A stretch of DNA of 64,000 nucleotides from Thermoplasmata archaeon (lineage in GTDB: Archaea; Thermoplasmatota; Thermoplasmata; Thermoplasmatales; Thermoplasmataceae): the NCBI GenBank assembly GCA_021797555.1, contig JAJZZM010000020.1:1-64000 (forward strand), given 5' to 3'. How positions within the stretch are numbered: the stretch's first letter is position 1; every line of letters starts with the position of its first letter. Below are positions 1 through 64,000 of the stretch, in pieces. Under the pieces are notes generated by a model, which saw only the letters and a list, made by a program, of their open reading frames with translations, ran no database searches and had not been told where the DNA came from. The position numbers and the translations under genes were made by a program.

Positions 1-1
1 C

Positions 2-106
2 GGCACATCAGGGAAGGCAGATATTCCCAGAAGGTATATTGGTCAGAGAGTTTACGTTATAATCACGAAGAATCCCGGGGCCGTTAATGAAAAGGATAAA
101 AAATAA
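2..106 (+). CDS. C-terminal fragment of a DUF2080-like small protein (5' end outside window)
   Basis: The second frame is open from the window edge to a TAA at 104-106 and encodes 34 residues, including GTSGKADIPRRYIGQ followed by a hydrophobic strand. The pattern GxSGxxxxPxxxIGxxVxVII resembles the short DUF2080 family, often described as transposon-encoded because it sits near insertion sequences. An AbrB-type swapped-hairpin domain is an alternative. The fragment is visibly richer in G and C than the smc gene that follows. Its start cannot be seen. The reading frame is clear; the family assignment is tentative. Confidence 0.45.
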   Translation, partial: GTSGKADIPRRYIGQRVYVIITKNPGAVNEKDKK

Positions 107-130
107 TTGTGTCCCACACTCCATAAAATA

Positions 131-150
131 GAAAAATATAAATATAATTT
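131..150 (+). promoter_or_regulatory. TATA-type promoter of smc
   Basis: The run AAATATAAATATAATTT lies about 25 bases before the ATG at 167. This matches the archaeal TATA-to-start distance for a leaderless transcript and favours the ATG at 167 over the GTG at 107 used by the ORF track. Confidence 0.5.
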
Positions 151-166
151 AATATATTGTCTGACA

Positions 167-3100
167 ATGATAGTGGATTCTATTGAAATGGAAAACTTTA
201 AGTCCTACGGTAAAAAGCAATTGATAAAACTAAGAAAGGGATTCACTGTTATAATAGGTCCAAATGGATCGGGCAAAAGCAATATAGGCGATTCCATGCT
301 GTTTGTCCTTGGAATAAGGTCAAATAAAACTGTAAGGGTTGATAAATTATCGGATTTTATTCATAAATCGGATACACCGAAAAAAAGATGCTATGTTACC
401 TTAAATATTATATCTGACGACAATACAAAGTTTTCATTAAAAAGGGAGATAATTTATTCAAATGGAGAATACAAATCAAATTATTATATAAATGATAAAA
501 GATCTAAATATAATGAAGTCTCAAAATTAATAGATTCATTCCATATATATTTGGATGCCTATAGTTTTGTACTGCAGGGAGATATAAATAATATATTAAA
601 AATGTCAGGCGCAGAAAGGAGAAAATTGTTTGAATCTATGGCCGGAATAGAAAGCTATAAGGAAAAAATAGAAAATTCAAAAAATGATATAAACGGCTTA
701 AATGAGAATATAAGCAGAATAGAAGCTGTTTTAAATGAAATAAATACAGTTTTAAAAAGTTTAGATATAGACCGTGAAAATGCAAGGAAATATAACGAAA
801 TAAAAACAGAAATAGATGATATGAAATTATTCCTAAAGGTAAAGGATAAGCATAGAATTGAAAATGAAATAGATATTTATGATAAAAACATAGAAAATTT
901 GAAAAATAAAATAGATGAAATGAAGAAAAACAACGAAAAATTAATTGAAAATAAAAATAATATAAATAATAATATAAATGAAATAGAGAAAAAATTAAAT
1001 GAACTTGGCGGCTCAGAAATTTTAAGCATAAGAAAGAATATAGAGAAAATAAATATAACAGTAGCTGAACTTACTACTAAATTAAAATCTGATAAGGAAT
1101 TAATAGCAAATACTGAAATGAGGTTAAGAACATCAAAGGATGCATTAAATTTTTTGGAAGATGAAATAAATAAAAAAAACAGGGAGAAAAAAAATTATGA
1201 AACCTATTTAAAAACTGCAAATAATAATGTTAATAGAATAGGTGAAGATTTAAAAAAATTTAGGCTGGAGAACTATGAAAATTCAAAAAAAATAAAGGAA
1301 TTGAATACAAGATTAAGCGAAATAGATAATGAATCACAGGTTTTAAATGACAAAATAAATAGCAATAGTGATATAAATAAGCTAAATGAAGAATTATCTT
1401 CATTTAATAAGGAATTATCATTAAATGAAGAGAACAGCAAAAATGAAACAATGAAAATAAAGGATTATAAATGGAAAATAGAAACATATAAGGACAATAT
1501 AAATGAATACAATAAAGATATAAATGCCATAAATAAAAGATTTATTGATTTAAGGAATAGTTTAAATGATATAGTAACGGAGAAAAATAATAATGATATA
1601 AAAATAAGGGAAAAGGAAAAGGAATTAAGAAATTTAAATTACCATGGCAATTCATCCCCGGCACTCAGGGAAATAAATTATATGATTGAAAATAGTATTA
1701 TTAATGGAATTTATGGCCAGTTAAAGAACTTAATGGAATATGATGATTTATATGCAAATGCCATAATAGTTTCAGGTGGGTCAAGGTTAAATTCAATAGT
1801 TGTTGACAATGATTTGATAGCCCAGAAATGCATAGAAATATTAAAAAATAAAAAACTGGGCAGATTAACATTCATACCTTTAAATAAAATTATGATTCCG
1901 AAAGACCATGATAAGTCTATTGAACTTGTTAAATCCGCTGAAGCCACTGGTTTTATAAGGGATTTTGTGAGATATGATAAAAAATTTGAAAAGGCCATAT
2001 TATATACGTTTGGAGATACTGTATTAATGGAAAATATTGAAAAAGCAAGGAAATACATGACCGGAATAAGGATAGTAACGTTTGATGGAGATATACTTGA
2101 TCCTTCAGGATCAATGACAGGTGGCTACATAAAAAATGATGAAATATTATATAATAAAATAAATAAATTAATTGCAGACCTTGAGGAGGAAAACTCGTTA
2201 ATAATACCGCAAATAAATCAGAAAAACAATGAAGTTTCAGAAATATCAAAGCAATTAATTGAATTAACAAAAAAAAGGGATATTGAAAATAATAATCTTA
2301 AAAATGTGAATGAATTATTAATAGCTGCAGAGAGTGAAGTAAAAAATATAGATGAAAAAATAAAAATATTAGAAAATAAAATAGATGAAAATACAAAGAG
2401 AAGAGAAAACATAGAATTCAATAATAAAAAACTCCAGCTTGATTTATACAATTTGAAGAAGGAAAGGGATGAGATATTTAAAGAATTAAAAAAGATAAAT
2501 CCTGAGAATATGGAAATAGAAAGGGAGATGGAAAATGAACTGAATGATGCAAGAAAAAATGCTGAGAGCTATTCAAATAATATTTCAGTTATAGACAATG
2601 ATTTAAAACATTTTATTGAAAGGAAAAACGATTTAATAAACAAGATAGAAAATTATAATAATGAATTAAATGACAAAAATAATGAAATAAATAATTATAA
2701 TGAAAATATTAATAATCTGTCCATGGAACTGGATGATTATAAAACCAAAGAATATGAAATAGATTCAAAGTCCAGAGATTTATATAACAAAAAGCTTGAA
2801 CTAAAGGATGAATATGATGATTTATCAAATAAAATAAGGATAAATGAGGATGATATAAACTCAAAAAATATGATAATGGCAACAATGAAAGCGAAAATAG
2901 AAAATCTGGCATCACAGCTGGATGAAATAGAAGAGGAAATAGTCAATAACAAATCCGAATTAAAAGAATTTAAAATGAGCGTAAACGAAATTAAAAATAA
3001 AATAGATTTAGATTATAAAAAAATAGATGAACTTGGGCCAATAAATCAAAAGGCAATAGATGAATATGATATAGAATATGAAAAATATAAGGATAACAAA

Positions 3101-3685
3101 AATAAATATGATACATTAATAAATGAAAAAAATAGCCTTATAGAATTGCAGAATAAAATTATAGAAGATGAAAAAAATGCTTTTATGGATTTATTTGATA
3201 GCATAAATAGCCAATTCCATATAATATATTCAAAGTTGTCTGGTGGGGGCGAGGCAAATTTAGAGATAACAGATAGAGATGACCCGCTAAATTCAGAAAT
3301 TTATATAAAAGCAAGGCCTAAAGGTGAATATATGATAAAGATAGATGCCTTAAGCGGTGGCGAGAAAAGCCTTGCTGTTCTGGCATTGATTTTATCATTC
3401 CAGATAAAAAACCCATCACCCTTATATTACTTGGATGAGGTTGATATGTTTCTGGATGGCAATAATGCAGAGCATGTCGGTGAATTATTCAGTGAAAATT
3501 CAAATAAATCGCAGATAGTCATGGTATCACTAAAGGGTGCTGTATCAAAATTTGCGAATAATATAATAGGCGTAACGGTAGATGGGAATGGCAATACCCA
3601 GATAATAGAGAAAAGCCTTGAAAATAAAGATGAAAAAAACGATATTAATAAAACCAAAAGGGATGGCAATAATGAATCAGAATGA
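167..3685 (+). CDS. smc: Chromosome partition protein SMC
   Basis: This is the ATPase of the archaeal condensin-like complex, which compacts and segregates the chromosome. I start it at ATG 167 (1172 residues) because the conserved SMC N-terminus MIVDSIEMENFKSYGKK begins there and a TATA box sits upstream; the first 20 residues of the tracked ORF look spurious. Walker A GPNGSGKSN is at about 31-39. Long charged coiled coils flank a hinge at about 510-660 containing SGSMTGGY. The signature LSGGEKSL is near 1060 and Walker B YYLDEVDMFLD near 1087. The length is normal for the family. It overlaps scpA by 14 bases, so the two are probably cotranscribed. The C-terminal tail is low-complexity and charged. 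Confidence 0.97.
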   Translation: MIVDSIEMENFKSYGKKQLIKLRKGFTVIIGPNGSGKSNIGDSMLFVLGIRSNKTVRVDKLSDFIHKSDTPKKRCYVTLNIISDDNTKFSLKREIIYSNGEYKSNYYINDKRSKYNEVSKLIDSFHIYLDAYSFVLQGDINNILKMSGAERRKLFESMAGIESYKEKIENSKNDINGLNENISRIEAVLNEINTVLKSLDIDRENARKYNEIKTEIDDMKLFLKVKDKHRIENEIDIYDKNIENLKNKIDEMKKNNEKLIENKNNINNNINEIEKKLNELGGSEILSIRKNIEKINITVAELTTKLKSDKELIANTEMRLRTSKDALNFLEDEINKKNREKKNYETYLKTANNNVNRIGEDLKKFRLENYENSKKIKELNTRLSEIDNESQVLNDKINSNSDINKLNEELSSFNKELSLNEENSKNETMKIKDYKWKIETYKDNINEYNKDINAINKRFIDLRNSLNDIVTEKNNNDIKIREKEKELRNLNYHGNSSPALREINYMIENSIINGIYGQLKNLMEYDDLYANAIIVSGGSRLNSIVVDNDLIAQKCIEILKNKKLGRLTFIPLNKIMIPKDHDKSIELVKSAEATGFIRDFVRYDKKFEKAILYTFGDTVLMENIEKARKYMTGIRIVTFDGDILDPSGSMTGGYIKNDEILYNKINKLIADLEEENSLIIPQINQKNNEVSEISKQLIELTKKRDIENNNLKNVNELLIAAESEVKNIDEKIKILENKIDENTKRRENIEFNNKKLQLDLYNLKKERDEIFKELKKINPENMEIEREMENELNDARKNAESYSNNISVIDNDLKHFIERKNDLINKIENYNNELNDKNNEINNYNENINNLSMELDDYKTKEYEIDSKSRDLYNKKLELKDEYDDLSNKIRINEDDINSKNMIMATMKAKIENLASQLDEIEEEIVNNKSELKEFKMSVNEIKNKIDLDYKKIDELGPINQKAIDEYDIEYEKYKDNKNKYDTLINEKNSLIELQNKIIEDEKNAFMDLFDSINSQFHIIYSKLSGGGEANLEITDRDDPLNSEIYIKARPKGEYMIKIDALSGGEKSLAVLALILSFQIKNPSPLYYLDEVDMFLDGNNAEHVGELFSENSNKSQIVMVSLKGAVSKFANNIIGVTVDGNGNTQIIEKSLENKDEKNDINKTKRDGNNESE

Positions 3686-4439
3686 TATATTAAAAAATAT
3701 GTTAATGCAAAATCCAGAGGAGGATTTTTCATATTACGAAAATATATTAAATGAAATTGATGAGAATACTAACTATCCAGATATATTTTCTGAGACAGTG
3801 TCAAAAATATTTAGATCTGTAATTAACGGCAAAATAGACCCATGGAAGATAGATATAATGGAATTTGGTGAATTATTTTATAAGGAGAAAACTGGCAATT
3901 TCGAAATTGCAGGCATGTTAATAGCCAGTGCATGGCATATATTATATGAAAAAAGCCAGATGATGATAAAGAGGGATACTAAAGAAGATGAGGAAAATAA
4001 CAATTATAATAATTATAATGATTACGATGATTTGGAGTATAATGATTATCCTGAGGAAAATAAAGTAAAAAACATGATAAAATTAAATGAACCCGTATTG
4101 CATGAAGAAATAAAGAATGTGACTCTCGTTGAATTATTCAATGCCATGGAAAAAGTTTATAAAAAAAAGGAAAAAATTATTGAAAATAAAAAAGAAATTG
4201 ATATAAATACAGATATATTGTCTAAATCCAATAAAGACAATATTGAAGATGGAATAAACCAGACGCTGGAAAAAATAAAAAATTATATAAATCCTTTCTA
4301 TGTTGAAGACTACTGGGGGGAAACTAAAAAAGAGAGAAGTGAATTTTTATTATATTTATTATTTCTTGAAAAAAATGGCAAAATTAGGATGGATCAGGAT
4401 GACCCGTATGATGATATTATGGTAACAAAATTATTTTAA
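3672..4439 (+). CDS. scpA: Segregation and condensation protein A (ScpA kleisin)
   Basis: ScpA is the kleisin that bridges the two SMC heads. The 255-residue product has a helical N-terminus, a very acidic Asn/Asp/Tyr-rich linker at about 115-140, and a C-terminal winged-helix-like segment (FLLYLLFLEKNGKIRM) typical of ScpA, which contacts the SMC head. I prefer the ATG at 3672; an in-frame ATG at 3663 is possible, and the upstream part of the tracked ORF lies inside smc. The overlap with smc supports translational coupling. It ends three bases before the convergent radA stop. No scpB gene is adjacent. Confidence 0.85.
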   Translation: MNQNDILKNMLMQNPEEDFSYYENILNEIDENTNYPDIFSETVSKIFRSVINGKIDPWKIDIMEFGELFYKEKTGNFEIAGMLIASAWHILYEKSQMMIKRDTKEDEENNNYNNYNDYDDLEYNDYPEENKVKNMIKLNEPVLHEEIKNVTLVELFNAMEKVYKKKEKIIENKKEIDINTDILSKSNKDNIEDGINQTLEKIKNYINPFYVEDYWGETKKERSEFLLYLLFLEKNGKIRMDQDDPYDDIMVTKLF

Positions 4440-4442
4440 TTC

Positions 4443-5447
4443 TTATGCACCGTCTGTTATCCCGTCTTCGGTTAACATTAAAACGGCCTCGCCTTCAGGC
4501 AGATATGGAGAGTCTATAAGCCTTGCTATTCTTTTTCCAGCCTTTGCCTTTCTTAAATATATCCTGAATGTTGCTGTATGGCCCACTATATTGCCGCCTA
4601 TGGGTGTCATTGGGTCACCAAAAAATACTGCAGGATTTGCAGATACCTGGTTTGTTACCGCTATTACTGCATTGAATATTGTGCCAAATTTCAACAGATC
4701 ATGCATATGTTTATTTAGTAACTGCTGCCTTTCGGCTAAAGATCCACGGCCAACATATTCCGATCTGAAATGTGATGTTAATGAATCGACAATTAATAGT
4801 TTTATTGGAAATTCCTTTGCAATGTCAGATGCCTTTTCTGCAAGCAATATTTGATGGTGCGCGTTATATGCCCTTGCAACGTGTATTCTTTTTAATGTTT
4901 CATCTGGGTCTAAATTTTTTGCCTTTGCCATCTGTATAACTCTTTCCGGCCTGAATGTATTTTCTGTATCTATTATTAGAACATCAGAATCCATGCCGCC
5001 CTGATCTTGGGGCATGGTTGCATTAACGGCAAGCTGCAGCATTATCTGTGTTTTGCCTGAACCAAATTCACCAAAAAATTCTGTTATTGATTGTGTTTCT
5101 AGACCGCCGCCGAGCAATGTATCCAGGCTTTTGGATCCGGTTGTCAATTTTAGTACTTCCTTTCTTCTCTGCAATATTTCTTCTCCAGTTTCAAAATTGC
5201 CCACATCGGCATATTTCCTTGCAGCATTAATAATTTTTATTGCAGCACCTTCGGCAATGCCACTTATATCTGCAAGATCCTTTGGTGATGCAACCGCCAG
5301 AGTCATTATATCGTCATAGCCGTTTTCCCTTAATTTTTCTGCTGTGGCTTCTCCTACTCCGGGCAAATCTTCTATAGTAATTTTCTTTTCTTCGTTGGGC
5401 TTTACATCTTTCTTATCTTCCTTTAATTTCTCATTATTCTTTTCCAT
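4443..5447 (-). CDS. radA: DNA repair and recombination protein RadA
   Basis: This is the archaeal RecA/Rad51-type recombinase that forms filaments on single-stranded DNA and catalyses strand exchange. The 334 residues contain a charged N-terminal extension, a helix-hairpin-helix domain ([12 protein letters not shown], about 28-75), the linker GNFETG that should carry the protomer-protomer phenylalanine, Walker A GEFGSGKT at 126-133, and Walker B LLIVDSLT near 215. The C-terminal L2 region ([15 protein letters not shown]) is intact. Its start codon abuts the gap stop codon with no gap, so the two probably share a transcript. Confidence 0.97.
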
Positions 5448-6458
5448 TTAAAATACAACTCCTTTAATTTTTAATGCTTCATTTGTTTTTTTTATTGATA
5501 TATCTTTATCTATACCAAACATTGACCTTATTGCATCCACATTTTCCGGTATTACATCACTTTCCTGATGTACTGCCTGTATATAATGCAATTTATTCTT
5601 ATTAACATTTATACTGTCATTCCAGATTGCTATCTCATATAGATCTGATCTGTTACGTGATATCTCTCTAGCCATATCCATTATCTGTGCTGTTGACACG
5701 ATTTTATCAGATCCATTTATTAATATTAACCTATTATATTTTTCCCATGTATTTAGTATATCGTTTTTATCAATATTTTCCTCAAATTCAATGTTTATGG
5801 AATGGATATGCATCAGTGTTGTTGGGACCTTAATTGCCGTTGTTTCAATGTTTATATCTTTTATTACTGTTTTCAGATCACCGGCATGGTGTGATGGGTA
5901 CTTCAATGATGGTTCTATTGCATTTATCGGGCCTTTTTTATTATCATTAGGATCTGTTGCCCTTCTCAGTATTGTTGCATTGACATTTTTAATTCCATAA
6001 ATATCCAATGGATAAATTGACCTTGCTAAAGCTGTGGTATTGCATGAAACAACCCTTACATAATTTTTATTTTTTGAATCGTCATAATTTGAATATGCAT
6101 TAAAACTTGATTCAACAATATTATATTTTTCTCCGCCTTCCAGAATAGCCTTTTTATTATAACTTTTATATAATTTTAAATTTTTTTCTCCCATACCCTC
6201 AGGGGTACCGTCTACTATTATATCTGATTCTTTTATTAGATCATTTACTGTACCGCTAACGTTTATATTATTATCTTCAAATTCCTTAATTTTATTCTCA
6301 TCAGGCACATAAATGTTAAAGCTTTTTGATGCTATTTTTGCAACATAATCTGGACTATTTTTTACTATGCCTGTAACATACATATCATCCTGCATGGAAA
6401 CTGCATAAGCAACCCTTCTTCCTATTGTTCCATAACCATTAATGCCTACACCTATCAT
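5448..6458 (-). CDS. gap: Archaeal (type II) glyceraldehyde-3-phosphate dehydrogenase
   Basis: This enzyme interconverts glyceraldehyde 3-phosphate and 1,3-bisphosphoglycerate with NAD(P). In Thermoplasmata it is thought to serve mainly gluconeogenesis, because sugar breakdown runs by a non-phosphorylated Entner-Doudoroff route. The protein opens with the Rossmann motif [15 protein letters not shown] and carries the catalytic cysteine in [11 protein letters not shown] near residue 139. I use ATG 6458 (336 residues) rather than the TTG at 6473, since it matches the family N-terminus and lies about 25 bases from a TTATAA element. It is the upstream gene of a gap-radA pair with no intergenic space. 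Confidence 0.95.
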
Positions 6459-6542
6459 CGACTTATTATACAAAATACGGTTATAAATTTATTCATTAAT
6501 GTTTTATCATAACCATTATATTATCATATTTAATATCAAAAT

Positions 6543-7676
6543 GTGGAATCCAATAATTTAATGCAGTATTTCCGTGAGTATTATATAAGAAATAAATTAG
6601 TAATACCTGATTTGCTATTTCAAAGGGAAATAGGATTCATACCTTTTAATGGGACTATGGTAAGGCACAAGGCATTTAATAGTGAGGCCCAGATAGAGAA
6701 ATATATAAGGTATATTATACCAAGGCATTTATACTATTCATCAGCATATTATAGATACCCGGAACAGCATATCATGCCAGAAAAAGAATGGCTTGGAGCA
6801 GAATTAATATTTGACCTTGATGCAGACCATATTGAAGGAGCCAATAAAATGACGTATACACAGATACTTGATGAGGTAAAAAAACATACAATAAAATTAT
6901 TAAATATGTTACAGGATGATTTTGGTTTTGATGAAAAAAATATAAGATTGTATTTTTCAGGTGGCAGAGGTTATCATGTCCATATTGAAGGCGATGGTGT
7001 ATATGATCTGGACTCTGACGCAAGAAGGGAAATAGGCGATTATATAAAAATAGAAAATTTAAGTATTGATGAATTAAAAAAACTTGATGATATTTATTTC
7101 GATTATGGCATTTTAAAAAGGTTAAATATTTATATTTCGGATTTTTTTAATAACATTGATCTGGATTATGTAAAGAATATTTTTGAAAGAGATGCAACTA
7201 ATTATATAAAATATATAAATACAAAATATTACAGAGAGAAAAAAATAATAGATTTCCTGAAAAATCAACATGACAATAAATTTAAATTAATCGGGACAGA
7301 AAATAGCAGCATTGAGTATAATAAAAAAATTTTAAAACAGCTGTTAAATGATTTTAAAAAATACTCGATGGCAGAAATTGATGAGCCGGTAACAACAGAT
7401 ATACATAGATTGATAAGATTTCCATTAAGCTTGCATGGTAAAACTGGGCTTATGGTAAAGCCGTTAAATATAAATGATTTGAAGGATTTCGTGCCGTTGA
7501 ATGAAGCAATCCCAGAAATTTTTAAAAATAAAAGCAGGAAGATAAACCTTAATGTAAATAATTATGATATAAAAATGAATAATGAATATTATAAAATAGA
7601 AAAAGGTATAAATGAAGTGCCATTGTATCTTGCAATATTTACTGTTGCCATGAATATTGCAGAATTTGTTGATTAA
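6543..7676 (+). CDS. priS: DNA primase small (catalytic) subunit PriS
   Basis: PriS makes RNA/DNA primers for replication. The polymerase motif IFDLDADH gives the paired metal-binding aspartates at about 91 and 93. The motif YFSGGRGYHVH at about 137-147 and the basic stretch HRLIRFPLSLHGKTG near 290 are typical of archaeo-eukaryotic primases. The tracked start is GTG; an in-frame ATG at 6561 (MQYFREYYIRN) is a credible alternative, and a TATA-like element near 6515-6535 could serve either. The whole sequence contains no cysteine, so the zinc knuckle described in other archaeal PriS proteins is absent. The large subunit PriL is not in this window. Confidence 0.93.
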   Translation: MESNNLMQYFREYYIRNKLVIPDLLFQREIGFIPFNGTMVRHKAFNSEAQIEKYIRYIIPRHLYYSSAYYRYPEQHIMPEKEWLGAELIFDLDADHIEGANKMTYTQILDEVKKHTIKLLNMLQDDFGFDEKNIRLYFSGGRGYHVHIEGDGVYDLDSDARREIGDYIKIENLSIDELKKLDDIYFDYGILKRLNIYISDFFNNIDLDYVKNIFERDATNYIKYINTKYYREKKIIDFLKNQHDNKFKLIGTENSSIEYNKKILKQLLNDFKKYSMAEIDEPVTTDIHRLIRFPLSLHGKTGLMVKPLNINDLKDFVPLNEAIPEIFKNKSRKINLNVNNYDIKMNNEYYKIEKGINEVPLYLAIFTVAMNIAEFVD

Positions 7677-8404
7677 TCTAATAGCTCAAGATTTCTCAAT
7701 TTTTTAATAAATTCATCATTAGTTGTATCGAATAATGATGTTAACTTTATCAAATCATCACCTTCAACAAGTTCCCTAGCATTATTTTTAAACTGGGATA
7801 AATCTTCTTTTTTTAATATATTTTTTTCACCGAGGTCTATTATTGTTTCCCATGCATTTAACCTTATATACTGGTTTGATGACTTTAATACATTAAATAA
7901 ATATTTTTTATATTCCTCATAATCGCCATTATTAATTATGCCTGCATTGACAAGCAATGGAACCATATGCCATGCATCGCTTACCACTCCAGGATTGTCG
8001 CTTTTAAGGCTTTCAATAAAAATATTTTTATACGGAATTAAATAGGATTTATCAAGGTATTTGCCATTTATAAGGTCCGTAACATTCCACCAGGCAGTTA
8101 AATCACCTGATTGAACATATGGCAATAAATATGATTTTCTTTTAACAATATCATCCTTTGTGATATAACCTGTATCCGCAAATCTTCTTGCAAGCACCCA
8201 TGCATGAACTTTTACCATTTCATCTGTTGTTGTTAGAAGGTCCAGGAATTTATCCTTATTCTGTATTACAAAATCTTTTGTTAGTATATTGTTTTCTATT
8301 AGAAAATCAACCTTATACCACGCGTCAAGCCTTGAGAATTTATCTCCCAGCGCCAGCGATTTTATATAATATGATTTATTATTTTCTATTGCATTACTTA
8401 CCAT
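7673..8404 (-). CDS. Tryptophan-anchored helical repeat protein (HEAT-like), function unknown
   Basis: I do not recognise a named family. The 243 residues resolve into about five tandem units of 36-41 residues, each beginning near an Ala-Trp or Trp-Trp pair (LDAWYKV, VHAWVLA, TAWWNVT, SDAWHMV, LNAWETI). Each continues as a leucine-rich helix, a short turn with Gly/Asn-Ile, Lys/Asn-x-(Asp/Tyr), and a second helix ending in Leu-Lys-Ser-like residues. This is an alpha-alpha solenoid pattern, like HEAT or armadillo repeats, and suggests a protein-binding scaffold. There is no signal peptide or membrane segment. It overlaps the priS end by four bases convergently and is divergent from sulfur oxygenase reductase. 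Confidence 0.8.
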   Translation of the reverse strand: MVSNAIENNKSYYIKSLALGDKFSRLDAWYKVDFLIENNILTKDFVIQNKDKFLDLLTTTDEMVKVHAWVLARRFADTGYITKDDIVKRKSYLLPYVQSGDLTAWWNVTDLINGKYLDKSYLIPYKNIFIESLKSDNPGVVSDAWHMVPLLVNAGIINNGDYEEYKKYLFNVLKSSNQYIRLNAWETIIDLGEKNILKKEDLSQFKNNARELVEGDDLIKLTSLFDTTNDEFIKKLRNLELLD

Positions 8405-8465
8405 GATATATTATTAGTAGTTCATATAAATAGTTTTTTATGCTACAAAATATATATAAAAAAAC

Positions 8466-8480
8466 TCAGTTTATAACTGA
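8466..8480. repeat. Perfect short palindrome TCAGTT-TAT-AACTGA
   Basis: Six-base arms flank a three-base centre. The element lies in the divergent region about 60 bases before the repeat-protein gene and about 180 bases before sulfur oxygenase reductase. It could be an operator, but arms this short also arise by chance. Confidence 0.3.
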
Positions 8481-8617
8481 ATAAATTATAAAATAATATA
8501 TTTTGATTGATAAAAATATTTTATGTTGAAAAATATTTAATAATTTTAATTAAAGTGTATTATATAACATAAGCAGTTATAAAAAATTTAATAACGTTAT
8601 TTTCATATTTATGACAG

Positions 8618-8636
8618 ATAAGGTTTATATATGAAA
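8618..8636 (+). promoter_or_regulatory. BRE/TATA promoter of sulfur oxygenase reductase
   Basis: ATAAGGTTTATATATGAAA has an A/G-rich BRE-like lead and a strong TATA box. It sits about 35 bases before the SOR start, so the message should carry a short leader that includes the GGTGA ribosome binding site. A near copy of this element occurs at 9655-9674. Confidence 0.55.
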
Positions 8637-8652
8637 TAATGATACTATATAT

Positions 8653-8657
8653 GGTGA
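8653..8657 (+). promoter_or_regulatory. Ribosome binding site GGTGA deciding the SOR start
   Basis: GGTGA lies five bases before ATG 8663, the start that gives the conserved MPKPYVAIN terminus of SOR proteins. It lies downstream of the ATG at 8639 used in the ORF track, which makes that earlier start unlikely. Confidence 0.6.
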
Positions 8658-8662
8658 AAAAA

Positions 8663-9586
8663 ATGCCTAAACCATATGTAGCAATAAATGAAGTAGAGAT
8701 GTTGAATAACCAGACAACAATGGATATGTTTCAACAGGTTGGTCCTAAAGTTTGCCAGGTAACGGCGAGACATCCAGGATTTGTCGGTTTCCAGAATCAT
8801 GCGCAGTTCGGTATAATACCGTTAGGAACGAGATACGGCGGCGGTTCAATGGATATGACAAAGATGGATACAATGAATGTATATCAGTATACAATGTGGA
8901 AGAGCATAAAAGACCATGAAGATATGCATAGGGAGAACTTCTCATCAATATTCAGATTATGTTCATCGTGCCTGTCTCAGGTAGTTTATGGTCCATGGGA
9001 GCCATTATTTGAAATTGTTGATGCAGATATACCCTTAAATACAGAAATGACAGATTTCACAGTAATGTTTGGAAAGAAATTTGCAGCAGGAGATCCATCA
9101 GGAGTACCGCCAATATCAATGCCATACGGAAAAAGAACAATAGCAATGTCAGAACATACAGTGAAAGCAGGAATGGAGAAAGAATTTGAATCAAACATAG
9201 AAGAGGTAATGAAAGACTTCTCACATGCACCAGGATATTTGGGATATATGATATTAAAAGAAGTTGGTGTATCCGCAGTAGGTTCATTCCAGTTAAAGGC
9301 AAAAGGTATACATGAAACAATAGAATCCAATGGAGAAGTACCAAAAGACCAGGAAGGTGCATTCGAGTATAAGGAAGCAAAACCAACACCACCAGAATAT
9401 GTAGTGCATATGGAATGGTCATCTCCACAGGACGCAATGTTCGGTATAGGAAGGGTATTGTTTGCACATCCTGCAAGGGAAATGCATGACAAGGTACTTG
9501 ATACATTAATAAAAGGTCCTTACATAAGATTGTTAAATCCTATGATGGAAGGAACAACATGGAGAGAATACTTAAACACACCATAA
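8663..9586 (+). CDS. sor: Sulfur oxygenase reductase
   Basis: SOR is a cytoplasmic, cofactor-free iron enzyme that disproportionates elemental sulfur with oxygen to sulfite and sulfide. Starting at ATG 8663 gives 307 residues, the family length. Cys31 in [14 protein letters not shown] corresponds to the active-site persulfide cysteine. His85, His89 and Glu113 (HEDMH, GPWEP) correspond to the iron ligands described in Acidianus. Cys100 and Cys103 in RLCSSC match the second conserved cysteine pair. The C-terminus [14 protein letters not shown] is strongly conserved. The gene stands alone, with about 260 bases of non-coding DNA upstream and 400 downstream. It uses many CCA, ACA and GGA codons, as expected of a highly expressed gene. 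Confidence 0.98.
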
Positions 9587-9990
9587 AATAAATATTTTTT
9601 ATTTTTATTTAATATTCTTTTAAAATTATGTCAAAGATTGTGTATATTGTTTAGTTAAGGTTTTTATATATAAATAATTGCGTATATTTAACAATAAATA
9701 AATTAATCTATTTTTACCATATTTTATAAATAATTATTCTTATTGAAATAAATAGCAAAAGTATTATTTATGTGTTATTAGCAAATAAGATGTGCAATAT
9801 TAATGTACTATAATGTTAGTTATTAAAGTAAATATTTCATGAGCTTTTGTGTTATTTGAGGCAAAATAATATATGTAGGCGTAATGATTGAGGGTTTAAT
9901 TGAATGTTATATTTATTGCATAAGTCTAATAAAAATATTATTTCAGCATTTAGTTAATAAAATAAAAGTGGTTTTATAAATTATAAAAAA
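9587..9990. other. 404-base non-coding region downstream of sor
   Basis: No convincing reading frame occurs on either strand. The first 35 bases after the SOR stop are T-rich (TATTTTTTATTTTTATTT) and could terminate its transcript. The rest is AT-rich with one strong promoter-like element at 9655-9674 and no plausible start codon close behind it. The dnaJ stop lies at the right edge. Confidence 0.6.
9655..9674 (+). promoter_or_regulatory. Orphan BRE/TATA element resembling the sor promoter
   Basis: TTAAGGTTTTTATATATAAA shares the AAGGTTT lead and the TATATA core with the sor promoter, but no coding region follows. It may drive a small RNA or be left over from a lost gene. Confidence 0.35.
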
Positions 9991-11091
9991 TTATATGTGG
10001 AACCATGATTTTTTTACAGGTTCGCCTTTTAATTCTTCTATTAATTCCTTTTCCTTAGAAGTTAAATGCTTTGGAACTTCCAGTTTAGTAACAACAAGCA
10101 AATCTCCAGATCCGCGTGAATTTAAATGTGGCATTCCGGCCCCTTTGATTCTCAGGACGTCATCTGGCTGTGTACCTGGAGGTATAGTTAATTTAAATTT
10201 TTCTTTAAATAACTGTATTTCCTCCTCACCACCAAGTGCAGCCGTTGGGAAGGTTATTGACGTTTTAATATATAAATTATCTCCTGATCTTTTTATGCTG
10301 GAATTACCCTGAACGTAAAGAACACAGTATAAATCACCTGTTACACCACCGAAGGAATTACCCATTTTTGATATTCTCAGTTTTATGTTTGTATCTGCAC
10401 CCTTAGGTATATTTATTGTTATATTTTCCATTTTTGGTATATATCCAGTTCCTTTACATGTAGGGCATGGTGTTTGTGGTATTTTCCCCCTACCGTTGCA
10501 TGTTCTGCATGTTGTCACAGAAACAACTTTGAAAAATCCCTGGCCTCTTGTTACTCTTTCCTGTCCTGTTCCATGGCATGTAGGGCACGTTATAAGCTTG
10601 CCATTGACAGCCCCGGTACCTTTACATGCTTCACATGTGGCATTTCTTCTATATTTTACCTGTTTGGATGATCCATAGTATGCATCTTCCAGTGTAACGT
10701 TTACCCTTATGTAAATATCAAGATCCGGCTGGTTTGAATATCCCCCAAAGAAAGTGTCATTGCTTCCAAAGCCCCCACCGCCACCAAATATTTTATTAAA
10801 AATATCGTTTATGTCATCAAAATGCGAAAAATCCTGCCAGTTAAAGTTTGAGGAACCTGAAGACCCACCACCGAAATCAGTAGACCCAGTAGCGTCGTAC
10901 TGCTGACGTTTTTTTGGATCGGACAATACTTCATACGCTTCTGCTACTTCCTTAAATTTTTCTTCTGCTTCCTTGCTTCCCGCATTAACATCAGGGTGAT
11001 ATTTTTTAGCAAGTTCCCTGAACTTTGCCTTTATTTCATCCTGTGACGCATTTTTATCTACACCGAGTACATCATAGTAATTTTCTGCCAT
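9991..11091 (-). CDS. dnaJ: Chaperone protein DnaJ
   Basis: DnaJ delivers unfolded proteins to DnaK and stimulates its ATPase. The 366 residues show a J domain with the HPD motif (KYHPDVN, about 33), a Gly/Phe-rich linker ([16 protein letters not shown]), four CxxCxGxG zinc motifs at about 145-225 ([32 protein letters not shown]), and the usual C-terminal substrate-binding domains. It lies six bases behind dnaK and closes the grpE-dnaK-dnaJ operon. Confidence 0.97.
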
Positions 11092-11097
11092 TTAAGA

Positions 11098-12990
11098 TCA
11101 GTTGTTATCTTTATTGTCCTTATAATCTGTGTTTACAGTTTTGTCTTCATCACCATTTGGTTCTGATGCAGTCTCCTGATTATATTCCGTATTACCGGTA
11201 TTCTCAGTATTGTCCTGAGACTCTGTTGAACTATTTGTGGCACTGGCATTTGCATACATTTTTGATCCAACTTCCTGTATTTCCTTTGTTAATTTTTCAG
11301 TTAATTCCTTTGTTTTATCCACATCTTTATTGGCTATAGCTTCTCTTAAGTCTTTTATTATGCTTTTTATGTTTTCTTTTGTTGCGTTGTCTATTTTATC
11401 ACCAGCATCATTTATGGTCTTTTCTGCTGTGTATGCTAATGTTTCGCCGCTGTTCAATGTTTCTATATTTTCCTTTTCCTTTTTATCCTGTTCTGCAAAT
11501 TCCTCCGCTTCCTTTTTCATTTTTTCTATCTGTTCCTTTGATAACTTATTTGAAGCACTTATCGATATGCTCTGTGATTTGCCTGTTCCCTTATCTTTAG
11601 CTGACACATTCAGTATACCATTTGCATCTATATCAAATGTTACCTCTATCTGCGGAACTCCTCTTGGAGCAGGTGGTATACCTTCTAAATTAAATGTACC
11701 CAATGATACATCATCCTTTGCTAATGGCCTCTCACCCTGTACAATGTGTATTGTTACAGCTGTCTGCATATCTGCAGCAGTTGTAAATACCTGTGATTTC
11801 TTTGTGGGTATTGTTGCATTGGCATTTATTAATGGTGTCATAACACCACCGAATGTTTCTAATCCAAGTGTCAATGGTGTTACATCCAGTAACACTATAT
11901 CTTTTATATCACCTGTAAGTACAGCCCCCTGTATCGCTGCTCCCATTGCAACTGCCTGCATGGGGTCCACTCCGCCTTCAGCCTTTTTGCCGAAGTAGTC
12001 TTCAATGTATTTTCTTACATAGGGCATCCTTGTTGGCCCACCGATTAATATAATTTTATTTATGTCACCCTTGGATAATTTTGCACCTTCTATGGCTTTA
12101 TCCAGTGATTCTTTTGATTTTACAACTATTGGTGAGATTAATTCCTCTAATTTTGCCCTTGTTAATTTATATTCCAGGTGCTTTGGTCCATCCTGTGTTG
12201 CTGTTATATATGGCAAATTAATATCTGATTCTAATACTGTTGATAACTCTATTTTCGCTTTCTCTGCTGCGTCTCTTAACCTTATATATGCAGATTTGTC
12301 CTTTCTTAAATCTATTCCTTCCTTTGACTTAAAATCATCAGCAAGGAAGTTAACTATTGCCTCATCCATATCTGACCCACCAAGATGTGTATCTCCGGAT
12401 GTCGATAATACCTGGAATACCCCCTGACCGAAATCCATTACTGTTACATCCAGTGTTCCTCCACCGAAATCATAAATCAATATTTTTAATGATTCATTTA
12501 ACTTATCAAGGCCGTATGCCATACATGCAGCGGTAGGCTCATTTATAATCCTTTTTACGGTTAAACCAGCTATTGAACCTGCATCCTTTGTTGCCTGTCT
12601 CTGGTTATCATTGAAATAAGCGGGAACTGTAATTACTGCATCTGTTATTGTTTCCCCTAAAAAGGATTCCGCGTCTTTTTTAATTTTCTGTAGAATAAAT
12701 GCCGAAATCTGCTGTGGCGTATATTCTTTCCCGTAAATTTTATATTTAAAATCTGTACCCATTTTTCTCTTTGCAGCATAAACTGTGCCTTCCGGATTTA
12801 ATAATGCCTGTCTCCTTGCAGGTTCTCCTACCAGTAACTGCCCATCCTTTGTAAATGCGACATAACTTGGAAATGATTTACCACCAAGAGACACGCCTTC
12901 TGCAGCAGGTATTACTTCAGGTTTCCCGGAAATAACTACAGCCGCAGCTGAATTGCTTGTACCCAAATCTATACCTATTATTTTACTCAT
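11098..12990 (-). CDS. dnaK: Chaperone protein DnaK (Hsp70)
   Basis: This is the ATP-driven Hsp70 chaperone. The 630 residues begin with the phosphate-binding loop [15 protein letters not shown], and the second ATPase signature [15 protein letters not shown] is near 185. The linker [11 protein letters not shown] precedes the substrate-binding domain. The lid ends in a long, low-complexity Asn/Glu/Thr tail instead of the EEVD of eukaryotic proteins. Many archaea lack Hsp70; Thermoplasmata are among those that carry it, having probably received it from bacteria. It sits between grpE and dnaJ with gaps of only six bases on each side. Confidence 0.98.
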
Positions 12991-12996
12991 TTTTTA

Positions 12997-13539
12997 TCAC
13001 CTTTTTGAAACTATTACTTTTGATGTTCTTATAACATCACCATTTAATGTATAACCCTTCTGTACAACTTCTATTACTGTACCATCCTCACCCTCATCGG
13101 AAACTCCTATTGCCTCCTCTAGGTTTGGATCATATTTCTTGCCTTTGCTATCTATCTCCTTTAAACCATATGAATTCAATACTTTTAGCATTTGTGTTTT
13201 TACAGGTTCAAGTTTTTTATCGTGTAAAATTCCTGCATCCAATGTATCAAGAATCGGAAGCAATTCCTTGATTAGCTCACTATTTGCATTTTTTCTTATG
13301 TTTTCAATTTCCTTTTCCTTGTATTTTGAATAATTTTCCATCTCCGATCTCTGCCTAACATAGAGGTTTTTGTAGTCTTTAAGGTCATCCAATGTTTCTT
13401 CGTATACTTTTCTGTATTTTTCCAGTTCCGCATCCTTATTTTCCAATTCTCTATTTTTCTTCATAATGTTTCTCTTTCTGGATTCCTCAATATCGAATTC
13501 CAATGGTTCTATATATTCATTATTATTATTGTCCATCAT
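12997..13539 (-). CDS. grpE: Nucleotide exchange factor GrpE
   Basis: GrpE releases ADP from DnaK. The 180 residues contain a long N-terminal coiled coil (about 20-85) and the conserved C-terminal beta domain with the GYTLNGDVIRTSKVIVSK ending. Two adjacent ATG codons (13539 and 13536) are possible starts. It is the first gene of the chaperone operon, behind a TATA region that is duplicated (see 13556-13584). Confidence 0.95.
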   Translation of the reverse strand: MMDNNNNEYIEPLEFDIEESRKRNIMKKNRELENKDAELEKYRKVYEETLDDLKDYKNLYVRQRSEMENYSKYKEKEIENIRKNANSELIKELLPILDTLDAGILHDKKLEPVKTQMLKVLNSYGLKEIDSKGKKYDPNLEEAIGVSDEGEDGTVIEVVQKGYTLNGDVIRTSKVIVSKR

Positions 13540-13555
13540 ATGTATATTTGTTCTT

Positions 13556-13584
13556 CTATATAAATATTTTCTATATAAATATTT
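13556..13584 (-). promoter_or_regulatory. Tandemly repeated TATA box of the grpE-dnaK-dnaJ operon
   Basis: CTATATAAATATTT occurs twice with a period of 15 bases (13556-13569 and 13571-13584, written on the plus strand). Read on the minus strand this gives two successive AAATATTTATATAG elements at about 17-45 bases before grpE. Each could serve as a TATA box, which offers two alternative transcription starts or a heat-shock regulator site overlapping the core promoter. Confidence 0.5.
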
Positions 13585-13596
13585 ACATTTTCCATA

Positions 13597-14553
13597 TTAT
13601 TTATTAAGGGGGTATTTATGGAAGTGCTCAAATCCATGTTTTTTTATAATTTCCCACGAACCATTTCTGTATATCACATTATCACCATTATATGTTTCCC
13701 CTATACAGTATGCGTTTATTTTGTTTCTATACATTAATTCCATGAATGAATCATAACTATTTTTATTTATTGTAAACATTAATTCATAATCCCCGCCGAA
13801 AGATAATGCTATATCCTCAATAGGAAATCCGGATATTTCAGATGCTTTATAAACATCATTATCCATTTTTACTTTATCCATGTATATTTTAAAGCCAATG
13901 TTATAATCATTTTTCATCTGATATACTGATGCATATATGCCGTCTGATAAATCCATCATAAACTGGGCCCCGGCTTTGCTTATTATAATTGCTTCGTTTA
14001 TTCTTGGCTCAATGTCAAGCATTTTTTTTATTCCATATGATTTGTCATAGTGATATTTATAGAAGATATACCCCGAACCAGAACTACCATGCAAACCGGT
14101 CACCATTAAATACTGGTTTCCCTTTATGTATGACCTTTTTCTTATAACATTGTAATCCTGTTTTCCTATTATTGTTCCGGAGGCCGTAAAATCATCACCT
14201 TCTTTTGTATCACCGCCAATAATTTTTGCATTGAATTTTTTTAATTCCTTTTTTATGCCAGAGTAGAATTTTTCAAGATATTTTATATCATATTCCGGTG
14301 ATATGGATAGTGATATAAGAAAACCCTCAGGTATACCTGCCATTGCGGCTATATCACTCAAATTTATTGTGGCAAAGAATTTTCCTGCGAGTTCCGGATC
14401 CGCACCATCGGGTATGTGTGTTTTTCCTGTTATTATATCTGTTGATAGAAGTATGTAACTACCATTAAATTCCATGATGTAGCAATCATCGTTTTCATTA
14501 TCCAGCGCAAGTTTCTTTATAATAGACCTTTCGCCAATATCATTAAGTTTCAC
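13597..14553 (-). CDS. thiL: Thiamine-monophosphate kinase ThiL
   Basis: ThiL phosphorylates thiamine monophosphate to thiamine diphosphate. The 318 residues start with LNDIGERSIIKKL (the family GERxII motif). They carry a conserved Asp in LLSTDIITGKTH, the ATP/metal site TINLSDIAAMAGIPEGFL, and IIGGDTKEGDD further on, all typical of the AIR synthase-related ThiL fold. The start is GTG at 14553; no in-frame ATG lies nearby. It ends just before the grpE promoter on the same strand. Confidence 0.88.
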   Translation of the reverse strand: MKLNDIGERSIIKKLALDNENDDCYIMEFNGSYILLSTDIITGKTHIPDGADPELAGKFFATINLSDIAAMAGIPEGFLISLSISPEYDIKYLEKFYSGIKKELKKFNAKIIGGDTKEGDDFTASGTIIGKQDYNVIRKRSYIKGNQYLMVTGLHGSSGSGYIFYKYHYDKSYGIKKMLDIEPRINEAIIISKAGAQFMMDLSDGIYASVYQMKNDYNIGFKIYMDKVKMDNDVYKASEISGFPIEDIALSFGGDYELMFTINKNSYDSFMELMYRNKINAYCIGETYNGDNVIYRNGSWEIIKKHGFEHFHKYPLNK

Positions 14554-14691
14554 TGGCTATGTATACAATATTATAATTTAAATTTATTCGTACTTATTAT
14601 ATATAATAAATAAACATAATAAACATAAATCCATTAATTTGACCATATTCAATCCTAAAAAATTATTTATATTAGTGATACATCTTAGCAT

Positions 14692-14696
14692 GGTGA
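14692..14696 (+). promoter_or_regulatory. Ribosome binding site for a non-ATG start (chorismate mutase)
   Basis: GGTGATATA precedes ATT at 14701. The S12 gene in this window has the identical arrangement GGTGATATA followed by ATG, with the same four-base spacer. This points to ATT at 14701 as the start codon. Confidence 0.5.
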
Positions 14697-14700
14697 TATA

Positions 14701-15252
14701 ATTATACAAAATATTGAAGTATTAAGAAATGAACTATTAAGAAACTCTGATGATATAATTAATTTACTGAAAAAAAGAAAGGATATTGCAAAAAAAATTG
14801 GGGAAATAAAAAATAAAGAAAAATTAATGATAAGAAACAGGCAGAGGGAAATAGAAATTATAAAGTCGTTGGGAAATGATAAATTCGCAGAAAGCATTCT
14901 TAATATATTATTTGAGTTCTCAATACATTATGAATATAAAAATAATAAAAAAAATGAGTGTAAAAATGAATATCACACAGTTATTTTAGAGGACGATGAT
15001 GCACTGATTTATATTTTATCATTAATAATACCTGCAGGCTCCATAGTATATTCAAGAACACATTATAATATGCTGGAGAAATTTTTAAATAATGGTATCC
15101 ATATAATAAACGATGAAATAAAAGAACCTGATGCATATATATCATTTAATAAAAATGATAAATGTGATATAATAATAGATAATAAAAAAATATTAATTTC
15201 AGACAGATTTATAGAAAATACTGGGAATATTTATTCCTTTGTAATACTTTAG
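14701..15252 (+). CDS. aroQ: AroQ-type chorismate mutase with an extra C-terminal region
   Basis: This gene is longer than the ORF track shows (it begins at an internal ATG, 14827). Upstream in the same frame are IEVLRNELLRNSDDIINLL and KKRKDIAKKIGEIK, the first helix of AroQ chorismate mutases (arginine, Asp-x-x-Ile-x-x-Leu, Arg/Lys, and the IGxxK motif). The enzyme turns chorismate into prephenate. No ATG, GTG or TTG precedes this helix; a stop lies at 14686. The start is therefore probably ATT 14701 behind GGTGA, giving about 183 residues. The last 90 residues are not part of AroQ and are unrecognised. The next gene is tyrA, the following pathway step. Confidence 0.75.
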   Translation: MIQNIEVLRNELLRNSDDIINLLKKRKDIAKKIGEIKNKEKLMIRNRQREIEIIKSLGNDKFAESILNILFEFSIHYEYKNNKKNECKNEYHTVILEDDDALIYILSLIIPAGSIVYSRTHYNMLEKFLNNGIHIINDEIKEPDAYISFNKNDKCDIIIDNKKILISDRFIENTGNIYSFVIL

Positions 15253-15306
15253 GTTTCCGGCTGCAGTAAATAATGATATAAAAATATAATAAAAATAAGT
15301 GGTAAT

Positions 15307-15954
15307 ATGAATGAAATTAAAACAACAATAATAGGCTCTAAGGGCAATTTAGGATCTGTATTGCTAAGGCTTTTCCCGGATTCGTATTGCATTGACATAA
15401 ATAATAAAAATGAGCTAAATAAATACCTTGAAATTTCGGATTATGCTTTTCTTTCTGTGCCTATAAATGAGGAAAAGAATATTATAAAAAATAATCCAGA
15501 TTTTAAAGGCTTTATAGATTTATCATCCGTAAAGGGCGAAATGGCAGAATTTAAAAATAGAATAATAAGCATACATCCATTATTTGGCCCATTATCATAT
15601 GAAAAAAATATAGATATAATATTTATAAATGATATTTCTTATGAAAACTCAATTATAGTAATAAAAAAATTATTTAAAAATTATAATGTAATCCCAATGA
15701 AATATGACGAACATGACAAATTAATATCAGAAATTCTTGTAAAACCATATATTTTATCATATATATCAGATTCCTTAAATTCAGAAATTAAAACAAACTC
15801 ATACATAAAATTTATAGAAACGTATAATATAAAAAATAATGAAAACATTGAAAATTTTATGAATACAATAGTTTTGAACAGAAATTCATATAAAATTATA
15901 GAAGAAATGGAACATAAATTAGATTTATTAAAAAAATCAATAAAATATAGATGA
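15307..15954 (+). CDS. tyrA: Prephenate dehydrogenase (TyrA), short form
   Basis: TyrA oxidatively decarboxylates prephenate to 4-hydroxyphenylpyruvate on the way to tyrosine. The 215-residue product has an N-terminal Rossmann motif (IIGSKGNLGSVLL), the FLSVP strand, and the catalytic-histidine motif SIHPLFGPLSYE near residue 97. It is shorter than bacterial enzymes, lacking a mutase or ACT domain. A GTGGT element sits just before the ATG. It follows chorismate mutase by 54 bases, so the pair forms a compact tyrosine-branch unit, and its end overlaps the convergent radical SAM gene by 18 bases. Confidence 0.85.
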   Translation: MNEIKTTIIGSKGNLGSVLLRLFPDSYCIDINNKNELNKYLEISDYAFLSVPINEEKNIIKNNPDFKGFIDLSSVKGEMAEFKNRIISIHPLFGPLSYEKNIDIIFINDISYENSIIVIKKLFKNYNVIPMKYDEHDKLISEILVKPYILSYISDSLNSEIKTNSYIKFIETYNIKNNENIENFMNTIVLNRNSYKIIEEMEHKLDLLKKSIKYR

Positions 15955-16989
15955 TTTTGATAATCTATTTATTAATAGGCTATAATCGGACTGGAAAAAT
16001 AATTTATCCTCTAATTCCATTTCATAATTATAATCTTCAAGATCTAAAGTATTATAGTATTCCTCAAGTTCATTAAAGCTATGGTTTAGTGAAGAATTTA
16101 CAATAAGTTCAAGCAATTTCTGATCGAATTTATCGTTATGGACTCCCCTTTCACGGTTGCCTCCTGTAGGATATGATAAAACGGGATAGTCTTTAAGGTC
16201 TATTAAAAGCTTCGCAAGTGAGTATAACCTTGGTGGCCTGTATAAGCCTTTCTTCCATAATTTTTCAACCATTGTGTGTTTCTGGATGTTCATAGGATTT
16301 ATAGATATATCTGCTGAATATGGTGCTGCTATTTTTACAGAATTTTTAATATCATCCATTGCCATTTTCTCTGATATAAATGGTGGTTTAAACAGTAGAT
16401 ATGTTCTTAATTCCACATTCTCATTTTTTAATAACTGTGCAGCATCAATAAATTTTTTTAAGGTGCTTCCCTTATTTACTGAATATTTCATTATATAATC
16501 ATCTGCACTTTCTAGACCTATTGCTATCCTTAAATCAATTTTATATTTTTTTATTGAATCTAAAATATCTTTCCTTATATATTCAGTTCTTGATTCTACA
16601 AGTATTTTATCTATCTTGCCCTTCATTCTTTCGAAAAAATAATCTCTTACTTCAGGGTGCACTTCATGTGGATCAAGGAAACTGCCTGATGTAAATATTT
16701 TTAATGCCCTAACATCATTTAATGAATCATATAATATATCTATCTGCTTCATTATATTTTCATCAACAATATCAGGTGAAGTATCGTTAAAATAACCGCA
16801 CATTGAACATGCACTGAATTTGTACCATGCACAGCCTGTTGTTCTAAATATACATACCATTGTTTTTTCAGGATAACCATTTAATCTATCCATTTCTTTC
16901 CAAATAGATACTGGTTTATTTACATCCTTATTTTTATTATATTCTGGGATAAGGTTTTTTATATGTATTGAATAATCTCGTTCTATCAT
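15937..16989 (-). CDS. raSEA: Archaeosine biosynthesis radical SAM protein RaSEA
   Basis: RaSEA works with ArcS to make the archaeosine base at position 15 of archaeal tRNAs. The protein carries an Elp3-like radical SAM core with the cluster motif GCAWYKFSACSMCGYF (C-x7-C-x2-C), the sequence FTSGSFLDPHEV, and the strand GLESADDYIMKYSVNKG. These match the family described as archaeosine radical SAM proteins. The first 13 residues of the tracked ORF are doubtful; ATG 16989 gives MIERDYSIHIKNL and 350 residues. No other archaeosine gene is close by. Confidence 0.82.
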   Translation of the reverse strand: MIERDYSIHIKNLIPEYNKNKDVNKPVSIWKEMDRLNGYPEKTMVCIFRTTGCAWYKFSACSMCGYFNDTSPDIVDENIMKQIDILYDSLNDVRALKIFTSGSFLDPHEVHPEVRDYFFERMKGKIDKILVESRTEYIRKDILDSIKKYKIDLRIAIGLESADDYIMKYSVNKGSTLKKFIDAAQLLKNENVELRTYLLFKPPFISEKMAMDDIKNSVKIAAPYSADISINPMNIQKHTMVEKLWKKGLYRPPRLYSLAKLLIDLKDYPVLSYPTGGNRERGVHNDKFDQKLLELIVNSSLNHSFNELEEYYNTLDLEDYNYEMELEDKLFFQSDYSLLINRLSKSSIFY

Positions 16990-17077
16990 TATTTTTAATA
17001 TGCATTGTAAATATATTATTGTTGCCATTCCATTTAAATTTGCAATAATTTTTATATTAAAATTTATTATTATAAGA

Positions 17078-19924
17078 ATGAATCATATTAAATTGCTTTC
17101 AATTTTTATTACAGTTATTATGGTTTCTTCTATGCTTATTGTCTCATCAGACAGTGCACATAACAATATAAATAATAATACATATATAAAAAATTCCACA
17201 TTGAATTCAAATTCACTGAATTTAAAATCACCGAATAAATCTATAAATAAAATACCATATTACGAATATATACCAAATTTAAACGACCTTAATAAAGGCG
17301 GCAATAATGTATCGCCATTATATAACTATTCGCCTGCGCCTATGGGGCTTGCGGACTATGGATTAAATAATACCGGCGCATATGAAATAAATACCACAAG
17401 TTTTGCGGCTATGCTAAATGTATCTAACATCTCAGCATATAGCCCAGGTTATACTGATCTGGTAGAGGAACCGGACTGGTTATCCATACAGTTCAATACC
17501 GTTATGACAGATGTAGATGTTCATGGCAAAAATGATACATTCTGGACCCAGAATGTTGCATATACGAACGGTAAAACCTTAATATTTATAGACAATATAT
17601 GGAATTTTACAGCTAGTAATCTATATATGCCTAACAGTACAATATACTCTGGAAACGGTATTGTGTCCAGCAATGAATATTATTACAGTATAGGGCCAGA
17701 AATTAATATAACGGAACCGTTTACATTAAAATTATATAACAATGCAACCTTAATAGATAATAAATCGGCAGTATTCTTTAATTACAGCATAACTGAGAAT
17801 AGTAAAACAGTTTCCGGTTCATATGATAAAGTTATATTTAACTCAAGCAAGGTAAAATATAATCCTGAATTTACAGTGAATGGCTATAAAAAGTTGCCAA
17901 ATAAACTATTATATGACGTTGAATTAATTTTTGGTGGCCCTGGCGGTGGAACAAACGCAGTTATAAGTAATTTAAATGCAACTACAAAAATTGAATATCT
18001 GGATAATGGGTCCTATGTTAATATAAAATCAGCATATGACTATGGATCCGATTCCGGAGAAACTTCCAGTGGAATATCAGCCTATTATAGTAATGAAACG
18101 GAATATTTGCATAATGGGCCTGCGTTATTATATGGCTTATGGAATACAAGGAATGAGGTCAAATCTGGCTATATTAAATTAAATGATACATTAAACGTAA
18201 ATGCATTTGCATTTGCTGGAATAAATGGTACAAAAAATTATCCATATAACCTATCCTATGCACCACTGACAGATTCAAACTTAATACTGTATTTGCCACC
18301 GAATAGTTATAATATAACATTATTATTGAATAATTATAATGAATATAACTTTACATTTAATAAAAATAGTTCAAAGGGAATTAATATGATATATATAAAA
18401 AACTTATATTATACGCCAATTTATAATATAAAAAATAATACATATATCTCAGATATAATAATAAAATTAAATCCCTTATTTAATAAATTAAATGACTATG
18501 GTTACCCTGTTTTCATACTTGTTTCACTGGATAATGCAAACTATGAAAAAATATCAAACATCATGGAAAATAATGATAAGTATTATTATGATAATGGGAC
18601 AGCAATAACAATAAGAAATATTAATTATGAGATGGATATATTTAATTCAAGAAATATAAATATAAACAGTATTAATATAAACAATAATTCATTAATGCTT
18701 TTCAACACAGTAAATTCAAAATTAAATAATATAAAAATAACAGGTGTAAATGATTCATTGGGGATAGCCTTTGAATTTTCTTCGCATATTGATATTTCGT
18801 ATGTTGATGTTTATGATGCAATAGGCATATTATCATATTATTCTAATTATATAAATGAATATTATATAAACTCAAATGAAAAATCAATAGGTTCATATAA
18901 TTGCTATTCGTCATTCAATGTAATAGAAAATTCTACAGCATACACAGGGTCAATAAACAATATACTTTTAAATACAAATTATACTGTAATTTTTAATCAG
19001 ACCTCTGTAAATACAAACAATACATATATTATAGATTCACAGAACGATTATGTATATTATCTATTTGGTTACAATGAAACTTATTATGGCTGTTATATTG
19101 GTTTAATAAATATATTTTCAGACAATCTTCATATAATGAACGTAACAACCACTAACTTTGCAGCTGGAGTGTATGATTATAAATCAAATAACATTTCAGC
19201 AAATAATATAATATCGTATAATGGTATATATTCCATTTATATCTATAAATCAGATAATAATTATATTAACAGAATTTCTGGCTATAAAAATGGCATAAGT
19301 ATATTTATTTATGGCGATTATAATACAGTATTTAATAGCACGTTTGAGCAGGATCAAAGTTATGGTGTTGACATATATTCTGGAAACAATAATTATATCT
19401 ATTTTAATAACTTTATTTCAAATAATAATAATTCAATAAATGAAATACAGGCTTTTTCATCACCTGATAACTATTTCAATGTAAATAGTATAGGCAATTA
19501 CTGGTCAAATGAACATTATTATAACAGTTCCGTAATGCCATATTATATATCAAATAACGTTTTTGATTACCATCCATTAAAAGAACCAACATATATAAAA
19601 ACATCAAAAGTAACATTTATAGCAGAGAATTTAAACAAAAATACTGCATGGTCAATCACTATAGATAATAAAACAGTAACATCAACTAATGACATAATAA
19701 GTTTTAATTTGCCAGATAATACATACAGTTACATTATAACAGAAAATGGGAAAAACTATACTGGAAATATAAACCTGAGTGGAAATAAAAATGTATATAT
19801 TGAATTACATAAAGATAATCTACAGAACTATATTAATTATATATATCTGGCAATAATAATTTCAGTAATTGTTATTCTAATAACTGTATTTACATTTATA
19901 AGATCAAAAAATAAGTATGACTAA
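17078..19924 (+). CDS. Membrane-anchored thermopsin-family protease with NosD-like beta-helix
   Basis: From ATG 17078 the product is about 948 residues; the first 26 residues of the tracked ORF look spurious. A signal peptide (IKLLSIFITVIMVSSMLIV) is followed by an A5 thermopsin domain opening with SPAPMGLADYGL near residue 85. Thermopsins are pepsin-like acid proteases of thermoacidophilic archaea. Residues of about 480-830 form Asn/Tyr/Ile-rich repeats with GNYWSNEHYYN, typical of NosD/CASH right-handed beta-helices. A C-terminal transmembrane helix (about 915-938) and a short basic tail anchor it. It probably digests protein outside the cell at acid pH, with the beta-helix acting as a spacer or binding surface. 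Confidence 0.85.
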   Translation: MNHIKLLSIFITVIMVSSMLIVSSDSAHNNINNNTYIKNSTLNSNSLNLKSPNKSINKIPYYEYIPNLNDLNKGGNNVSPLYNYSPAPMGLADYGLNNTGAYEINTTSFAAMLNVSNISAYSPGYTDLVEEPDWLSIQFNTVMTDVDVHGKNDTFWTQNVAYTNGKTLIFIDNIWNFTASNLYMPNSTIYSGNGIVSSNEYYYSIGPEINITEPFTLKLYNNATLIDNKSAVFFNYSITENSKTVSGSYDKVIFNSSKVKYNPEFTVNGYKKLPNKLLYDVELIFGGPGGGTNAVISNLNATTKIEYLDNGSYVNIKSAYDYGSDSGETSSGISAYYSNETEYLHNGPALLYGLWNTRNEVKSGYIKLNDTLNVNAFAFAGINGTKNYPYNLSYAPLTDSNLILYLPPNSYNITLLLNNYNEYNFTFNKNSSKGINMIYIKNLYYTPIYNIKNNTYISDIIIKLNPLFNKLNDYGYPVFILVSLDNANYEKISNIMENNDKYYYDNGTAITIRNINYEMDIFNSRNININSININNNSLMLFNTVNSKLNNIKITGVNDSLGIAFEFSSHIDISYVDVYDAIGILSYYSNYINEYYINSNEKSIGSYNCYSSFNVIENSTAYTGSINNILLNTNYTVIFNQTSVNTNNTYIIDSQNDYVYYLFGYNETYYGCYIGLINIFSDNLHIMNVTTTNFAAGVYDYKSNNISANNIISYNGIYSIYIYKSDNNYINRISGYKNGISIFIYGDYNTVFNSTFEQDQSYGVDIYSGNNNYIYFNNFISNNNNSINEIQAFSSPDNYFNVNSIGNYWSNEHYYNSSVMPYYISNNVFDYHPLKEPTYIKTSKVTFIAENLNKNTAWSITIDNKTVTSTNDIISFNLPDNTYSYIITENGKNYTGNINLSGNKNVYIELHKDNLQNYINYIYLAIIISVIVILITVFTFIRSKNKYD

Positions 19925-19941
19925 ATTATAAAATTTTAAAT

Positions 19942-20343
19942 TTATATATCAAGAACTATGATAGCATAATTATCTTCGGGCCTTATTTCAAGATTATAGT
20001 ATGTTGGTGCTTTTATTAAATATTCATACTCTACATTATATGGGACCTCAGAACCATAGATTATACCGGTTAATTCATTATTTTTTACTTCAATGTCAGA
20101 AGAATAATACAGTATATTTTCAGTTTCAAGATAAAACAGTATATCGTTTAAAAATGATACCATTAAATCATCATAATTTTTTTTAATTATTTTTATTTCT
20201 TTTGTTTTGTCTTTATCAAGTTTTGAAATAGGGATAATTAAATTAGCCATTGCATATAATGCATTTTCAAATAAAAGTTTATAGGTATTGCCATATACCA
20301 TAATCCTTAAATCCCCTGTATGATCAATCAATTTATATTTCAT
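19942..20343 (-). CDS. Archease (RtcB activator)
   Basis: Archease promotes turnover of the RNA ligase RtcB and so supports tRNA splicing and RNA repair. The sequence MKYKLIDHTGDLRIMVYG matches the family opening with its metal-binding Asp, and the end RPEDNYAIIVLDI carries the conserved C-terminal Asp. ATG 20343 gives 133 residues, the usual size; the longer tracked ORF adds an unsupported 16-residue leader. RtcB is not in this window. Confidence 0.85.
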   Translation of the reverse strand: MKYKLIDHTGDLRIMVYGNTYKLLFENALYAMANLIIPISKLDKDKTKEIKIIKKNYDDLMVSFLNDILFYLETENILYYSSDIEVKNNELTGIIYGSEVPYNVEYEYLIKAPTYYNLEIRPEDNYAIIVLDI

Positions 20344-20521
20344 AATATATAATATAAAACTTGTATAAACAGATATTGAATATGAATGCAACTAACTAAT
20401 TTATTTTAATATGAGAATATGGTAATGTTAGATTAAAGTATTGATATTGAGTATGAATATAATAAAGGATTAAAAATTAAAAATATTTTTATATATATAT
20501 TTAATCTTATCTACTAGTGCG

Positions 20522-21349
20522 ATGAGTTATATGAAAGATGAAATGGATAAATCATTGGACAACATTGTGAATTACGCAAAAAGTAATGGGTTTAATATTT
20601 ATTATTCAATGGATATAGACATAGTAATAAACTTCGAATGGGATAAACGCATGGGCAATGTAAAGGAATTTCTCAAAAATGCAAGGAATAATAAAATAAA
20701 CTCGCTAGTATTATCAATAAAAAGGTTTGAGGATGAGGATATTGATTACAGTTATATTAACTATAAAAAATTTATAAATAAAATTGCAGAAATAGATTTA
20801 ATGTATATAATGAATGATGTCGGATATAAATATCATGAGGAGGCAAAATGGTTTACGGAAATCAATACATTAACTATAGATGATTTATTAGGCGATTACA
20901 ATGATAAAAAAATATTGCCATTAACAAAGGAAATAAATGAAAAATCCATTGATGCATTATCAGATGATATGGTAAAGTACATAAACGAAGAATTTTTGGA
21001 CATACCTAATTCAGACATTAATGAGATTATAAGGAGATTCTGGCTCTACAAAGGTATAAACCTTGATTTTGCAATAGAAACGGATATTAAAAATAAAATA
21101 GATGCTGTGAACAAAAATGTAAAAGATATTATTAAGAACGAAAAACAAAACGATGAAAAAAATAAACTTTATAAATTGATGCCTAGCATTATTTCAGATT
21201 TTGCTAAAATAAAGAAAGATGATATAAATATGGATTATATAAAGAAGTATCTTGCAGATAATAATATTAAAATAAAATATAAACAGAATATTAATTTTAT
21301 TTATAATGAGTTAACAAGAGAATTAAAAATAAAAAATGATAAATATTGA
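20522..21349 (+). CDS. Hypothetical protein
   Basis: I do not recognise this 275-residue protein. It is soluble, lysine- and aspartate-rich, and contains no cysteine. The first 100 residues alternate strands and helices (YYSMDIDIVINFEWDK, SLVLSIKRFEDEDIDYSYI). The remainder is mostly helical and charged. A TATA-like run (TTTTTATATATATATTTAATC) lies about 20-40 bases upstream, consistent with a leaderless start at ATG 20522 or the ATG nine bases later. It is an isolated gene ahead of tetraether synthase with more than 200 bases between them. Confidence 0.75.
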   Translation: MSYMKDEMDKSLDNIVNYAKSNGFNIYYSMDIDIVINFEWDKRMGNVKEFLKNARNNKINSLVLSIKRFEDEDIDYSYINYKKFINKIAEIDLMYIMNDVGYKYHEEAKWFTEINTLTIDDLLGDYNDKKILPLTKEINEKSIDALSDDMVKYINEEFLDIPNSDINEIIRRFWLYKGINLDFAIETDIKNKIDAVNKNVKDIIKNEKQNDEKNKLYKLMPSIISDFAKIKKDDINMDYIKKYLADNNIKIKYKQNINFIYNELTRELKIKNDKY

Positions 21350-21571
21350 TATGTATTAAAGCTAAATAATAATAAATAATTTTAATCCAACAACTTTAAT
21401 TTTTTTAGCTTTCATATATAATTAACTGCCAATTAGAATTTTTATAGTATTTAAAGCTAAAATTTGTAATTATTGCAGCTACTTAATGATTTTAGTAATT
21501 AGCATAAAAAAAAACAAAAGTTATATATTATTTTAATTGCTTATCTGTATTAGTTAAAAAGGTGAATTAAT

Positions 21572-23398
21572 ATGGTAATGACAGAAGAAAAGAAAAACTC
21601 GGAAGTTAGACTGGCAAATAACTTTGAGATAAGTAAAAATGCGCCATTCAAAACCGTAGATGAATTTTTAAACTCTATGGGTCATTTAATTACTGATGAT
21701 ATGCTTGTTTTAAGAGTAACCGAAAGTTTATGTCCTCTCTGTGCAGATGAAGAAAAATTTGATCAGATGAGAATCCCTGCAATAGTTTATGAATATGGTG
21801 GAGAAGTAGATTTAATAAAAGAATGCTCGGAACATGGCGTAACAAAGGAGAAATATTGGGAAGACTATGATATGTATGAGGAGGCACAAAAATTCCAGGA
21901 TAAAGAAGGAACAAAAATAATGAACCCAAACGTAGCCGTATACGCAGATAAAATTGTATGCCCTACACACTGTGGATTGTGCGTTAAACATAAATCCCAT
22001 ACAGGTCTTGGAAATGTTGTTATAACAAACAGATGCGATTTATCATGCTGGTACTGTTTCTTTTATGCAAAGGAAGACGAACCAATATATGAGCCATCAT
22101 TAGATCAAATTAGACTGATGTTAAGAAGAATGAGAAATGAGAAACCCGTTGGAGCAAATGCTGTTCAGATAACAGGTGGAGAACCAACATTAAGGGATGA
22201 TATAATAGATGTAATAAGAATAGCAAGGGAAGAGGGCTATGAACATGTCCAGATGAATACAAATAGTGTAAGGGCAGCATATGATCCTGATTTTGTTAAA
22301 AGGGCAAAGGATGCAGGGTCTAATGTTGTTTATACAAGTTTCGATGGCCCTACCCCAAGGTCAAACCCTAAGAATTTCTGGGAGATACCTATGGCACTGG
22401 AAAATTATAAGAAAGCACCTATGGGTGTAGTTCTTGTGCCAACAGTCATAGGTGGCATAAATGACCAGTATCTTGGAGATATGATAAAGTTTGCTGTATC
22501 CAACATGGATGTTGTAAGGGGAGTTAACTTCCAGCCAGTAAGCCTTGTGGGAAGAATGTCAGATCGTGCAAGGGCAAGGCAGAGAATAACAATACCTGGT
22601 GCAATAAAGAAAATTGAGCAGCAGCTTGATGGCCAGATAGGCAGAGAGGATTTCTTTACGGTTCCAGCAACAACAGAGGTATCAAACTTTGTTGAGGCAT
22701 TAAAGGGACACCCAACATACAAATTATCAATACACTTTGCATGTGGAATGGGTACATATGTATTCATAGATGATGGAAAAATCATACCTGTAACAAGATT
22801 CGTGGATGTTAAGGGCATGTTTGAATATTTAGGAAGCCTTGGAGAGGAAATGAAATACTCCAAATGGAAAACAGCAAAGAAAGCTCAGTCGGTAACAAAA
22901 TTATTGCTGCATCTTAAAAAATTCGTTGATTATGAAAAAGCCCCTAAAGATTTCAAATTAAAGGATATGGTGTACAATGCATTCACGGAGGGAGATTACC
23001 ATGGATTAAAAGCATTCCATTATAAATCGTTGTTCATAGGATTTATGCACTTCCAGGACCCATACACATATGATGTGGATAGAGTAGAGAGATGCGATAT
23101 ACACTATGCAATGCCTGATGGAAGGGTAATACCATTCTGTGCATTCAATGTAATACCAGAACTATACAGGGATTCAACACAGAGAAAGTACTCAATACCT
23201 GCAAGCAAATATGAGGAGAACACAGGAGTAAATCTTAAGAAAGATAAATACTTCAGAAAATACACAAACGAAGAAAAGAAGAGAATAGTATCTTTCTATG
23301 AGAGAAGCCTTGGAAGAAACTTAACACAGCAGGAAATAGGACTTGATCTGGATAAGGATGAAATACCAATGATATCATCTGTAAATCCTGACCAGTAA
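21572..23398 (+). CDS. tes: Tetraether lipid synthase (Tes), radical SAM enzyme
   Basis: Tes joins the phytanyl tails of two archaeol lipids to form membrane-spanning tetraethers. The 608 residues match the Tes/MJ0619 layout: an N-terminal CxxC (LCPLCADEEKF, 54-57), the CSEHG segment, a cysteine cluster CPTHCGLC at about 130-137, the radical SAM motif CDLSCWYC (Cys155, 159, 162), the SAM-binding strand ITGGEPTLRDD, and later cysteines in HFACGMG, VERCDIHY and PFCAFNVIPELYRD that should hold extra clusters. GGTGA lies a few bases before ATG 21572. The gene is monocistronic with a TATA element upstream. Thermoplasmata membranes are dominated by tetraethers, so a strong, separately transcribed copy makes sense. 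Confidence 0.88.
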   Translation: MVMTEEKKNSEVRLANNFEISKNAPFKTVDEFLNSMGHLITDDMLVLRVTESLCPLCADEEKFDQMRIPAIVYEYGGEVDLIKECSEHGVTKEKYWEDYDMYEEAQKFQDKEGTKIMNPNVAVYADKIVCPTHCGLCVKHKSHTGLGNVVITNRCDLSCWYCFFYAKEDEPIYEPSLDQIRLMLRRMRNEKPVGANAVQITGGEPTLRDDIIDVIRIAREEGYEHVQMNTNSVRAAYDPDFVKRAKDAGSNVVYTSFDGPTPRSNPKNFWEIPMALENYKKAPMGVVLVPTVIGGINDQYLGDMIKFAVSNMDVVRGVNFQPVSLVGRMSDRARARQRITIPGAIKKIEQQLDGQIGREDFFTVPATTEVSNFVEALKGHPTYKLSIHFACGMGTYVFIDDGKIIPVTRFVDVKGMFEYLGSLGEEMKYSKWKTAKKAQSVTKLLLHLKKFVDYEKAPKDFKLKDMVYNAFTEGDYHGLKAFHYKSLFIGFMHFQDPYTYDVDRVERCDIHYAMPDGRVIPFCAFNVIPELYRDSTQRKYSIPASKYEENTGVNLKKDKYFRKYTNEEKKRIVSFYERSLGRNLTQQEIGLDLDKDEIPMISSVNPDQ

Positions 23399-23460
23399 AT
23401 ATTTTAATTTTTTATATTAATTTAACAAAAGAGATTTTTTTAATTATTTAAATTTTGGAT

Positions 23461-24180
23461 TTATATTAGTAATTTAAATTTATATTTACTGTAAAAATTT
23501 GATATATTTCCTGATTTAAATTCATTAAATATTTTTAAAGCGGTTTCACCAGAATCTTCAAGTAGCATAATGGAGAATGTGGAATCAGCTGATTTAAATG
23601 GAGAAAAATGTTTAAATTTCCAGTAAATGGCTTCGCTTTCCCACATGACACCGTAATCAATTTCATCGTTAAGGAACATTGCCGGGATTTCCCTGTAATG
23701 AGCACTTGATAAAAACACCTTATTTTTTAAATTGCCAAAATATTCGCAGTTCTTTTCATATAATTTTTTAAACTGTATGCCTATATTGCTTGTCCTCGGG
23801 TTAGGTATAGCGGATCTATAATTCTTTAAATCGCATAAATTTTGAGGTTTTTTTGTCCGGTATATTAATGTAATATTATCAGAAACAAAATCAAATTTAT
23901 CCCTTATTTTTATGCCCTTGGAAAAATGATTATTTATACATACTATCTCAGGCTTAAAATTAATTCTCAGATTGCCGATTGAAATTGGGGACCCCTCTGC
24001 CCTTTTTCTTACCATAATTTCAGGCAAAGTTTCAACATATAAATTTATGCCCTTGGAATGAAAATATGGTATAAAACTATTTGCAATAAACCATTGATTA
24101 CCCGGGATAGAAAGCTTTACACCGTCAATATAACCGCTGAAGTCATTTAAAACATCAAAATTAGGAACTGCAAATTTCAT
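23461..24180 (-). CDS. Periplasmic-binding-protein-like domain without signal peptide
   Basis: The exact function is unknown. The 239 residues look like a type 2 substrate-binding fold: an N-terminal strand FAVPNFDVL, a central IPNPRTSNIGIQFKKLY resembling the hinge segment of ModA-like anion-binding proteins, and EIDYGVMWESEA near the end, a typical lobe-closing motif. There is no signal peptide, lipobox or transmembrane helix, and no ABC transporter genes are adjacent, so it is more likely an intracellular ligand-binding protein or sensor than a transport receptor. Confidence 0.65.
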   Translation of the reverse strand: MKFAVPNFDVLNDFSGYIDGVKLSIPGNQWFIANSFIPYFHSKGINLYVETLPEIMVRKRAEGSPISIGNLRINFKPEIVCINNHFSKGIKIRDKFDFVSDNITLIYRTKKPQNLCDLKNYRSAIPNPRTSNIGIQFKKLYEKNCEYFGNLKNKVFLSSAHYREIPAMFLNDEIDYGVMWESEAIYWKFKHFSPFKSADSTFSIMLLEDSGETALKIFNEFKSGNISNFYSKYKFKLLI

Positions 24181-24221
24181 GTAACTGTATCATATATTTA
24201 TATATAAATAATTCATGATTT

Positions 24222-24500
24222 TTATTTTATGTTTTTTAATATTTCCCTCAATTTTACGGAGTTACCGGCTATATTAACCTCTGATTCTAGATCAAAACTT
24301 GCATTTATTGCAAGATTTTTATCCTTCATGGGTATAAGAAAATATGCAATGCTCTTATTTCCAGTAAGTATTAATTTACTTTTCGTAATTTTGCCAGTGG
24401 ATTCATCTCTGTATGAATATATAACAAATTTTCCTGAATCCACATAAATGCGCTCCTCTTTTCTTCCATTTTTTGATTTCGTTTCATATGGCTTATCCAT
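24222..24500 (-). CDS. Small hypothetical protein
   Basis: I do not recognise this protein. ATG 24500 gives 92 residues (MDKPYETKSKNGRKEE); the tracked ORF starts at an upstream TTG. After a basic N-terminus the sequence is strand-rich and amphipathic (KFVIYSYRDESTGKI, KSKLILTGNKSIAYFLIP). It is cysteine-free and soluble. It follows the same strand as the binding-protein-like gene, which starts 42 bases downstream of its stop, so the two may be cotranscribed. Confidence 0.6.
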   Translation of the reverse strand: MDKPYETKSKNGRKEERIYVDSGKFVIYSYRDESTGKITKSKLILTGNKSIAYFLIPMKDKNLAINASFDLESEVNIAGNSVKLREILKNIK

Positions 24501-24632
24501 GAAATAATATGGCAATATAATATATAAAAATTTAAATTATATAAAATTTATAACGTTTAACGATAATTAAAATAAAAAAACATAAAAAATAAATATTCGT
24601 CAAAAAATAATATTTTATTTAAAAGAATAACG

Positions 24633-24657
24633 TATATATACTTAGATAGTATATATA
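24633..24657. promoter_or_regulatory. Palindrome overlapping the TATA box of the HTH gene
   Basis: TATATATAC and GTATATATA are nine-base inverted arms around a seven-base centre. The right arm forms the likely TATA box about 25 bases before ATG 24676. A dimeric regulator bound here would block TBP, so autoregulation by the downstream HTH protein is an attractive inference. Confidence 0.5.
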
Positions 24658-24675
24658 TAATTGTGGGGCGAAATT

Positions 24676-24993
24676 ATGGAGCAGAAAACTGAAATTTATG
24701 CTGAAGTAATGGGGTTGCCGGAAAATAAGATTGTTGTAAGAAGTTATATGGGCAGACCATCAAAACTGAGCGAAAACAATATGGTTTTATTAAAAAAAAG
24801 CATAGAAGAGAAAAAAATGTGTACTGTAAATGAAGTTCAGAAATATATAAAAGAAAGATTTAATGTTAGCTACTCTTCCAAGGAAGTAAGAGAAATATTA
24901 AAGAAGTTCAATCTAAATTATTATCCACTTATAAGGAAATATACATATGAAAGCTATTACAATGATAAAATTATTAAAAAATTTGAATTTTAA
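24676..24993 (+). CDS. Orphan transposase-type winged helix DNA-binding protein
   Basis: The 105-residue product (from ATG 24676; the track begins at a TTG) contains GRPSKLSENNMVLLKKSI, then a helix-turn-helix (CTVNEVQKYIKERFNVSYSS, KEVREILKKF). This is the arrangement of the N-terminal HTH region of IS630-type transposases. No catalytic DDE domain follows; the ORF ends in its own stop after a short basic tail, and the downstream 50 bases are non-coding. It could be a transposase remnant, but the intact frame, its own TATA box and the overlapping palindrome favour a domesticated regulator. Confidence 0.6.
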   Translation: MEQKTEIYAEVMGLPENKIVVRSYMGRPSKLSENNMVLLKKSIEEKKMCTVNEVQKYIKERFNVSYSSKEVREILKKFNLNYYPLIRKYTYESYYNDKIIKKFEF

Positions 24994-25047
24994 ATTTTAT
25001 ATATTTTAAATTAATAAACATTATTAATAAAATAAATATTTACCATC

Positions 25048-25794
25048 ATGAATATAATAGATAAGATAAGATCAAACTTTGTTATAATAGGTCACCGTGG
25101 ATTGCCTTCAAGATATCCTGAAAATACATTTTTATCATTTAAAAATGCTTTTAAATACACGGATATTGTTGAACTCGATGTACATCTATCAAAGGATAAT
25201 ACTGTATATGTTATACACGACTTTAATCTTAAAAGACTGGCCAATGTTGATAGAAATATAGAGGATATGTATTCATATGAGATAAATAGCATAAAAATAA
25301 AAAATGAAAATATACCTGAATTAAGCGATTTGTTAAGCAATTTCAATGACAAATATTTTTTAATTGAGTTAAAAACAATAGATGATTCAGGAAATGCCAT
25401 AAAAAATGACATCACTAAAAAAACTATAGAGGTAATAAAAAAATCAAAAATGAAGGACCATGTATGTATAATTTCATTTAACCCATTTTCATTAAACGAG
25501 GCAAGATTAGCAGATAATAGCATACAGTTAGGGCTTGATTACTGCAAAACATCAAAAAAATATATGGAATTAGATTATAACGATTTGAAGGAAATGAACA
25601 TATCTCTATTTTTGCCTGAATTTAATATGGAATGCAAAAACATGTTTACTGAATTAATTGATAAAGGCATATGCGTTATTCCATGGGCTATTGATAATCA
25701 AAAAGATGCTTTGGATGCATTAAACATGAATTTAAATGGGATAATAACAAATAAAGTAGATAAATTATCCAGCATGAGGGGATTGGAAAGGTAA
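25048..25794 (+). CDS. Glycerophosphodiester phosphodiesterase
   Basis: The enzyme hydrolyses glycerophosphodiesters to glycerol phosphate and an alcohol. The 248 residues hold the GDPD signature GHRGLPSRYPENTFLSF with the catalytic His and Arg near residue 17, the metal ligands in VELDVHLSKD, and the second catalytic His in VIHDFNL. The C-terminal WAIDNQKDALDALNMNLNGIITN is the typical barrel closure. It lacks a signal peptide, so it works in the cytoplasm, probably in recycling phospholipid head groups. Confidence 0.92.
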   Translation: MNIIDKIRSNFVIIGHRGLPSRYPENTFLSFKNAFKYTDIVELDVHLSKDNTVYVIHDFNLKRLANVDRNIEDMYSYEINSIKIKNENIPELSDLLSNFNDKYFLIELKTIDDSGNAIKNDITKKTIEVIKKSKMKDHVCIISFNPFSLNEARLADNSIQLGLDYCKTSKKYMELDYNDLKEMNISLFLPEFNMECKNMFTELIDKGICVIPWAIDNQKDALDALNMNLNGIITNKVDKLSSMRGLER

Positions 25795-25904
25795 GGTTAA
25801 ATAAATAAGACCATAAATTTTTCACCAATAACAATACAATATAATCATAAATATTTATAATGTAAATAAAGAAAAATATTAATCCTTTTATGAATTAAAC
25901 AGGT

Positions 25905-27608
25905 ATGGAAGATTACTGGAATTTAAAAATAAATGAGATAAAAAAATCATTTAAAAGTAATGATAAATACAATAAATGGAAGGAAAAAACATTAAAACCG
26001 TGGAACCAAAAAACCGGCTATAAGGATAAAAAATATAAAAATTCATCTGATATGGATATAAAAGAATTATACACAGAGGATGATGTACCAGAAAATATGG
26101 ATAAAATTCTTGGAAATCCTGGTGAGTACCCATTCACAAGGGGTATATACCCAAATATGTACCGTGGTAGATTATGGACAATGAGGATGTTTTCAGGTTT
26201 TGGAACGCCTGATGACACCAATAAAAGATTAAAATATTTAATAAAAAATGGAGAAACTGGATTAAGCATAGCATTCGATATGCCAACATTGTATGGATAT
26301 GATTGCGATAGTAAAAGGTCAGTGGGAGAAGTAGGCAAATGTGGGGTTAATGTTTCCTCACTTATGGATATGGAAAGAATTTTTGATGGCATTGATTTAT
26401 CAAGAATAAGCACATCTATGACAATAAATGCGCCTGCAGCCATTTTAACAGCAATGTATTTTGTTTTAGCAGAGAAAAACAATACAGATTTAAAAGATAT
26501 ATCAGGAACAGTTCAGGCAGATATATTAAAGGAGTATATAGCACAGAAAGAATGGATGTATCCGCCGGAAGCACATTTAAGATTAATTCGTGATATGCTT
26601 GTTTATTCAATAAAAAATGTACCGAGATGGAATTACATAAGTGTTTCCGGATACCATATAAGAGAGGCAGGTTCAAGTGCAGTGCAGGAACTGGCATTTA
26701 CATTAGCAGACGGGTTTTATTACATAGATTTGGGAATAAAAGCGGGATTAAACATTGATGATTTCGCACCAAGGATGTCATTTTTCTTCAATTCATCAAT
26801 AAATTTCTTTGAGGAAATAGCGAAATTCAGGGCAGCAAGAAGGATATGGGCAACCGTTTTAAAGGAAAAGTATGGTGCAAAAAACCCTAAAAGCATGATG
26901 TTAAAATTCCATACGCAAACTTCAGGCTATACATTAACATGGCAGCAGCCTTTAAATAACATAGTAAGGACAACTATCGAGGCTATGGCTGCAATTATGG
27001 GCGGAACCCAGAGTTTGCATACAAACTCATATGATGAGGCCTGGGCGCTTCCCACAGATGATGCTGTTAAGGTCGCATTAAGGACACAGCAGATTTTAGC
27101 AGAAGAAACAGGAATATCTGATGTTATTGATCCATTAGGCGGATCATATTACTTGGAAAGGCTAACGTCCGAGATGGAGGAGGAGGCATATAAATACTTC
27201 GCTGAAATTGATAAAATGGGAGGAGTTTTAAATGCGATAAAATCTGGATATATACAGAAAGAAATTGCAGAAACATCATATAGAAGGCAATTGAATATAG
27301 AGAATAATGAGGAAACCATAGTAGGTGTCAATAAATACATAGATGAGAATGAAAAGCCAATAAATACATTAAAAATAACTGATATTGCGGAGAATGATCA
27401 GTTAAGAAAGCTGAAAGACCTTAAAAGCAAAAGGGATAATACAAAAGTTAATGAATCGTTAAATAAATTACGTGAAGCCATGAAGGATGAAAACATAAAC
27501 TTAATGCCATATATAATGGAATGCGTAAAAAACTATGCTACATTAGAGGAAATATCAAACGTTGGGAGGGAGATATATGGAGAATGGAAGGAACCGAAAA
27601 TATACTGA
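25905..27608 (+). CDS. mcmA: Methylmalonyl-CoA mutase large (catalytic) subunit
   Basis: With the B12 subunit, this protein isomerises methylmalonyl-CoA and succinyl-CoA. The 567 residues show the conserved EYPFTRGIYPNMYRGRLWTM segment, the motif FSGFGTPDDTNKR, SIAFDMPTLYGYD, and the barrel sequence HTQTSGYTLTWQQPLNN. The cobalamin-binding domain is a separate gene, as in other archaea. Its end overlaps the next gene by 32 bases. The operon mcmA-mcmB-meaB suggests a complete, self-maintaining mutase used in propionate-type or odd-chain/branched amino acid catabolism. The epimerase is not nearby. Confidence 0.96.
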   Translation: MEDYWNLKINEIKKSFKSNDKYNKWKEKTLKPWNQKTGYKDKKYKNSSDMDIKELYTEDDVPENMDKILGNPGEYPFTRGIYPNMYRGRLWTMRMFSGFGTPDDTNKRLKYLIKNGETGLSIAFDMPTLYGYDCDSKRSVGEVGKCGVNVSSLMDMERIFDGIDLSRISTSMTINAPAAILTAMYFVLAEKNNTDLKDISGTVQADILKEYIAQKEWMYPPEAHLRLIRDMLVYSIKNVPRWNYISVSGYHIREAGSSAVQELAFTLADGFYYIDLGIKAGLNIDDFAPRMSFFFNSSINFFEEIAKFRAARRIWATVLKEKYGAKNPKSMMLKFHTQTSGYTLTWQQPLNNIVRTTIEAMAAIMGGTQSLHTNSYDEAWALPTDDAVKVALRTQQILAEETGISDVIDPLGGSYYLERLTSEMEEEAYKYFAEIDKMGGVLNAIKSGYIQKEIAETSYRRQLNIENNEETIVGVNKYIDENEKPINTLKITDIAENDQLRKLKDLKSKRDNTKVNESLNKLREAMKDENINLMPYIMECVKNYATLEEISNVGREIYGEWKEPKIY

Positions 27609-28029
27609 AGCACCAATAAAAATATTGCTTGCAAAGCCCGCAATAGATGGTCATGATCGTGGAATATTTGTTTTAGCAAGGGCATTCAGGGATGCAGGAA
27701 TGGATGTTATATATGCGGGTTTATTGCCAACGCCTGAGGAGGTTGTTGATACGGCCATTAATGAAGACGTTGACGTTATTGCACTGAGTCTATTAAATGG
27801 CGCACATTTAACTGCGTTTAAAAATGTTATGGATATATTAAACAAAAAAGATGTGCACGATATAGCCGTTGTTGGCGGTGGCATAATACCAGATGACGAT
27901 AAACCTATTCTGGAAAAAATGGGAGTAACCGGTAACTTTGGACCCGGAACACCACTAAAGATTATAATAAAACATGTCAGAGAAAGGGCAATGGAAGTAA
28001 GGAAGATAAAAGAAGATGAGTATAAATAA
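27577..28029 (+). CDS. mcmB: Methylmalonyl-CoA mutase B12-binding subunit
   Basis: The 150-residue subunit carries the cobalamin motif DGHDRG, whose histidine coordinates cobalt, followed by the ARAFRDAGMDVIYAG and SLLNGAH stretches of the B12-binding Rossmann fold and a final GFGPGT-type loop (NFGPGTPLK). ATG 27577 is preferred to the upstream TTG in the track. It overlaps mcmA by 32 bases and meaB by 14, so the three are translationally coupled. Confidence 0.95.
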   Translation: MENGRNRKYTEAPIKILLAKPAIDGHDRGIFVLARAFRDAGMDVIYAGLLPTPEEVVDTAINEDVDVIALSLLNGAHLTAFKNVMDILNKKDVHDIAVVGGGIIPDDDKPILEKMGVTGNFGPGTPLKIIIKHVRERAMEVRKIKEDEYK

Positions 28030-28918
28030 TTTAATAAGCGGAATATTGAGTGGCGACAATAGGAGCATTGCAAGGGCAATATCCATTGTTGAGAGTGCAG
28101 ATATAAAAACAAGGGAAAAAATAATAAAGGAAATATATAATAGGGGCAATGCAAAAATAATAGGAATAACAGGCCCTCCAGGGGTTGGAAAAAGTACAAT
28201 TATAGGAAATATAGCTCCAATGCTTTCGGATTATGGGAAGATATCTATATTAGCAGTAGATCCGGCAAGCCCGTTTTCCGGAGGATCTATTTTAGGCAAC
28301 AGAATCAGGATGCAGGAAACATTAAGCAAAAAAAATATATTTATGAGAAGCACCTCAAATAGATTATACAATGGTGGTTTATCTGAATATTCATGGGATA
28401 TCATAAAAATTATGGAGGCATCAGGCAGTGATTTTATAATACTTGAAACGGTAGGTTCCGGGCAATCCGATATAGATATAATGAATATAGCAGATATTAC
28501 ATGTGTTGTTTTGGCACCGGGGTTGGGTGATGAAATCCAGGCAATTAAATCTGGAATAATGGAAATAGGTGATATATTTATTGTAAATAAAATAGACCGT
28601 GAAGGGTCATATATTGCAATAAAAGATATACGTGAAACATTAAATTTAGGCAATAAGATTAAAACACCGGTTATAGGCATAAATTCAATAAATAAGGAGA
28701 ATTATGATAAATTTCTTGATTATATTATAAAATGGGATAAAAAAAACTATAAGAAAAAATATATTGGAAAATTAAAGCAGATAATAATTGAAGATATATA
28801 TAATAAATATTCATGTTACATAGACAATATGGAATATGATGAAAACACATTAAAAAAAGACCCTTATACAGTTGCAGAAGCAATAATAAAAAATATGAAC
28901 GAAATCATTGATAAATAG
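28016..28918 (+). CDS. meaB: MeaB/ArgK-type G3E GTPase (mutase chaperone)
   Basis: MeaB protects methylmalonyl-CoA mutase and gates B12 loading. The 300 residues contain Walker A GPPGVGKST near 50, the base-rich loop VDPASPFSGGSILGNRIRM typical of the family, an ETVGSGQSD switch, and the guanine-specificity motif NKID. Position directly after the B12 subunit, with a 14-base overlap, makes the mutase-chaperone role firm. Confidence 0.95.
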   Translation: MSINNLISGILSGDNRSIARAISIVESADIKTREKIIKEIYNRGNAKIIGITGPPGVGKSTIIGNIAPMLSDYGKISILAVDPASPFSGGSILGNRIRMQETLSKKNIFMRSTSNRLYNGGLSEYSWDIIKIMEASGSDFIILETVGSGQSDIDIMNIADITCVVLAPGLGDEIQAIKSGIMEIGDIFIVNKIDREGSYIAIKDIRETLNLGNKIKTPVIGINSINKENYDKFLDYIIKWDKKNYKKKYIGKLKQIIIEDIYNKYSCYIDNMEYDENTLKKDPYTVAEAIIKNMNEIIDK

Positions 28919-29112
28919 TAACATTATATTTATAATAATTCCATTAATATTTTTACTTTTATAAATTCAGATTTTAACTATTATAAAATTTCATTATTAA
29001 TAATAAATAATATTAATTTTTGATTATTAAGTACACTGTTAACATATTTCTATTAACGGTTGTGACTATATAAACAACACAAACTTTTAGTAATCAGAAT
29101 TTATATATAGGC

Positions 29113-29493
29113 ATGTATAGACCATTAAAATATTATTCAGATGAGTTTATGAAAAACGTAAATAATAGGGCCAAAGAAATAATGAGCTTTATTTATCCCC
29201 CGATTACTGTGTATGAGGATGGTGGAGAAATAACAATAGAAGCAGATTTACCTGGATTTGACAAAGAAAATATAAAGGTTACAACAGAAAAAAATGCAGT
29301 TGTAATTAGGGCAAACAGGGAGATAAAAACAGATGGCAATTTATTCGAGAACCAGAGACCTGAAAAAGTATTTAAAAGGCTATCATTGCCATTAGAAATA
29401 GATACGGAGGCAGACCCTGTTGCAACATATAACAATGGCGTTTTAAAATTAAAGATACCTGTAAAAAATGTAAAAACAGTTAAAATAGAATAA
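29113..29493 (+). CDS. hsp20: Small heat shock protein (Hsp20 family)
   Basis: This ATP-independent holdase binds unfolding proteins. The 126 residues contain the alpha-crystallin domain (ITIEADLPGFDKENIKV, about 39-55), the FKRLSLPLEID strand, and the hallmark NNGVLKLKIPV near the end, where G-V-L is conserved. Upstream lie GACTATATAAACAACA and a second TATATA close to the start; stress induction is plausible but not shown by the sequence. Confidence 0.95.
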   Translation: MYRPLKYYSDEFMKNVNNRAKEIMSFIYPPITVYEDGGEITIEADLPGFDKENIKVTTEKNAVVIRANREIKTDGNLFENQRPEKVFKRLSLPLEIDTEADPVATYNNGVLKLKIPVKNVKTVKIE

Positions 29494-29495
29494 AT

Positions 29496-31025
29496 TTATT
29501 TTTTTAACATAAATACAAAAATTATTAGATCTATTATTATAACTATAAATGATATAACTGTGTTTATTTTTGCATATAATACCATTGCTATAAGAATTGC
29601 CGATAAAAATATTGTTTCATAAAGCTTATTGTCAGATTTTTTTACCGGACCATCTGTTTCCTCAAGCCTCCTTTTTAATAATGGAAGTACGTCAAGCCCC
29701 TTCTCTATTGAAATTACAGATTTTGAAACAAATTCATTCAACTCCTTTCTGTATAATTCTTCTAGCATGCCTTCATTATATAAAATATCCCGGAGAACAA
29801 GCACAAATCTAAAATTAGGGTCTAAAGTTTTACATATGCCCTCAAGCAATGATGACATTCTCATATATAATACAAGTTCTCTGGGTAAATGGAATGGAAA
29901 TTCGAATATTACGTTATTTGCTATTTCAAATAACTCTGATATATCCATTTCATTAACATTCCTGCCGGACAAATTTGCTATGGACAATTCTATGCCTTTC
30001 CTTATTATGCCCCTATTTGCGGCCGGGGATAATGCATTCAACTCAAGCAGGGAATCCATTATTATATCTGCATCCTTTGTTATTAGACCATTATATAATT
30101 TTAATAATTTAAATCTGGTTTCATCATCAAGTTTGCCAACCATGCCGAAGTCGTATAGTATAATTTTTCCATCATCGCTTACTGCTAAATTCCCTGGATG
30201 TGGGTCTGCATGGAATATATCATTTCTAAGCAGCATTCTTATAAATGTTAGGTCAAGCTTAAATGCTAATTTTTTTAAATCTATATTTTTTTCTTTTAAT
30301 GATTTTACATCTGTTATTTTTATTCCTTTTATATAGCTTAGAATAAGTACTTCCCTTGAAACAAATATTACGTCAGGTATAATTATATCATATTTTTTAA
30401 TATTGTTTCTTATCCTTTTTAGGTTTTCGGCCTCAATAAAATAATTTGCTTCATCATATATTCTTATAGAGAAATCTGAAATAACGTTTGAAATGCTTAT
30501 ATACAAATAATTGTCAATAAATCTTCTAAAGGTTTTTAATAATCTTTTAATTACTATTATATCCCTTTTCAAGACATAATCAATATTATGACGGTTTACC
30601 TTGACGGCAACATCAGTATTATTATATTTTGCTAAATAAACCTGGCCCAGAGATGCCCCGGATATTGCATTTTCATTAAAATACTGGAATTTTTCAGTTA
30701 TATCCCCTAAATTTTCTTCTATAGTTTTTCTGGCGTATTCAAATTTATCAGGGGGAACCTTATCCTGCAGATCCTGAAATGCTTTTAAATATTCTTTCGG
30801 CAATAAATCTGGCCTTGCCGATAAAACCTGCCCAAGTTTTATAAATGTTGGGCCAAGGTCCATGAACGTATCTACTGCCTTCCTGCCGTTTCTTTCAATT
30901 TTATAATCGTATTCATCATTTTTCTTTGACATTTTACGGTCTCTCATAAATTTTCTGAAAACAGGGAGTAGTTTAATTAAATATTTTATTTCTATTTTAT
31001 TTAAATCTTTTATTTCTTCATTCAA
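29496..31025 (-). CDS. ABC1/ADCK/UbiB-family protein kinase-like ATPase, membrane-anchored
   Basis: The family comprises atypical kinases linked to quinone or lipid synthesis. The 509 residues carry the signature FIKLGQVLSARPDLLP, the ASLGQVYLAKY glycine-loop equivalent, a conserved Lys in DVAVKVNR, the catalytic DPHPGNL, and the metal-binding DFGMVGKLD. Two C-terminal hydrophobic helices (about 465-507) form a membrane hairpin. The start is TTG behind a GGTG element; an ATG four bases downstream is out of frame. The substrate is unknown. Confidence 0.88.
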   Translation of the reverse strand: MNEEIKDLNKIEIKYLIKLLPVFRKFMRDRKMSKKNDEYDYKIERNGRKAVDTFMDLGPTFIKLGQVLSARPDLLPKEYLKAFQDLQDKVPPDKFEYARKTIEENLGDITEKFQYFNENAISGASLGQVYLAKYNNTDVAVKVNRHNIDYVLKRDIIVIKRLLKTFRRFIDNYLYISISNVISDFSIRIYDEANYFIEAENLKRIRNNIKKYDIIIPDVIFVSREVLILSYIKGIKITDVKSLKEKNIDLKKLAFKLDLTFIRMLLRNDIFHADPHPGNLAVSDDGKIILYDFGMVGKLDDETRFKLLKLYNGLITKDADIIMDSLLELNALSPAANRGIIRKGIELSIANLSGRNVNEMDISELFEIANNVIFEFPFHLPRELVLYMRMSSLLEGICKTLDPNFRFVLVLRDILYNEGMLEELYRKELNEFVSKSVISIEKGLDVLPLLKRRLEETDGPVKKSDNKLYETIFLSAILIAMVLYAKINTVISFIVIIIDLIIFVFMLKK

Positions 31026-31164
31026 TGGACACCACTTAATTCAAAATATTATATTGATATTTAATAATTTATTTAAATAATATAAAACCTATTATTATAT
31101 TAAAATGTGCTTTTGCTTTATCTTAAAAGCGTAAAAAATAAATCTGTGCTTATAATCAGTATCT

Positions 31165-31812
31165 ATGAGAGATATAGAAATTTCTCCTTCAATAATCTCA
31201 TCAGATCTATCACATTTATATGATGAGATAAAAAAATGTGAAGATGCTGGTGCAAAATCATTCCATTTAGATATAATGGATGGAAATTTTGTTGATAATA
31301 TTACAATGGGGCCTGATTTGATAAAAGCCATAAGGAAAAGTACGGATTTAAGGCTGGATGGCCATTTAATGATAGAAAGACCAGATAAATATTATAAAGA
31401 CTTTATTGATTCAGGAATAAATATTTTATTAATACATTATGAAGCGCCTATAAATATAAATGAATTATTAAGTAAATTAAAGGATAATAATATAAGATAT
31501 GGCATTGTAATAAATCCTGATACAGATGTTAAAAAGATTTTTAAATTCCTGGATTCGGCGGAAATATTATTAATAATGTCTGTTTACCCCGGATTTTCAG
31601 GGCAAAAATTTATAGAGTCCTCATTAAATAAGGTTAAAGAGGCCAGAGAATTCGTGGATAAAAACAATTATAAAACAAAAATAGAAATTGATGGTGGAAT
31701 AAATGATAAAACCGGTAAATTAGCGATAGATACCGGTGCCGATATTTTAGTTTCTGCATCATATATATTTAATAATATAAAAGAAAACATAAAAAAATTA
31801 AAATCATTATAA
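31165..31812 (+). CDS. rpe: Ribulose-phosphate 3-epimerase
   Basis: The enzyme interconverts ribulose 5-phosphate and xylulose 5-phosphate. The 215 residues match the family: PSIISSDLSHL at the start, FHLDIMDGNFVDNITMGP with catalytic Asp and metal-binding His, GHLMIERPD, the phosphate loop SVYPGFSGQKFIE, and IEIDGGINDKT. It is a TIM barrel of normal size. Its last six bases overlap the convergent dehydrogenase gene. Confidence 0.95.
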   Translation: MRDIEISPSIISSDLSHLYDEIKKCEDAGAKSFHLDIMDGNFVDNITMGPDLIKAIRKSTDLRLDGHLMIERPDKYYKDFIDSGINILLIHYEAPININELLSKLKDNNIRYGIVINPDTDVKKIFKFLDSAEILLIMSVYPGFSGQKFIESSLNKVKEAREFVDKNNYKTKIEIDGGINDKTGKLAIDTGADILVSASYIFNNIKENIKKLKSL

Positions 31813-32751
31813 ATTAAATATAATTCTTCCTGTTTCCCTGTTTTTAAAATCGTTTAATGCTTCCTTTATATCCCATAAACTATATTCTTTATAAACAGGC
31901 AGGGTGAATTTTCTTGTACCCATTATAGTAAGCAATTCAAACAGATCCAACCTTGAACCACCTGTTGATCCATATATTTCTATTTCGTTTGTGTAAATAT
32001 TAGCAATATCAATATTGGAAAATCTGCCATTTAATACACCATATGTCACTATTTTGCCTTTCCTCTTTATATGCTTTAATGAATCAGAAAATAATTCACC
32101 GCCTAGTGGATTAATAATTATATCTGCTTTAAAATCATTGGGTATTTCCTTAAATGTATTTATATATGGCATCGTTTTCCTTGATAACGCGTATACATCC
32201 AGGCCCATATATTTTGCTAACTGGGCTGTAAATATGCCTGTATTTCCCATTCCGTATATTAATATTTTTTTGCCCATGGATGAACCTGCCCTTTTCAATG
32301 CACGGTATGATGTTAATGCACCAATTCCTATGCTTACTGAAGTGTTATCATCAAGATTTTCTGGAACCTTGAACAGGTTGCCCTCACCTATAGATACATA
32401 TTCGGAATAGCCTCCATTTGTAACCACACCCCATATGCCACCATTGTAACACAGATGCTCATTGCCAGAAAAACACATATCGCAGTTATTATCAAAAATG
32501 CGGTTATACACGATTACTTTATCGCCTTTTTTGATCGTGTTGCCATCCTCCATTGCAATTCCAAGAACCTCTGATCCAGGGATGTGTGGCATCGGATTTA
32601 CATTATAAACAATATTTCCTTCTATAAGGTTATAGTCTAAGGGATTTAGGCCTGCTTTTATAATTTTTATCTTTAATCCATTTTCTGGTTCTTTTATATC
32701 TTCAATTTTTAAATTTTCTATGCCCGGTTCTGTAAAATATACTGCCTTCAT
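31807..32751 (-). CDS. MDR-superfamily zinc-type alcohol/quinone dehydrogenase
   Basis: This is a medium-chain reductase with NAD(P)-binding motif ILIYGMGNTGIFTAQLAK and a GroES-like N-terminal domain (HIPGSEVLGI). The structural zinc lobe is present as CDMCFSGNEHLC. The usual catalytic-zinc cysteine position reads AGLNPLDYN, as in quinone oxidoreductases, so the catalytic zinc may be missing. The 314 residues are short for a zinc alcohol dehydrogenase. The substrate cannot be named from sequence. Confidence 0.8.
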   Translation of the reverse strand: MKAVYFTEPGIENLKIEDIKEPENGLKIKIIKAGLNPLDYNLIEGNIVYNVNPMPHIPGSEVLGIAMEDGNTIKKGDKVIVYNRIFDNNCDMCFSGNEHLCYNGGIWGVVTNGGYSEYVSIGEGNLFKVPENLDDNTSVSIGIGALTSYRALKRAGSSMGKKILIYGMGNTGIFTAQLAKYMGLDVYALSRKTMPYINTFKEIPNDFKADIIINPLGGELFSDSLKHIKRKGKIVTYGVLNGRFSNIDIANIYTNEIEIYGSTGGSRLDLFELLTIMGTRKFTLPVYKEYSLWDIKEALNDFKNRETGRIIFNL

Positions 32752-32783
32752 ATTTTAATATAAATAAATAATATTTAAAATTT

Positions 32784-33473
32784 TTATAATTTCTTTTCTA
32801 TTTCATATTTTTTTGATTTAAGTGATATATCATTAGGAGATAATTTAAGTGCTTTTTCAATTGATTCCTCTGCCTTTTTATAATCTCCCTTTAATATGTA
32901 TATATTGGCTTCTGCCTTAAAGTACTCTGCATTGCTTCCGAGCTTTACGCATTCTTCTAAGTCCTTTATTGCATCGTCATACATTTTTAGATATGTATAT
33001 AACTGTGACCTTTTATAAAAGAATACGGCATCGCTGCTATTCAATGATACCGCCTTATCATAATCTTTCAAGGCGCTATTCGTATCACCGAGTTCCCAGT
33101 AAACATTGCCCCTATTATAGTAATAATCAGGAACATCATTTTCTATTTTTATTGCCTCGTTAAATTCATTCATTGCATTTTTTAAATCTTTCATATCGTC
33201 GTATATTGCCCCTAAAGTATTATGGTAATCTCCCCTTTCAGTGTTTAATTCTATGGCGCTTTTACAATCTTTTATTGCCGCGTCATACATTTTTAGTGAA
33301 TAATATGCCATTGCACGGTTTAAAAAGTAATCAGGGTCTGTTTTTATTATATTAATTGCTTTTGTAAATTCTTTTACCGCATCTGCATACTGCATGACAT
33401 TGAAATATGATATCCCGCGCTCATTATAATCATCCGCTTCATCATCCTTTTTATAAACAAATTCTTCACTCAT
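32784..33473 (-). CDS. Tetratricopeptide repeat protein
   Basis: The 229 residues consist of about six consecutive 34-residue TPR units, for example DYFLNRAMAYYSLKMYDAAI and DYYYNRGNVYWELGDTNSAL, with the canonical Ala/Gly/Tyr spacing. There is no signal peptide or membrane anchor. Such proteins scaffold protein complexes; partners cannot be inferred here. It is the first gene on this strand ahead of the dehydrogenase, with 32 bases between them. Confidence 0.92.
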   Translation of the reverse strand: MSEEFVYKKDDEADDYNERGISYFNVMQYADAVKEFTKAINIIKTDPDYFLNRAMAYYSLKMYDAAIKDCKSAIELNTERGDYHNTLGAIYDDMKDLKNAMNEFNEAIKIENDVPDYYYNRGNVYWELGDTNSALKDYDKAVSLNSSDAVFFYKRSQLYTYLKMYDDAIKDLEECVKLGSNAEYFKAEANIYILKGDYKKAEESIEKALKLSPNDISLKSKKYEIEKKL

Positions 33474-33751
33474 ATATTTTGTATTTAAATCTTATATATT
33501 AAGGGTTTGTCAAATCTTAATTGAAATTTTTATTAATTTATATTTTATTGAAGTAAGATAGGATTATGTACTAAACATAAAGCTATAACAAAAAGTGGTA
33601 GAATAATAGGATAAATTGGAAATAAAGACCTATTTTTACATATAAAAACCAAATTTGTATTAATTAAATTATACAATTTAAATAATATAATGAAAGCGGC
33701 CACCTATTAATTATAAAAAAATTTAATTATGGTTTAATTAATTACCATGTA

Positions 33752-34798
33752 TTGATAAACATAGAGTTTTATAAAAAAAGATTGGAAATACTTAAAAATT
33801 CGATAAATCAGGAACTAGAGAGTTATTTCGACATGAAATTAAGTGAATGCTATGACAGTGAAATAAAAAATGTTATAGATGAATTAAAAACATTCACATT
33901 AAATGGAGGCAAAAGATTAAGGCCCATATTAATGATAATATCATATAATATTTTTAATGATATAGACCAGAAGATAATAAAGGCAGCAACTTCCATAGAA
34001 ATGGCACAATCATTTTTATTAATCCATGACGACATTATGGACAACAGTGACCTCAGAAGAGGAAAACCGAGCTTCCACAAGGCAATGGAGAAAAACATAA
34101 ACGATAGAAAAATAGCTGAAAATATAGCAATAAGTGCCGGTGACCTTGTAGATACATTTTCACATGAGGCTTTATTAAAATCTGGTTTTGAAATAAATAA
34201 TTTATTAAAAGCAGATTATGAATTTTCCAAAGTTATAGAGGATACTGGAAAAGGCCAGATACTTGATATATATTCATCTATAAATGATAATTACAGTGAA
34301 GAGAAATTATTTAAATTGCATTATTTGAAAACTGCAAGGTATACAATAGAAGGACCTGTATTAATGGGTGCATATTTAGCTGGTGATATCAAATATACTG
34401 AAAATTTAAGGAAATTCGGATCAAATGCAGGTATAGCCTTCCAGTTATATGATGATGTTTTAGGAATATTTGGTGATGAAAATAAAACTGGAAAATCAAT
34501 AAAAAGCGATGTAAATGAAGGCAAGAAAACATTATTAATAATAAAGGCCTATGAAAACTCGGATGACAATGATAAAAAATTTATTGATAATGCCATAAAA
34601 AATGGTAATATAAATGATGATGATTTTAATAGATTAAAGTATATTATAAAAAATACCGGTTCATATGATTATTCCATGAAAAAAATAAATGAATTAACAG
34701 TAAATGCGAAAAATGAATTAAAGAAAATAAATGGAAATAATGAAGCCATAGACATGATTAATTTTCTTCTTGATTATATGATAAAGCGTGAAAATTAA
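33752..34798 (+). CDS. idsA: Polyprenyl diphosphate synthase (likely geranylgeranyl diphosphate synthase)
   Basis: The enzyme condenses isopentenyl units to make the C20 chain of archaeal lipids. The 348 residues carry GGKRLRPI, the first aspartate motif HDDIMD at 93-97, and the second, YDDVLGIFGD. Phe88, five residues before the first motif, matches the residue that limits chain length in Sulfolobus GGPP synthase. The start appears to be TTG at 33752 because no in-frame ATG precedes the conserved helices. The last four bases overlap the convergent xerA. Confidence 0.9.
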   Translation: MINIEFYKKRLEILKNSINQELESYFDMKLSECYDSEIKNVIDELKTFTLNGGKRLRPILMIISYNIFNDIDQKIIKAATSIEMAQSFLLIHDDIMDNSDLRRGKPSFHKAMEKNINDRKIAENIAISAGDLVDTFSHEALLKSGFEINNLLKADYEFSKVIEDTGKGQILDIYSSINDNYSEEKLFKLHYLKTARYTIEGPVLMGAYLAGDIKYTENLRKFGSNAGIAFQLYDDVLGIFGDENKTGKSIKSDVNEGKKTLLIIKAYENSDDNDKKFIDNAIKNGNINDDDFNRLKYIIKNTGSYDYSMKKINELTVNAKNELKKINGNNEAIDMINFLLDYMIKREN

Positions 34799-35637
34799 TA
34801 TTTCGGCATATGCATTTCATACATTTCCTTTAATGTATTATCATCTATATGCGTATATATCTGTGTTGTTGCAAGGCTTGCATGGCCTAATATCTGCTGT
34901 ATAAACCTTATATCACCACCATTTCTTAAAACTGATGTTGCAAAGGTATGTCTCAGGACATGTGGTGTAATATTTTTATTTATCCCTGCTTTTATTCCAG
35001 TTTTTTTAATTAGCCTTTCTATTGCAGATGTATCAAATTTATTTTTTTTATTTGAAATAAATAGATAATTATTATTTGAATTGGTTTTTAGCCTTTCATT
35101 CAGGTATAATTTTAAATCGTTTTTGCATATATCTGGCATTACAACTATTCTATCCTTGTCACCTTTGCCTGCGCGTACATAAATTATATTCTCGTCAAAA
35201 TCCACATCGTTAATCATTAAATTTGACAATTCACTTACCCTTACACCGGTATATAAAAAAACAGAGATTATTGCCTTTGTCCTTTTATTGTTAGAAGCGT
35301 CCATTAATTTTCCGGCATCTTTCTCATTCAGGTATACAGGCATCTTTTTTGATCTCCTTGGGGCAACAAGATTAAATGGCAAATCTATATTTTTATATCT
35401 ATAAAATAACCTTATGGCCTTTATTGATAAATACTGTGATGCTTTTGAATATTTTTTTGTGTTTACAATATAGTCCTTATAATTTTCTATATCCTTATTT
35501 GTTATATTCTTAATATCCTTTTTTACGAAATTTAAAAATCCTGATAACAAAAATTTATATTCCTTAATTGTGTAAAAACTTTTTCTCTCAGAAACCATAA
35601 ATCTTTCAAACGACCTTATTTCAGTTTCTAAATTCAT
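34795..35637 (-). CDS. xerA: Archaeal Xer-type tyrosine recombinase (XerA)
   Basis: XerA resolves chromosome dimers at a dif site. The 280 residues have an N-terminal SAM-like core-binding domain and a catalytic domain with Arg in YTGVRVSELSNL, the motif HVLRHTFATSVLRNGGD, GHASLATTQIYTHID with the nucleophilic tyrosine, and a short C-terminal tail. The size and sequence fit the chromosomal XerA of euryarchaea rather than a phage integrase, and no att-like duplications or phage genes lie around it. A dif site was not identified. Confidence 0.9.
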   Translation of the reverse strand: MNLETEIRSFERFMVSERKSFYTIKEYKFLLSGFLNFVKKDIKNITNKDIENYKDYIVNTKKYSKASQYLSIKAIRLFYRYKNIDLPFNLVAPRRSKKMPVYLNEKDAGKLMDASNNKRTKAIISVFLYTGVRVSELSNLMINDVDFDENIIYVRAGKGDKDRIVVMPDICKNDLKLYLNERLKTNSNNNYLFISNKKNKFDTSAIERLIKKTGIKAGINKNITPHVLRHTFATSVLRNGGDIRFIQQILGHASLATTQIYTHIDDNTLKEMYEMHMPKY

Positions 35638-35775
35638 ATATGATTATAATTAATATGTTATTAGTTTTTACGCTATAAGTATATATTTGTTCCATATATA
35701 ACATGCAAAATATTTGATGGAATAATTTTATTTAAAAATAATTAAATTTATATCCTAATAAAGTATCCTTACTCA

Positions 35776-36825
35776 ATGTTTGATAAAATAAAATCAATGC
35801 ATTTTCCTAATGATGTTTACATAGGCCATGATGCAATATATAATATAAATGAAGTTATTGAAAAAAATTTAAGATCGGGTACAGTTTTAATTATTACAGG
35901 AAATACAACATATGAAGTTGCAGCAAAAAAGGTTATAGACCTTATAAATAATATTGATTATAAAGTTATAAAGGTAGAAAATTCAACAATGGATACATTA
36001 AATATAATAAAAAATCAGGTAAAAAAGTATAGAATAGGATTAACAATTGGTATAGGCGGTGGTTCAAAAATAGATCTGGCAAAAAAAATAGCATATGATC
36101 TAAACGTTCCGTTTATAAGTGTTCCAACTGCACCAAGCCATGACGGAATAGCATCTCCAAGGGCATCCATTTATGACGGCAAATCATTTTTGTCCATAGA
36201 GGCATCAATGCCCTCTGCCATTATTGCAGATACAAGTATAATGTTAAAGGCACCGTTTAGATTTGCTGCCTCCGGTGCTTCCGATGTAATAGCAAATATA
36301 ACGTCAGTTATGGACTGGAAACTGGCAAACAGGATAAAGGGCGAGGAATTTAGCAGCACGTCTTCAGTAATATCTGAATATGCCTCTAAAGAGTTAATAG
36401 AAAATGCAAATGTAATACAGCCAGGGCTGGAAGATAGCATATGGTTAATAATGAAGGGCATATTGGCATCGGGAACAGCCATGGCTATTGCAGGAACATC
36501 CAGACCTGCAAGTGGTAGTGAGCATTTATTTGCACATGCCCTGGAAATTTTAGGCAAAGGAACGGCGATGCATGGTGAGCAGGTAGCCATGGGATCATTG
36601 GTGTCAATGTATTTCCACGGCGATGACTGGAAAATGCTATATAATGTATACAAAAAAATTGGTGTATCAACAAAGGCGTCAGATTATGGAATAAACAAAA
36701 ATATTGCAATAAAAGCATTATCAATAGCGCATAGATTAAGACCTGAAAGATACACAATTTTAGGCGAAACTGATTTAAGCGATAACGTTTCTGAAAAAGC
36801 GTTAAGAATCACAAAGGTAATATAA
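35776..36825 (+). CDS. egsA: NAD(P)-dependent sn-glycerol-1-phosphate dehydrogenase
   Basis: This enzyme makes the sn-glycerol-1-phosphate backbone that distinguishes archaeal lipids. The 349 residues show the dinucleotide motif IGIGGGSKIDLAK near 95, the segment SVPTAPSHDGIASPRAS, and zinc ligands in SHDG, GSEHLFAHALE and AMHGEQVAMG. It starts with ATG 35776 and is separated by xerA from the prenyl synthase, so two early steps of lipid synthesis are close together. Confidence 0.96.
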   Translation: MFDKIKSMHFPNDVYIGHDAIYNINEVIEKNLRSGTVLIITGNTTYEVAAKKVIDLINNIDYKVIKVENSTMDTLNIIKNQVKKYRIGLTIGIGGGSKIDLAKKIAYDLNVPFISVPTAPSHDGIASPRASIYDGKSFLSIEASMPSAIIADTSIMLKAPFRFAASGASDVIANITSVMDWKLANRIKGEEFSSTSSVISEYASKELIENANVIQPGLEDSIWLIMKGILASGTAMAIAGTSRPASGSEHLFAHALEILGKGTAMHGEQVAMGSLVSMYFHGDDWKMLYNVYKKIGVSTKASDYGINKNIAIKALSIAHRLRPERYTILGETDLSDNVSEKALRITKVI

Positions 36826-36871
36826 TTTATTTTTAATCATAAGTTTAATAAACTATTGAATTTTATGGAAT

Positions 36872-37309
36872 ATGATCAAATTGAATAAAATAAGTTTAAT
36901 AGGTGTTGATTTAGCAAAAAAAAATATGGAGTTTACGTTTAAGGGGCCATTATCAGGAAAATGTGATGAATGCAGGATAAGAAATGTATGCTTTAATCTT
37001 GAACCGGGAAAAAGATATAAAATAACCGATGTGAAAGAACAGGTAAATCCCTGCTTTATTTATAATAAAAACAAAGTTTCTACTATAGAGGTCGAGGAAA
37101 TAAAAAATACATATAATATACAGAATGGAAAAAGATTGATGGAGGGATCCTCAATAGAATTAAAATCAATGAAATGCGATTATTTAACATGCCCCAACAT
37201 AGAAAAATGCAATTTAATTGTTACTCCAGTAAAAAAGATTGTTGTAAATAAAATATTAAGAAAATTATCATGCCCAAAGGGTTATGATATGAGAGAGGTA
37301 GAAGAATAA
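36872..37309 (+). CDS. UPF0179 family protein (probable metal/iron-sulfur binding)
   Basis: The 145 residues match the euryarchaeal UPF0179 family. Cysteines occur as CDECRIRNVC (about 31-40), a single Cys in NPCFIY, CDYLTCPNIEKC (about 109-120) and a final SCPKGY, a pattern suited to zinc or iron-sulfur ligation. The biochemical role is unknown. The gene overlaps ychF by one base (ATG reusing the final A of its TAA), so it is coupled to a translation-related operon with S12 and S7. Confidence 0.85.
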   Translation: MIKLNKISLIGVDLAKKNMEFTFKGPLSGKCDECRIRNVCFNLEPGKRYKITDVKEQVNPCFIYNKNKVSTIEVEEIKNTYNIQNGKRLMEGSSIELKSMKCDYLTCPNIEKCNLIVTPVKKIVVNKILRKLSCPKGYDMREVEE

Positions 37310-38484
37310 TGTTAAAAATAGGATTAATTGGCAAACCGAATGCCGGGAAGTCTACATTATTTTCTGCAATTACCTCAATAGATGTCGATATAGCAAATTA
37401 CCCATTTACAACAATAAAACCTAATGTAGGCGTATCTTTTATAAAGGATAAATGCCCTGAAGATGAAATAAACGAAAAATGCAATCCAAGAGAGGGGAAA
37501 TGCATAAATGGCATAAGATATATACCAGTTGAAATAATTGATGTCCCCGGACTAATAGAAGGTGCCAGTGAGGGGAAGGGAATGGGAAATGAGTTTCTGG
37601 ACAATATAAGAGATGCTGATATAATAATAAATTTATTTGACGCCTCAGGGTTAACAGATAAGGAAGGAAATGCATCTGAAAATAAACACAACCCAGTAGA
37701 AGATTTAACCTTTGTAAATAACGAAATATTAAAATGGATACATTCTAAAATTTCAAAGGACTGGACAAAATTCGCAAGGAAAGAAGACAATAGCAGCGAG
37801 AGGATGGAATTAAAGATGCTAAAAAAAGCTGCAACTTTTGGCCTAAATGAAAAAGATATGTTTTTAATAATAAGTAAAGAAAAATTCCCTGATAAATTGA
37901 TAAACTGGTCTGATGAAACCATAAATAATTTTTGCAGCAGTATAATAAAATATGTAAAACCTATATTTAACGTAGGCAACAAATCAGATTTAATAAATAG
38001 TGAAGATAAAAAAAACATAGAGAATACAATAGGGAAAACATATTTCATATCAGCAGAATATGAATTAATTATAGAAAAAGCATATAAAAATGGATACATA
38101 ACATCAGATACAATGGATTTTGAATATAAGGAAAAATCAGGTCCGGAACAGAAAAAAATTTTAAATGAAATTAAAAATAAATTTATAAATGGAGAAATTA
38201 TGGGTTTTTATGATGTTTTAACTGGCATAATCAAGAGCCTTGGATATATAGTAGTATATCCAGTTCTCGATGAGGCAAAATGGACAGATAAGGCAGGAAA
38301 TGTACTGCCAGATGCACTTTTATTGAAAGATGGGGATAATGCACTGGATCTGGCATATAAAATACATACAGATATAGGTGAAAATTTTATAAGGGCAATT
38401 AATGGCAGAACCAAAAGAGTAATAGGAAAAGATTATAAATTATTAAATAATGATGTTATCAAAATAATTTCAAATTCAAGGTGA
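37309..38484 (+). CDS. ychF: YchF/OBG-family translation-associated GTPase with TGS domain
   Basis: The 391-residue protein has the G1 loop GKPNAGKST, the switch [10 protein letters not shown]3 [19 protein letters not shown], a helical insert with coiled-coil character, a G4-equivalent NVGNKSD, and a C-terminal TGS domain ([20 protein letters not shown]). It is the archaeal YchF-like branch; members bind ribosomes and hydrolyse ATP or GTP. Four bases separate it from rps12, which strengthens the ribosome link. Confidence 0.88.
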
Positions 38485-38488
38485 TATA

Positions 38489-38917
38489 ATGCCTAATGGT
38501 ATGAACGCAGGAAAAAAGTTATTAAAAACAAGAAAAAGATACGAATGGTCGGATAGAAGTTACAAGAGAAGATTGCTTGATTTAAGAAGAAAAAGTGACC
38601 CACTGGAAGGTTCACCACAGGCTAAAGGCATAGTAATAGAAAAGGTTGGTATTGAAGCGAAACAGCCTAACTCTGGAATAAGAAAATGTGTGAAAATACA
38701 GTTAATAAAAAATGGGAGACAATTATCGGCATTTGCCCCGGGTGATGGTGCAATTAACTATATTGATGAACATGATGAAGTAATGGTAGAAGGCATTGGC
38801 GGAAGAATGGGCAGAAGTAAAGGAGATATACCTGGAGTAAGGTTTAAGGTAATAAAGGTTAATGGCATATCATTGCATGAACTTGTAAAGGGAAGAAAGG
38901 AGAAAACAGTAAGGTGA
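38489..38917 (+). CDS. rps12: Small ribosomal subunit protein uS12
   Basis: uS12 lies at the decoding centre. The 142 residues contain the highly conserved [19 protein letters not shown] and the loop [22 protein letters not shown], in the archaeal long form. GGTGATATA lies four bases before the ATG. It is followed after four bases by rps7. Confidence 0.98.
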
Positions 38918-38921
38918 TAAT

Positions 38922-39485
38922 ATGGAACAGTTAATAATGAACAAATATGATATTTCAGGAATACAGATTAAGGATCAGGGATTGGCGGCATATATAAATT
39001 TAACATCATACCTCAACCTTGATACAGGAGGAAGGTTTTCCAACTATTTATCGGGCAAGAGGAATGTAAATACAGTAGAAAGATTATTAAACAATTTAAT
39101 GAGAACAGAAAAATGGACAGGCAAAAAATATTCAGCATATCGTGTACTTTCTCAGGCATTTGAAATCATACAAACAAAAACAAAACAGAACCCAATACAG
39201 ATATTGGTAACTGCAATAGAAAATAGTGCACCGAGGGAGGAGGTAACAAGATTGAAATATGGTGGAATAGCCGTGCCTAAATCCGTTGATGTTTCACCTT
39301 CAAGAAGATTAGATGAGGCATTAAGAAACATATGCAGGGGCGCAATAAAAGCATCCTTTAAAAAGAAGATACACATACAGGAGTGCCTTGCAAATGAAAT
39401 TTTACTGGCGTCAAGAAATGATGCAAGTTCCTTTGCAATAGGCAAAAAAGAAGAAATAGAAAGAGTTGCAGCATCTGCAAGGTAA
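38922..39485 (+). CDS. rps7: Small ribosomal subunit protein uS7
   Basis: uS7 nucleates assembly of the 30S head. The 187 residues include [16 protein letters not shown], the [25 protein letters not shown] stretch and the C-terminal [20 protein letters not shown], all typical of archaeal S7. A GGTGA element lies four bases upstream. The usual downstream EF-2 gene is absent; the next gene is a convergent membrane protein. Confidence 0.97.
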
Positions 39486-39527
39486 TTTCTATTTGTAATA
39501 ATTTTTATTTTATATTTATAAAAATAT

Positions 39528-40052
39528 TTAAGTGTGAAATATATTCAATAGAACCATTAATATAACTATTATTATCAATAAAAACATTGTTACCATTGAA
39601 TAAAAGTGCGTTTTCTTGCGTATTTTCTTTATTTCATCAAATTTATTTTCTTCATTTAATTTAACAATTAATTTACCATGATAAATATTATTTCCATACA
39701 TTATTATTATCATCATAATTACCAAAATTTCAGCAGAAAATAATATCTCACCATAGATACTCTGAAAATACAGTGAAAAGTTTAATAAATATTTATACGT
39801 CATCAATAATCCTGTAATTATTAACAGGCCCAAAGTTAAATTTGTATAAAAGGCAAATTTGTGGCCAACAAAACCTAACAACCTTGTTCTTAATTTATCA
39901 TTTTCAAGTTTATATGATTCTGGCCACAATATTGCCCATATAAAAATAGAACCACCGACAAATGTAATTGCTGATAATACATGAATTACCATAAGTATTG
40001 ACAATAATAATAAAAATAAATTTTTGCTAAGGCCAAATATATAGTATATCAT
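39528..40052 (-). CDS. CopD-like four-helix membrane protein
   Basis: From ATG 40052 the product is 174 residues with about four transmembrane helices; the tracked ORF extends upstream past the probable TATA box. The motif MVIHVLSAITFVGGSIFIWAI in helix 1 resembles CopD/DUF2269-type membrane proteins, in which a histidine in this helix may bind heme or copper. The loop WPESYKLENDKLRTRLLGFVGHKF also fits. Function is uncertain: a small electron-transfer or metal-handling protein is possible. Confidence 0.65.
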   Translation of the reverse strand: MIYYIFGLSKNLFLLLLSILMVIHVLSAITFVGGSIFIWAILWPESYKLENDKLRTRLLGFVGHKFAFYTNLTLGLLIITGLLMTYKYLLNFSLYFQSIYGEILFSAEILVIMMIIIMYGNNIYHGKLIVKLNEENKFDEIKKIRKKTHFYSMVTMFLLIIIVILMVLLNIFHT

Positions 40053-40149
40053 TTGGACATTATTATTTTTAGGTATATTAAGTTTAAAATTTATATATTT
40101 GCTTATACCATTTAAAAAATATTTTATGGTATAACAAAATATCATTTAT

Positions 40150-41463
40150 ATGGATTATATTGTTGTTACCAGCAGCTGCCCGTTTTCTCATGAAAAAATA
40201 AGCAGTAGGGAAGTAAATTCAATCAGCGTAGGCGGTGTTGCAACTGCATTAAATTCAATGATAACCAAATATGGCGGTACATGGATATGCTGGGGGAAAG
40301 GGGGGTATGATGAAAAATATACATCAGAAGAGTTAGGTAAATACAAAATAAAACGAATAATCCTAGACAAACATGAGAAGCTTGGTTATTATGATTATTT
40401 TTCAAATGGAGTCATGTGGCCATTATTTCACTATTTCAGGCAGAATATAAAAATTTTTAATGATTCATATAAAACATATTACAATGTAAACAAAAAATTT
40501 GCATATAAAATAATGGGAGATATAAATGATAATACTATAATATGGATTCATGATTATCAGCTAACAATGGTTCCTGAGATATTAAGAGAAAATGGTATAA
40601 ATAATAAAATAATTTTTACATGGCATATACCATGGGTTTCACCTGAATTTTTTTCAATAATACCGCAGGCCAAAGATATAATGAAAAGCCTTTCAAAAAG
40701 TGATATCATAACATTCCATACAAAAATATATGAAAAAAACTTTATTAGTACATATAAATATATGTTCAGGGATAAACTTAAATCAAAAGTATATGCATTG
40801 CCGCTTGGCATAGATAATAAATATTTTTCATCATTCAATAATAAAATGATAAATTTATACAATATAAAGAATAGAAAAATAATATTTTCAATAGATAGAT
40901 TAGATTATACAAAGGGATTAATAAACAGAATTCTTGCTATAGAAGGCTTGCTGAGACGCCATCCAGAGTATATCAATAAGTTCGTATATATTATGAATGT
41001 AACACCGAGTAGATCTACTGTAGCAGATTACATTTCAATGAAGAGAGAACTTGAAATGACAATAGGCAGGGTTAACGGAGAATTCAGCACCATAAACTGG
41101 TCACCCATAAAGTATATGTACAGGAAAATAAAAACATCCACACTGATATCATATTACAAAACTGCGGATATAGCCTTAATAACACCACTGATAGATGGGT
41201 TAAACCTTGTGAGCAAGGAGTTTATTTCTGTAACGGAGAAAGGTATACTTATACTATCAAAATTTGCCGGGTCAGCATATACGATGAAAGATGCTTTAAT
41301 AGTAAATCCATATGATATAAATGAGATGGCAAATGCTATTATAAAAGCAATAAAAATGCCTGAAAACGAAATAAAGGAAAGGTTAACTAATCTTAAAGAG
41401 GACGTGGAAACAAAAAATAGTGAATGGTGGTATAAAAAAATAATTTCAATAGCTGAAAAGTGA
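40150..41463 (+). CDS. otsA: Trehalose-6-phosphate synthase (GT20)
   Basis: OtsA transfers glucose from a nucleotide sugar to glucose 6-phosphate. The 437 residues hold the N-terminal donor loop GKGGYDEKY, the motif IIWIHDYQLTMVPEILRE, FTWHIPWVSPEFFSIIP, the central SIDRLDYTKGLINRI, and the retaining-glycosyltransferase ending ITPLIDGLNLVSKEFI. otsB begins nine bases later, so the pair makes and dephosphorylates trehalose 6-phosphate. Trehalose is a compatible solute known in thermoacidophiles. Confidence 0.93.
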   Translation: MDYIVVTSSCPFSHEKISSREVNSISVGGVATALNSMITKYGGTWICWGKGGYDEKYTSEELGKYKIKRIILDKHEKLGYYDYFSNGVMWPLFHYFRQNIKIFNDSYKTYYNVNKKFAYKIMGDINDNTIIWIHDYQLTMVPEILRENGINNKIIFTWHIPWVSPEFFSIIPQAKDIMKSLSKSDIITFHTKIYEKNFISTYKYMFRDKLKSKVYALPLGIDNKYFSSFNNKMINLYNIKNRKIIFSIDRLDYTKGLINRILAIEGLLRRHPEYINKFVYIMNVTPSRSTVADYISMKRELEMTIGRVNGEFSTINWSPIKYMYRKIKTSTLISYYKTADIALITPLIDGLNLVSKEFISVTEKGILILSKFAGSAYTMKDALIVNPYDINEMANAIIKAIKMPENEIKERLTNLKEDVETKNSEWWYKKIISIAEK

Positions 41464-41472
41464 TATACGTTC

Positions 41473-42198
41473 ATGCCTGATAATATAATTAATAATATAA
41501 AAAATATAATTGAAAAAGAACCACAGCTGTTTCTTGATTATGATGGCACTTTAGTGCCCATAGTAAATGACCCGTCAAACTGTTATGCAGATAATGAACT
41601 ATTATATATATTAAAAAAATTAAATTATTATTATGAGACCTTTATTGTAACAGGTAGGCCACTGGAAGATATCATCAGATTTATAGGCAATTATAATATA
41701 ATTGCACTGCATGGAGATATTTATTTTATAAATAATAAAAAAATAAAAACTCCGGATTTCGATAAATTTGTGGATATATGCAATGATTTATATAAACACA
41801 GGAGTTATTACACGGATAAATTCAAAAATTTGAGGGTATATAATAAAACAGGTGGCTTATTATTCCATTTAGGCAATGTTAAAGATGTAAATGAAAGGAA
41901 TGATATAGTAAAATTTGTAGAGGATATTGCGGATAAAAATTCTATGGATGTTTATAATGGAATAAATATAGTTGAATTAAGAATGCCGGGCATAAATAAA
42001 GGCAATTCCATAAAAAATATAAGAAATAAAAATAGGCCTGCAATAATAATTGGCGATGACATAACCGATGAGGAGGCATTTTATTACAATAATGATGCGG
42101 TTACAATAAAAGTAGGTAATACTAAAACAATAGCAAAGTATAGAATAAATTATAATGATGTAAGACCATTGTTATTATATTTAATAAATTTAAAATAA
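41473..42198 (+). CDS. otsB: Trehalose-6-phosphate phosphatase
   Basis: OtsB removes phosphate from trehalose 6-phosphate. The 241-residue HAD-superfamily protein has the nucleophile motif FLDYDGTLVPIV near 20, motif II in FIVTGRPLEDI, a cap segment, the Lys in GINKGNSIKNI, and motif IV GDDITDEEAF. The position directly behind otsA confirms the role. Confidence 0.92.
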   Translation: MPDNIINNIKNIIEKEPQLFLDYDGTLVPIVNDPSNCYADNELLYILKKLNYYYETFIVTGRPLEDIIRFIGNYNIIALHGDIYFINNKKIKTPDFDKFVDICNDLYKHRSYYTDKFKNLRVYNKTGGLLFHLGNVKDVNERNDIVKFVEDIADKNSMDVYNGINIVELRMPGINKGNSIKNIRNKNRPAIIIGDDITDEEAFYYNNDAVTIKVGNTKTIAKYRINYNDVRPLLLYLINLK

Positions 42199-42199
42199 T

Positions 42200-42655
42200 T
42201 TAATCCTTTTCCAGTAATTTTACATTTAGTACCTTTTCAAGCTTTTTTGCTGTTTCTATATTAGGCATCAATTCACCGCGTTCTATGTTTGATAACACAT
42301 TTTTTCTCTCAAGAATTTTTTTTGCCAGATCTTCCTGTGTCATTGATAACTGTTCCCTTTTATTTTTTATAATTTCTGCATAATCATCCACAACTTCCAT
42401 GTTTTCTATATCATTATTATCTCTATTGTTTTTTAATTTTTTGGGAGGTACCTTTTTAAATGGTTTCTTATATGTTACAACATTTATTTTCTTCTCTGGG
42501 AATTTTATTGTAACATTTTCACTGATTTTGTTGAATTTTTTCTCTTCAACGGGTTTCCCAAATTTTGCACAGCTTTGACACACGTTTAATACTGCGCCAT
42601 CAACCTTAATTTTGATAAGTTTATCTGTTTCAACACCACACATTTCACAGTTCAT
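42200..42655 (-). CDS. mbf1: Archaeal multiprotein bridging factor 1 (MBF1)
   Basis: MBF1 bridges TBP and regulators in eukaryotes; in archaea it associates with ribosomes. The 151 residues combine an N-terminal zinc ribbon (CEMCGVETD and VCQSCAKFG) with a C-terminal Xre-type helix-turn-helix (MTQEDLAKKILERKNVLSNI). A basic linker separates them. It stands alone, convergent with otsB at a one-base gap. Confidence 0.93.
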   Translation of the reverse strand: MNCEMCGVETDKLIKIKVDGAVLNVCQSCAKFGKPVEEKKFNKISENVTIKFPEKKINVVTYKKPFKKVPPKKLKNNRDNNDIENMEVVDDYAEIIKNKREQLSMTQEDLAKKILERKNVLSNIERGELMPNIETAKKLEKVLNVKLLEKD

Positions 42656-42745
42656 GGTTATATATGATTAATTAAAATATATGTTTTACCATTTTTAAAT
42701 TTTGCATAAACAAATATTTATTTTCATAAAGCATATCGTTATGGT

Positions 42746-43420
42746 ATGGGTAAAAAAAATAAAAATAAAAAAGCGATTAAAAGAATAAACAATAATAGAA
42801 TATTGTTTGAAAAAAATAAAATATATTCACTATCAGGCTTCAATAAAAGCATTTATGGTGAGAGAATAAAAATGTATAATGGAATTTATTTAAGGGAGTG
42901 GAATCCAAGAAGAAGCAAACTTGGAGCTGCATTATTAAAGGGATTTGATGAAATTCCATTTAGTGAACATGAAAACGTTTTATATCTTGGTGCCTCAACC
43001 GGTACAACAGTAAGCCATGTATCTGATATATGCTTTAAAGGAAGTATATATGCTGTAGAATTGTCATATGATTCATTTATTAAATTATATAGCTTAGCAA
43101 GTTATAGAAATAATATATATCCATTGCTTGAGGATGCCAACATACCTGAAAAATATTCATTTTTTATAGAAAAACCCGATATTATATATCAGGACATTGC
43201 GCAGAGGAATCAGGTACAGATATTTAACGAAAATGCAGATTACTTTAAATGTGCCAGAAAAGCCATATTAATATTAAAGGCAAAGGCAATTTCTTCGAAT
43301 AAAAATGAAAAAAGTATTTTAAACACGGCTTTAAAGGGAATAAAAGGCTTTAACATTAAAAACATAATAGATTTAAAACCATACGATATAGGCAATTATT
43401 TTATTTATATGGAAAGATAA
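42746..43420 (+). CDS. flpA: Fibrillarin-like rRNA/tRNA 2'-O-methyltransferase
   Basis: FlpA is the catalytic subunit of the C/D box RNP. The 224 residues show the N-terminal archaeal beta domain and YLREWNPRRSKLGAALLKG. The SAM-binding motif LYLGASTGTTVSHVSDI follows near 93. The remainder reads IYAVELS and QDIAQRNQVQIF, as expected. The partner nop5 gene, which is normally adjacent in archaea, is not here. Confidence 0.95.
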   Translation: MGKKNKNKKAIKRINNNRILFEKNKIYSLSGFNKSIYGERIKMYNGIYLREWNPRRSKLGAALLKGFDEIPFSEHENVLYLGASTGTTVSHVSDICFKGSIYAVELSYDSFIKLYSLASYRNNIYPLLEDANIPEKYSFFIEKPDIIYQDIAQRNQVQIFNENADYFKCARKAILILKAKAISSNKNEKSILNTALKGIKGFNIKNIIDLKPYDIGNYFIYMER

Positions 43421-43663
43421 AATGATAAAGCCTGTCACTATTAGAATATAATTAATTATTATATTTATTGCAATATAATTATTTATTGTTTATTTTTTAA
43501 GTTATTAAACTTTAAATAATTTTAATTATTATAATTATGACAAAAATAATAGGATTTTTTGAATAAATAATTTTTTAATATAAATAATATATTTAATAGC
43601 GTATTCATATTAACTGCAAAAGCTTATATAACATTGTTTTTTATATTATAATAGGTAAGGAAC

Positions 43664-43945
43664 TTGAAAATAGAAATAGGAGAAAAATATGATTTCGAGA
43701 TAGAGAGGGCGGATATAGAGAGTATAGAAGAGGGTTCCATAATAGCAACATATTATAATATGGGAAACCCTGTATATGTTGAGCTTTTAATTAACAAAAG
43801 CATGTCAAGAGAAATCAAAAAGTTCTTTATTAACACCGAGAAAAAATCTGCACTGATATCAATATATAGGGTATCAAAATCAAAATACAAAATAACTCCT
43901 ACAATAGTAATATTAAATAAACAGAGAACAACACTTCAAAAATAG
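43664..43945 (+). CDS. Small hypothetical protein (TTG start)
   Basis: I do not recognise this 93-residue protein. It starts at TTG 43664 behind TAAGGAAC and about 30 bases after AGCTTATATAACATT, so a real promoter and ribosome site are likely. The sequence is strand-rich with alternating charged residues (KIEIGEKYDFEIERADIES, SALISIYRVSKSKYKITP), suggestive of a small beta-barrel, perhaps nucleic-acid binding. It has no cysteine or membrane segment. Confidence 0.6.
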   Translation: MKIEIGEKYDFEIERADIESIEEGSIIATYYNMGNPVYVELLINKSMSREIKKFFINTEKKSALISIYRVSKSKYKITPTIVILNKQRTTLQK

Positions 43946-44076
43946 CCATAGTTTATTCCAAATTAATAAAATTTTTTGCTTTTTTGCCAATATTTGATTA
44001 TGTTATTGTAATTTTATTAGAATATTAATAGAAATGTTTATATACTATTTTATAAATATATATAATGGTATTTCTT

Positions 44077-44211
44077 ATGTCACTATATAAGAAAAAAGGA
44101 AAAAATGATTTAGAAGATGAAATAGCCAGCTATAAGGATATGGAAGATGATATATGGGAGGATAAAAAAAATAATTCAGGGAGAAAGTCTGGTTCTATCC
44201 CTAGGAAATAA
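44077..44211 (+). CDS. 44-residue acidic micro-protein, too short for the ORF track
   Basis: MSLYKKKGKNDLEDEIASYK begins at ATG 44077; an in-frame ATG lies 12 bases upstream. A TATA-like TTTTATAAATATA is 20-30 bases before it, as in other leaderless genes here. The product has a basic N-terminus, an acidic Asp/Glu-rich middle and a Ser/Gly/Arg/Lys tail. Its last 36 bases overlap the end of the convergent aspS gene. The function is unknown, and the coding call rests on the promoter spacing and the clean frame. Confidence 0.45.
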   Translation: MSLYKKKGKNDLEDEIASYKDMEDDIWEDKKNNSGRKSGSIPRK

Positions 44212-45462
44212 TGTAGATTCCCTTACATTGCTAAGATGCAAAAGATTCATAACCAATCTTTCAAGACCAAGCCCCCAGCCAGCATGTGGCGGCATACCGT
44301 ACTTAAATGCTTTTTCATAAAACTCGAAATTATTTTTATTTAAACCTTTTATAAGAAAATTTTGTTCAAGCATTTTATAATTATGTATTCTCTGTGCACC
44401 GGAAGTTATTTCAATATCATTTAACTGTAAATCAAATGATTTTGTCAATTCTGGATTATTTTCATCCGGCATTGTGTAGAAAGGCCTTAGATCAACAGGC
44501 CATTTTGTTATAAAATAAAAGTTGTCGAATTTACCTGCAAGTATTTTCATTGCTTCGGGTGAGAAATCGTCACCAAAATTGAGTTTAAATCCATTATTGT
44601 TTAGATAATATATTGATTCTTCATATGTTATTCTTGGAAATGGTGCCTTAACCTCACCTAATGAACTATTATATTTAAACACATCGCTGCCAAGTTTTTT
44701 TATCGTATGCTTTATAGCATGGGCCATAGAATTTTCAAGAATCCCCATAACATAGTTATCATCTGCGAAGGCAACCTCAATATCTATTGAGGTGAATTCA
44801 TTTAAATGCCTTACAGTATTTTCTTTTTCTGCCCGGAAAGCAGGACCTACCTCAAAAACCTTATCAAAACCTGAACTTATAAGTATTTCCTTATAAAGCT
44901 GTGGTGACTGGTTTAAATATGCATCCTTCTCAAAATATTTAACCTTAAACAGATCTGCACCGCCTTCAGTGGCTGCTGCAACAGTCTTCGGAGTATGCAC
45001 CTCAATAAAATTATTGCTGTTCATGTATTCTCTAATTCCAAATAACAGTTCACTTTCAAACTTGAATATAAAGAAATTTTCGGGCTTTCTTAAGTCAATA
45101 AATCTATTATTCAATCTTGTATCAAAATCAACTGATACCTTATCAATTACACCCATTGGCAGCGGAGTTTCTGCATAACTGAGTATTTCAATTTTATCCG
45201 CATTTATTTCAACTCCTGATTTGCTTACGCTCTTTTTATTTAATATGCCTGAAACTGAAATAACAGATTCCCTTGTTAAATCATATATTTCATTATAATT
45301 GCTTAAGGTATTTTTTTTTGCAGTTACCTGTACTATTCCTGTGTTATCCCTCAGTATTATAAACATTAAATTTTTTATTTTCCTTGTTTCCTGAACCCAG
45401 CCGTTTATGGTTATTCTTTCATTATCATTTAATTCGTTTAAATTGTTTACATAAATTCTCAT
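44176..45462 (-). CDS. aspS: Aspartyl-tRNA synthetase, archaeal type
   Basis: The enzyme charges tRNA-Asp (and in non-discriminating forms tRNA-Asn). The 428 residues have the N-terminal OB-fold anticodon domain (ITINGWVQETRKIKNLMFIIL), class II motif 2 (FEVGPAFRAEKENTVRHLNEF) and motif 3 (GWGLGLERLVMNLL). The length and lack of bacterial insertion fit the archaeal/eukaryotic branch. The residue following GWV is Gln here; I could not decide tRNA-Asn discrimination from it. Confidence 0.96.
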   Translation of the reverse strand: MRIYVNNLNELNDNERITINGWVQETRKIKNLMFIILRDNTGIVQVTAKKNTLSNYNEIYDLTRESVISVSGILNKKSVSKSGVEINADKIEILSYAETPLPMGVIDKVSVDFDTRLNNRFIDLRKPENFFIFKFESELLFGIREYMNSNNFIEVHTPKTVAAATEGGADLFKVKYFEKDAYLNQSPQLYKEILISSGFDKVFEVGPAFRAEKENTVRHLNEFTSIDIEVAFADDNYVMGILENSMAHAIKHTIKKLGSDVFKYNSSLGEVKAPFPRITYEESIYYLNNNGFKLNFGDDFSPEAMKILAGKFDNFYFITKWPVDLRPFYTMPDENNPELTKSFDLQLNDIEITSGAQRIHNYKMLEQNFLIKGLNKNNFEFYEKAFKYGMPPHAGWGLGLERLVMNLLHLSNVRESTLFPRDRTRLSP

Positions 45463-45545
45463 TAATACTTTATGGATAACTATTATTAAATTTTTTAACT
45501 TTTTAAAAAAGAAAAATATATTATCTGCATTGTATATTATATGTT

Positions 45546-46859
45546 GTGAAAAAACATTTTATATTAAAAATACTGATACTTCTGACAATATTATCATTTA
45601 TAATGGTTTCATATGGCAATTATAATTCAAACAGTAATATAAGCAACAATGTTTCCTCAAAATCGATTGTTGTTATAAATTTAACAGAAGAAATAGACCC
45701 GGGTTCATCGAATATGTTCAGGACAACACTGGAAAATATAAATTCATCATACATAAAAGCGGTAATAATAAATATGAATACACCTGGCGGAATTTTAGAA
45801 AATATGCTATCAATGGTAAATTTTATAAATGAAACAGAGGCAAAGGGCATAAATGTTTATACATATGTTCCAGAGGATGGCATGGCTGCTTCTGCTGGGT
45901 CATATGTTGCAATGGCATCTACAGGAATATATATGGGCAGTGGGTCGTTTATAGGGCCCTCAACACCAATAGTTGTTGGTGGCACTTCTTTAGAAGAAAA
46001 CCATACAAAGAATGCAATGGTATCATTGATGGAAAGCATGGCGACGGCACATAATAGAAATGAGACTGCGGCAGGCATAATGGTTGAGAATAATACTGCA
46101 TATACCGAATCGCAGGCACTGAAAATTAATTTAATAAATGGTAATTATAATTCATTAAATTCTTTAATAAATGGAAAAAATTTATCAGTATATAAAATAA
46201 TTTATGTAAACGAATCAGGATATGACCAGTTTTTAAGTTTTTTAAGCAATCCTACTGTAGATGGAATATTTATATTAATAGGGATAGTTGCAATATTCCT
46301 TGATTTATACCATGGAACGGTAATATTATCTGTTATCGGTGTTGTCATGATAGTTTTAGGTTTACTCGGTGCTGAGTTGATAGATGCCTCTATAGTTGGA
46401 CTAATATTTTTATTATTTGCAGCTATTCTAATATTTTTAGAATTTAAAACCCAGCATGGCATAGCACTATTAGCAGGTTTAATAACAGGTATTATTGGAA
46501 TATACTTCTTGGCATCGTCATATTATACATCAAATCCAGGATATTCGCCGTCCCCATTTGGCTTAGATTTTTATATAACTGCTATGCTTATAGTTATATT
46601 AGGAGTTATTCTAATATTGTATATAAGAAAAATAATAAAATCTTATAGGAGAAAAATATTCACTGGAACTGAATCACTTATTGGCACAGATGGCATAGCC
46701 ACAAATAACATACCAAAAAACGGAAAGGGTTTTGTTTCACTTGATGGTGTGCAGTGGGAGGCAATTAATAATGGCGATGATATAAATGCAAATGATATAA
46801 TAACAATCATAGGCAGAAATGGATTAAAACTTATAGTAAAGAAAAAGGACATTAAATAA
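45546..46859 (+). CDS. NfeD-family membrane-bound ClpP-class serine protease
   Basis: The 437 residues contain an N-terminal signal/anchor and a ClpP-like protease domain with the catalytic Ser in DGMAASAGSYVAMAS (about 115) and the probable catalytic Lys about 41 residues later (NHTKNAM), as in the Pyrococcus 1510-N protease. Four or five transmembrane helices follow (about 235-360). A C-terminal OB-fold NfeD domain (GTDGIATNNIPKNGKGFVSLDG) closes it. The start is GTG. Relatives cleave stomatin, but no stomatin gene is adjacent. Confidence 0.92.
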   Translation: MKKHFILKILILLTILSFIMVSYGNYNSNSNISNNVSSKSIVVINLTEEIDPGSSNMFRTTLENINSSYIKAVIINMNTPGGILENMLSMVNFINETEAKGINVYTYVPEDGMAASAGSYVAMASTGIYMGSGSFIGPSTPIVVGGTSLEENHTKNAMVSLMESMATAHNRNETAAGIMVENNTAYTESQALKINLINGNYNSLNSLINGKNLSVYKIIYVNESGYDQFLSFLSNPTVDGIFILIGIVAIFLDLYHGTVILSVIGVVMIVLGLLGAELIDASIVGLIFLLFAAILIFLEFKTQHGIALLAGLITGIIGIYFLASSYYTSNPGYSPSPFGLDFYITAMLIVILGVILILYIRKIIKSYRRKIFTGTESLIGTDGIATNNIPKNGKGFVSLDGVQWEAINNGDDINANDIITIIGRNGLKLIVKKKDIK

Positions 46860-46897
46860 TAACTATCTTTATATTTATTCTAAAAATATAGTTTTAA

Positions 46898-47842
46898 ATG
46901 TATATATTAGGTTATGATGTTGGAGGAACGAAAATATCGGCAGTTATTGGCGATAACAACGGAAAAATAATAGATACCCTGAGAAAACGGACATCAAAGG
47001 AGTATGGGAAAGAGGCTTTAAGCAATCAGTTAATAGTTATGGGTGAAGAATTAATAAAAAGAAATAATATAAACAAAGTGGATAAAATAGGAATAATTTT
47101 TGCCGGGCCAGTTAACTCGGAAAAAGGCATAATTATATCATCTCCCAATATTATTGGTTTAAAAAATTATAATATAGTTAATGGATTAAAGGAATACTTT
47201 AATGTGCCCGTATATTTAGAAAATGATGCATCTGCCGCAACATTAGCTGAAAAAGTATTTGGCATGGCAAAAAATTTTGAAAATTTTGTTTATATAACAT
47301 TAAGCACAGGTATAGGTGGTGGTATTTTTATAAATAATAAACTGTATAAGGGTTCCCACGGCATGGCAGGCGAACTGGGGCATATGGTTATAATGCCAAA
47401 TGGACCATTATGTGGCTGTGGCAGGAGAGGATGCTTTGAGGCAATAGCTGGTGGTAGAGGAATAACCGGAAGGGTGGTGGAGAATATAAGTGCAATAAGG
47501 AATTCAACAGTTTTTTCAAAAATGAGACCTGGTGATATAGATGCAAAGGCAATATTTGATGCAAAAAGAAATGGTGATATGTTTGCACAGTTAATAGTTG
47601 AAGAAACTATATATTACCTTGCGGTTGGAATTGTTAATATAATAAATATTTTAGACCCGGAGGCGATAATTATAGGTGGTGGAATTTCAAATGAAGGAGA
47701 TGCCTTATTTGACCCTCTGAAACTTGCAATAAAAGAAGAAATGAAAAGCATGAAAAGGAATGTAAAAATATTAAAAGCAATGGAAAATGGCAGTGATTTA
47801 GGTGCAATAGCGGTTACTTTTGGAGAAAAATATCGTAATTAA
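46898..47842 (+). CDS. ROK-family sugar kinase (probable glucokinase)
   Basis: The 314 residues match ROK kinases: the phosphate motif GYDVGGTKISAVIG, the sugar-binding ENDASAATLAEK, STGIGGGIFINNKLYKG, the zinc-binding loop CGCGRRGCFEAIAGG, and a second ATP segment IIIGGGISNEGD. The conserved EN(D)A and E/H pattern supports glucose as substrate, but other hexoses or N-acetyl sugars are possible. It has no DNA-binding domain, so it is an enzyme rather than a repressor. Confidence 0.85.
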   Translation: MYILGYDVGGTKISAVIGDNNGKIIDTLRKRTSKEYGKEALSNQLIVMGEELIKRNNINKVDKIGIIFAGPVNSEKGIIISSPNIIGLKNYNIVNGLKEYFNVPVYLENDASAATLAEKVFGMAKNFENFVYITLSTGIGGGIFINNKLYKGSHGMAGELGHMVIMPNGPLCGCGRRGCFEAIAGGRGITGRVVENISAIRNSTVFSKMRPGDIDAKAIFDAKRNGDMFAQLIVEETIYYLAVGIVNIINILDPEAIIIGGGISNEGDALFDPLKLAIKEEMKSMKRNVKILKAMENGSDLGAIAVTFGEKYRN

Positions 47843-47864
47843 TAAATTTAATGTAACAACTTAA

Positions 47865-47938
47865 AGCCGCCGACGGGATTCGGTCCCGCGACCTCGTGCT
47901 TACCAAGCACGCGCTCTACCATGCTGAGCTACGACGGC
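47865..47938 (-). tRNA. tRNA-Thr (anticodon GGU)
   Basis: Read on the minus strand, GCCGTCG pairs with CGGCGGC as the acceptor stem (with two G-U pairs). The D arm is TAGCTCAGCATGGTAGAGC, the anticodon stem-loop CGTGC-TTGGTAA-GCACG gives GGU, and the T arm contains GGGACCGAATCCC. There is no intron, the discriminator is U as in archaeal tRNA-Thr, and CCA is not encoded. A TTTATATAAACTA element about 25 bases upstream is the likely promoter. Confidence 0.97.
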
Positions 47939-48026
47939 ATTAAAGGTTAATTATTAGTTTATATAAATTGTTTTTGCATCCTAAGCAATAAAAAATTAAA
48001 ATACCAATTAATTATATGTTATTATA

Positions 48027-50114
48027 ATGATTAATCCGGATATAGAAACAGACGACATAAAGCGTAAATGGAACCTTTTTTTTGATGAATATGATTACAA
48101 TGATAAAATAAACAAATTAAGGTCATATTATCCTGATGAAAAATCACTATATATTTCATATAATGACATATCAAGCTATAGTTCTGAATTTACAGAGAAC
48201 TTAATGAAAGACCCATATACATATATAATAATAGGTGAAGAATATATAAGAGAGAATATAGGACTTTACAATAATAAGATAAAACGGATAAATATAAGAT
48301 TGGAGGATATTCCGGATATAACTGGAATAAAGTATGAGGTAAGGGATGTCCGTAGCTCAAATGTTGGAACATATATATCGATAAGTGGAATAATTAGAAA
48401 AAATACAGAAGTATTGCCAAGGCTTGAAAGGGCTGCATTTAAGTGTCCTGCATGTGGTGAATTCACATATGTAAATGAGGATTATCAGAGATTAGCAGAG
48501 CCTGCTGCCTGTGAACATTGCGGCTATAATAAGGGCAAATTGAAACTTGTTCCTGAAGAATCGGAATTTGTTGATACGCAGAAACTGGAAATACAGGAGG
48601 ATCCAGATACTATAGATGGCACATCACAGCCACAGAGATTAACAATAATAATGGAAGATGATATAACCGGCAGAATATATCCCGGTGACCGTGTAACTGT
48701 ATATGGTATTTTAAAGGCAGACCAGAAACGTATAGGAAATATAATGTTAACGGAGTTTAATATTTACTTAGATGCAAATAATTTTAAAAAAGAAACAAAA
48801 GATTTTGAAAATATAAAAATAAATGATGATGATGAGAAAAAAATAATAGAATTATCAAAGGAGCCGGATATTATAGATAAATTTTCAAGATCTATTGCAC
48901 CATCAATATATGGTTTAGATGTGATAAAAAAAGCATTGGTTTTGCAGCTTTTTGGCGGAGTCAGGAAATTGATGAAGGATGGAACCAGAATAAGAGGTGA
49001 TATACATATTTTAATGGTCGGTGATCCAGGAACAGCAAAATCGCAGCTATTAAGATATATGACGATGATATCACCCCGAAGTGTGTTTGCTTTCGGTAAG
49101 GGTTCTAGTGCGGCAGGATTGACTGCAGCCGCAGTAAGAGATGATTTTGGCGAGGGCCGATGGACACTTGAAGCAGGTGCACTGGTCTTGGCAGATAATG
49201 GCTTTGTTGCAATAGATGAGCTTGACAAAATGGATCAGAGGGATACGGCATCAATGCATGAGGCTATGGAGCAGCAATCCGTAACAATATCAAAGGCAGG
49301 AATAATGGCCACGTTAAAATCAAGATGTTCAATATTGGCAGCAGCAAATCCTAAATTTGGCAGGTATGACCCATTGAAAACAATAACGGAGCAGATAGAT
49401 TTTCCACCACCTTTATTATCAAGATTTGATATAATTTTTAAATTAATTGATACACCTAATAAGGATAATGATAGCAGATTGGCAGGGCATATACTGACAA
49501 CAAACAGAATAGGTGAAATATACCGTAGCTTAGAAAACAATAATCTTGATATAAAGGTCCCTGATGAAGAAAATTTTTTGCCAGAGATAGATAAGGATTT
49601 AATAAGAAAATATGTATCTTATGCAAAAAATAGGGTATTCCCAAGATTAAGCAATGAGGCCATAGATATATTAAGGGAAGAATATATTAAAACCAGATCA
49701 TCCAGTGATGATTCAGTACCTATTACTGCAAGGCAGTTGGAATCAACAATACGGTTAGCGGAAGCAGCCGCAAGGGCAAGATTATCACAGATGGTAACTG
49801 TTAATGACGCTTTGCTCGCGAAAAGCATAGTGGATTATTATTTAAAGGAAGTATCATCAATGAACGGCAAGGTAGATATAGATATATTAAACACTGGAAT
49901 AAGCAGTAAACAGAGAAATGAACTTGAAATAGTACTGTCTCTAATAAAGGAAGCAAAGGAAGAAGAAAAAAAGGCTCCTGAAATAGATAAAATATTTGAG
50001 ATTTTAAAATCACGGGGAATAAGTAAGGACAGGGCAGAAATAGATATATCAAAATTGAAAGCAATGGGGCAGATATATGAACCTTCAAATAAAAGGATAG
50101 ATATAATAAAGTAG
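48027..50114 (+). CDS. mcm: Replicative DNA helicase MCM
   Basis: MCM unwinds DNA at the replication fork. The 695 residues include the N-terminal domain with a C4 zinc finger (CPACGEF and CEHCGYN, about 140-170), Walker A GDPGTAKSQLLRY near 332, the pre-sensor hairpin region, Walker B FVAIDELDKMD near 394, the arginine finger LLSRFDIIFKL and a C-terminal winged helix ending KAMGQIYEPSNKRI. It is transcribed alone with priS elsewhere in the window. After its TAG the same frame stays open for 42 more codons. Confidence 0.98.
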   Translation: MINPDIETDDIKRKWNLFFDEYDYNDKINKLRSYYPDEKSLYISYNDISSYSSEFTENLMKDPYTYIIIGEEYIRENIGLYNNKIKRINIRLEDIPDITGIKYEVRDVRSSNVGTYISISGIIRKNTEVLPRLERAAFKCPACGEFTYVNEDYQRLAEPAACEHCGYNKGKLKLVPEESEFVDTQKLEIQEDPDTIDGTSQPQRLTIIMEDDITGRIYPGDRVTVYGILKADQKRIGNIMLTEFNIYLDANNFKKETKDFENIKINDDDEKKIIELSKEPDIIDKFSRSIAPSIYGLDVIKKALVLQLFGGVRKLMKDGTRIRGDIHILMVGDPGTAKSQLLRYMTMISPRSVFAFGKGSSAAGLTAAAVRDDFGEGRWTLEAGALVLADNGFVAIDELDKMDQRDTASMHEAMEQQSVTISKAGIMATLKSRCSILAAANPKFGRYDPLKTITEQIDFPPPLLSRFDIIFKLIDTPNKDNDSRLAGHILTTNRIGEIYRSLENNNLDIKVPDEENFLPEIDKDLIRKYVSYAKNRVFPRLSNEAIDILREEYIKTRSSSDDSVPITARQLESTIRLAEAAARARLSQMVTVNDALLAKSIVDYYLKEVSSMNGKVDIDILNTGISSKQRNELEIVLSLIKEAKEEEKKAPEIDKIFEILKSRGISKDRAEIDISKLKAMGQIYEPSNKRIDIIK

Positions 50115-50243
50115 TATTATCAATATGCAAGGAGAAGACTTCTTGAGAGGCAAAAACATAAGGAAATAATTAGTATGTATCCGGTAGATACTTTACTAAT
50201 GCTATCAAACCATGGAAAAACATCAAAAAACCTAAAAATATAA
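50115..50243 (+). other. 42-codon open stretch in frame after the mcm stop; possible relic
   Basis: Immediately after the mcm TAG, the frame continues with YARRRLLERQKHKEI and LLMLSNHGKTSKNLKI to a TAA at 50241-50243. It has no clear start of its own, and MCM proteins normally end before it. It may be the tail of a decayed gene, perhaps part of the insertion-sequence debris seen 500 bases on, or chance. I could not assign it to a family. Confidence 0.25.
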
Positions 50244-50320
50244 TATAAATGTGTATATTGAATAATAGGACCTCAATATAAATCCCATATTATGTAGTCT
50301 AACTGGAAGTGGTATATAAA

Positions 50321-50623
50321 ATGAATAATATTAACATGAAAATAATAAATATCAATGGTGAAGTAGTACTTGCGGCAGCAGATAGTGAGTTATTAAATAA
50401 GGAGTTAAGGGAGGGAAAATTGCATTTAAATGTTAAACCTGAATTTTATGGGGAAATGAAGGTATCAGAAGAAACTTTTATTTCTTCATTGAGGATATGC
50501 ACTATAGCAAATTTAGTAGGCGAGAGAGTTATTAATGCTGCCATAAATGCTAATTATATTGATCCAGATAATATTATAAAAATTAATGGCGTTCCACATG
50601 CACAACTGGCAAAAATTATATAA
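50321..50623 (+). CDS. DUF424 family protein
   Basis: The 100-residue product matches the archaeal DUF424 family: GEVVLAAADSELLNKELREG near the start, FYGE, CTIANLVGERVINAAI in the middle and INGVPHAQLAKI at the end. I place the start at ATG 50321 instead of the tracked GTG; ATG 50336 would give the shortest family-like N-terminus. DUF424 genes often lie near translation genes in archaea. Its role is unknown. Confidence 0.85.
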   Translation: MNNINMKIININGEVVLAAADSELLNKELREGKLHLNVKPEFYGEMKVSEETFISSLRICTIANLVGERVINAAINANYIDPDNIIKINGVPHAQLAKII

Positions 50624-50713
50624 TTTATCCTGATAATATAGAAGGGCTATTCTGAAATGGATGGTATGTGAATGATAGAATTTTATATATAATATAATAA
50701 TTGCATAAATTTC

Positions 50714-51114
50714 ATGTTTAAAGCTTACATATATACACTTCCAATGAATAGAGAATACTGCTTGCAAATTATTTGGCAGTTGCGGGTTATATATAATTAT
50801 TCTATTTGTATAAAAAATAAATTATACGCACAATTTGATCTACCACCTAAAATGTATTCAAGGTATATCCTTGTGATGCATGTGGTTCAAGCATAGATAG
50901 GAATTTAAATACAGCAATAACATAAAAAAATTTGCATTGATTAGATCAGAAGTACCTACGACATTTAGTGAGTAATCCATGTGTCCATAGTTACAGATAC
51001 ATTATCCATTCTAAAAAATGGAAGGATAACACAAGCACACTGATTGAAGCAGGAGGCTCGTGCTCTTTAGAGATGGAAAGATATTACTTTAATGGTAAAG
51101 GCTATATATACTAA
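50714..51114 (+). pseudogene. Decayed IS605-family tnpB (OrfB) with large internal deletion
   Basis: MFKAYIYTLPMNREYCLQII and the following VIYNYSICIKNKLY match the N-terminus of TnpB/OrfB proteins. At 50860 another frame carries KVYPCDACGSSIDRNLNTAI, the C-terminal zinc finger and DRNLNAA motif of TnpB. That frame runs on to a TAA at 51112, interrupted by two stops, and ends in STLIEAGG and a tyrosine-rich tail. The RuvC-like core of about 300 residues is missing and the two parts are out of frame, so this is a dead remnant. It lies between DUF424 and the S13 operon. Confidence 0.75.
51102..51112 (+). promoter_or_regulatory. TATA box of the S13-S4-S11-Rpo3 operon, inside the tnpB relic
   Basis: CTATATATACT, preceded by GGTAAAGG as a BRE-like lead, is about 45 bases before the S13 ATG and would start transcription near 51133. 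A GGATGATAAAATG context then serves as ribosome site. The element coincides with the last codons of the tnpB remnant. Confidence 0.5.
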
Positions 51115-51155
51115 AATAATAAGGAATAACTTACAATAAATAATAGGATGATAAA

Positions 51156-51635
51156 ATGGCAAAAGACAATAAAAATGATGAGGATTTTCAGTATATTGTT
51201 CGTATAGCAAGTAAAGATATAAAAGGAGAAAGACCGATCAAATTAGCCTTGGCAGATATAAGAGGCGTGGGTGATAGGCTATCTTCAATAATTGTAAAAA
51301 AATTTAATTTAGACCCTAATCAGAAAATAGGGGAATTAAGTGAGGATAAAATCTTAGAAATAAGGGGATATGTTGAAAACAAAGAATATAAAGATTTACC
51401 CTTATGGTTATTAAATCATAGAAATGATATAACAACGGGCAAAAGTTTTAATTTGCTGTCTAATGATCTGGATTTACAGATAAATGACGATATTAATTTA
51501 ATGAAGAAAATGAGATCTTATCGTGGTTTAAGACATGAAACCGGACATAAGGTAAGAGGTCAGAAAACACGTTCAAACGGTAGGCACGGTCTATCGATGG
51601 GAGTTATTAGAAAGAGAGAGGAACAGAAAAAATAA
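51156..51635 (+). CDS. rps13: Small ribosomal subunit protein uS13
   Basis: uS13 contacts the 50S subunit and P-site tRNA. The 159 residues show the IVRIASKDIKGERPIKLALADIRG-like N-terminus and the C-terminal basic motif RGLRHETGHKVRGQKTRSNGR. Archaeal length and sequence are normal. It leads the S13-S4-S11-Rpo3 operon. Confidence 0.98.
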   Translation: MAKDNKNDEDFQYIVRIASKDIKGERPIKLALADIRGVGDRLSSIIVKKFNLDPNQKIGELSEDKILEIRGYVENKEYKDLPLWLLNHRNDITTGKSFNLLSNDLDLQINDDINLMKKMRSYRGLRHETGHKVRGQKTRSNGRHGLSMGVIRKREEQKK

Positions 51636-51644
51636 GGTGATTTA

Positions 51645-52238
51645 ATGGGAGATCAAAAATTTCAAAGGAAAAGCTATTCAACACCAAGGCATCCCTGGGA
51701 AAAGGATAGAATTGATTATGAAAGGGAGATAGTTATTAAGTATGGGTTAAAAAATAAAAGAGAATTGTGGAAAGCTGAGGCAATATTATCATCATTCAGA
51801 GCTCAGGCAAGAACCCTTCAGGCAAAAATAAGGTATAATGATCCTGTAGCACAGAAACAATTCAGTTTATTATTAAAAAAATTAGATAGGTTGGACCTGC
51901 TGGGTGAGAATGCTTCCCTTGATGATATATTATCACTGAGCATTGAAAACATTCTTGATAGGAGATTGCAGACTATTGTATACCAGAAAAATATGGCAAC
52001 AACAATGAAACAGGCAAGGCAATTAATTACACACGGCCATATAAAAGTTGGTGACCGTATAGTTACCATACCAAGTTTATCTGTAGAGAAAGACTACGAG
52101 GATATGATTTATTATAATGAAAATTCACCATTATCAGATGAGAACCACCCAATGAGACAGATTATTGCTGGATCTACAAAGGAAGAAAATAAAGAGGAAG
52201 AAAGCAAGGACAAAAATATGGATGGTGAAAAGCAATGA
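51645..52238 (+). CDS. rps4: Small ribosomal subunit protein uS4
   Basis: uS4 initiates 30S assembly. The 197 residues begin with [16 protein letters not shown], characteristic of archaeal S4, and include the S4 RNA-binding domain ([29 protein letters not shown]). The C-terminus is an acidic Glu/Lys extension. GGTGATTTA precedes the ATG. Its end overlaps rps11 by four bases. Confidence 0.98.
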
Positions 52239-52618
52239 ATAAAATAGGCATAGCACATATTTATGCATCACAAAATAACACAATAATATTAGTTACAGAC
52301 CAGACTGGATCAGAAACAATTGCAAAGTCAACAGGTGGAATGGTAGTTAAAAATGATAGGGAAGAATCCAGTCCATATGCGGCAATGAAAGCATCAGATA
52401 TAATAACAGAGAAATTAAGGGAAAAAGAAATAACAGATTTAATAATAAGGGTTAGGGCACCTGGAGGAAGCAAATCAAGAATACCTGGTCCTGGGGCGCA
52501 ATCAGCCATAAGAGCATTATCAAGGGCAGGCTTTAAAATATTAAGGATAGAAGAAGTTACACCAATCCCTCATGATGGAACAAAGAAAAAAGGAGGAAAA
52601 AGAGGGAGGAGAGTATAA
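52235..52618 (+). CDS. rps11: Small ribosomal subunit protein uS11
   Basis: uS11 sits on the 30S platform. The 127 residues contain [28 protein letters not shown], the [20 protein letters not shown] segment and the basic tail [15 protein letters not shown]. The ATGA overlap with rps4 indicates translational coupling. Confidence 0.98.
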
Positions 52619-52620
52619 AA

Positions 52621-53433
52621 ATGCTTAAAATTATTGAATTAAAAGATAATTTTATTAGATTTTCAGTTGATAATATAACTCCAGCTATTGCAAATTCGTT
52701 AAGAAGAACATTGATAAATGACATACCAAAATTGGCAATAGAGAATGTAATATTCCATCATGGTGAAATAAGGGATGCAGATGGAAATGTTTATGATTCG
52801 TCATTGCCATTGTTTGATGAAATTGTAGCCTCAAGGCTGGGATTGGTCCCATTAAAAACTAATATAAATATGAATTTTCGCGATAACTGTTCATGTGGCG
52901 GCAAAGGCTGTGATTTATGTACAGTTACATATTCAATAAATAAATTGGGGCCAGGTTATGTTTATTCTTCAGACATAGTTCCTGTAAATAATCCAGAGCT
53001 AACTCCTGCAGATCCGATGATACCCATTGTTGAACTAAAAAAAGGACAGGCAATGCTTGTAACCTGTGAGGCAGTTATGGGGCTTGGAAAAGAACATGCA
53101 AAATGGCAGGCAACTTCAGGCGTTTCATATAAATATCACAGAAACTTTATTTTAAATAAAAATGAGATTGATAACTGGAAATTTTTCAAGGAAAAATGTC
53201 CGAAGTCAGTCATAAAAGAAAATGACAGTGAAATAGTATTTACAGATGATATACCATGTAATTTCTTATCGCAATTATTTGAAATAGATAATGTAAAAAT
53301 TGAGGAAGATGATACAAAATTCATATTCAAATTTGAAACAGATAGTTCGTTAAAAGCAATAGATGTCCTAAGTTATGCGATAAAAAGGATAGAAAATAGA
53401 TTTAGCATATTGATGGAAAGTTTATCAGATTAA
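52621..53433 (+). CDS. rpoD: RNA polymerase subunit Rpo3 (D)
   Basis: Rpo3 forms the assembly platform of archaeal RNA polymerase with Rpo11. The 270 residues have the alpha-motif [19 protein letters not shown], the cysteine loop [11 protein letters not shown] (Rpb3-like zinc motif) near 88, and [11 protein letters not shown]-type sequence ([11 protein letters not shown]). The ferredoxin-like insert at about 180-220 keeps only isolated cysteines (KCPKSV, IPCNF), so it probably lacks an iron-sulfur cluster. It starts two bases after rps11. Confidence 0.96.
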
Positions 53434-53475
53434 CTTTAAAATTAAAAAAATTGTTATTAAAAATAAAGAGTATAA

Positions 53476-54330
53476 TTATAATGCAGTTATAAGGTGTATA
53501 AGTGCTGGATATGATTCATATGCAACATATATTCCAACAATTATTATTATAAATGAGAATACTTTTCTTAATTCGTTTTTCTTTCCTCCAAGGTGTATTG
53601 AAAGCTTTGTACCTAAATAACCGCCAAATATACCGCCAATTACATAAACTATGGCAACAATATATAATACATCACCTATCATCCCCTGCGCTGCATATGT
53701 TATTCCCGGGGCAACAATTGAATACCTTATTGCTGTAACAATGCCAAATGTACCAACAGCAAGAAGTGATGTCCCAATTGCCATACTCATTTTTATTCTT
53801 GAGGATGCCAGTAAACCAGGAACTATTAAAAATCCTCCACCGATTCCGAAAAAACCGGAGGCGAGCCCAACAAGTATAGAATATCCTGAAACCTTACTGT
53901 ACTTTGTGTTTTTTGCGATTTCCTTACAATCCTCATTAGGAACCGCACGACATTTGCTGATATACATATATATTCCTATTACAATCATAAGCATTGAGAA
54001 AAAGAATAACAGTTGGTTACCTTTGATTAAAAGGCCAATAGTAGAACCTATTAAAACACCTATAATGCCAACTATTGCAAATACACCTCCGAGTTTTATA
54101 TTTGCATTTTTTTTCCTTAAATGCTGTGCAAAATTTATAAATGCAGTTATACCTACAGCCAGGGCAGTGGTACCTATTGCCAAATGTGGGTAATCAATGC
54201 CCACAAAGTAAATAAATAATGGAACCGCAAGAATGGAACCACCACCACCTATTAAGCCTAAACTAAATCCCACTGCTACACCTGATATTATCGCTAATAT
54301 ATATTCAAATAATGTTATGTCAACTATCAA
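53476..54330 (-). CDS. TauE/SafE-family anion exporter
   Basis: The 284 residues form about eight transmembrane helices in two repeats, each with a glycine-rich signature (GLIGGGGSILAVPL and GFFGIGGGFLIVPGL). The family exports sulfite, sulfoacetate or related anions. The start must be TTG 54330, since a stop precedes it in frame and the first helix follows directly. A sulfite role would suit an SOR-containing cell, but the gene is 45 kb from sor and the substrate is not shown. Confidence 0.85.
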   Translation of the reverse strand: MIVDITLFEYILAIISGVAVGFSLGLIGGGGSILAVPLFIYFVGIDYPHLAIGTTALAVGITAFINFAQHLRKKNANIKLGGVFAIVGIIGVLIGSTIGLLIKGNQLLFFFSMLMIVIGIYMYISKCRAVPNEDCKEIAKNTKYSKVSGYSILVGLASGFFGIGGGFLIVPGLLASSRIKMSMAIGTSLLAVGTFGIVTAIRYSIVAPGITYAAQGMIGDVLYIVAIVYVIGGIFGGYLGTKLSIHLGGKKNELRKVFSFIIIIVGIYVAYESYPALIHLITAL

Positions 54331-54439
54331 TTTTGTCTATCATGTATTACAAACAAATATATATATGTTGTTCATATTTTTATAAAAATATTCATGTTTA
54401 TTGATTTATAATATAATAATGCATAAAAATGAAATATTA

Positions 54440-55006
54440 TTAATTTGAATGCAGTAAATTGCTTAAATGGAATAAGGCTTTCCCAGCATTTGCATTATCA
54501 ATAACTATCCATATTTCAGTATCAAGACGGTATATATTTGTAAATTTTATTCCATATGTCATCAGATAATCTGTTATTAACAGTGTTAAACCTGGAGTAA
54601 ATGATGATTCTTTAGGCAGAATTATTTTTATCAGTGCTATTTTACTTTCTATATTGCCTATATCTGCGATACATACATAAAAATTTGATTCTTTCATCAT
54701 AAGTATTGCATTTTCCGGCATTTTTTTTATATTATCAAAATATAAAATACTGTATTCATATTCTATTGTCAGTGATGATTTTTTTAATATATTAAGATCA
54801 TCTGAATATTCAGGTTTGGTTGCCTTTATATTTGTCAAGACCTTAACTATTGTATTGAATTTTACATTTTTGCCCGTCATTGCTTCGACCTTATCCTTTA
54901 TATCTTCGGCAATTTTAGTATAATTACATAAACCGCTTGAAATTGCCATAGAATAAATTAAATTATTGTCTATGATAACTTTTACCGAATCAGATATTTT
55001 TGTCAT
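54440..55006 (-). CDS. Probable ACT-domain protein, regulatory
   Basis: The 188 residues lack a named match. The N-terminal 80 residues are helical (SGLCNYTKIAEDIKDKVE, NTIVKVLTNIKATKPEYSDD) and could be a winged helix. The C-terminal half ends in a strand-helix pattern, TPGLTLLITDYLMTYGIKFT and then IWIVIDNANAGKALFHLS, which resembles an ACT amino-acid-binding domain. A transcriptional or metabolic regulator is a reasonable inference. The gene stands alone, with a TATA-like TTTATATTATTA upstream of ATG 55006. Confidence 0.6.
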   Translation of the reverse strand: MTKISDSVKVIIDNNLIYSMAISSGLCNYTKIAEDIKDKVEAMTGKNVKFNTIVKVLTNIKATKPEYSDDLNILKKSSLTIEYEYSILYFDNIKKMPENAILMMKESNFYVCIADIGNIESKIALIKIILPKESSFTPGLTLLITDYLMTYGIKFTNIYRLDTEIWIVIDNANAGKALFHLSNLLHSN

Positions 55007-55383
55007 ATTTTTGATATAATTTAATAATATAAATTCATTACTATTGAAAATAATCTATAAAATGCAAAATTGTGATTTAATTCATATTGTTTTGCTTTAA
55101 TAATATGTGGATTTATGATATGTTAATGTTAGTTTGGTTAACCTTATTATACGGGTTATATCTTTATTAAGGCTAACATTGTAAATTGAATAGTGCTTCT
55201 GCCTGATTAATCTACAATTACAGTAAAATTACAGGCACTTTAGTTGTAATACATCTAAGGTGTTGCATATAATGTTCTATAAATTGCCATTTTCATCCCA
55301 CTTATAGAACTTCTGGATTTCCCTACAAGCAATGGTAAAATTAATTAAATACAATACCATGTTTGATATAATCGGTGTATGTT
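55007..55383. other. 377-base non-coding region before nadK
   Basis: No credible gene was found on either strand. It contains an inverted repeat at 55274-55310 and some short direct similarities (AATTACAGTAAAATTACAG). The last 35 bases carry ATTAAATACAATA, a possible weak TATA for nadK. The region may hold eroded insertion-sequence ends. Confidence 0.5.
55274..55310. repeat. Inverted repeat GTTCTATAA / TTATAGAAC
   Basis: Nine-base perfect arms surround a 19-base loop. A transcript would form a hairpin. IS605-type elements end in such subterminal hairpins, and a tnpB relic lies 4 kb away, but no protein remnant was recognised here. Confidence 0.4.
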
Positions 55384-56199
55384 ATGAAATTAGCAATAAT
55401 TACCAGGATAAACTGTCCATCATGCATTAAAATAGCAAAGAGGGTTATGGAATTAATACCTGATTCCTGGGAAATAATACTTGAAACAAAACTTGCAAAG
55501 GCATTGGATAAGAAAGGAGTAAACTTTAACCAGATAGATGCAGATATAATAGTTGTAATAGGTGGTGATGGCACAATTTTAAAAACTGCACAATTATCAA
55601 GGGGAAAAATACTGGGCATAAATGTTGGAGGCTTGGGATTTTTATCTGAAGTTGAAATAGGTAATATAGAGAAGTCCATATTTAATCTTATAAAAGGCGA
55701 TTATAAAACATACGATGTTATGAAACTTGAGGTTTATATTAATGATGTTTTGTTTGGCAGGGGCATAAATGATGTTGTTGTGCACACAGCAAGAATTTCA
55801 AAAATAAGGAAATTTAGTGTTTATATAAACGATAATTTTATGGAAAACACAAGTGCAGATGGCGTGATAATTGCAACTCCAATAGGGTCAACGTCATATT
55901 CATACAGTGCCGGAGGCCCTATACTGATACCATCCCTGAAGGCAATGGTAATTTCATATATAGCGCCATTTGGGTCAAGATTAAGGCCAATTGTATGCCC
56001 CGAGAGTAGCAAGATTACAATAAAAATAATAGGTAAACATAGCTCTCTGGTAATTATCGACGGGCAGAAAAATTTAATAGTAAATAGCAATGATAAAATT
56101 GACATTAAAGTATCAAATGAAAGATTAACGTTTATAGAGTTAAAAAATTCATTTTATGAACGTTTAAGGGGGAAACTGATAAAAGATGTGGTCAATTAG
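55384..56199 (+). CDS. nadK: NAD kinase
   Basis: NadK phosphorylates NAD to NADP. From ATG 55384 (not the tracked GTG) the 271 residues hold the GGDGT motif (VVIGGDGTILKT, about 62) and the NVGGLGFLSEV loop. The conserved TSADGVIIATPIGSTSYSYSAGGP segment supplies substrate contacts, and the C-terminal DGQ motif is IIDGQK. The JAMM gene starts 14 bases before its stop. Confidence 0.95.
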   Translation: MKLAIITRINCPSCIKIAKRVMELIPDSWEIILETKLAKALDKKGVNFNQIDADIIVVIGGDGTILKTAQLSRGKILGINVGGLGFLSEVEIGNIEKSIFNLIKGDYKTYDVMKLEVYINDVLFGRGINDVVVHTARISKIRKFSVYINDNFMENTSADGVIIATPIGSTSYSYSAGGPILIPSLKAMVISYIAPFGSRLRPIVCPESSKITIKIIGKHSSLVIIDGQKNLIVNSNDKIDIKVSNERLTFIELKNSFYERLRGKLIKDVVN

Positions 56200-56548
56200 G
56201 GAAAGGACATTAAAACTTATAATGGAAGCATCTAAAGATTCTTATCCGAACGAGTTCGGTGCATTCTTAAGGGCAGAAAATAATATTATATACGAAATCG
56301 CATTATTGCCCGGAACAATAAGTGGTAATGCACATGTAATATTTCAGACATATTCTATGCCCATAGATTTTACATATGTTGGTTCAGTCCATTCACACCC
56401 ATCTGGAAATACACATCCATCAGATGCTGATATACACATGTTTTCCAATACAGGGCCAGTACATATGATAGTCGGATATCCATACCGTATGAGCGATTAT
56501 TCTGTTTATAATAGAAATGGCATACCGATAAAGCTTGAGATACTTTAA
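56186..56548 (+). CDS. JAMM/MPN+ metalloprotease
   Basis: The 120-residue single-domain protein has Glu23 (NEFGAFL) and the zinc motif HSHPSGNTHPSDAD, i.e. H69-x-H71-x7-S-x2-D82, so all JAMM residues are present. Archaeal relatives remove SAMP/ubiquitin-like modifiers or process sulfur carriers. It overlaps nadK by 14 bases and ends in a four-base convergent overlap with pelA. The substrate is unknown; no SAMP gene is adjacent. Confidence 0.9.
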   Translation: MWSIRERTLKLIMEASKDSYPNEFGAFLRAENNIIYEIALLPGTISGNAHVIFQTYSMPIDFTYVGSVHSHPSGNTHPSDADIHMFSNTGPVHMIVGYPYRMSDYSVYNRNGIPIKLEIL

Positions 56549-57564
56549 TAGTTATACCTTAAAATAGCACAGTAACCGCCAAAATTCTTTATTATGTTAC
56601 CGGAATCAGTATAATTGCTTATTACATGCACATTTCCTGTTATTATATTTAATAATTCACGCGTTTCAGGCTTTTTAAAAACGTCTTCTGAAATTATTAA
56701 ATCTTCAATCATATTTTCCATTGCGTATTTTTTTATTTCATCGTAGCCATAAACACTTAGATTTGTTTTATTTAAATTTGTTAAAAATTTTTCTATTAAT
56801 TTTTCATCTCCAGCTATTCTTGATTCCTTTAATATATTTTCAGATTTTTTATCGTTCATAAATAAATAGATTCCTCTTTTGCCATTTTCTGTTTCAGGGA
56901 AATCATATATTTTTATATCCTTAAAATACGGATCCTTATTAATTATATTATACAATTTTGTATGCTCAAACCCAGGACCTAGGATTATAAATGATGATGC
57001 ATTGCTAATATTTTTTATTGTTTTTATTATATCATTGAAATATGAATTATTATTAGATTTTAATTCATAATCTTTCCCTGATTTATTTGAATGTATAACG
57101 CCTATATCCTGCAATCCGTATGATTTTAATGTTGAAATTAAGCATTCTTCATCATCCATGGATATAAAAACAATGCTATTTTTATAATAATTATTTATTG
57201 CCTCTTCAATTAATTGATATTCTTCATTGCTTAATTCTTTTATTATTATTATTTCGTCATCAGAACCTATAAATACGGACTGGTGGCTTCCTGTATTCTC
57301 GCCCTCAATAATTTCACCCAGAATTTTTAATTTGTCCGTATATGGCTGAAAATCAATTTTTTCTATTTTTAATTCAACCATTATTCTTTTCCTCTCTGTT
57401 GCCTTTGACCGATTTAATTCATCATTCTGCTCTATTCTTCTATAAACTATTACAGATATTATATCTCCTGAATTTAGTATATTTTTGAGATACCATAAAT
57501 CATCTGTGGTATCCATTTTTAATATAATTTTCGATTCTTCCCTGATATTTTTTATTATTTTCAA
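56545..57564 (-). CDS. pelA: Pelota (ribosome rescue and mRNA surveillance factor)
   Basis: Archaeal Pelota binds stalled ribosomes with aEF1A and ABCE1. The 339 residues have the N-terminal Sm-like domain (DDLWYLKNILNSGDIISVIVYRR), central eRF1-like domain 2 (FISMDDEECLISTLKSYGL) and domain 3 ending near VISNYTDSGNIIKNFGGYCAILRY. The start is TTG 57564, because the conserved strand MKIIKNIREESKIIL begins there. It follows the Mut7-C gene by 32 bases on the same strand. Confidence 0.93.
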   Translation of the reverse strand: MKIIKNIREESKIILKMDTTDDLWYLKNILNSGDIISVIVYRRIEQNDELNRSKATERKRIMVELKIEKIDFQPYTDKLKILGEIIEGENTGSHQSVFIGSDDEIIIIKELSNEEYQLIEEAINNYYKNSIVFISMDDEECLISTLKSYGLQDIGVIHSNKSGKDYELKSNNNSYFNDIIKTIKNISNASSFIILGPGFEHTKLYNIINKDPYFKDIKIYDFPETENGKRGIYLFMNDKKSENILKESRIAGDEKLIEKFLTNLNKTNLSVYGYDEIKKYAMENMIEDLIISEDVFKKPETRELLNIITGNVHVISNYTDSGNIIKNFGGYCAILRYNY

Positions 57565-57596
57565 TAACAGTGTATTAAAAAATAGAATTAAAAATT

Positions 57597-58046
57597 TTAG
57601 ATATTATTCATAAAAAAATTTATCTCCTTTTCTATTTTTTTATAATGTGAACCCTTCCAGAAGTATTTATTGCATTTTTTACAGTATTTTACTGTTTTAA
57701 AATTTGATTTTACTGAAATATAATTATTATCCATATTTTTTGAATCAACATCTATTAATTCAGAATTGCATACAGGGCACCTTGTAAAAAATTTGCTTTT
57801 ATCAGGCGGGAACATTCGTATAATTTCCTTTACCTGGTCCTCATAATTTGTGCTGTCTATAAATATTGATTTATTATATCTTTTATAGAATTCGTAATCC
57901 CTTGTTAAAAGTATTAAATCGTTTTTTATGCAGTATTTTAATATATCATTATCATCATGGCATTCCGGATATGAAATATCATAGCCCATTAACCTGAGCC
58001 ATTCACATGACCTTTTTAACATATGGTCTGCCATAAACCTATTCAT
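57597..58046 (-). CDS. Mut7-C PIN-like RNase domain protein with zinc ribbon
   Basis: The 149 residues (from ATG 58046, behind GAGGTGGGAG) show the Mut7-C pattern. The PIN-like part has FMADHMLKRSCEWLRLMGYD, the acidic DDNDIL and ILLTRDYEF, which supply the predicted metal-binding Asp residues. A zinc ribbon follows with CPVCNSEL and CKKCNKYFWKGSHY. The family is thought to degrade RNA. It overlaps the ubiX-like gene by eight bases and precedes pelA by 32, so the three appear to be one operon. Confidence 0.88.
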   Translation of the reverse strand: MNRFMADHMLKRSCEWLRLMGYDISYPECHDDNDILKYCIKNDLILLTRDYEFYKRYNKSIFIDSTNYEDQVKEIIRMFPPDKSKFFTRCPVCNSELIDVDSKNMDNNYISVKSNFKTVKYCKKCNKYFWKGSHYKKIEKEINFFMNNI

Positions 58047-58593
58047 GCTCCCACCTCTTTGATAAATCATTTTCTATATTTGATAAATCAAGAATTCTTG
58101 AAACGACAAAATTTATTAAATCATTCATTGTTTTTGGCTTATTATAATATCCCGGAACGGCAGGAGATACTATAACATTATTATTTGATAACTTTAACAT
58201 ATTTTCAATCATAATTGTACTGAATGGCATTTCCCTTGGGACTATAATGAATTTTCTTCTTTCCTTCAGTGCTACCAGTGCCACTCTGGTTATTAATGTA
58301 TCTGCTATTCCTGAGGCTATTTTTGCCATTGTTGATGTTGAACATGGAATAATCACAAATGAATCAAATATAAAACTACCGGAACTTATTCTGGCCGCGA
58401 TATCATTATCATCATAAAAATAAGTGGATAATCCCTTTATGTAATTTATATCATAATCTGTTTCTAAAGACATGACCTTTTTTGCACTTTCAGACATAAC
58501 TAAATGTATTTCATAGTTTTTAATATTTTCTAGAAATCTAACTGCAAGTAATGTCCCTGATGCACCTGTTATGCCCACAACTATCTTTTTCAT
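58039..58593 (-). CDS. ubiX: UbiX-family flavin prenyltransferase
   Basis: UbiX prenylates FMN to make the cofactor of UbiD decarboxylases. The 184 residues include the Rossmann-like start VVGITGASGTLLAVRFLE, the SESAKKVM segment, PCSTSTMAKIASGIADTLI, and the conserved FIIVPREMPFSTIMIENM. It begins the ubiX-mut7C-pelA operon. No ubiD is in the window. Confidence 0.92.
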   Translation of the reverse strand: MKKIVVGITGASGTLLAVRFLENIKNYEIHLVMSESAKKVMSLETDYDINYIKGLSTYFYDDNDIAARISSGSFIFDSFVIIPCSTSTMAKIASGIADTLITRVALVALKERRKFIIVPREMPFSTIMIENMLKLSNNNVIVSPAVPGYYNKPKTMNDLINFVVSRILDLSNIENDLSKRWEHE

Positions 58594-58621
58594 ATATAGT
58601 TATTATAAATTGATATTTAAT

Positions 58622-59188
58622 TCATTTTTTTCTGTTAAATACGAAATATAAAACTATCATGCCTGCTATTATGGCAGCTATTATTCCGAAATCCTCATAT
58701 TCGGCTGTTAGTGGTTTTATTGCCGGATGTGAAAATGAAAATCCAGGATAGGCTCCCGCATCCAGTGCTTTTATATTTGTGTATTTACCATTATCTACGA
58801 GCGATGGTTTATTCTCTATTTTTTCAAATGCAATTGTCATATTTTTCAGTGTTGGAGACCCCACTGAGGATAATGCAGTAATAAACTGTTCACCAAAATA
58901 ATTTAAGCCAGTATAGTTCTGGTCAAATATGATTGAATCCTGTGTTGTTACGTTTGCCCAATCAAATGTAACGTATTTCTTATTGTCTATTATATTAGAG
59001 AAAAATGTTGTCCAATCAGAACCTGTGACATTATACGATGAACATACATGGGATGTTGTGTTATTATAATAATACTGTTCCGATGGCAACGTTGATGGTG
59101 GTGCAGCCAGTGTAGGTGAGGCTGTTGATATAGCCGGAACCATGATCAAGATCAATGATAACATTATAACTATGAATATTCTTTTCAT
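58622..59188 (-). CDS. Secreted, C-terminally membrane-anchored protein of unknown function
   Basis: I do not recognise a family. The 188 residues have a signal peptide (IFIVIMLSLILIMVPAI), an ectodomain of about 135 residues with many N-glycosylation sites and one cysteine (SHVCSSYNV), and a C-terminal transmembrane helix with a basic RKK end. It is divergent from the large sedolisin gene with 136 bases between the starts, so shared control is possible. Confidence 0.75.
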   Translation of the reverse strand: MKRIFIVIMLSLILIMVPAISTASPTLAAPPSTLPSEQYYYNNTTSHVCSSYNVTGSDWTTFFSNIIDNKKYVTFDWANVTTQDSIIFDQNYTGLNYFGEQFITALSSVGSPTLKNMTIAFEKIENKPSLVDNGKYTNIKALDAGAYPGFSFSHPAIKPLTAEYEDFGIIAAIIAGMIVLYFVFNRKK

Positions 59189-59324
59189 TTAAGGTATATA
59201 TAAAACAAGGTTTAAAACTTTTTTCATACATAAAAATAATCAATTAATTATATAAATTTATGAATAATAATATTGAATTCCCAATACAATTAACTATATA
59301 AATGAAGATTAATTTTACTAATAT

Positions 59325-62300
59325 ATGTTTAAAAAGCTATTGGCAATAATAATATTGTTAATTCTTGTACTGTCATCAATGATTGTTATATATGATCCGG
59401 ATAATAATGAAAAAATAATAAGAGATAATGATTTATCATATAATAACACAGGCAATAATAGTACATCATTAATATCGTATATACCTTCAAATTATCAGGG
59501 ATATGTTAATTATGAACTGAAATCGTATAATATAAAATATAATTATTCAGGCAACCTTTTAAATATAAATTATAACAGCAATAATGAAGATTTTTTAAAT
59601 ACATTTTTTAATAGTTTAAATAAAACATTAGGTATTACATTTTTTACATCCAATAATTCCAATTATTTTGTCCCTTATATATCAGAATCATATAATTATA
59701 ACGGAGCATACCTACCATCAAATATTTATGATGCCTATGATATAAACTATGTACATAATGAAGGTTACTGCGGGAATAATGTTACAATAGTAATAGTTGA
59801 TGCCTATGGTGACCCATCAATAAGGTATGATGCAAGTGTTTTTGACAATTTAACAAATACACCTACGATAAATTTAACAATAGATTATCCTGAAGGCATA
59901 CCCACAAAAACAAATTCTGGCTGGGCCACAGAAACTGCAGTTGATGTTGAGATGAGCCATGCAATTGCACCTGCCGCAAAAATAAAATTACTGGTTACGC
60001 CTGGATCCGGAAATACACTAATAGATGGTGTTTCATATGCAATATCACATAACCTTGGGAATATTATATCATTGAGCTGGGGATCACCAGAATCAGAAGT
60101 ATCTAATGGAGAATTATCAACTTTAAATAAATTATATAGGCAGGCAGCTGAAGAGAACATAACTGTACTTGGAGCATCTGGAGATCAGGGGGCCTATGAT
60201 GGCACATCATCATTAACAACAAATTTCCCGGCATCAGATCCATATGTTTTAGGTGTTGGCGGCACAACACTTACATACAGCAATGGGAAATATACACAAA
60301 CTGCCTGGGGGTCAGTAATAAATGGAAAAGAGGAGGGCAGTGGTGGTGGCTTCTCTCATTATTTTAAAAGGCCATATTATCAGGATCCGTATGATTACAG
60401 TGGCAATTATTACGGTGTGCCTGAAGTTTCTCTTGACGCCAACCCCAATACTGGAGTCCTTGTAGTGGTTTCAGGAGAAACATATAAATTAGGTGGTACA
60501 AGTATAGCCACACCCATGTGGGCAGGCATAATAGCCATAATGGATAACTATTTCCATAGATCCCTTGGCTTTATTAATCCCTTATTTTACCAGATATCAA
60601 GAACAAAATATTATACATCAGCGTTTACACAGATAACATCAGGCAATAATGATTATTACTATGCAACGCCTGGCTGGAATGCTGTAACAGGGCTTGGAAC
60701 ACCGTTGGTAAGCAATTTAATAAATGCTACAGCAGAAATTCTTGATGGCTATGGTTCAGTATTATTATTTAATGGAACATATTATGCCAATGAAATTTCT
60801 GCTGAAATAAATGTTCCTTCAAATAATAGTGAACAATTTAACGGTACAACATATTATTATATATCGTTTTATATCAATAATAATAATTTTATAAAGTTCG
60901 GAATATCAGATAATATCACAGGTTATTATTATAAATATATAATAGAAGAAAACGGTGTAAAAACAGTATACTATGAAAACGGCAAAAATAATTCCTATTT
61001 AACAATTCATTTAAATAATAAAATAAACTTTGAAGTAGGTAATATAACTAAAAAATCAGTAAATATGCCCGCTGCATTTTCCGGTAATTACCGGGCCGGT
61101 GTGGGTGCCCAGCAGTATAATAGCCAGATAAATTTCGTTAATATACCTGATACTGTGTATAGCAACATAAATATATATTATAATTCAACAAAAATAAACA
61201 TAAATAATAATTCTATATATGAAGAACATTACAATAATATTGAAAGCAATTATAGTAAATTAAATTTTAATTATAATGAAAGCGATAATATAATAACTGC
61301 TATTTATTCGGCAAATTATACCAATGGCTTCATTTATAAAACAAATCAAACAGGCAAAATAGTTTACAGTATTACAGAATTCGTACCTAAAGTTAGTATA
61401 AAGTTAAGCATAAGCAATAGTAGTAAGGCAATATATTATATAAATGGGAGTAAGATAAATGCAGTTTCTGATATCACTGTTGATCATACATTTAGCCATG
61501 GCGGTTACTATAATATAACTGCAGATGTAAGCGGCAATAATATATCAAGGGAGATTTATATACCTGATATAAATGGATATACAATTAATTTTACATATAT
61601 GCCATCCGGCTATAAAGCAGAATTAAATGTGACTATAGATAATTATTTTACTTATAATACTGACAGTAAAACATTAAATGTTTATGAATTAGCAGGTGCA
61701 AATTCGATAAAAGTAAGTTCTAAAGGCTATAAAATATATAATGGAAATATAATAGGAAATAAAACAATAACCATGACAGAAAAAAATGTTCTTGTAACCA
61801 TTTTTGTCTTTACAGGGAACGTATCCACAACTATAAATAACAACAAAACATTAATAAATGGTGGCTATAATTATTTATATGTAAATCCCGGGAATATTAC
61901 AATAAATGTTACGGAACCAGGTTATATAAATTATAGCAGAACTATTTACCTAAATCCTGGCAATGATTACAACTCATCAGTGCAGTTAAAGCCGGTAAAA
62001 CATATGAATATTATAAATGGAACTGTATATAACAAACAGTATGATTATACATTGTCAAATGTTAGAATATTTGATAAAAATGGAACACTTGGTTATACAA
62101 ATAGCACAGGCAATTTCTCCATATACATAGGCAACGGAACATATAATACAACGTTTTCTGAATATTTATATAAGAATTATTCAAAAAATATATCAAAGAC
62201 GGACAATCCAATTGGGATATATATGTTACCGAAGAGTGTTGTTGTCACTATTATAAACTTCAACATATTGCATTATATACCAATAGCATTTTATTTCGTT

Positions 62301-62642
62301 TATGTTTCATGGAATGAATATACATTAAGCAACTTTGGTTTATATAAGGTATATTATTCAACAAATCAGTTTATGGAAAATCCAAAAAGTGTAACAATAT
62401 ATAACCAGGGAACAACATACACAGTATTATCCGGGCTAACACCTGGGAAAACATATTATATAACGGTTACTGCATATTCAGCTAACGGTTCATTTATATC
62501 AACCCAGCAGATATCAGTGTATTATAATCCTGTATATTATGTATTAAATGGAATACTTATAGGCGGAATTCTGGCGTATATAGGATTTATGATAAAATTT
62601 TTCGTAAAAAGGAAAAAGAAAGATGATGATTTTAATTTTTAA
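59325..62642 (+). CDS. Membrane-anchored sedolisin (S53) acid protease with extended ectodomain
   Basis: Sedolisins are serine-carboxyl proteases active at low pH. The 1105 residues start with a signal anchor and a propeptide-like region (to about 135). The S53 domain carries Glu and Asp in WATETAVDVEMSHA (about 202 and 206), the oxyanion Asp in GASGDQGAYDG (about 286) and Ser in LGGTSIATPMWAG (about 392). The following 600 residues are Asn-rich beta-domains, including PEGA-like and fibronectin-III-like segments (SGLTPGKTYYITVTAYSANG). A C-terminal transmembrane helix with a KRKKK tail anchors it. Confidence 0.93.
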   Translation: MFKKLLAIIILLILVLSSMIVIYDPDNNEKIIRDNDLSYNNTGNNSTSLISYIPSNYQGYVNYELKSYNIKYNYSGNLLNINYNSNNEDFLNTFFNSLNKTLGITFFTSNNSNYFVPYISESYNYNGAYLPSNIYDAYDINYVHNEGYCGNNVTIVIVDAYGDPSIRYDASVFDNLTNTPTINLTIDYPEGIPTKTNSGWATETAVDVEMSHAIAPAAKIKLLVTPGSGNTLIDGVSYAISHNLGNIISLSWGSPESEVSNGELSTLNKLYRQAAEENITVLGASGDQGAYDGTSSLTTNFPASDPYVLGVGGTTLTYSNGKYTQTAWGSVINGKEEGSGGGFSHYFKRPYYQDPYDYSGNYYGVPEVSLDANPNTGVLVVVSGETYKLGGTSIATPMWAGIIAIMDNYFHRSLGFINPLFYQISRTKYYTSAFTQITSGNNDYYYATPGWNAVTGLGTPLVSNLINATAEILDGYGSVLLFNGTYYANEISAEINVPSNNSEQFNGTTYYYISFYINNNNFIKFGISDNITGYYYKYIIEENGVKTVYYENGKNNSYLTIHLNNKINFEVGNITKKSVNMPAAFSGNYRAGVGAQQYNSQINFVNIPDTVYSNINIYYNSTKININNNSIYEEHYNNIESNYSKLNFNYNESDNIITAIYSANYTNGFIYKTNQTGKIVYSITEFVPKVSIKLSISNSSKAIYYINGSKINAVSDITVDHTFSHGGYYNITADVSGNNISREIYIPDINGYTINFTYMPSGYKAELNVTIDNYFTYNTDSKTLNVYELAGANSIKVSSKGYKIYNGNIIGNKTITMTEKNVLVTIFVFTGNVSTTINNNKTLINGGYNYLYVNPGNITINVTEPGYINYSRTIYLNPGNDYNSSVQLKPVKHMNIINGTVYNKQYDYTLSNVRIFDKNGTLGYTNSTGNFSIYIGNGTYNTTFSEYLYKNYSKNISKTDNPIGIYMLPKSVVVTIINFNILHYIPIAFYFVYVSWNEYTLSNFGLYKVYYSTNQFMENPKSVTIYNQGTTYTVLSGLTPGKTYYITVTAYSANGSFISTQQISVYYNPVYYVLNGILIGGILAYIGFMIKFFVKRKKKDDDFNF

Positions 62643-62657
62643 ATAATAAAGTAATAT

Positions 62658-63686
62658 TTATTCTATTTCTTTTAATATTTCTTTTTTTGCTATATCCATA
62701 TTTTTTAATTTCTGGTAGGAAATTTCCCTTGATCTCGTTCTTAATCCACAGTCTGGATTTAATCTAATAAGATCGGGTGGTAGTATTTTCAATGTATAGT
62801 TGATTCTATCCTTTATTAATTCAACAGGTTCAACATAATCTATATGGACATCTGTTACCCCAAGGCCGATAAATTTCTTTTTATCATTCAATTCATTAAA
62901 ATATTTTAAATCCTGATAACCAATCCTTTTTGAATCATCAATGCCATTTTCTAACGTATCCCTGTTTGCAAATTCAAGATTTAGTCCATCTATTTTTATA
63001 TCATTCATAACGTCGTATAATAATTTATAATCACTACTATAACATACATGAATTGAAACTTCACAGTTATCTATGTTTTCCACAGATTTATTTAATGAAT
63101 CAACAACAATATTCATTTCATCAGGATGTGTTGTTGTTGCAGGCTCATCCAGCTGAATCTGCAACTTTTTATTTGGGAATTTACTATCCCATAGTTTTTT
63201 TAAATCCTTTATTTCATTATTTAATAACCCTGCAAAGGCCATTGCTGTTTCATACCTGTCATTGTAATGCTCGTTGAATGACCAGTCCATCATTGTGTAT
63301 GGTCCTGTAACAGGTATTTTTATATTTTCATAATTCTGGGACAACAGGAATTTCAATTCGTCTGAATGGTATGATTCTTTTATGCCCATATCCTCTATAA
63401 TGCTACCTTTTTTGTAATACCTGTTGTCAAAGGATCTTACAGGGCCATAAAATTTTATGCCATTTATTCTATTGGCCTGGTGCTCATACATTTCCCAGCG
63501 GAACATTTCTCCACCGACACCGATATTATTTAATCCTGCCTTTTCAAACTCTTTTACCGTTTCTATTGTGGCTTTCTCCGCAAGTCTATAAAATTCATCA
63601 CTGCCATAAATTTTATGGAAAACTGAACTTAATTCCTTTGGCTTTCTGTAACTTCCTATTTCCTGAGATATTAAATAATTATTCAT
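62658..63686 (-). CDS. metE: Archaeal core methionine synthase (MetE C-terminal type)
   Basis: This single-domain form of the cobalamin-independent methionine synthase transfers a methyl group to homocysteine. From ATG 63686 (behind GGTGA; the track uses the upstream GTG) the 342 residues show zinc ligands in SIHVCYSSDY (His and Cys) and NPDCGLRTR (Cys). QLDEPATTTHPDE lines the active site. The partial gene upstream ends two bases away, so both are cotranscribed. The methyl donor of core MetE proteins in archaea is thought to be methylcobalamin or a corrinoid protein. Confidence 0.9.
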   Translation of the reverse strand: MNNYLISQEIGSYRKPKELSSVFHKIYGSDEFYRLAEKATIETVKEFEKAGLNNIGVGGEMFRWEMYEHQANRINGIKFYGPVRSFDNRYYKKGSIIEDMGIKESYHSDELKFLLSQNYENIKIPVTGPYTMMDWSFNEHYNDRYETAMAFAGLLNNEIKDLKKLWDSKFPNKKLQIQLDEPATTTHPDEMNIVVDSLNKSVENIDNCEVSIHVCYSSDYKLLYDVMNDIKIDGLNLEFANRDTLENGIDDSKRIGYQDLKYFNELNDKKKFIGLGVTDVHIDYVEPVELIKDRINYTLKILPPDLIRLNPDCGLRTRSREISYQKLKNMDIAKKEILKEIE

Positions 63687-63687
63687 T

Positions 63688-63999
63688 TTAATCACCTATT
63701 TTTAACATTAAATTTAACTTTTTATCAGCAATAATTCTCGGCAGGAAATCAAAATATTCCTTATGGCTTACGATTAAATTATCCGAGTCTAAATTATGTA
63801 TAATGTTATTTATTTCATTTAGATCTTCCATTTTTGTATTATACCCATCAATTAATTTTAATCCCGGAACCCTTGATAATTCCTTTGCAATCTCAAAATT
63901 ATTGCTATCATAATCTGAAATTATTGAGTACGGCTTTCCCTTTATATTATTTTTATATAATTTTCCTGTTGTTACAATTTTGACTATAAATTTATCCGT
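63688..63999 (-). CDS. C-terminal part of a MetE-like companion protein (5' end outside window)
   Basis: The frame is open from the right window edge to a TAA at 63688-63690 and gives about 103 residues. The end VSHKEYFDFLPRIIADKKLN resembles the C-terminus of the N-terminal-type MetE paralog that commonly precedes core metE in archaea. The assignment is tentative because the catalytic part is not in view. It lies one base before the metE start. Confidence 0.5.
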   Translation of the reverse strand, partial: TDKFIVKIVTTGKLYKNNIKGKPYSIISDYDSNNFEIAKELSRVPGLKLIDGYNTKMEDLNEINNIIHNLDSDNLIVSHKEYFDFLPRIIADKKLNLMLKIGD

Positions 64000-64000
64000 C

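Follow-up and report, generated by a model that had tools for sequence, protein, structure and literature searches.

A Mut7-C protein gene paired with pelA in Thermoplasmatales: a candidate accessory factor of archaeal ribosome rescue

The window analysed here, a stretch of 64,000 nucleotides from a Thermoplasmata archaeon, carries three consecutive genes on its minus strand in the order ubiX, Mut7-C and pelA, each of which was identified from its open reading frame and from Pfam or NCBIfam profiles (Table 1). A previous sequence-only reading of this DNA had described the same order, with an 8-base overlap between the first two genes and a 32-base gap between the last two, and all of these features were confirmed by the ORFs and profiles. 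The region that it singled out (57564-58593) covers ubiX, the Mut7-C gene and the gap, but pelA itself lies outside. The most likely start of Mut7-C is the ATG at 58046, inside the end of ubiX, although the longest ORF opens at 58070.

Table 1. Positions of the genes and of the intergenic gap in the window, with the evidence for each.
Feature	Position	Strand	Evidence
ubiX-like flavin prenyltransferase gene	58039-58593	-	TIGR00421, 220.8 bits (cut-off 108.9)
Mut7-C gene, 149 aa	57597-58046	-	Pfam PF01927, 121.3 bits (curated cut-off 23.3), E=4.7e-35; AlphaFold2 model
Mut7-C/pelA gap, 32 bases, T-rich	57565-57596	-	Junction comparison within the genus
pelA (archaeal Pelota/Dom34), 339 aa, TTG start	56545-57564	-	TIGR00111, E=1.5e-48; eRF1_1; eRF1_3

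The TIGR00111 match of Pelota extends over the full length with 165.9 bits, slightly below the equivalog cut-off of 177.65, and the window protein is therefore a divergent member of the family. Its eRF1_1 and eRF1_3 domain matches exceeded their cut-offs, and the best PDB matches were all Pelota proteins, the nearest solved chain being 2qi2_A (E=7e-65), which we take to be Thermoplasma acidophilum Pelota.

The Mut7-C protein consists of an N-terminal alpha/beta part and a C-terminal Cys4 zinc ribbon, and its PF01927 match is full length (positions 2-145 of 146). The cysteines of the ribbon proposed in the sequence-only reading (C90, C93, C122 and C125) are present and are followed by a W130-x-G132-x-H134 motif. 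Among 60 divergent archaeal and bacterial sequences, D7, R18, D23, D32, D50, C90, C122, C125, W130 and H134 are invariant, and C93 and G132 are nearly so, each ribbon residue being found in 59-60 of the 60. D7, D32 and D50 do not vary either among 62 sequences from the window's order, and the loss of acidic residues in homologues that would have spoken against the sequence-only reading is thus not seen. A TRD motif in the protein is comparable to the TxD of PIN nucleases, and a catalytic pattern common to Mut7-C and PIN has been described (Iyer 2006, PMC1779556). The window protein thus has the full-length domain, the aspartates, the Cys4 ribbon, the W-x-G-x-H motif and the stand-alone form of the Mut7-C family (PF01927; arCOG04290), and differs from family members elsewhere in its gene context, here a pairing with pelA. 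Sulfolobus acidocaldarius and Haloferax volcanii also have members of the family.

The AlphaFold2 model of the protein has a mean pLDDT of 92.3. Both the best sequence-profile match and the closest fold match (8q66, TM 0.52) were the MUT7-C domain of worm MUT-7, in a fold search that gave no PDB match at E<=0.001. The PIN proteins 1o4w (E=0.097) and 1v8o appeared there as weak matches (E 0.1-0.4, TM ~0.3), and the PIN match by profile was weak as well (1o4w, E=0.069). The MUT7-C domain of C. elegans MUT-7 and human EXD3 (PDB 8Q66) differs from the window protein in that it is fused to an exonuclease, has zinc-finger insertions and, in the profile alignment with the worm protein, does not retain the TRD Asp. 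The 2024 study of this animal domain called its fold TOPRIM-like rather than PIN, found that it aids RNA binding, raising the affinity 6-8 fold with no activity of its own, used isolated animal MUT7-C domains as negative controls for nuclease activity and described the function of prokaryotic Mut7-C as unknown (PMC11347159). Another relative, Rv0579 of Mycobacterium tuberculosis (Ub-Mut7C plus Mut7-C), belongs to the same family and binds RNA, but has an additional ubiquitin-like domain and a bacterial context; it co-purifies with RNA, and its nuclease activity could not be measured (PMC7052010).

These properties of the animal domain, together with its place as the closest fold match, would fit a Mut7-C that is a non-catalytic RNA-binding module helping another factor to bind RNA. 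We consider this unlikely, if not to be dismissed, as the TRD Asp is not kept in the profile alignment with worm MUT-7, yet four Asp residues are kept in 60 of 60 prokaryotic sequences. Since this alignment does not keep the Asp, the negative nuclease result in animals does not test the prokaryotic site, and the conservation of the four aspartates suggests a retained catalytic site.

To what extent the gene order is conserved was evaluated in 117 genomes of the window's order, all of which were searched for both Pelota and Mut7-C; both were present in 108. Mut7-C lies immediately upstream of pelA on the same strand in 99 of these 108 genomes, which represent five of six families and 29 genera; the adjacency is missing in the four genomes of genus g7, in four from genus g4 and in the fragmented assembly G040. 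As random placement would bring Mut7-C to within ~150 bp of pelA in only about 0.1 of 108 genomes, chance adjacency was ruled out, although the 99 genomes share ancestry and are not 99 independent events. Outside the order, among genomes that have both genes, none of 81 other Thermoplasmatota and none of 91 Thermoproteota showed the adjacency. Thus, the gene-order comparison recommended in the sequence-only reading extends the adjacency well beyond a single genome and at the same time limits it to one order.

Gene maps revealed that both flanks of the pair vary. Upstream, most of family f1 has ubiX, family f5 has an MptE-like gene and families f2 and f3 have other genes; the downstream genes vary too. 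In one locus (L184), ubiX, Mut7-C and pelA are inverted as one block relative to the synteny of the window, and in another (L179) Mut7-C is gone with ubiX still beside pelA. UbiX was accordingly rejected as part of the unit, in which the sequence-only reading had included it: in other families it is missing or has given way to another gene, and in L179 it has remained next to pelA. It is a lineage-specific neighbour, confined to most of family f1, and does not belong to the conserved pair. Outside the window's own genus, most genera have a first usable pelA start that overlaps the stop codon of Mut7-C (ATGA, or ~11 to 38 bases); overlapping stop and start codons are a sign of translational coupling and imply coupled expression. 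The pelota gene itself was read as two overlapping frames in G096 (L185:6274-7196) and with one in-frame TGA each in G046 (contig C6) and G047 (contig C2), interruptions that are either sequencing errors or real.

A serious rival explanation is that the pair belongs to a housekeeping operon without functional coupling, in which Mut7-C has a general RNA role and its place beside pelA reflects one ancestral rearrangement and slow decay of operons in this order. As a baseline for gene order, the tight same-strand pairs of the window (and of the window only) were compared with one complete genome of another family (G006), where 12 of 19 testable pairs, including NAD kinase and a JAB-domain gene, are still together, so conservation of a pair between families is not rare in itself. 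The context of Mut7-C also differs by lineage (see below), and breaks of the pair are tolerated in genus g7, in part of g4 and in G040. On the other hand, the Mut7-C/pelA pair persists while the genes on either side of it change, and in another phylum Mut7-C has a second and separate linkage, to rqcH, which takes several forms. Taken together, we regard the housekeeping reading as rather improbable, albeit one to be reckoned with.

The window's own genus is one in which Mut7-C and pelA do not overlap. The gap contains a T-rich, TATA-like element that is conserved in the genus, TTTTTAAT, at 57594-57587 (minus strand), 23-30 bases before the TTG of pelA, and a T-run followed by AAT stands right after the Mut7-C stop in 7 of 7 readable species of this genus of ten. 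It is possible that TTTTTAAT is the TATA box of a leaderless pelA transcript, or else a U-rich terminator, a resemblance at the level of consensus and small numbers. Upstream of the genes in the window, TATA-like hexamers are common at -28/-29 and likewise near -44, again in small numbers, and a scan with a sigma-70 promoter model, which is unsuited to archaea, gave matches at the level of shuffled sequence. Because a separate promoter or terminator may precede pelA, cotranscription in the window's genome is inferred. The proposal of one operon is favoured by the overlapping codons of most other genera, whereas in the window's own genus the gap with its TATA-like element would allow an internal promoter or terminator.

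Beyond the window's order, Mut7-C occurs in several other contexts, which follow lineages and include RibD_C/RtcA, AMMECR1, TGase/LuxE and rpo operons. In other Thermoplasmatota RibD_C is often the preceding gene, and PAC2 and RtcA are close by; in family f36 Mut7-C comes after rpoB-rpoA'-rpoA''-rpl30e-nusA (L124, L216). Three bacterial loci have it next to rpoC, and RsfS accounts for 2 of 37 scanned neighbours. The RibD_C, rpo and RsfS contexts suggest a general connection with transcription and translation rather than one with Pelota in particular. Placement of Mut7-C inside or at the end of RNA polymerase/ribosomal-protein operons (L139:7992-14307, L121:3774-8456, L131:2-2011 and L124:2-8450) was seen in one archaeal family and three bacterial lineages.

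The partnership of Mut7-C with pelota is not obligate. Most of family f8 has pelota and rqcH and lacks Mut7-C, as families f25 and f33 apparently do too, and the control genomes of Methanocaldococcus jannaschii and Methanosarcina acetivorans have pelota and no Mut7-C. Conversely, Bathyarchaeota-labelled MAGs with Mut7-C (G297-G301; L113, L119, L122, L132, L144; one of them an unlabelled archaeon) matched the pelota profile only at the level of aRF1, which could mean that the group lacks pelota or that the MAGs are incomplete.

A different arrangement of rescue genes was found elsewhere. The NFACT gene encodes RqcH/Rqc2/NEMF, a factor of ribosome-associated quality control. In L217:11552-14457, pelA overlaps such an NFACT-domain gene (rqcH) by 4 bases, and rqcH lies directly upstream of pelA as a same-strand pair in 50 of 106 Thermoplasmatota compared outside the window's order (e.g. 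G207, G179 and G267), a pair of which we found no mention in the literature searched. In genomes with this pair, Mut7-C lies at another locus, which in some lineages is next to RibD_C. The rqcH-pelA and rqcH-Mut7C pairs of other archaea resemble the window's order in that rescue genes are coupled in one pair, and differ in that here pelA is paired with Mut7-C and rqcH lies apart, on contig C20 in the window's genome.

In whole-genome searches, Mut7-C was above the cut-off in 95 of 101 Thermoproteota genomes and is thus nearly universal in the sampled members of this phylum. Among the 93 with positions for both genes, 39 have it no more than 1.5 kb from rqcH and 57 no more than 5 kb; random placement would give about 0.25 such genomes, a comparison in which shared descent lowers the number of independent events. 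Mut7-C is directly downstream of rqcH on the same strand in ~18 genomes, and the others have one gene between the two or the opposite strand. Loci read directly show tight packing: in both L316 and L317, the start of Mut7-C overlaps the stop of the preceding gene, and its other end overlaps the gene that follows. Pfam searches placed NFACT domains in the genes upstream of Mut7-C in L316, L318, L326 and L329, and AMMECR1 downstream of it in L316 and L318. The link to AMMECR1 had already been noted for arCOG04290 ('PIN- and Zn ribbon domains'; PMC6393860). We found no report of a link of Mut7-C to Pelota or RqcH in the literature searched, most subscription papers being outside the search. Pairs occur in all combinations (rqcH-pelA, rqcH-Mut7C and Mut7C-pelA), which supports a role of Mut7-C in ribosome rescue or quality control.

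Both pairings would be explained if Mut7-C cut the tRNA of the 50S-peptidyl-tRNA complex, which is made by Pelota/ABCE1 splitting and bound by RqcH, and so released the nascent chain. Such a role would be like that of eukaryotic Vms1/ANKZF1, which release nascent chains by cutting the tRNA. RqcH is known to act on the split large subunit with peptidyl-tRNA (PMC8012679). However, Mut7-C is also found in RNA polymerase and ribosomal-protein operons, and this proposal seems to us quite improbable.

The balance tilts slightly towards Mut7-C as an accessory factor that would handle RNA at stalled or split ribosomes, in archaeal ribosome rescue and ribosome-associated quality control. A functional link of Mut7-C with ribosome rescue is likely. 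In the window's order Mut7-C and pelA would form a bicistronic unit, and in Thermoproteota Mut7-C is often linked to rqcH instead. Based on this gene linkage, the residue conservation and the predicted fold, Mut7-C would most likely be recruited to stalled or freshly split ribosomes, where it may bind the RNA of these complexes and probably cleave it through a metal-dependent Asp site (D7, D32 and D50). The substrate could be mRNA, or the tRNA of the 50S-peptidyl-tRNA complex. Placed beside pelA in one order and beside rqcH in many genomes of a second phylum, Mut7-C is a good candidate for a missing part of archaeal rescue. To our knowledge, no archaeal nuclease has been established that clears stalled ribosomes of RNA. 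The more ambitious idea, that prokaryotic Mut7-C is an ancient rescue ribonuclease serving both Pelota splitting and RqcH tailing and is a missing archaeal stalled-ribosome nuclease, is tentative and on present evidence rather doubtful.

The sequence-only reading had suggested that Mut7-C cuts mRNA at Pelota-bound ribosomes, and this is a reasonable special case of an accessory rescue factor. As an explanation of its own, it would make Mut7-C the endonuclease of archaeal no-go decay, consistent with the pairing with pelA, with the invariant acidic residues including those of the TRD motif and with the weak PIN matches by profile and fold (1o4w). Pelota itself was once reported as a nuclease in T. 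acidophilum (PMC2613156), and the later rejection of this claim for Dom34/Pelota (PMC6514570) leaves a gap that such an enzyme could fill. However, Mut7-C is not obligate with pelota, its linkage in Thermoproteota is to rqcH, whose product acts after splitting on the large subunit (PMC8012679), and no Mut7-C protein is a proven nuclease, so that we judge the no-go decay endonuclease to be distinctly unlikely.

As one phylum links Mut7-C to pelA and another links it to rqcH, a specific and testable role can be proposed for the Mut7-C family, which is common to archaea, bacteria and animals. Bacterial SmrB resembles Mut7-C in its proposed role only, namely RNA cleavage at stalled ribosomes; SmrB and Cue2 have the Smr fold, which is different from that of Mut7-C, and no homology is expected. 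For Cue2, the endonuclease of eukaryotic no-go decay, the likeness is likewise one of proposed role only, in the cleavage of RNA at stalled ribosomes (PMC9841427).

Two other features flank the three genes in the window. The NAD kinase and JAB-domain protease genes (55375-56548, plus strand) overlap by 14 bases, and this pair, for which there is no known functional link, is retained in G006, a genome of another family. Upstream of ubiX, a gene at 58622-59188 (minus strand) encodes a 188-aa protein that has no Pfam match and whose hydrophobic ends look by eye like a signal peptide and a membrane anchor; its relatives (cluster c3, 22 loci) are found at the corresponding position in almost every family f1 locus that was inspected.
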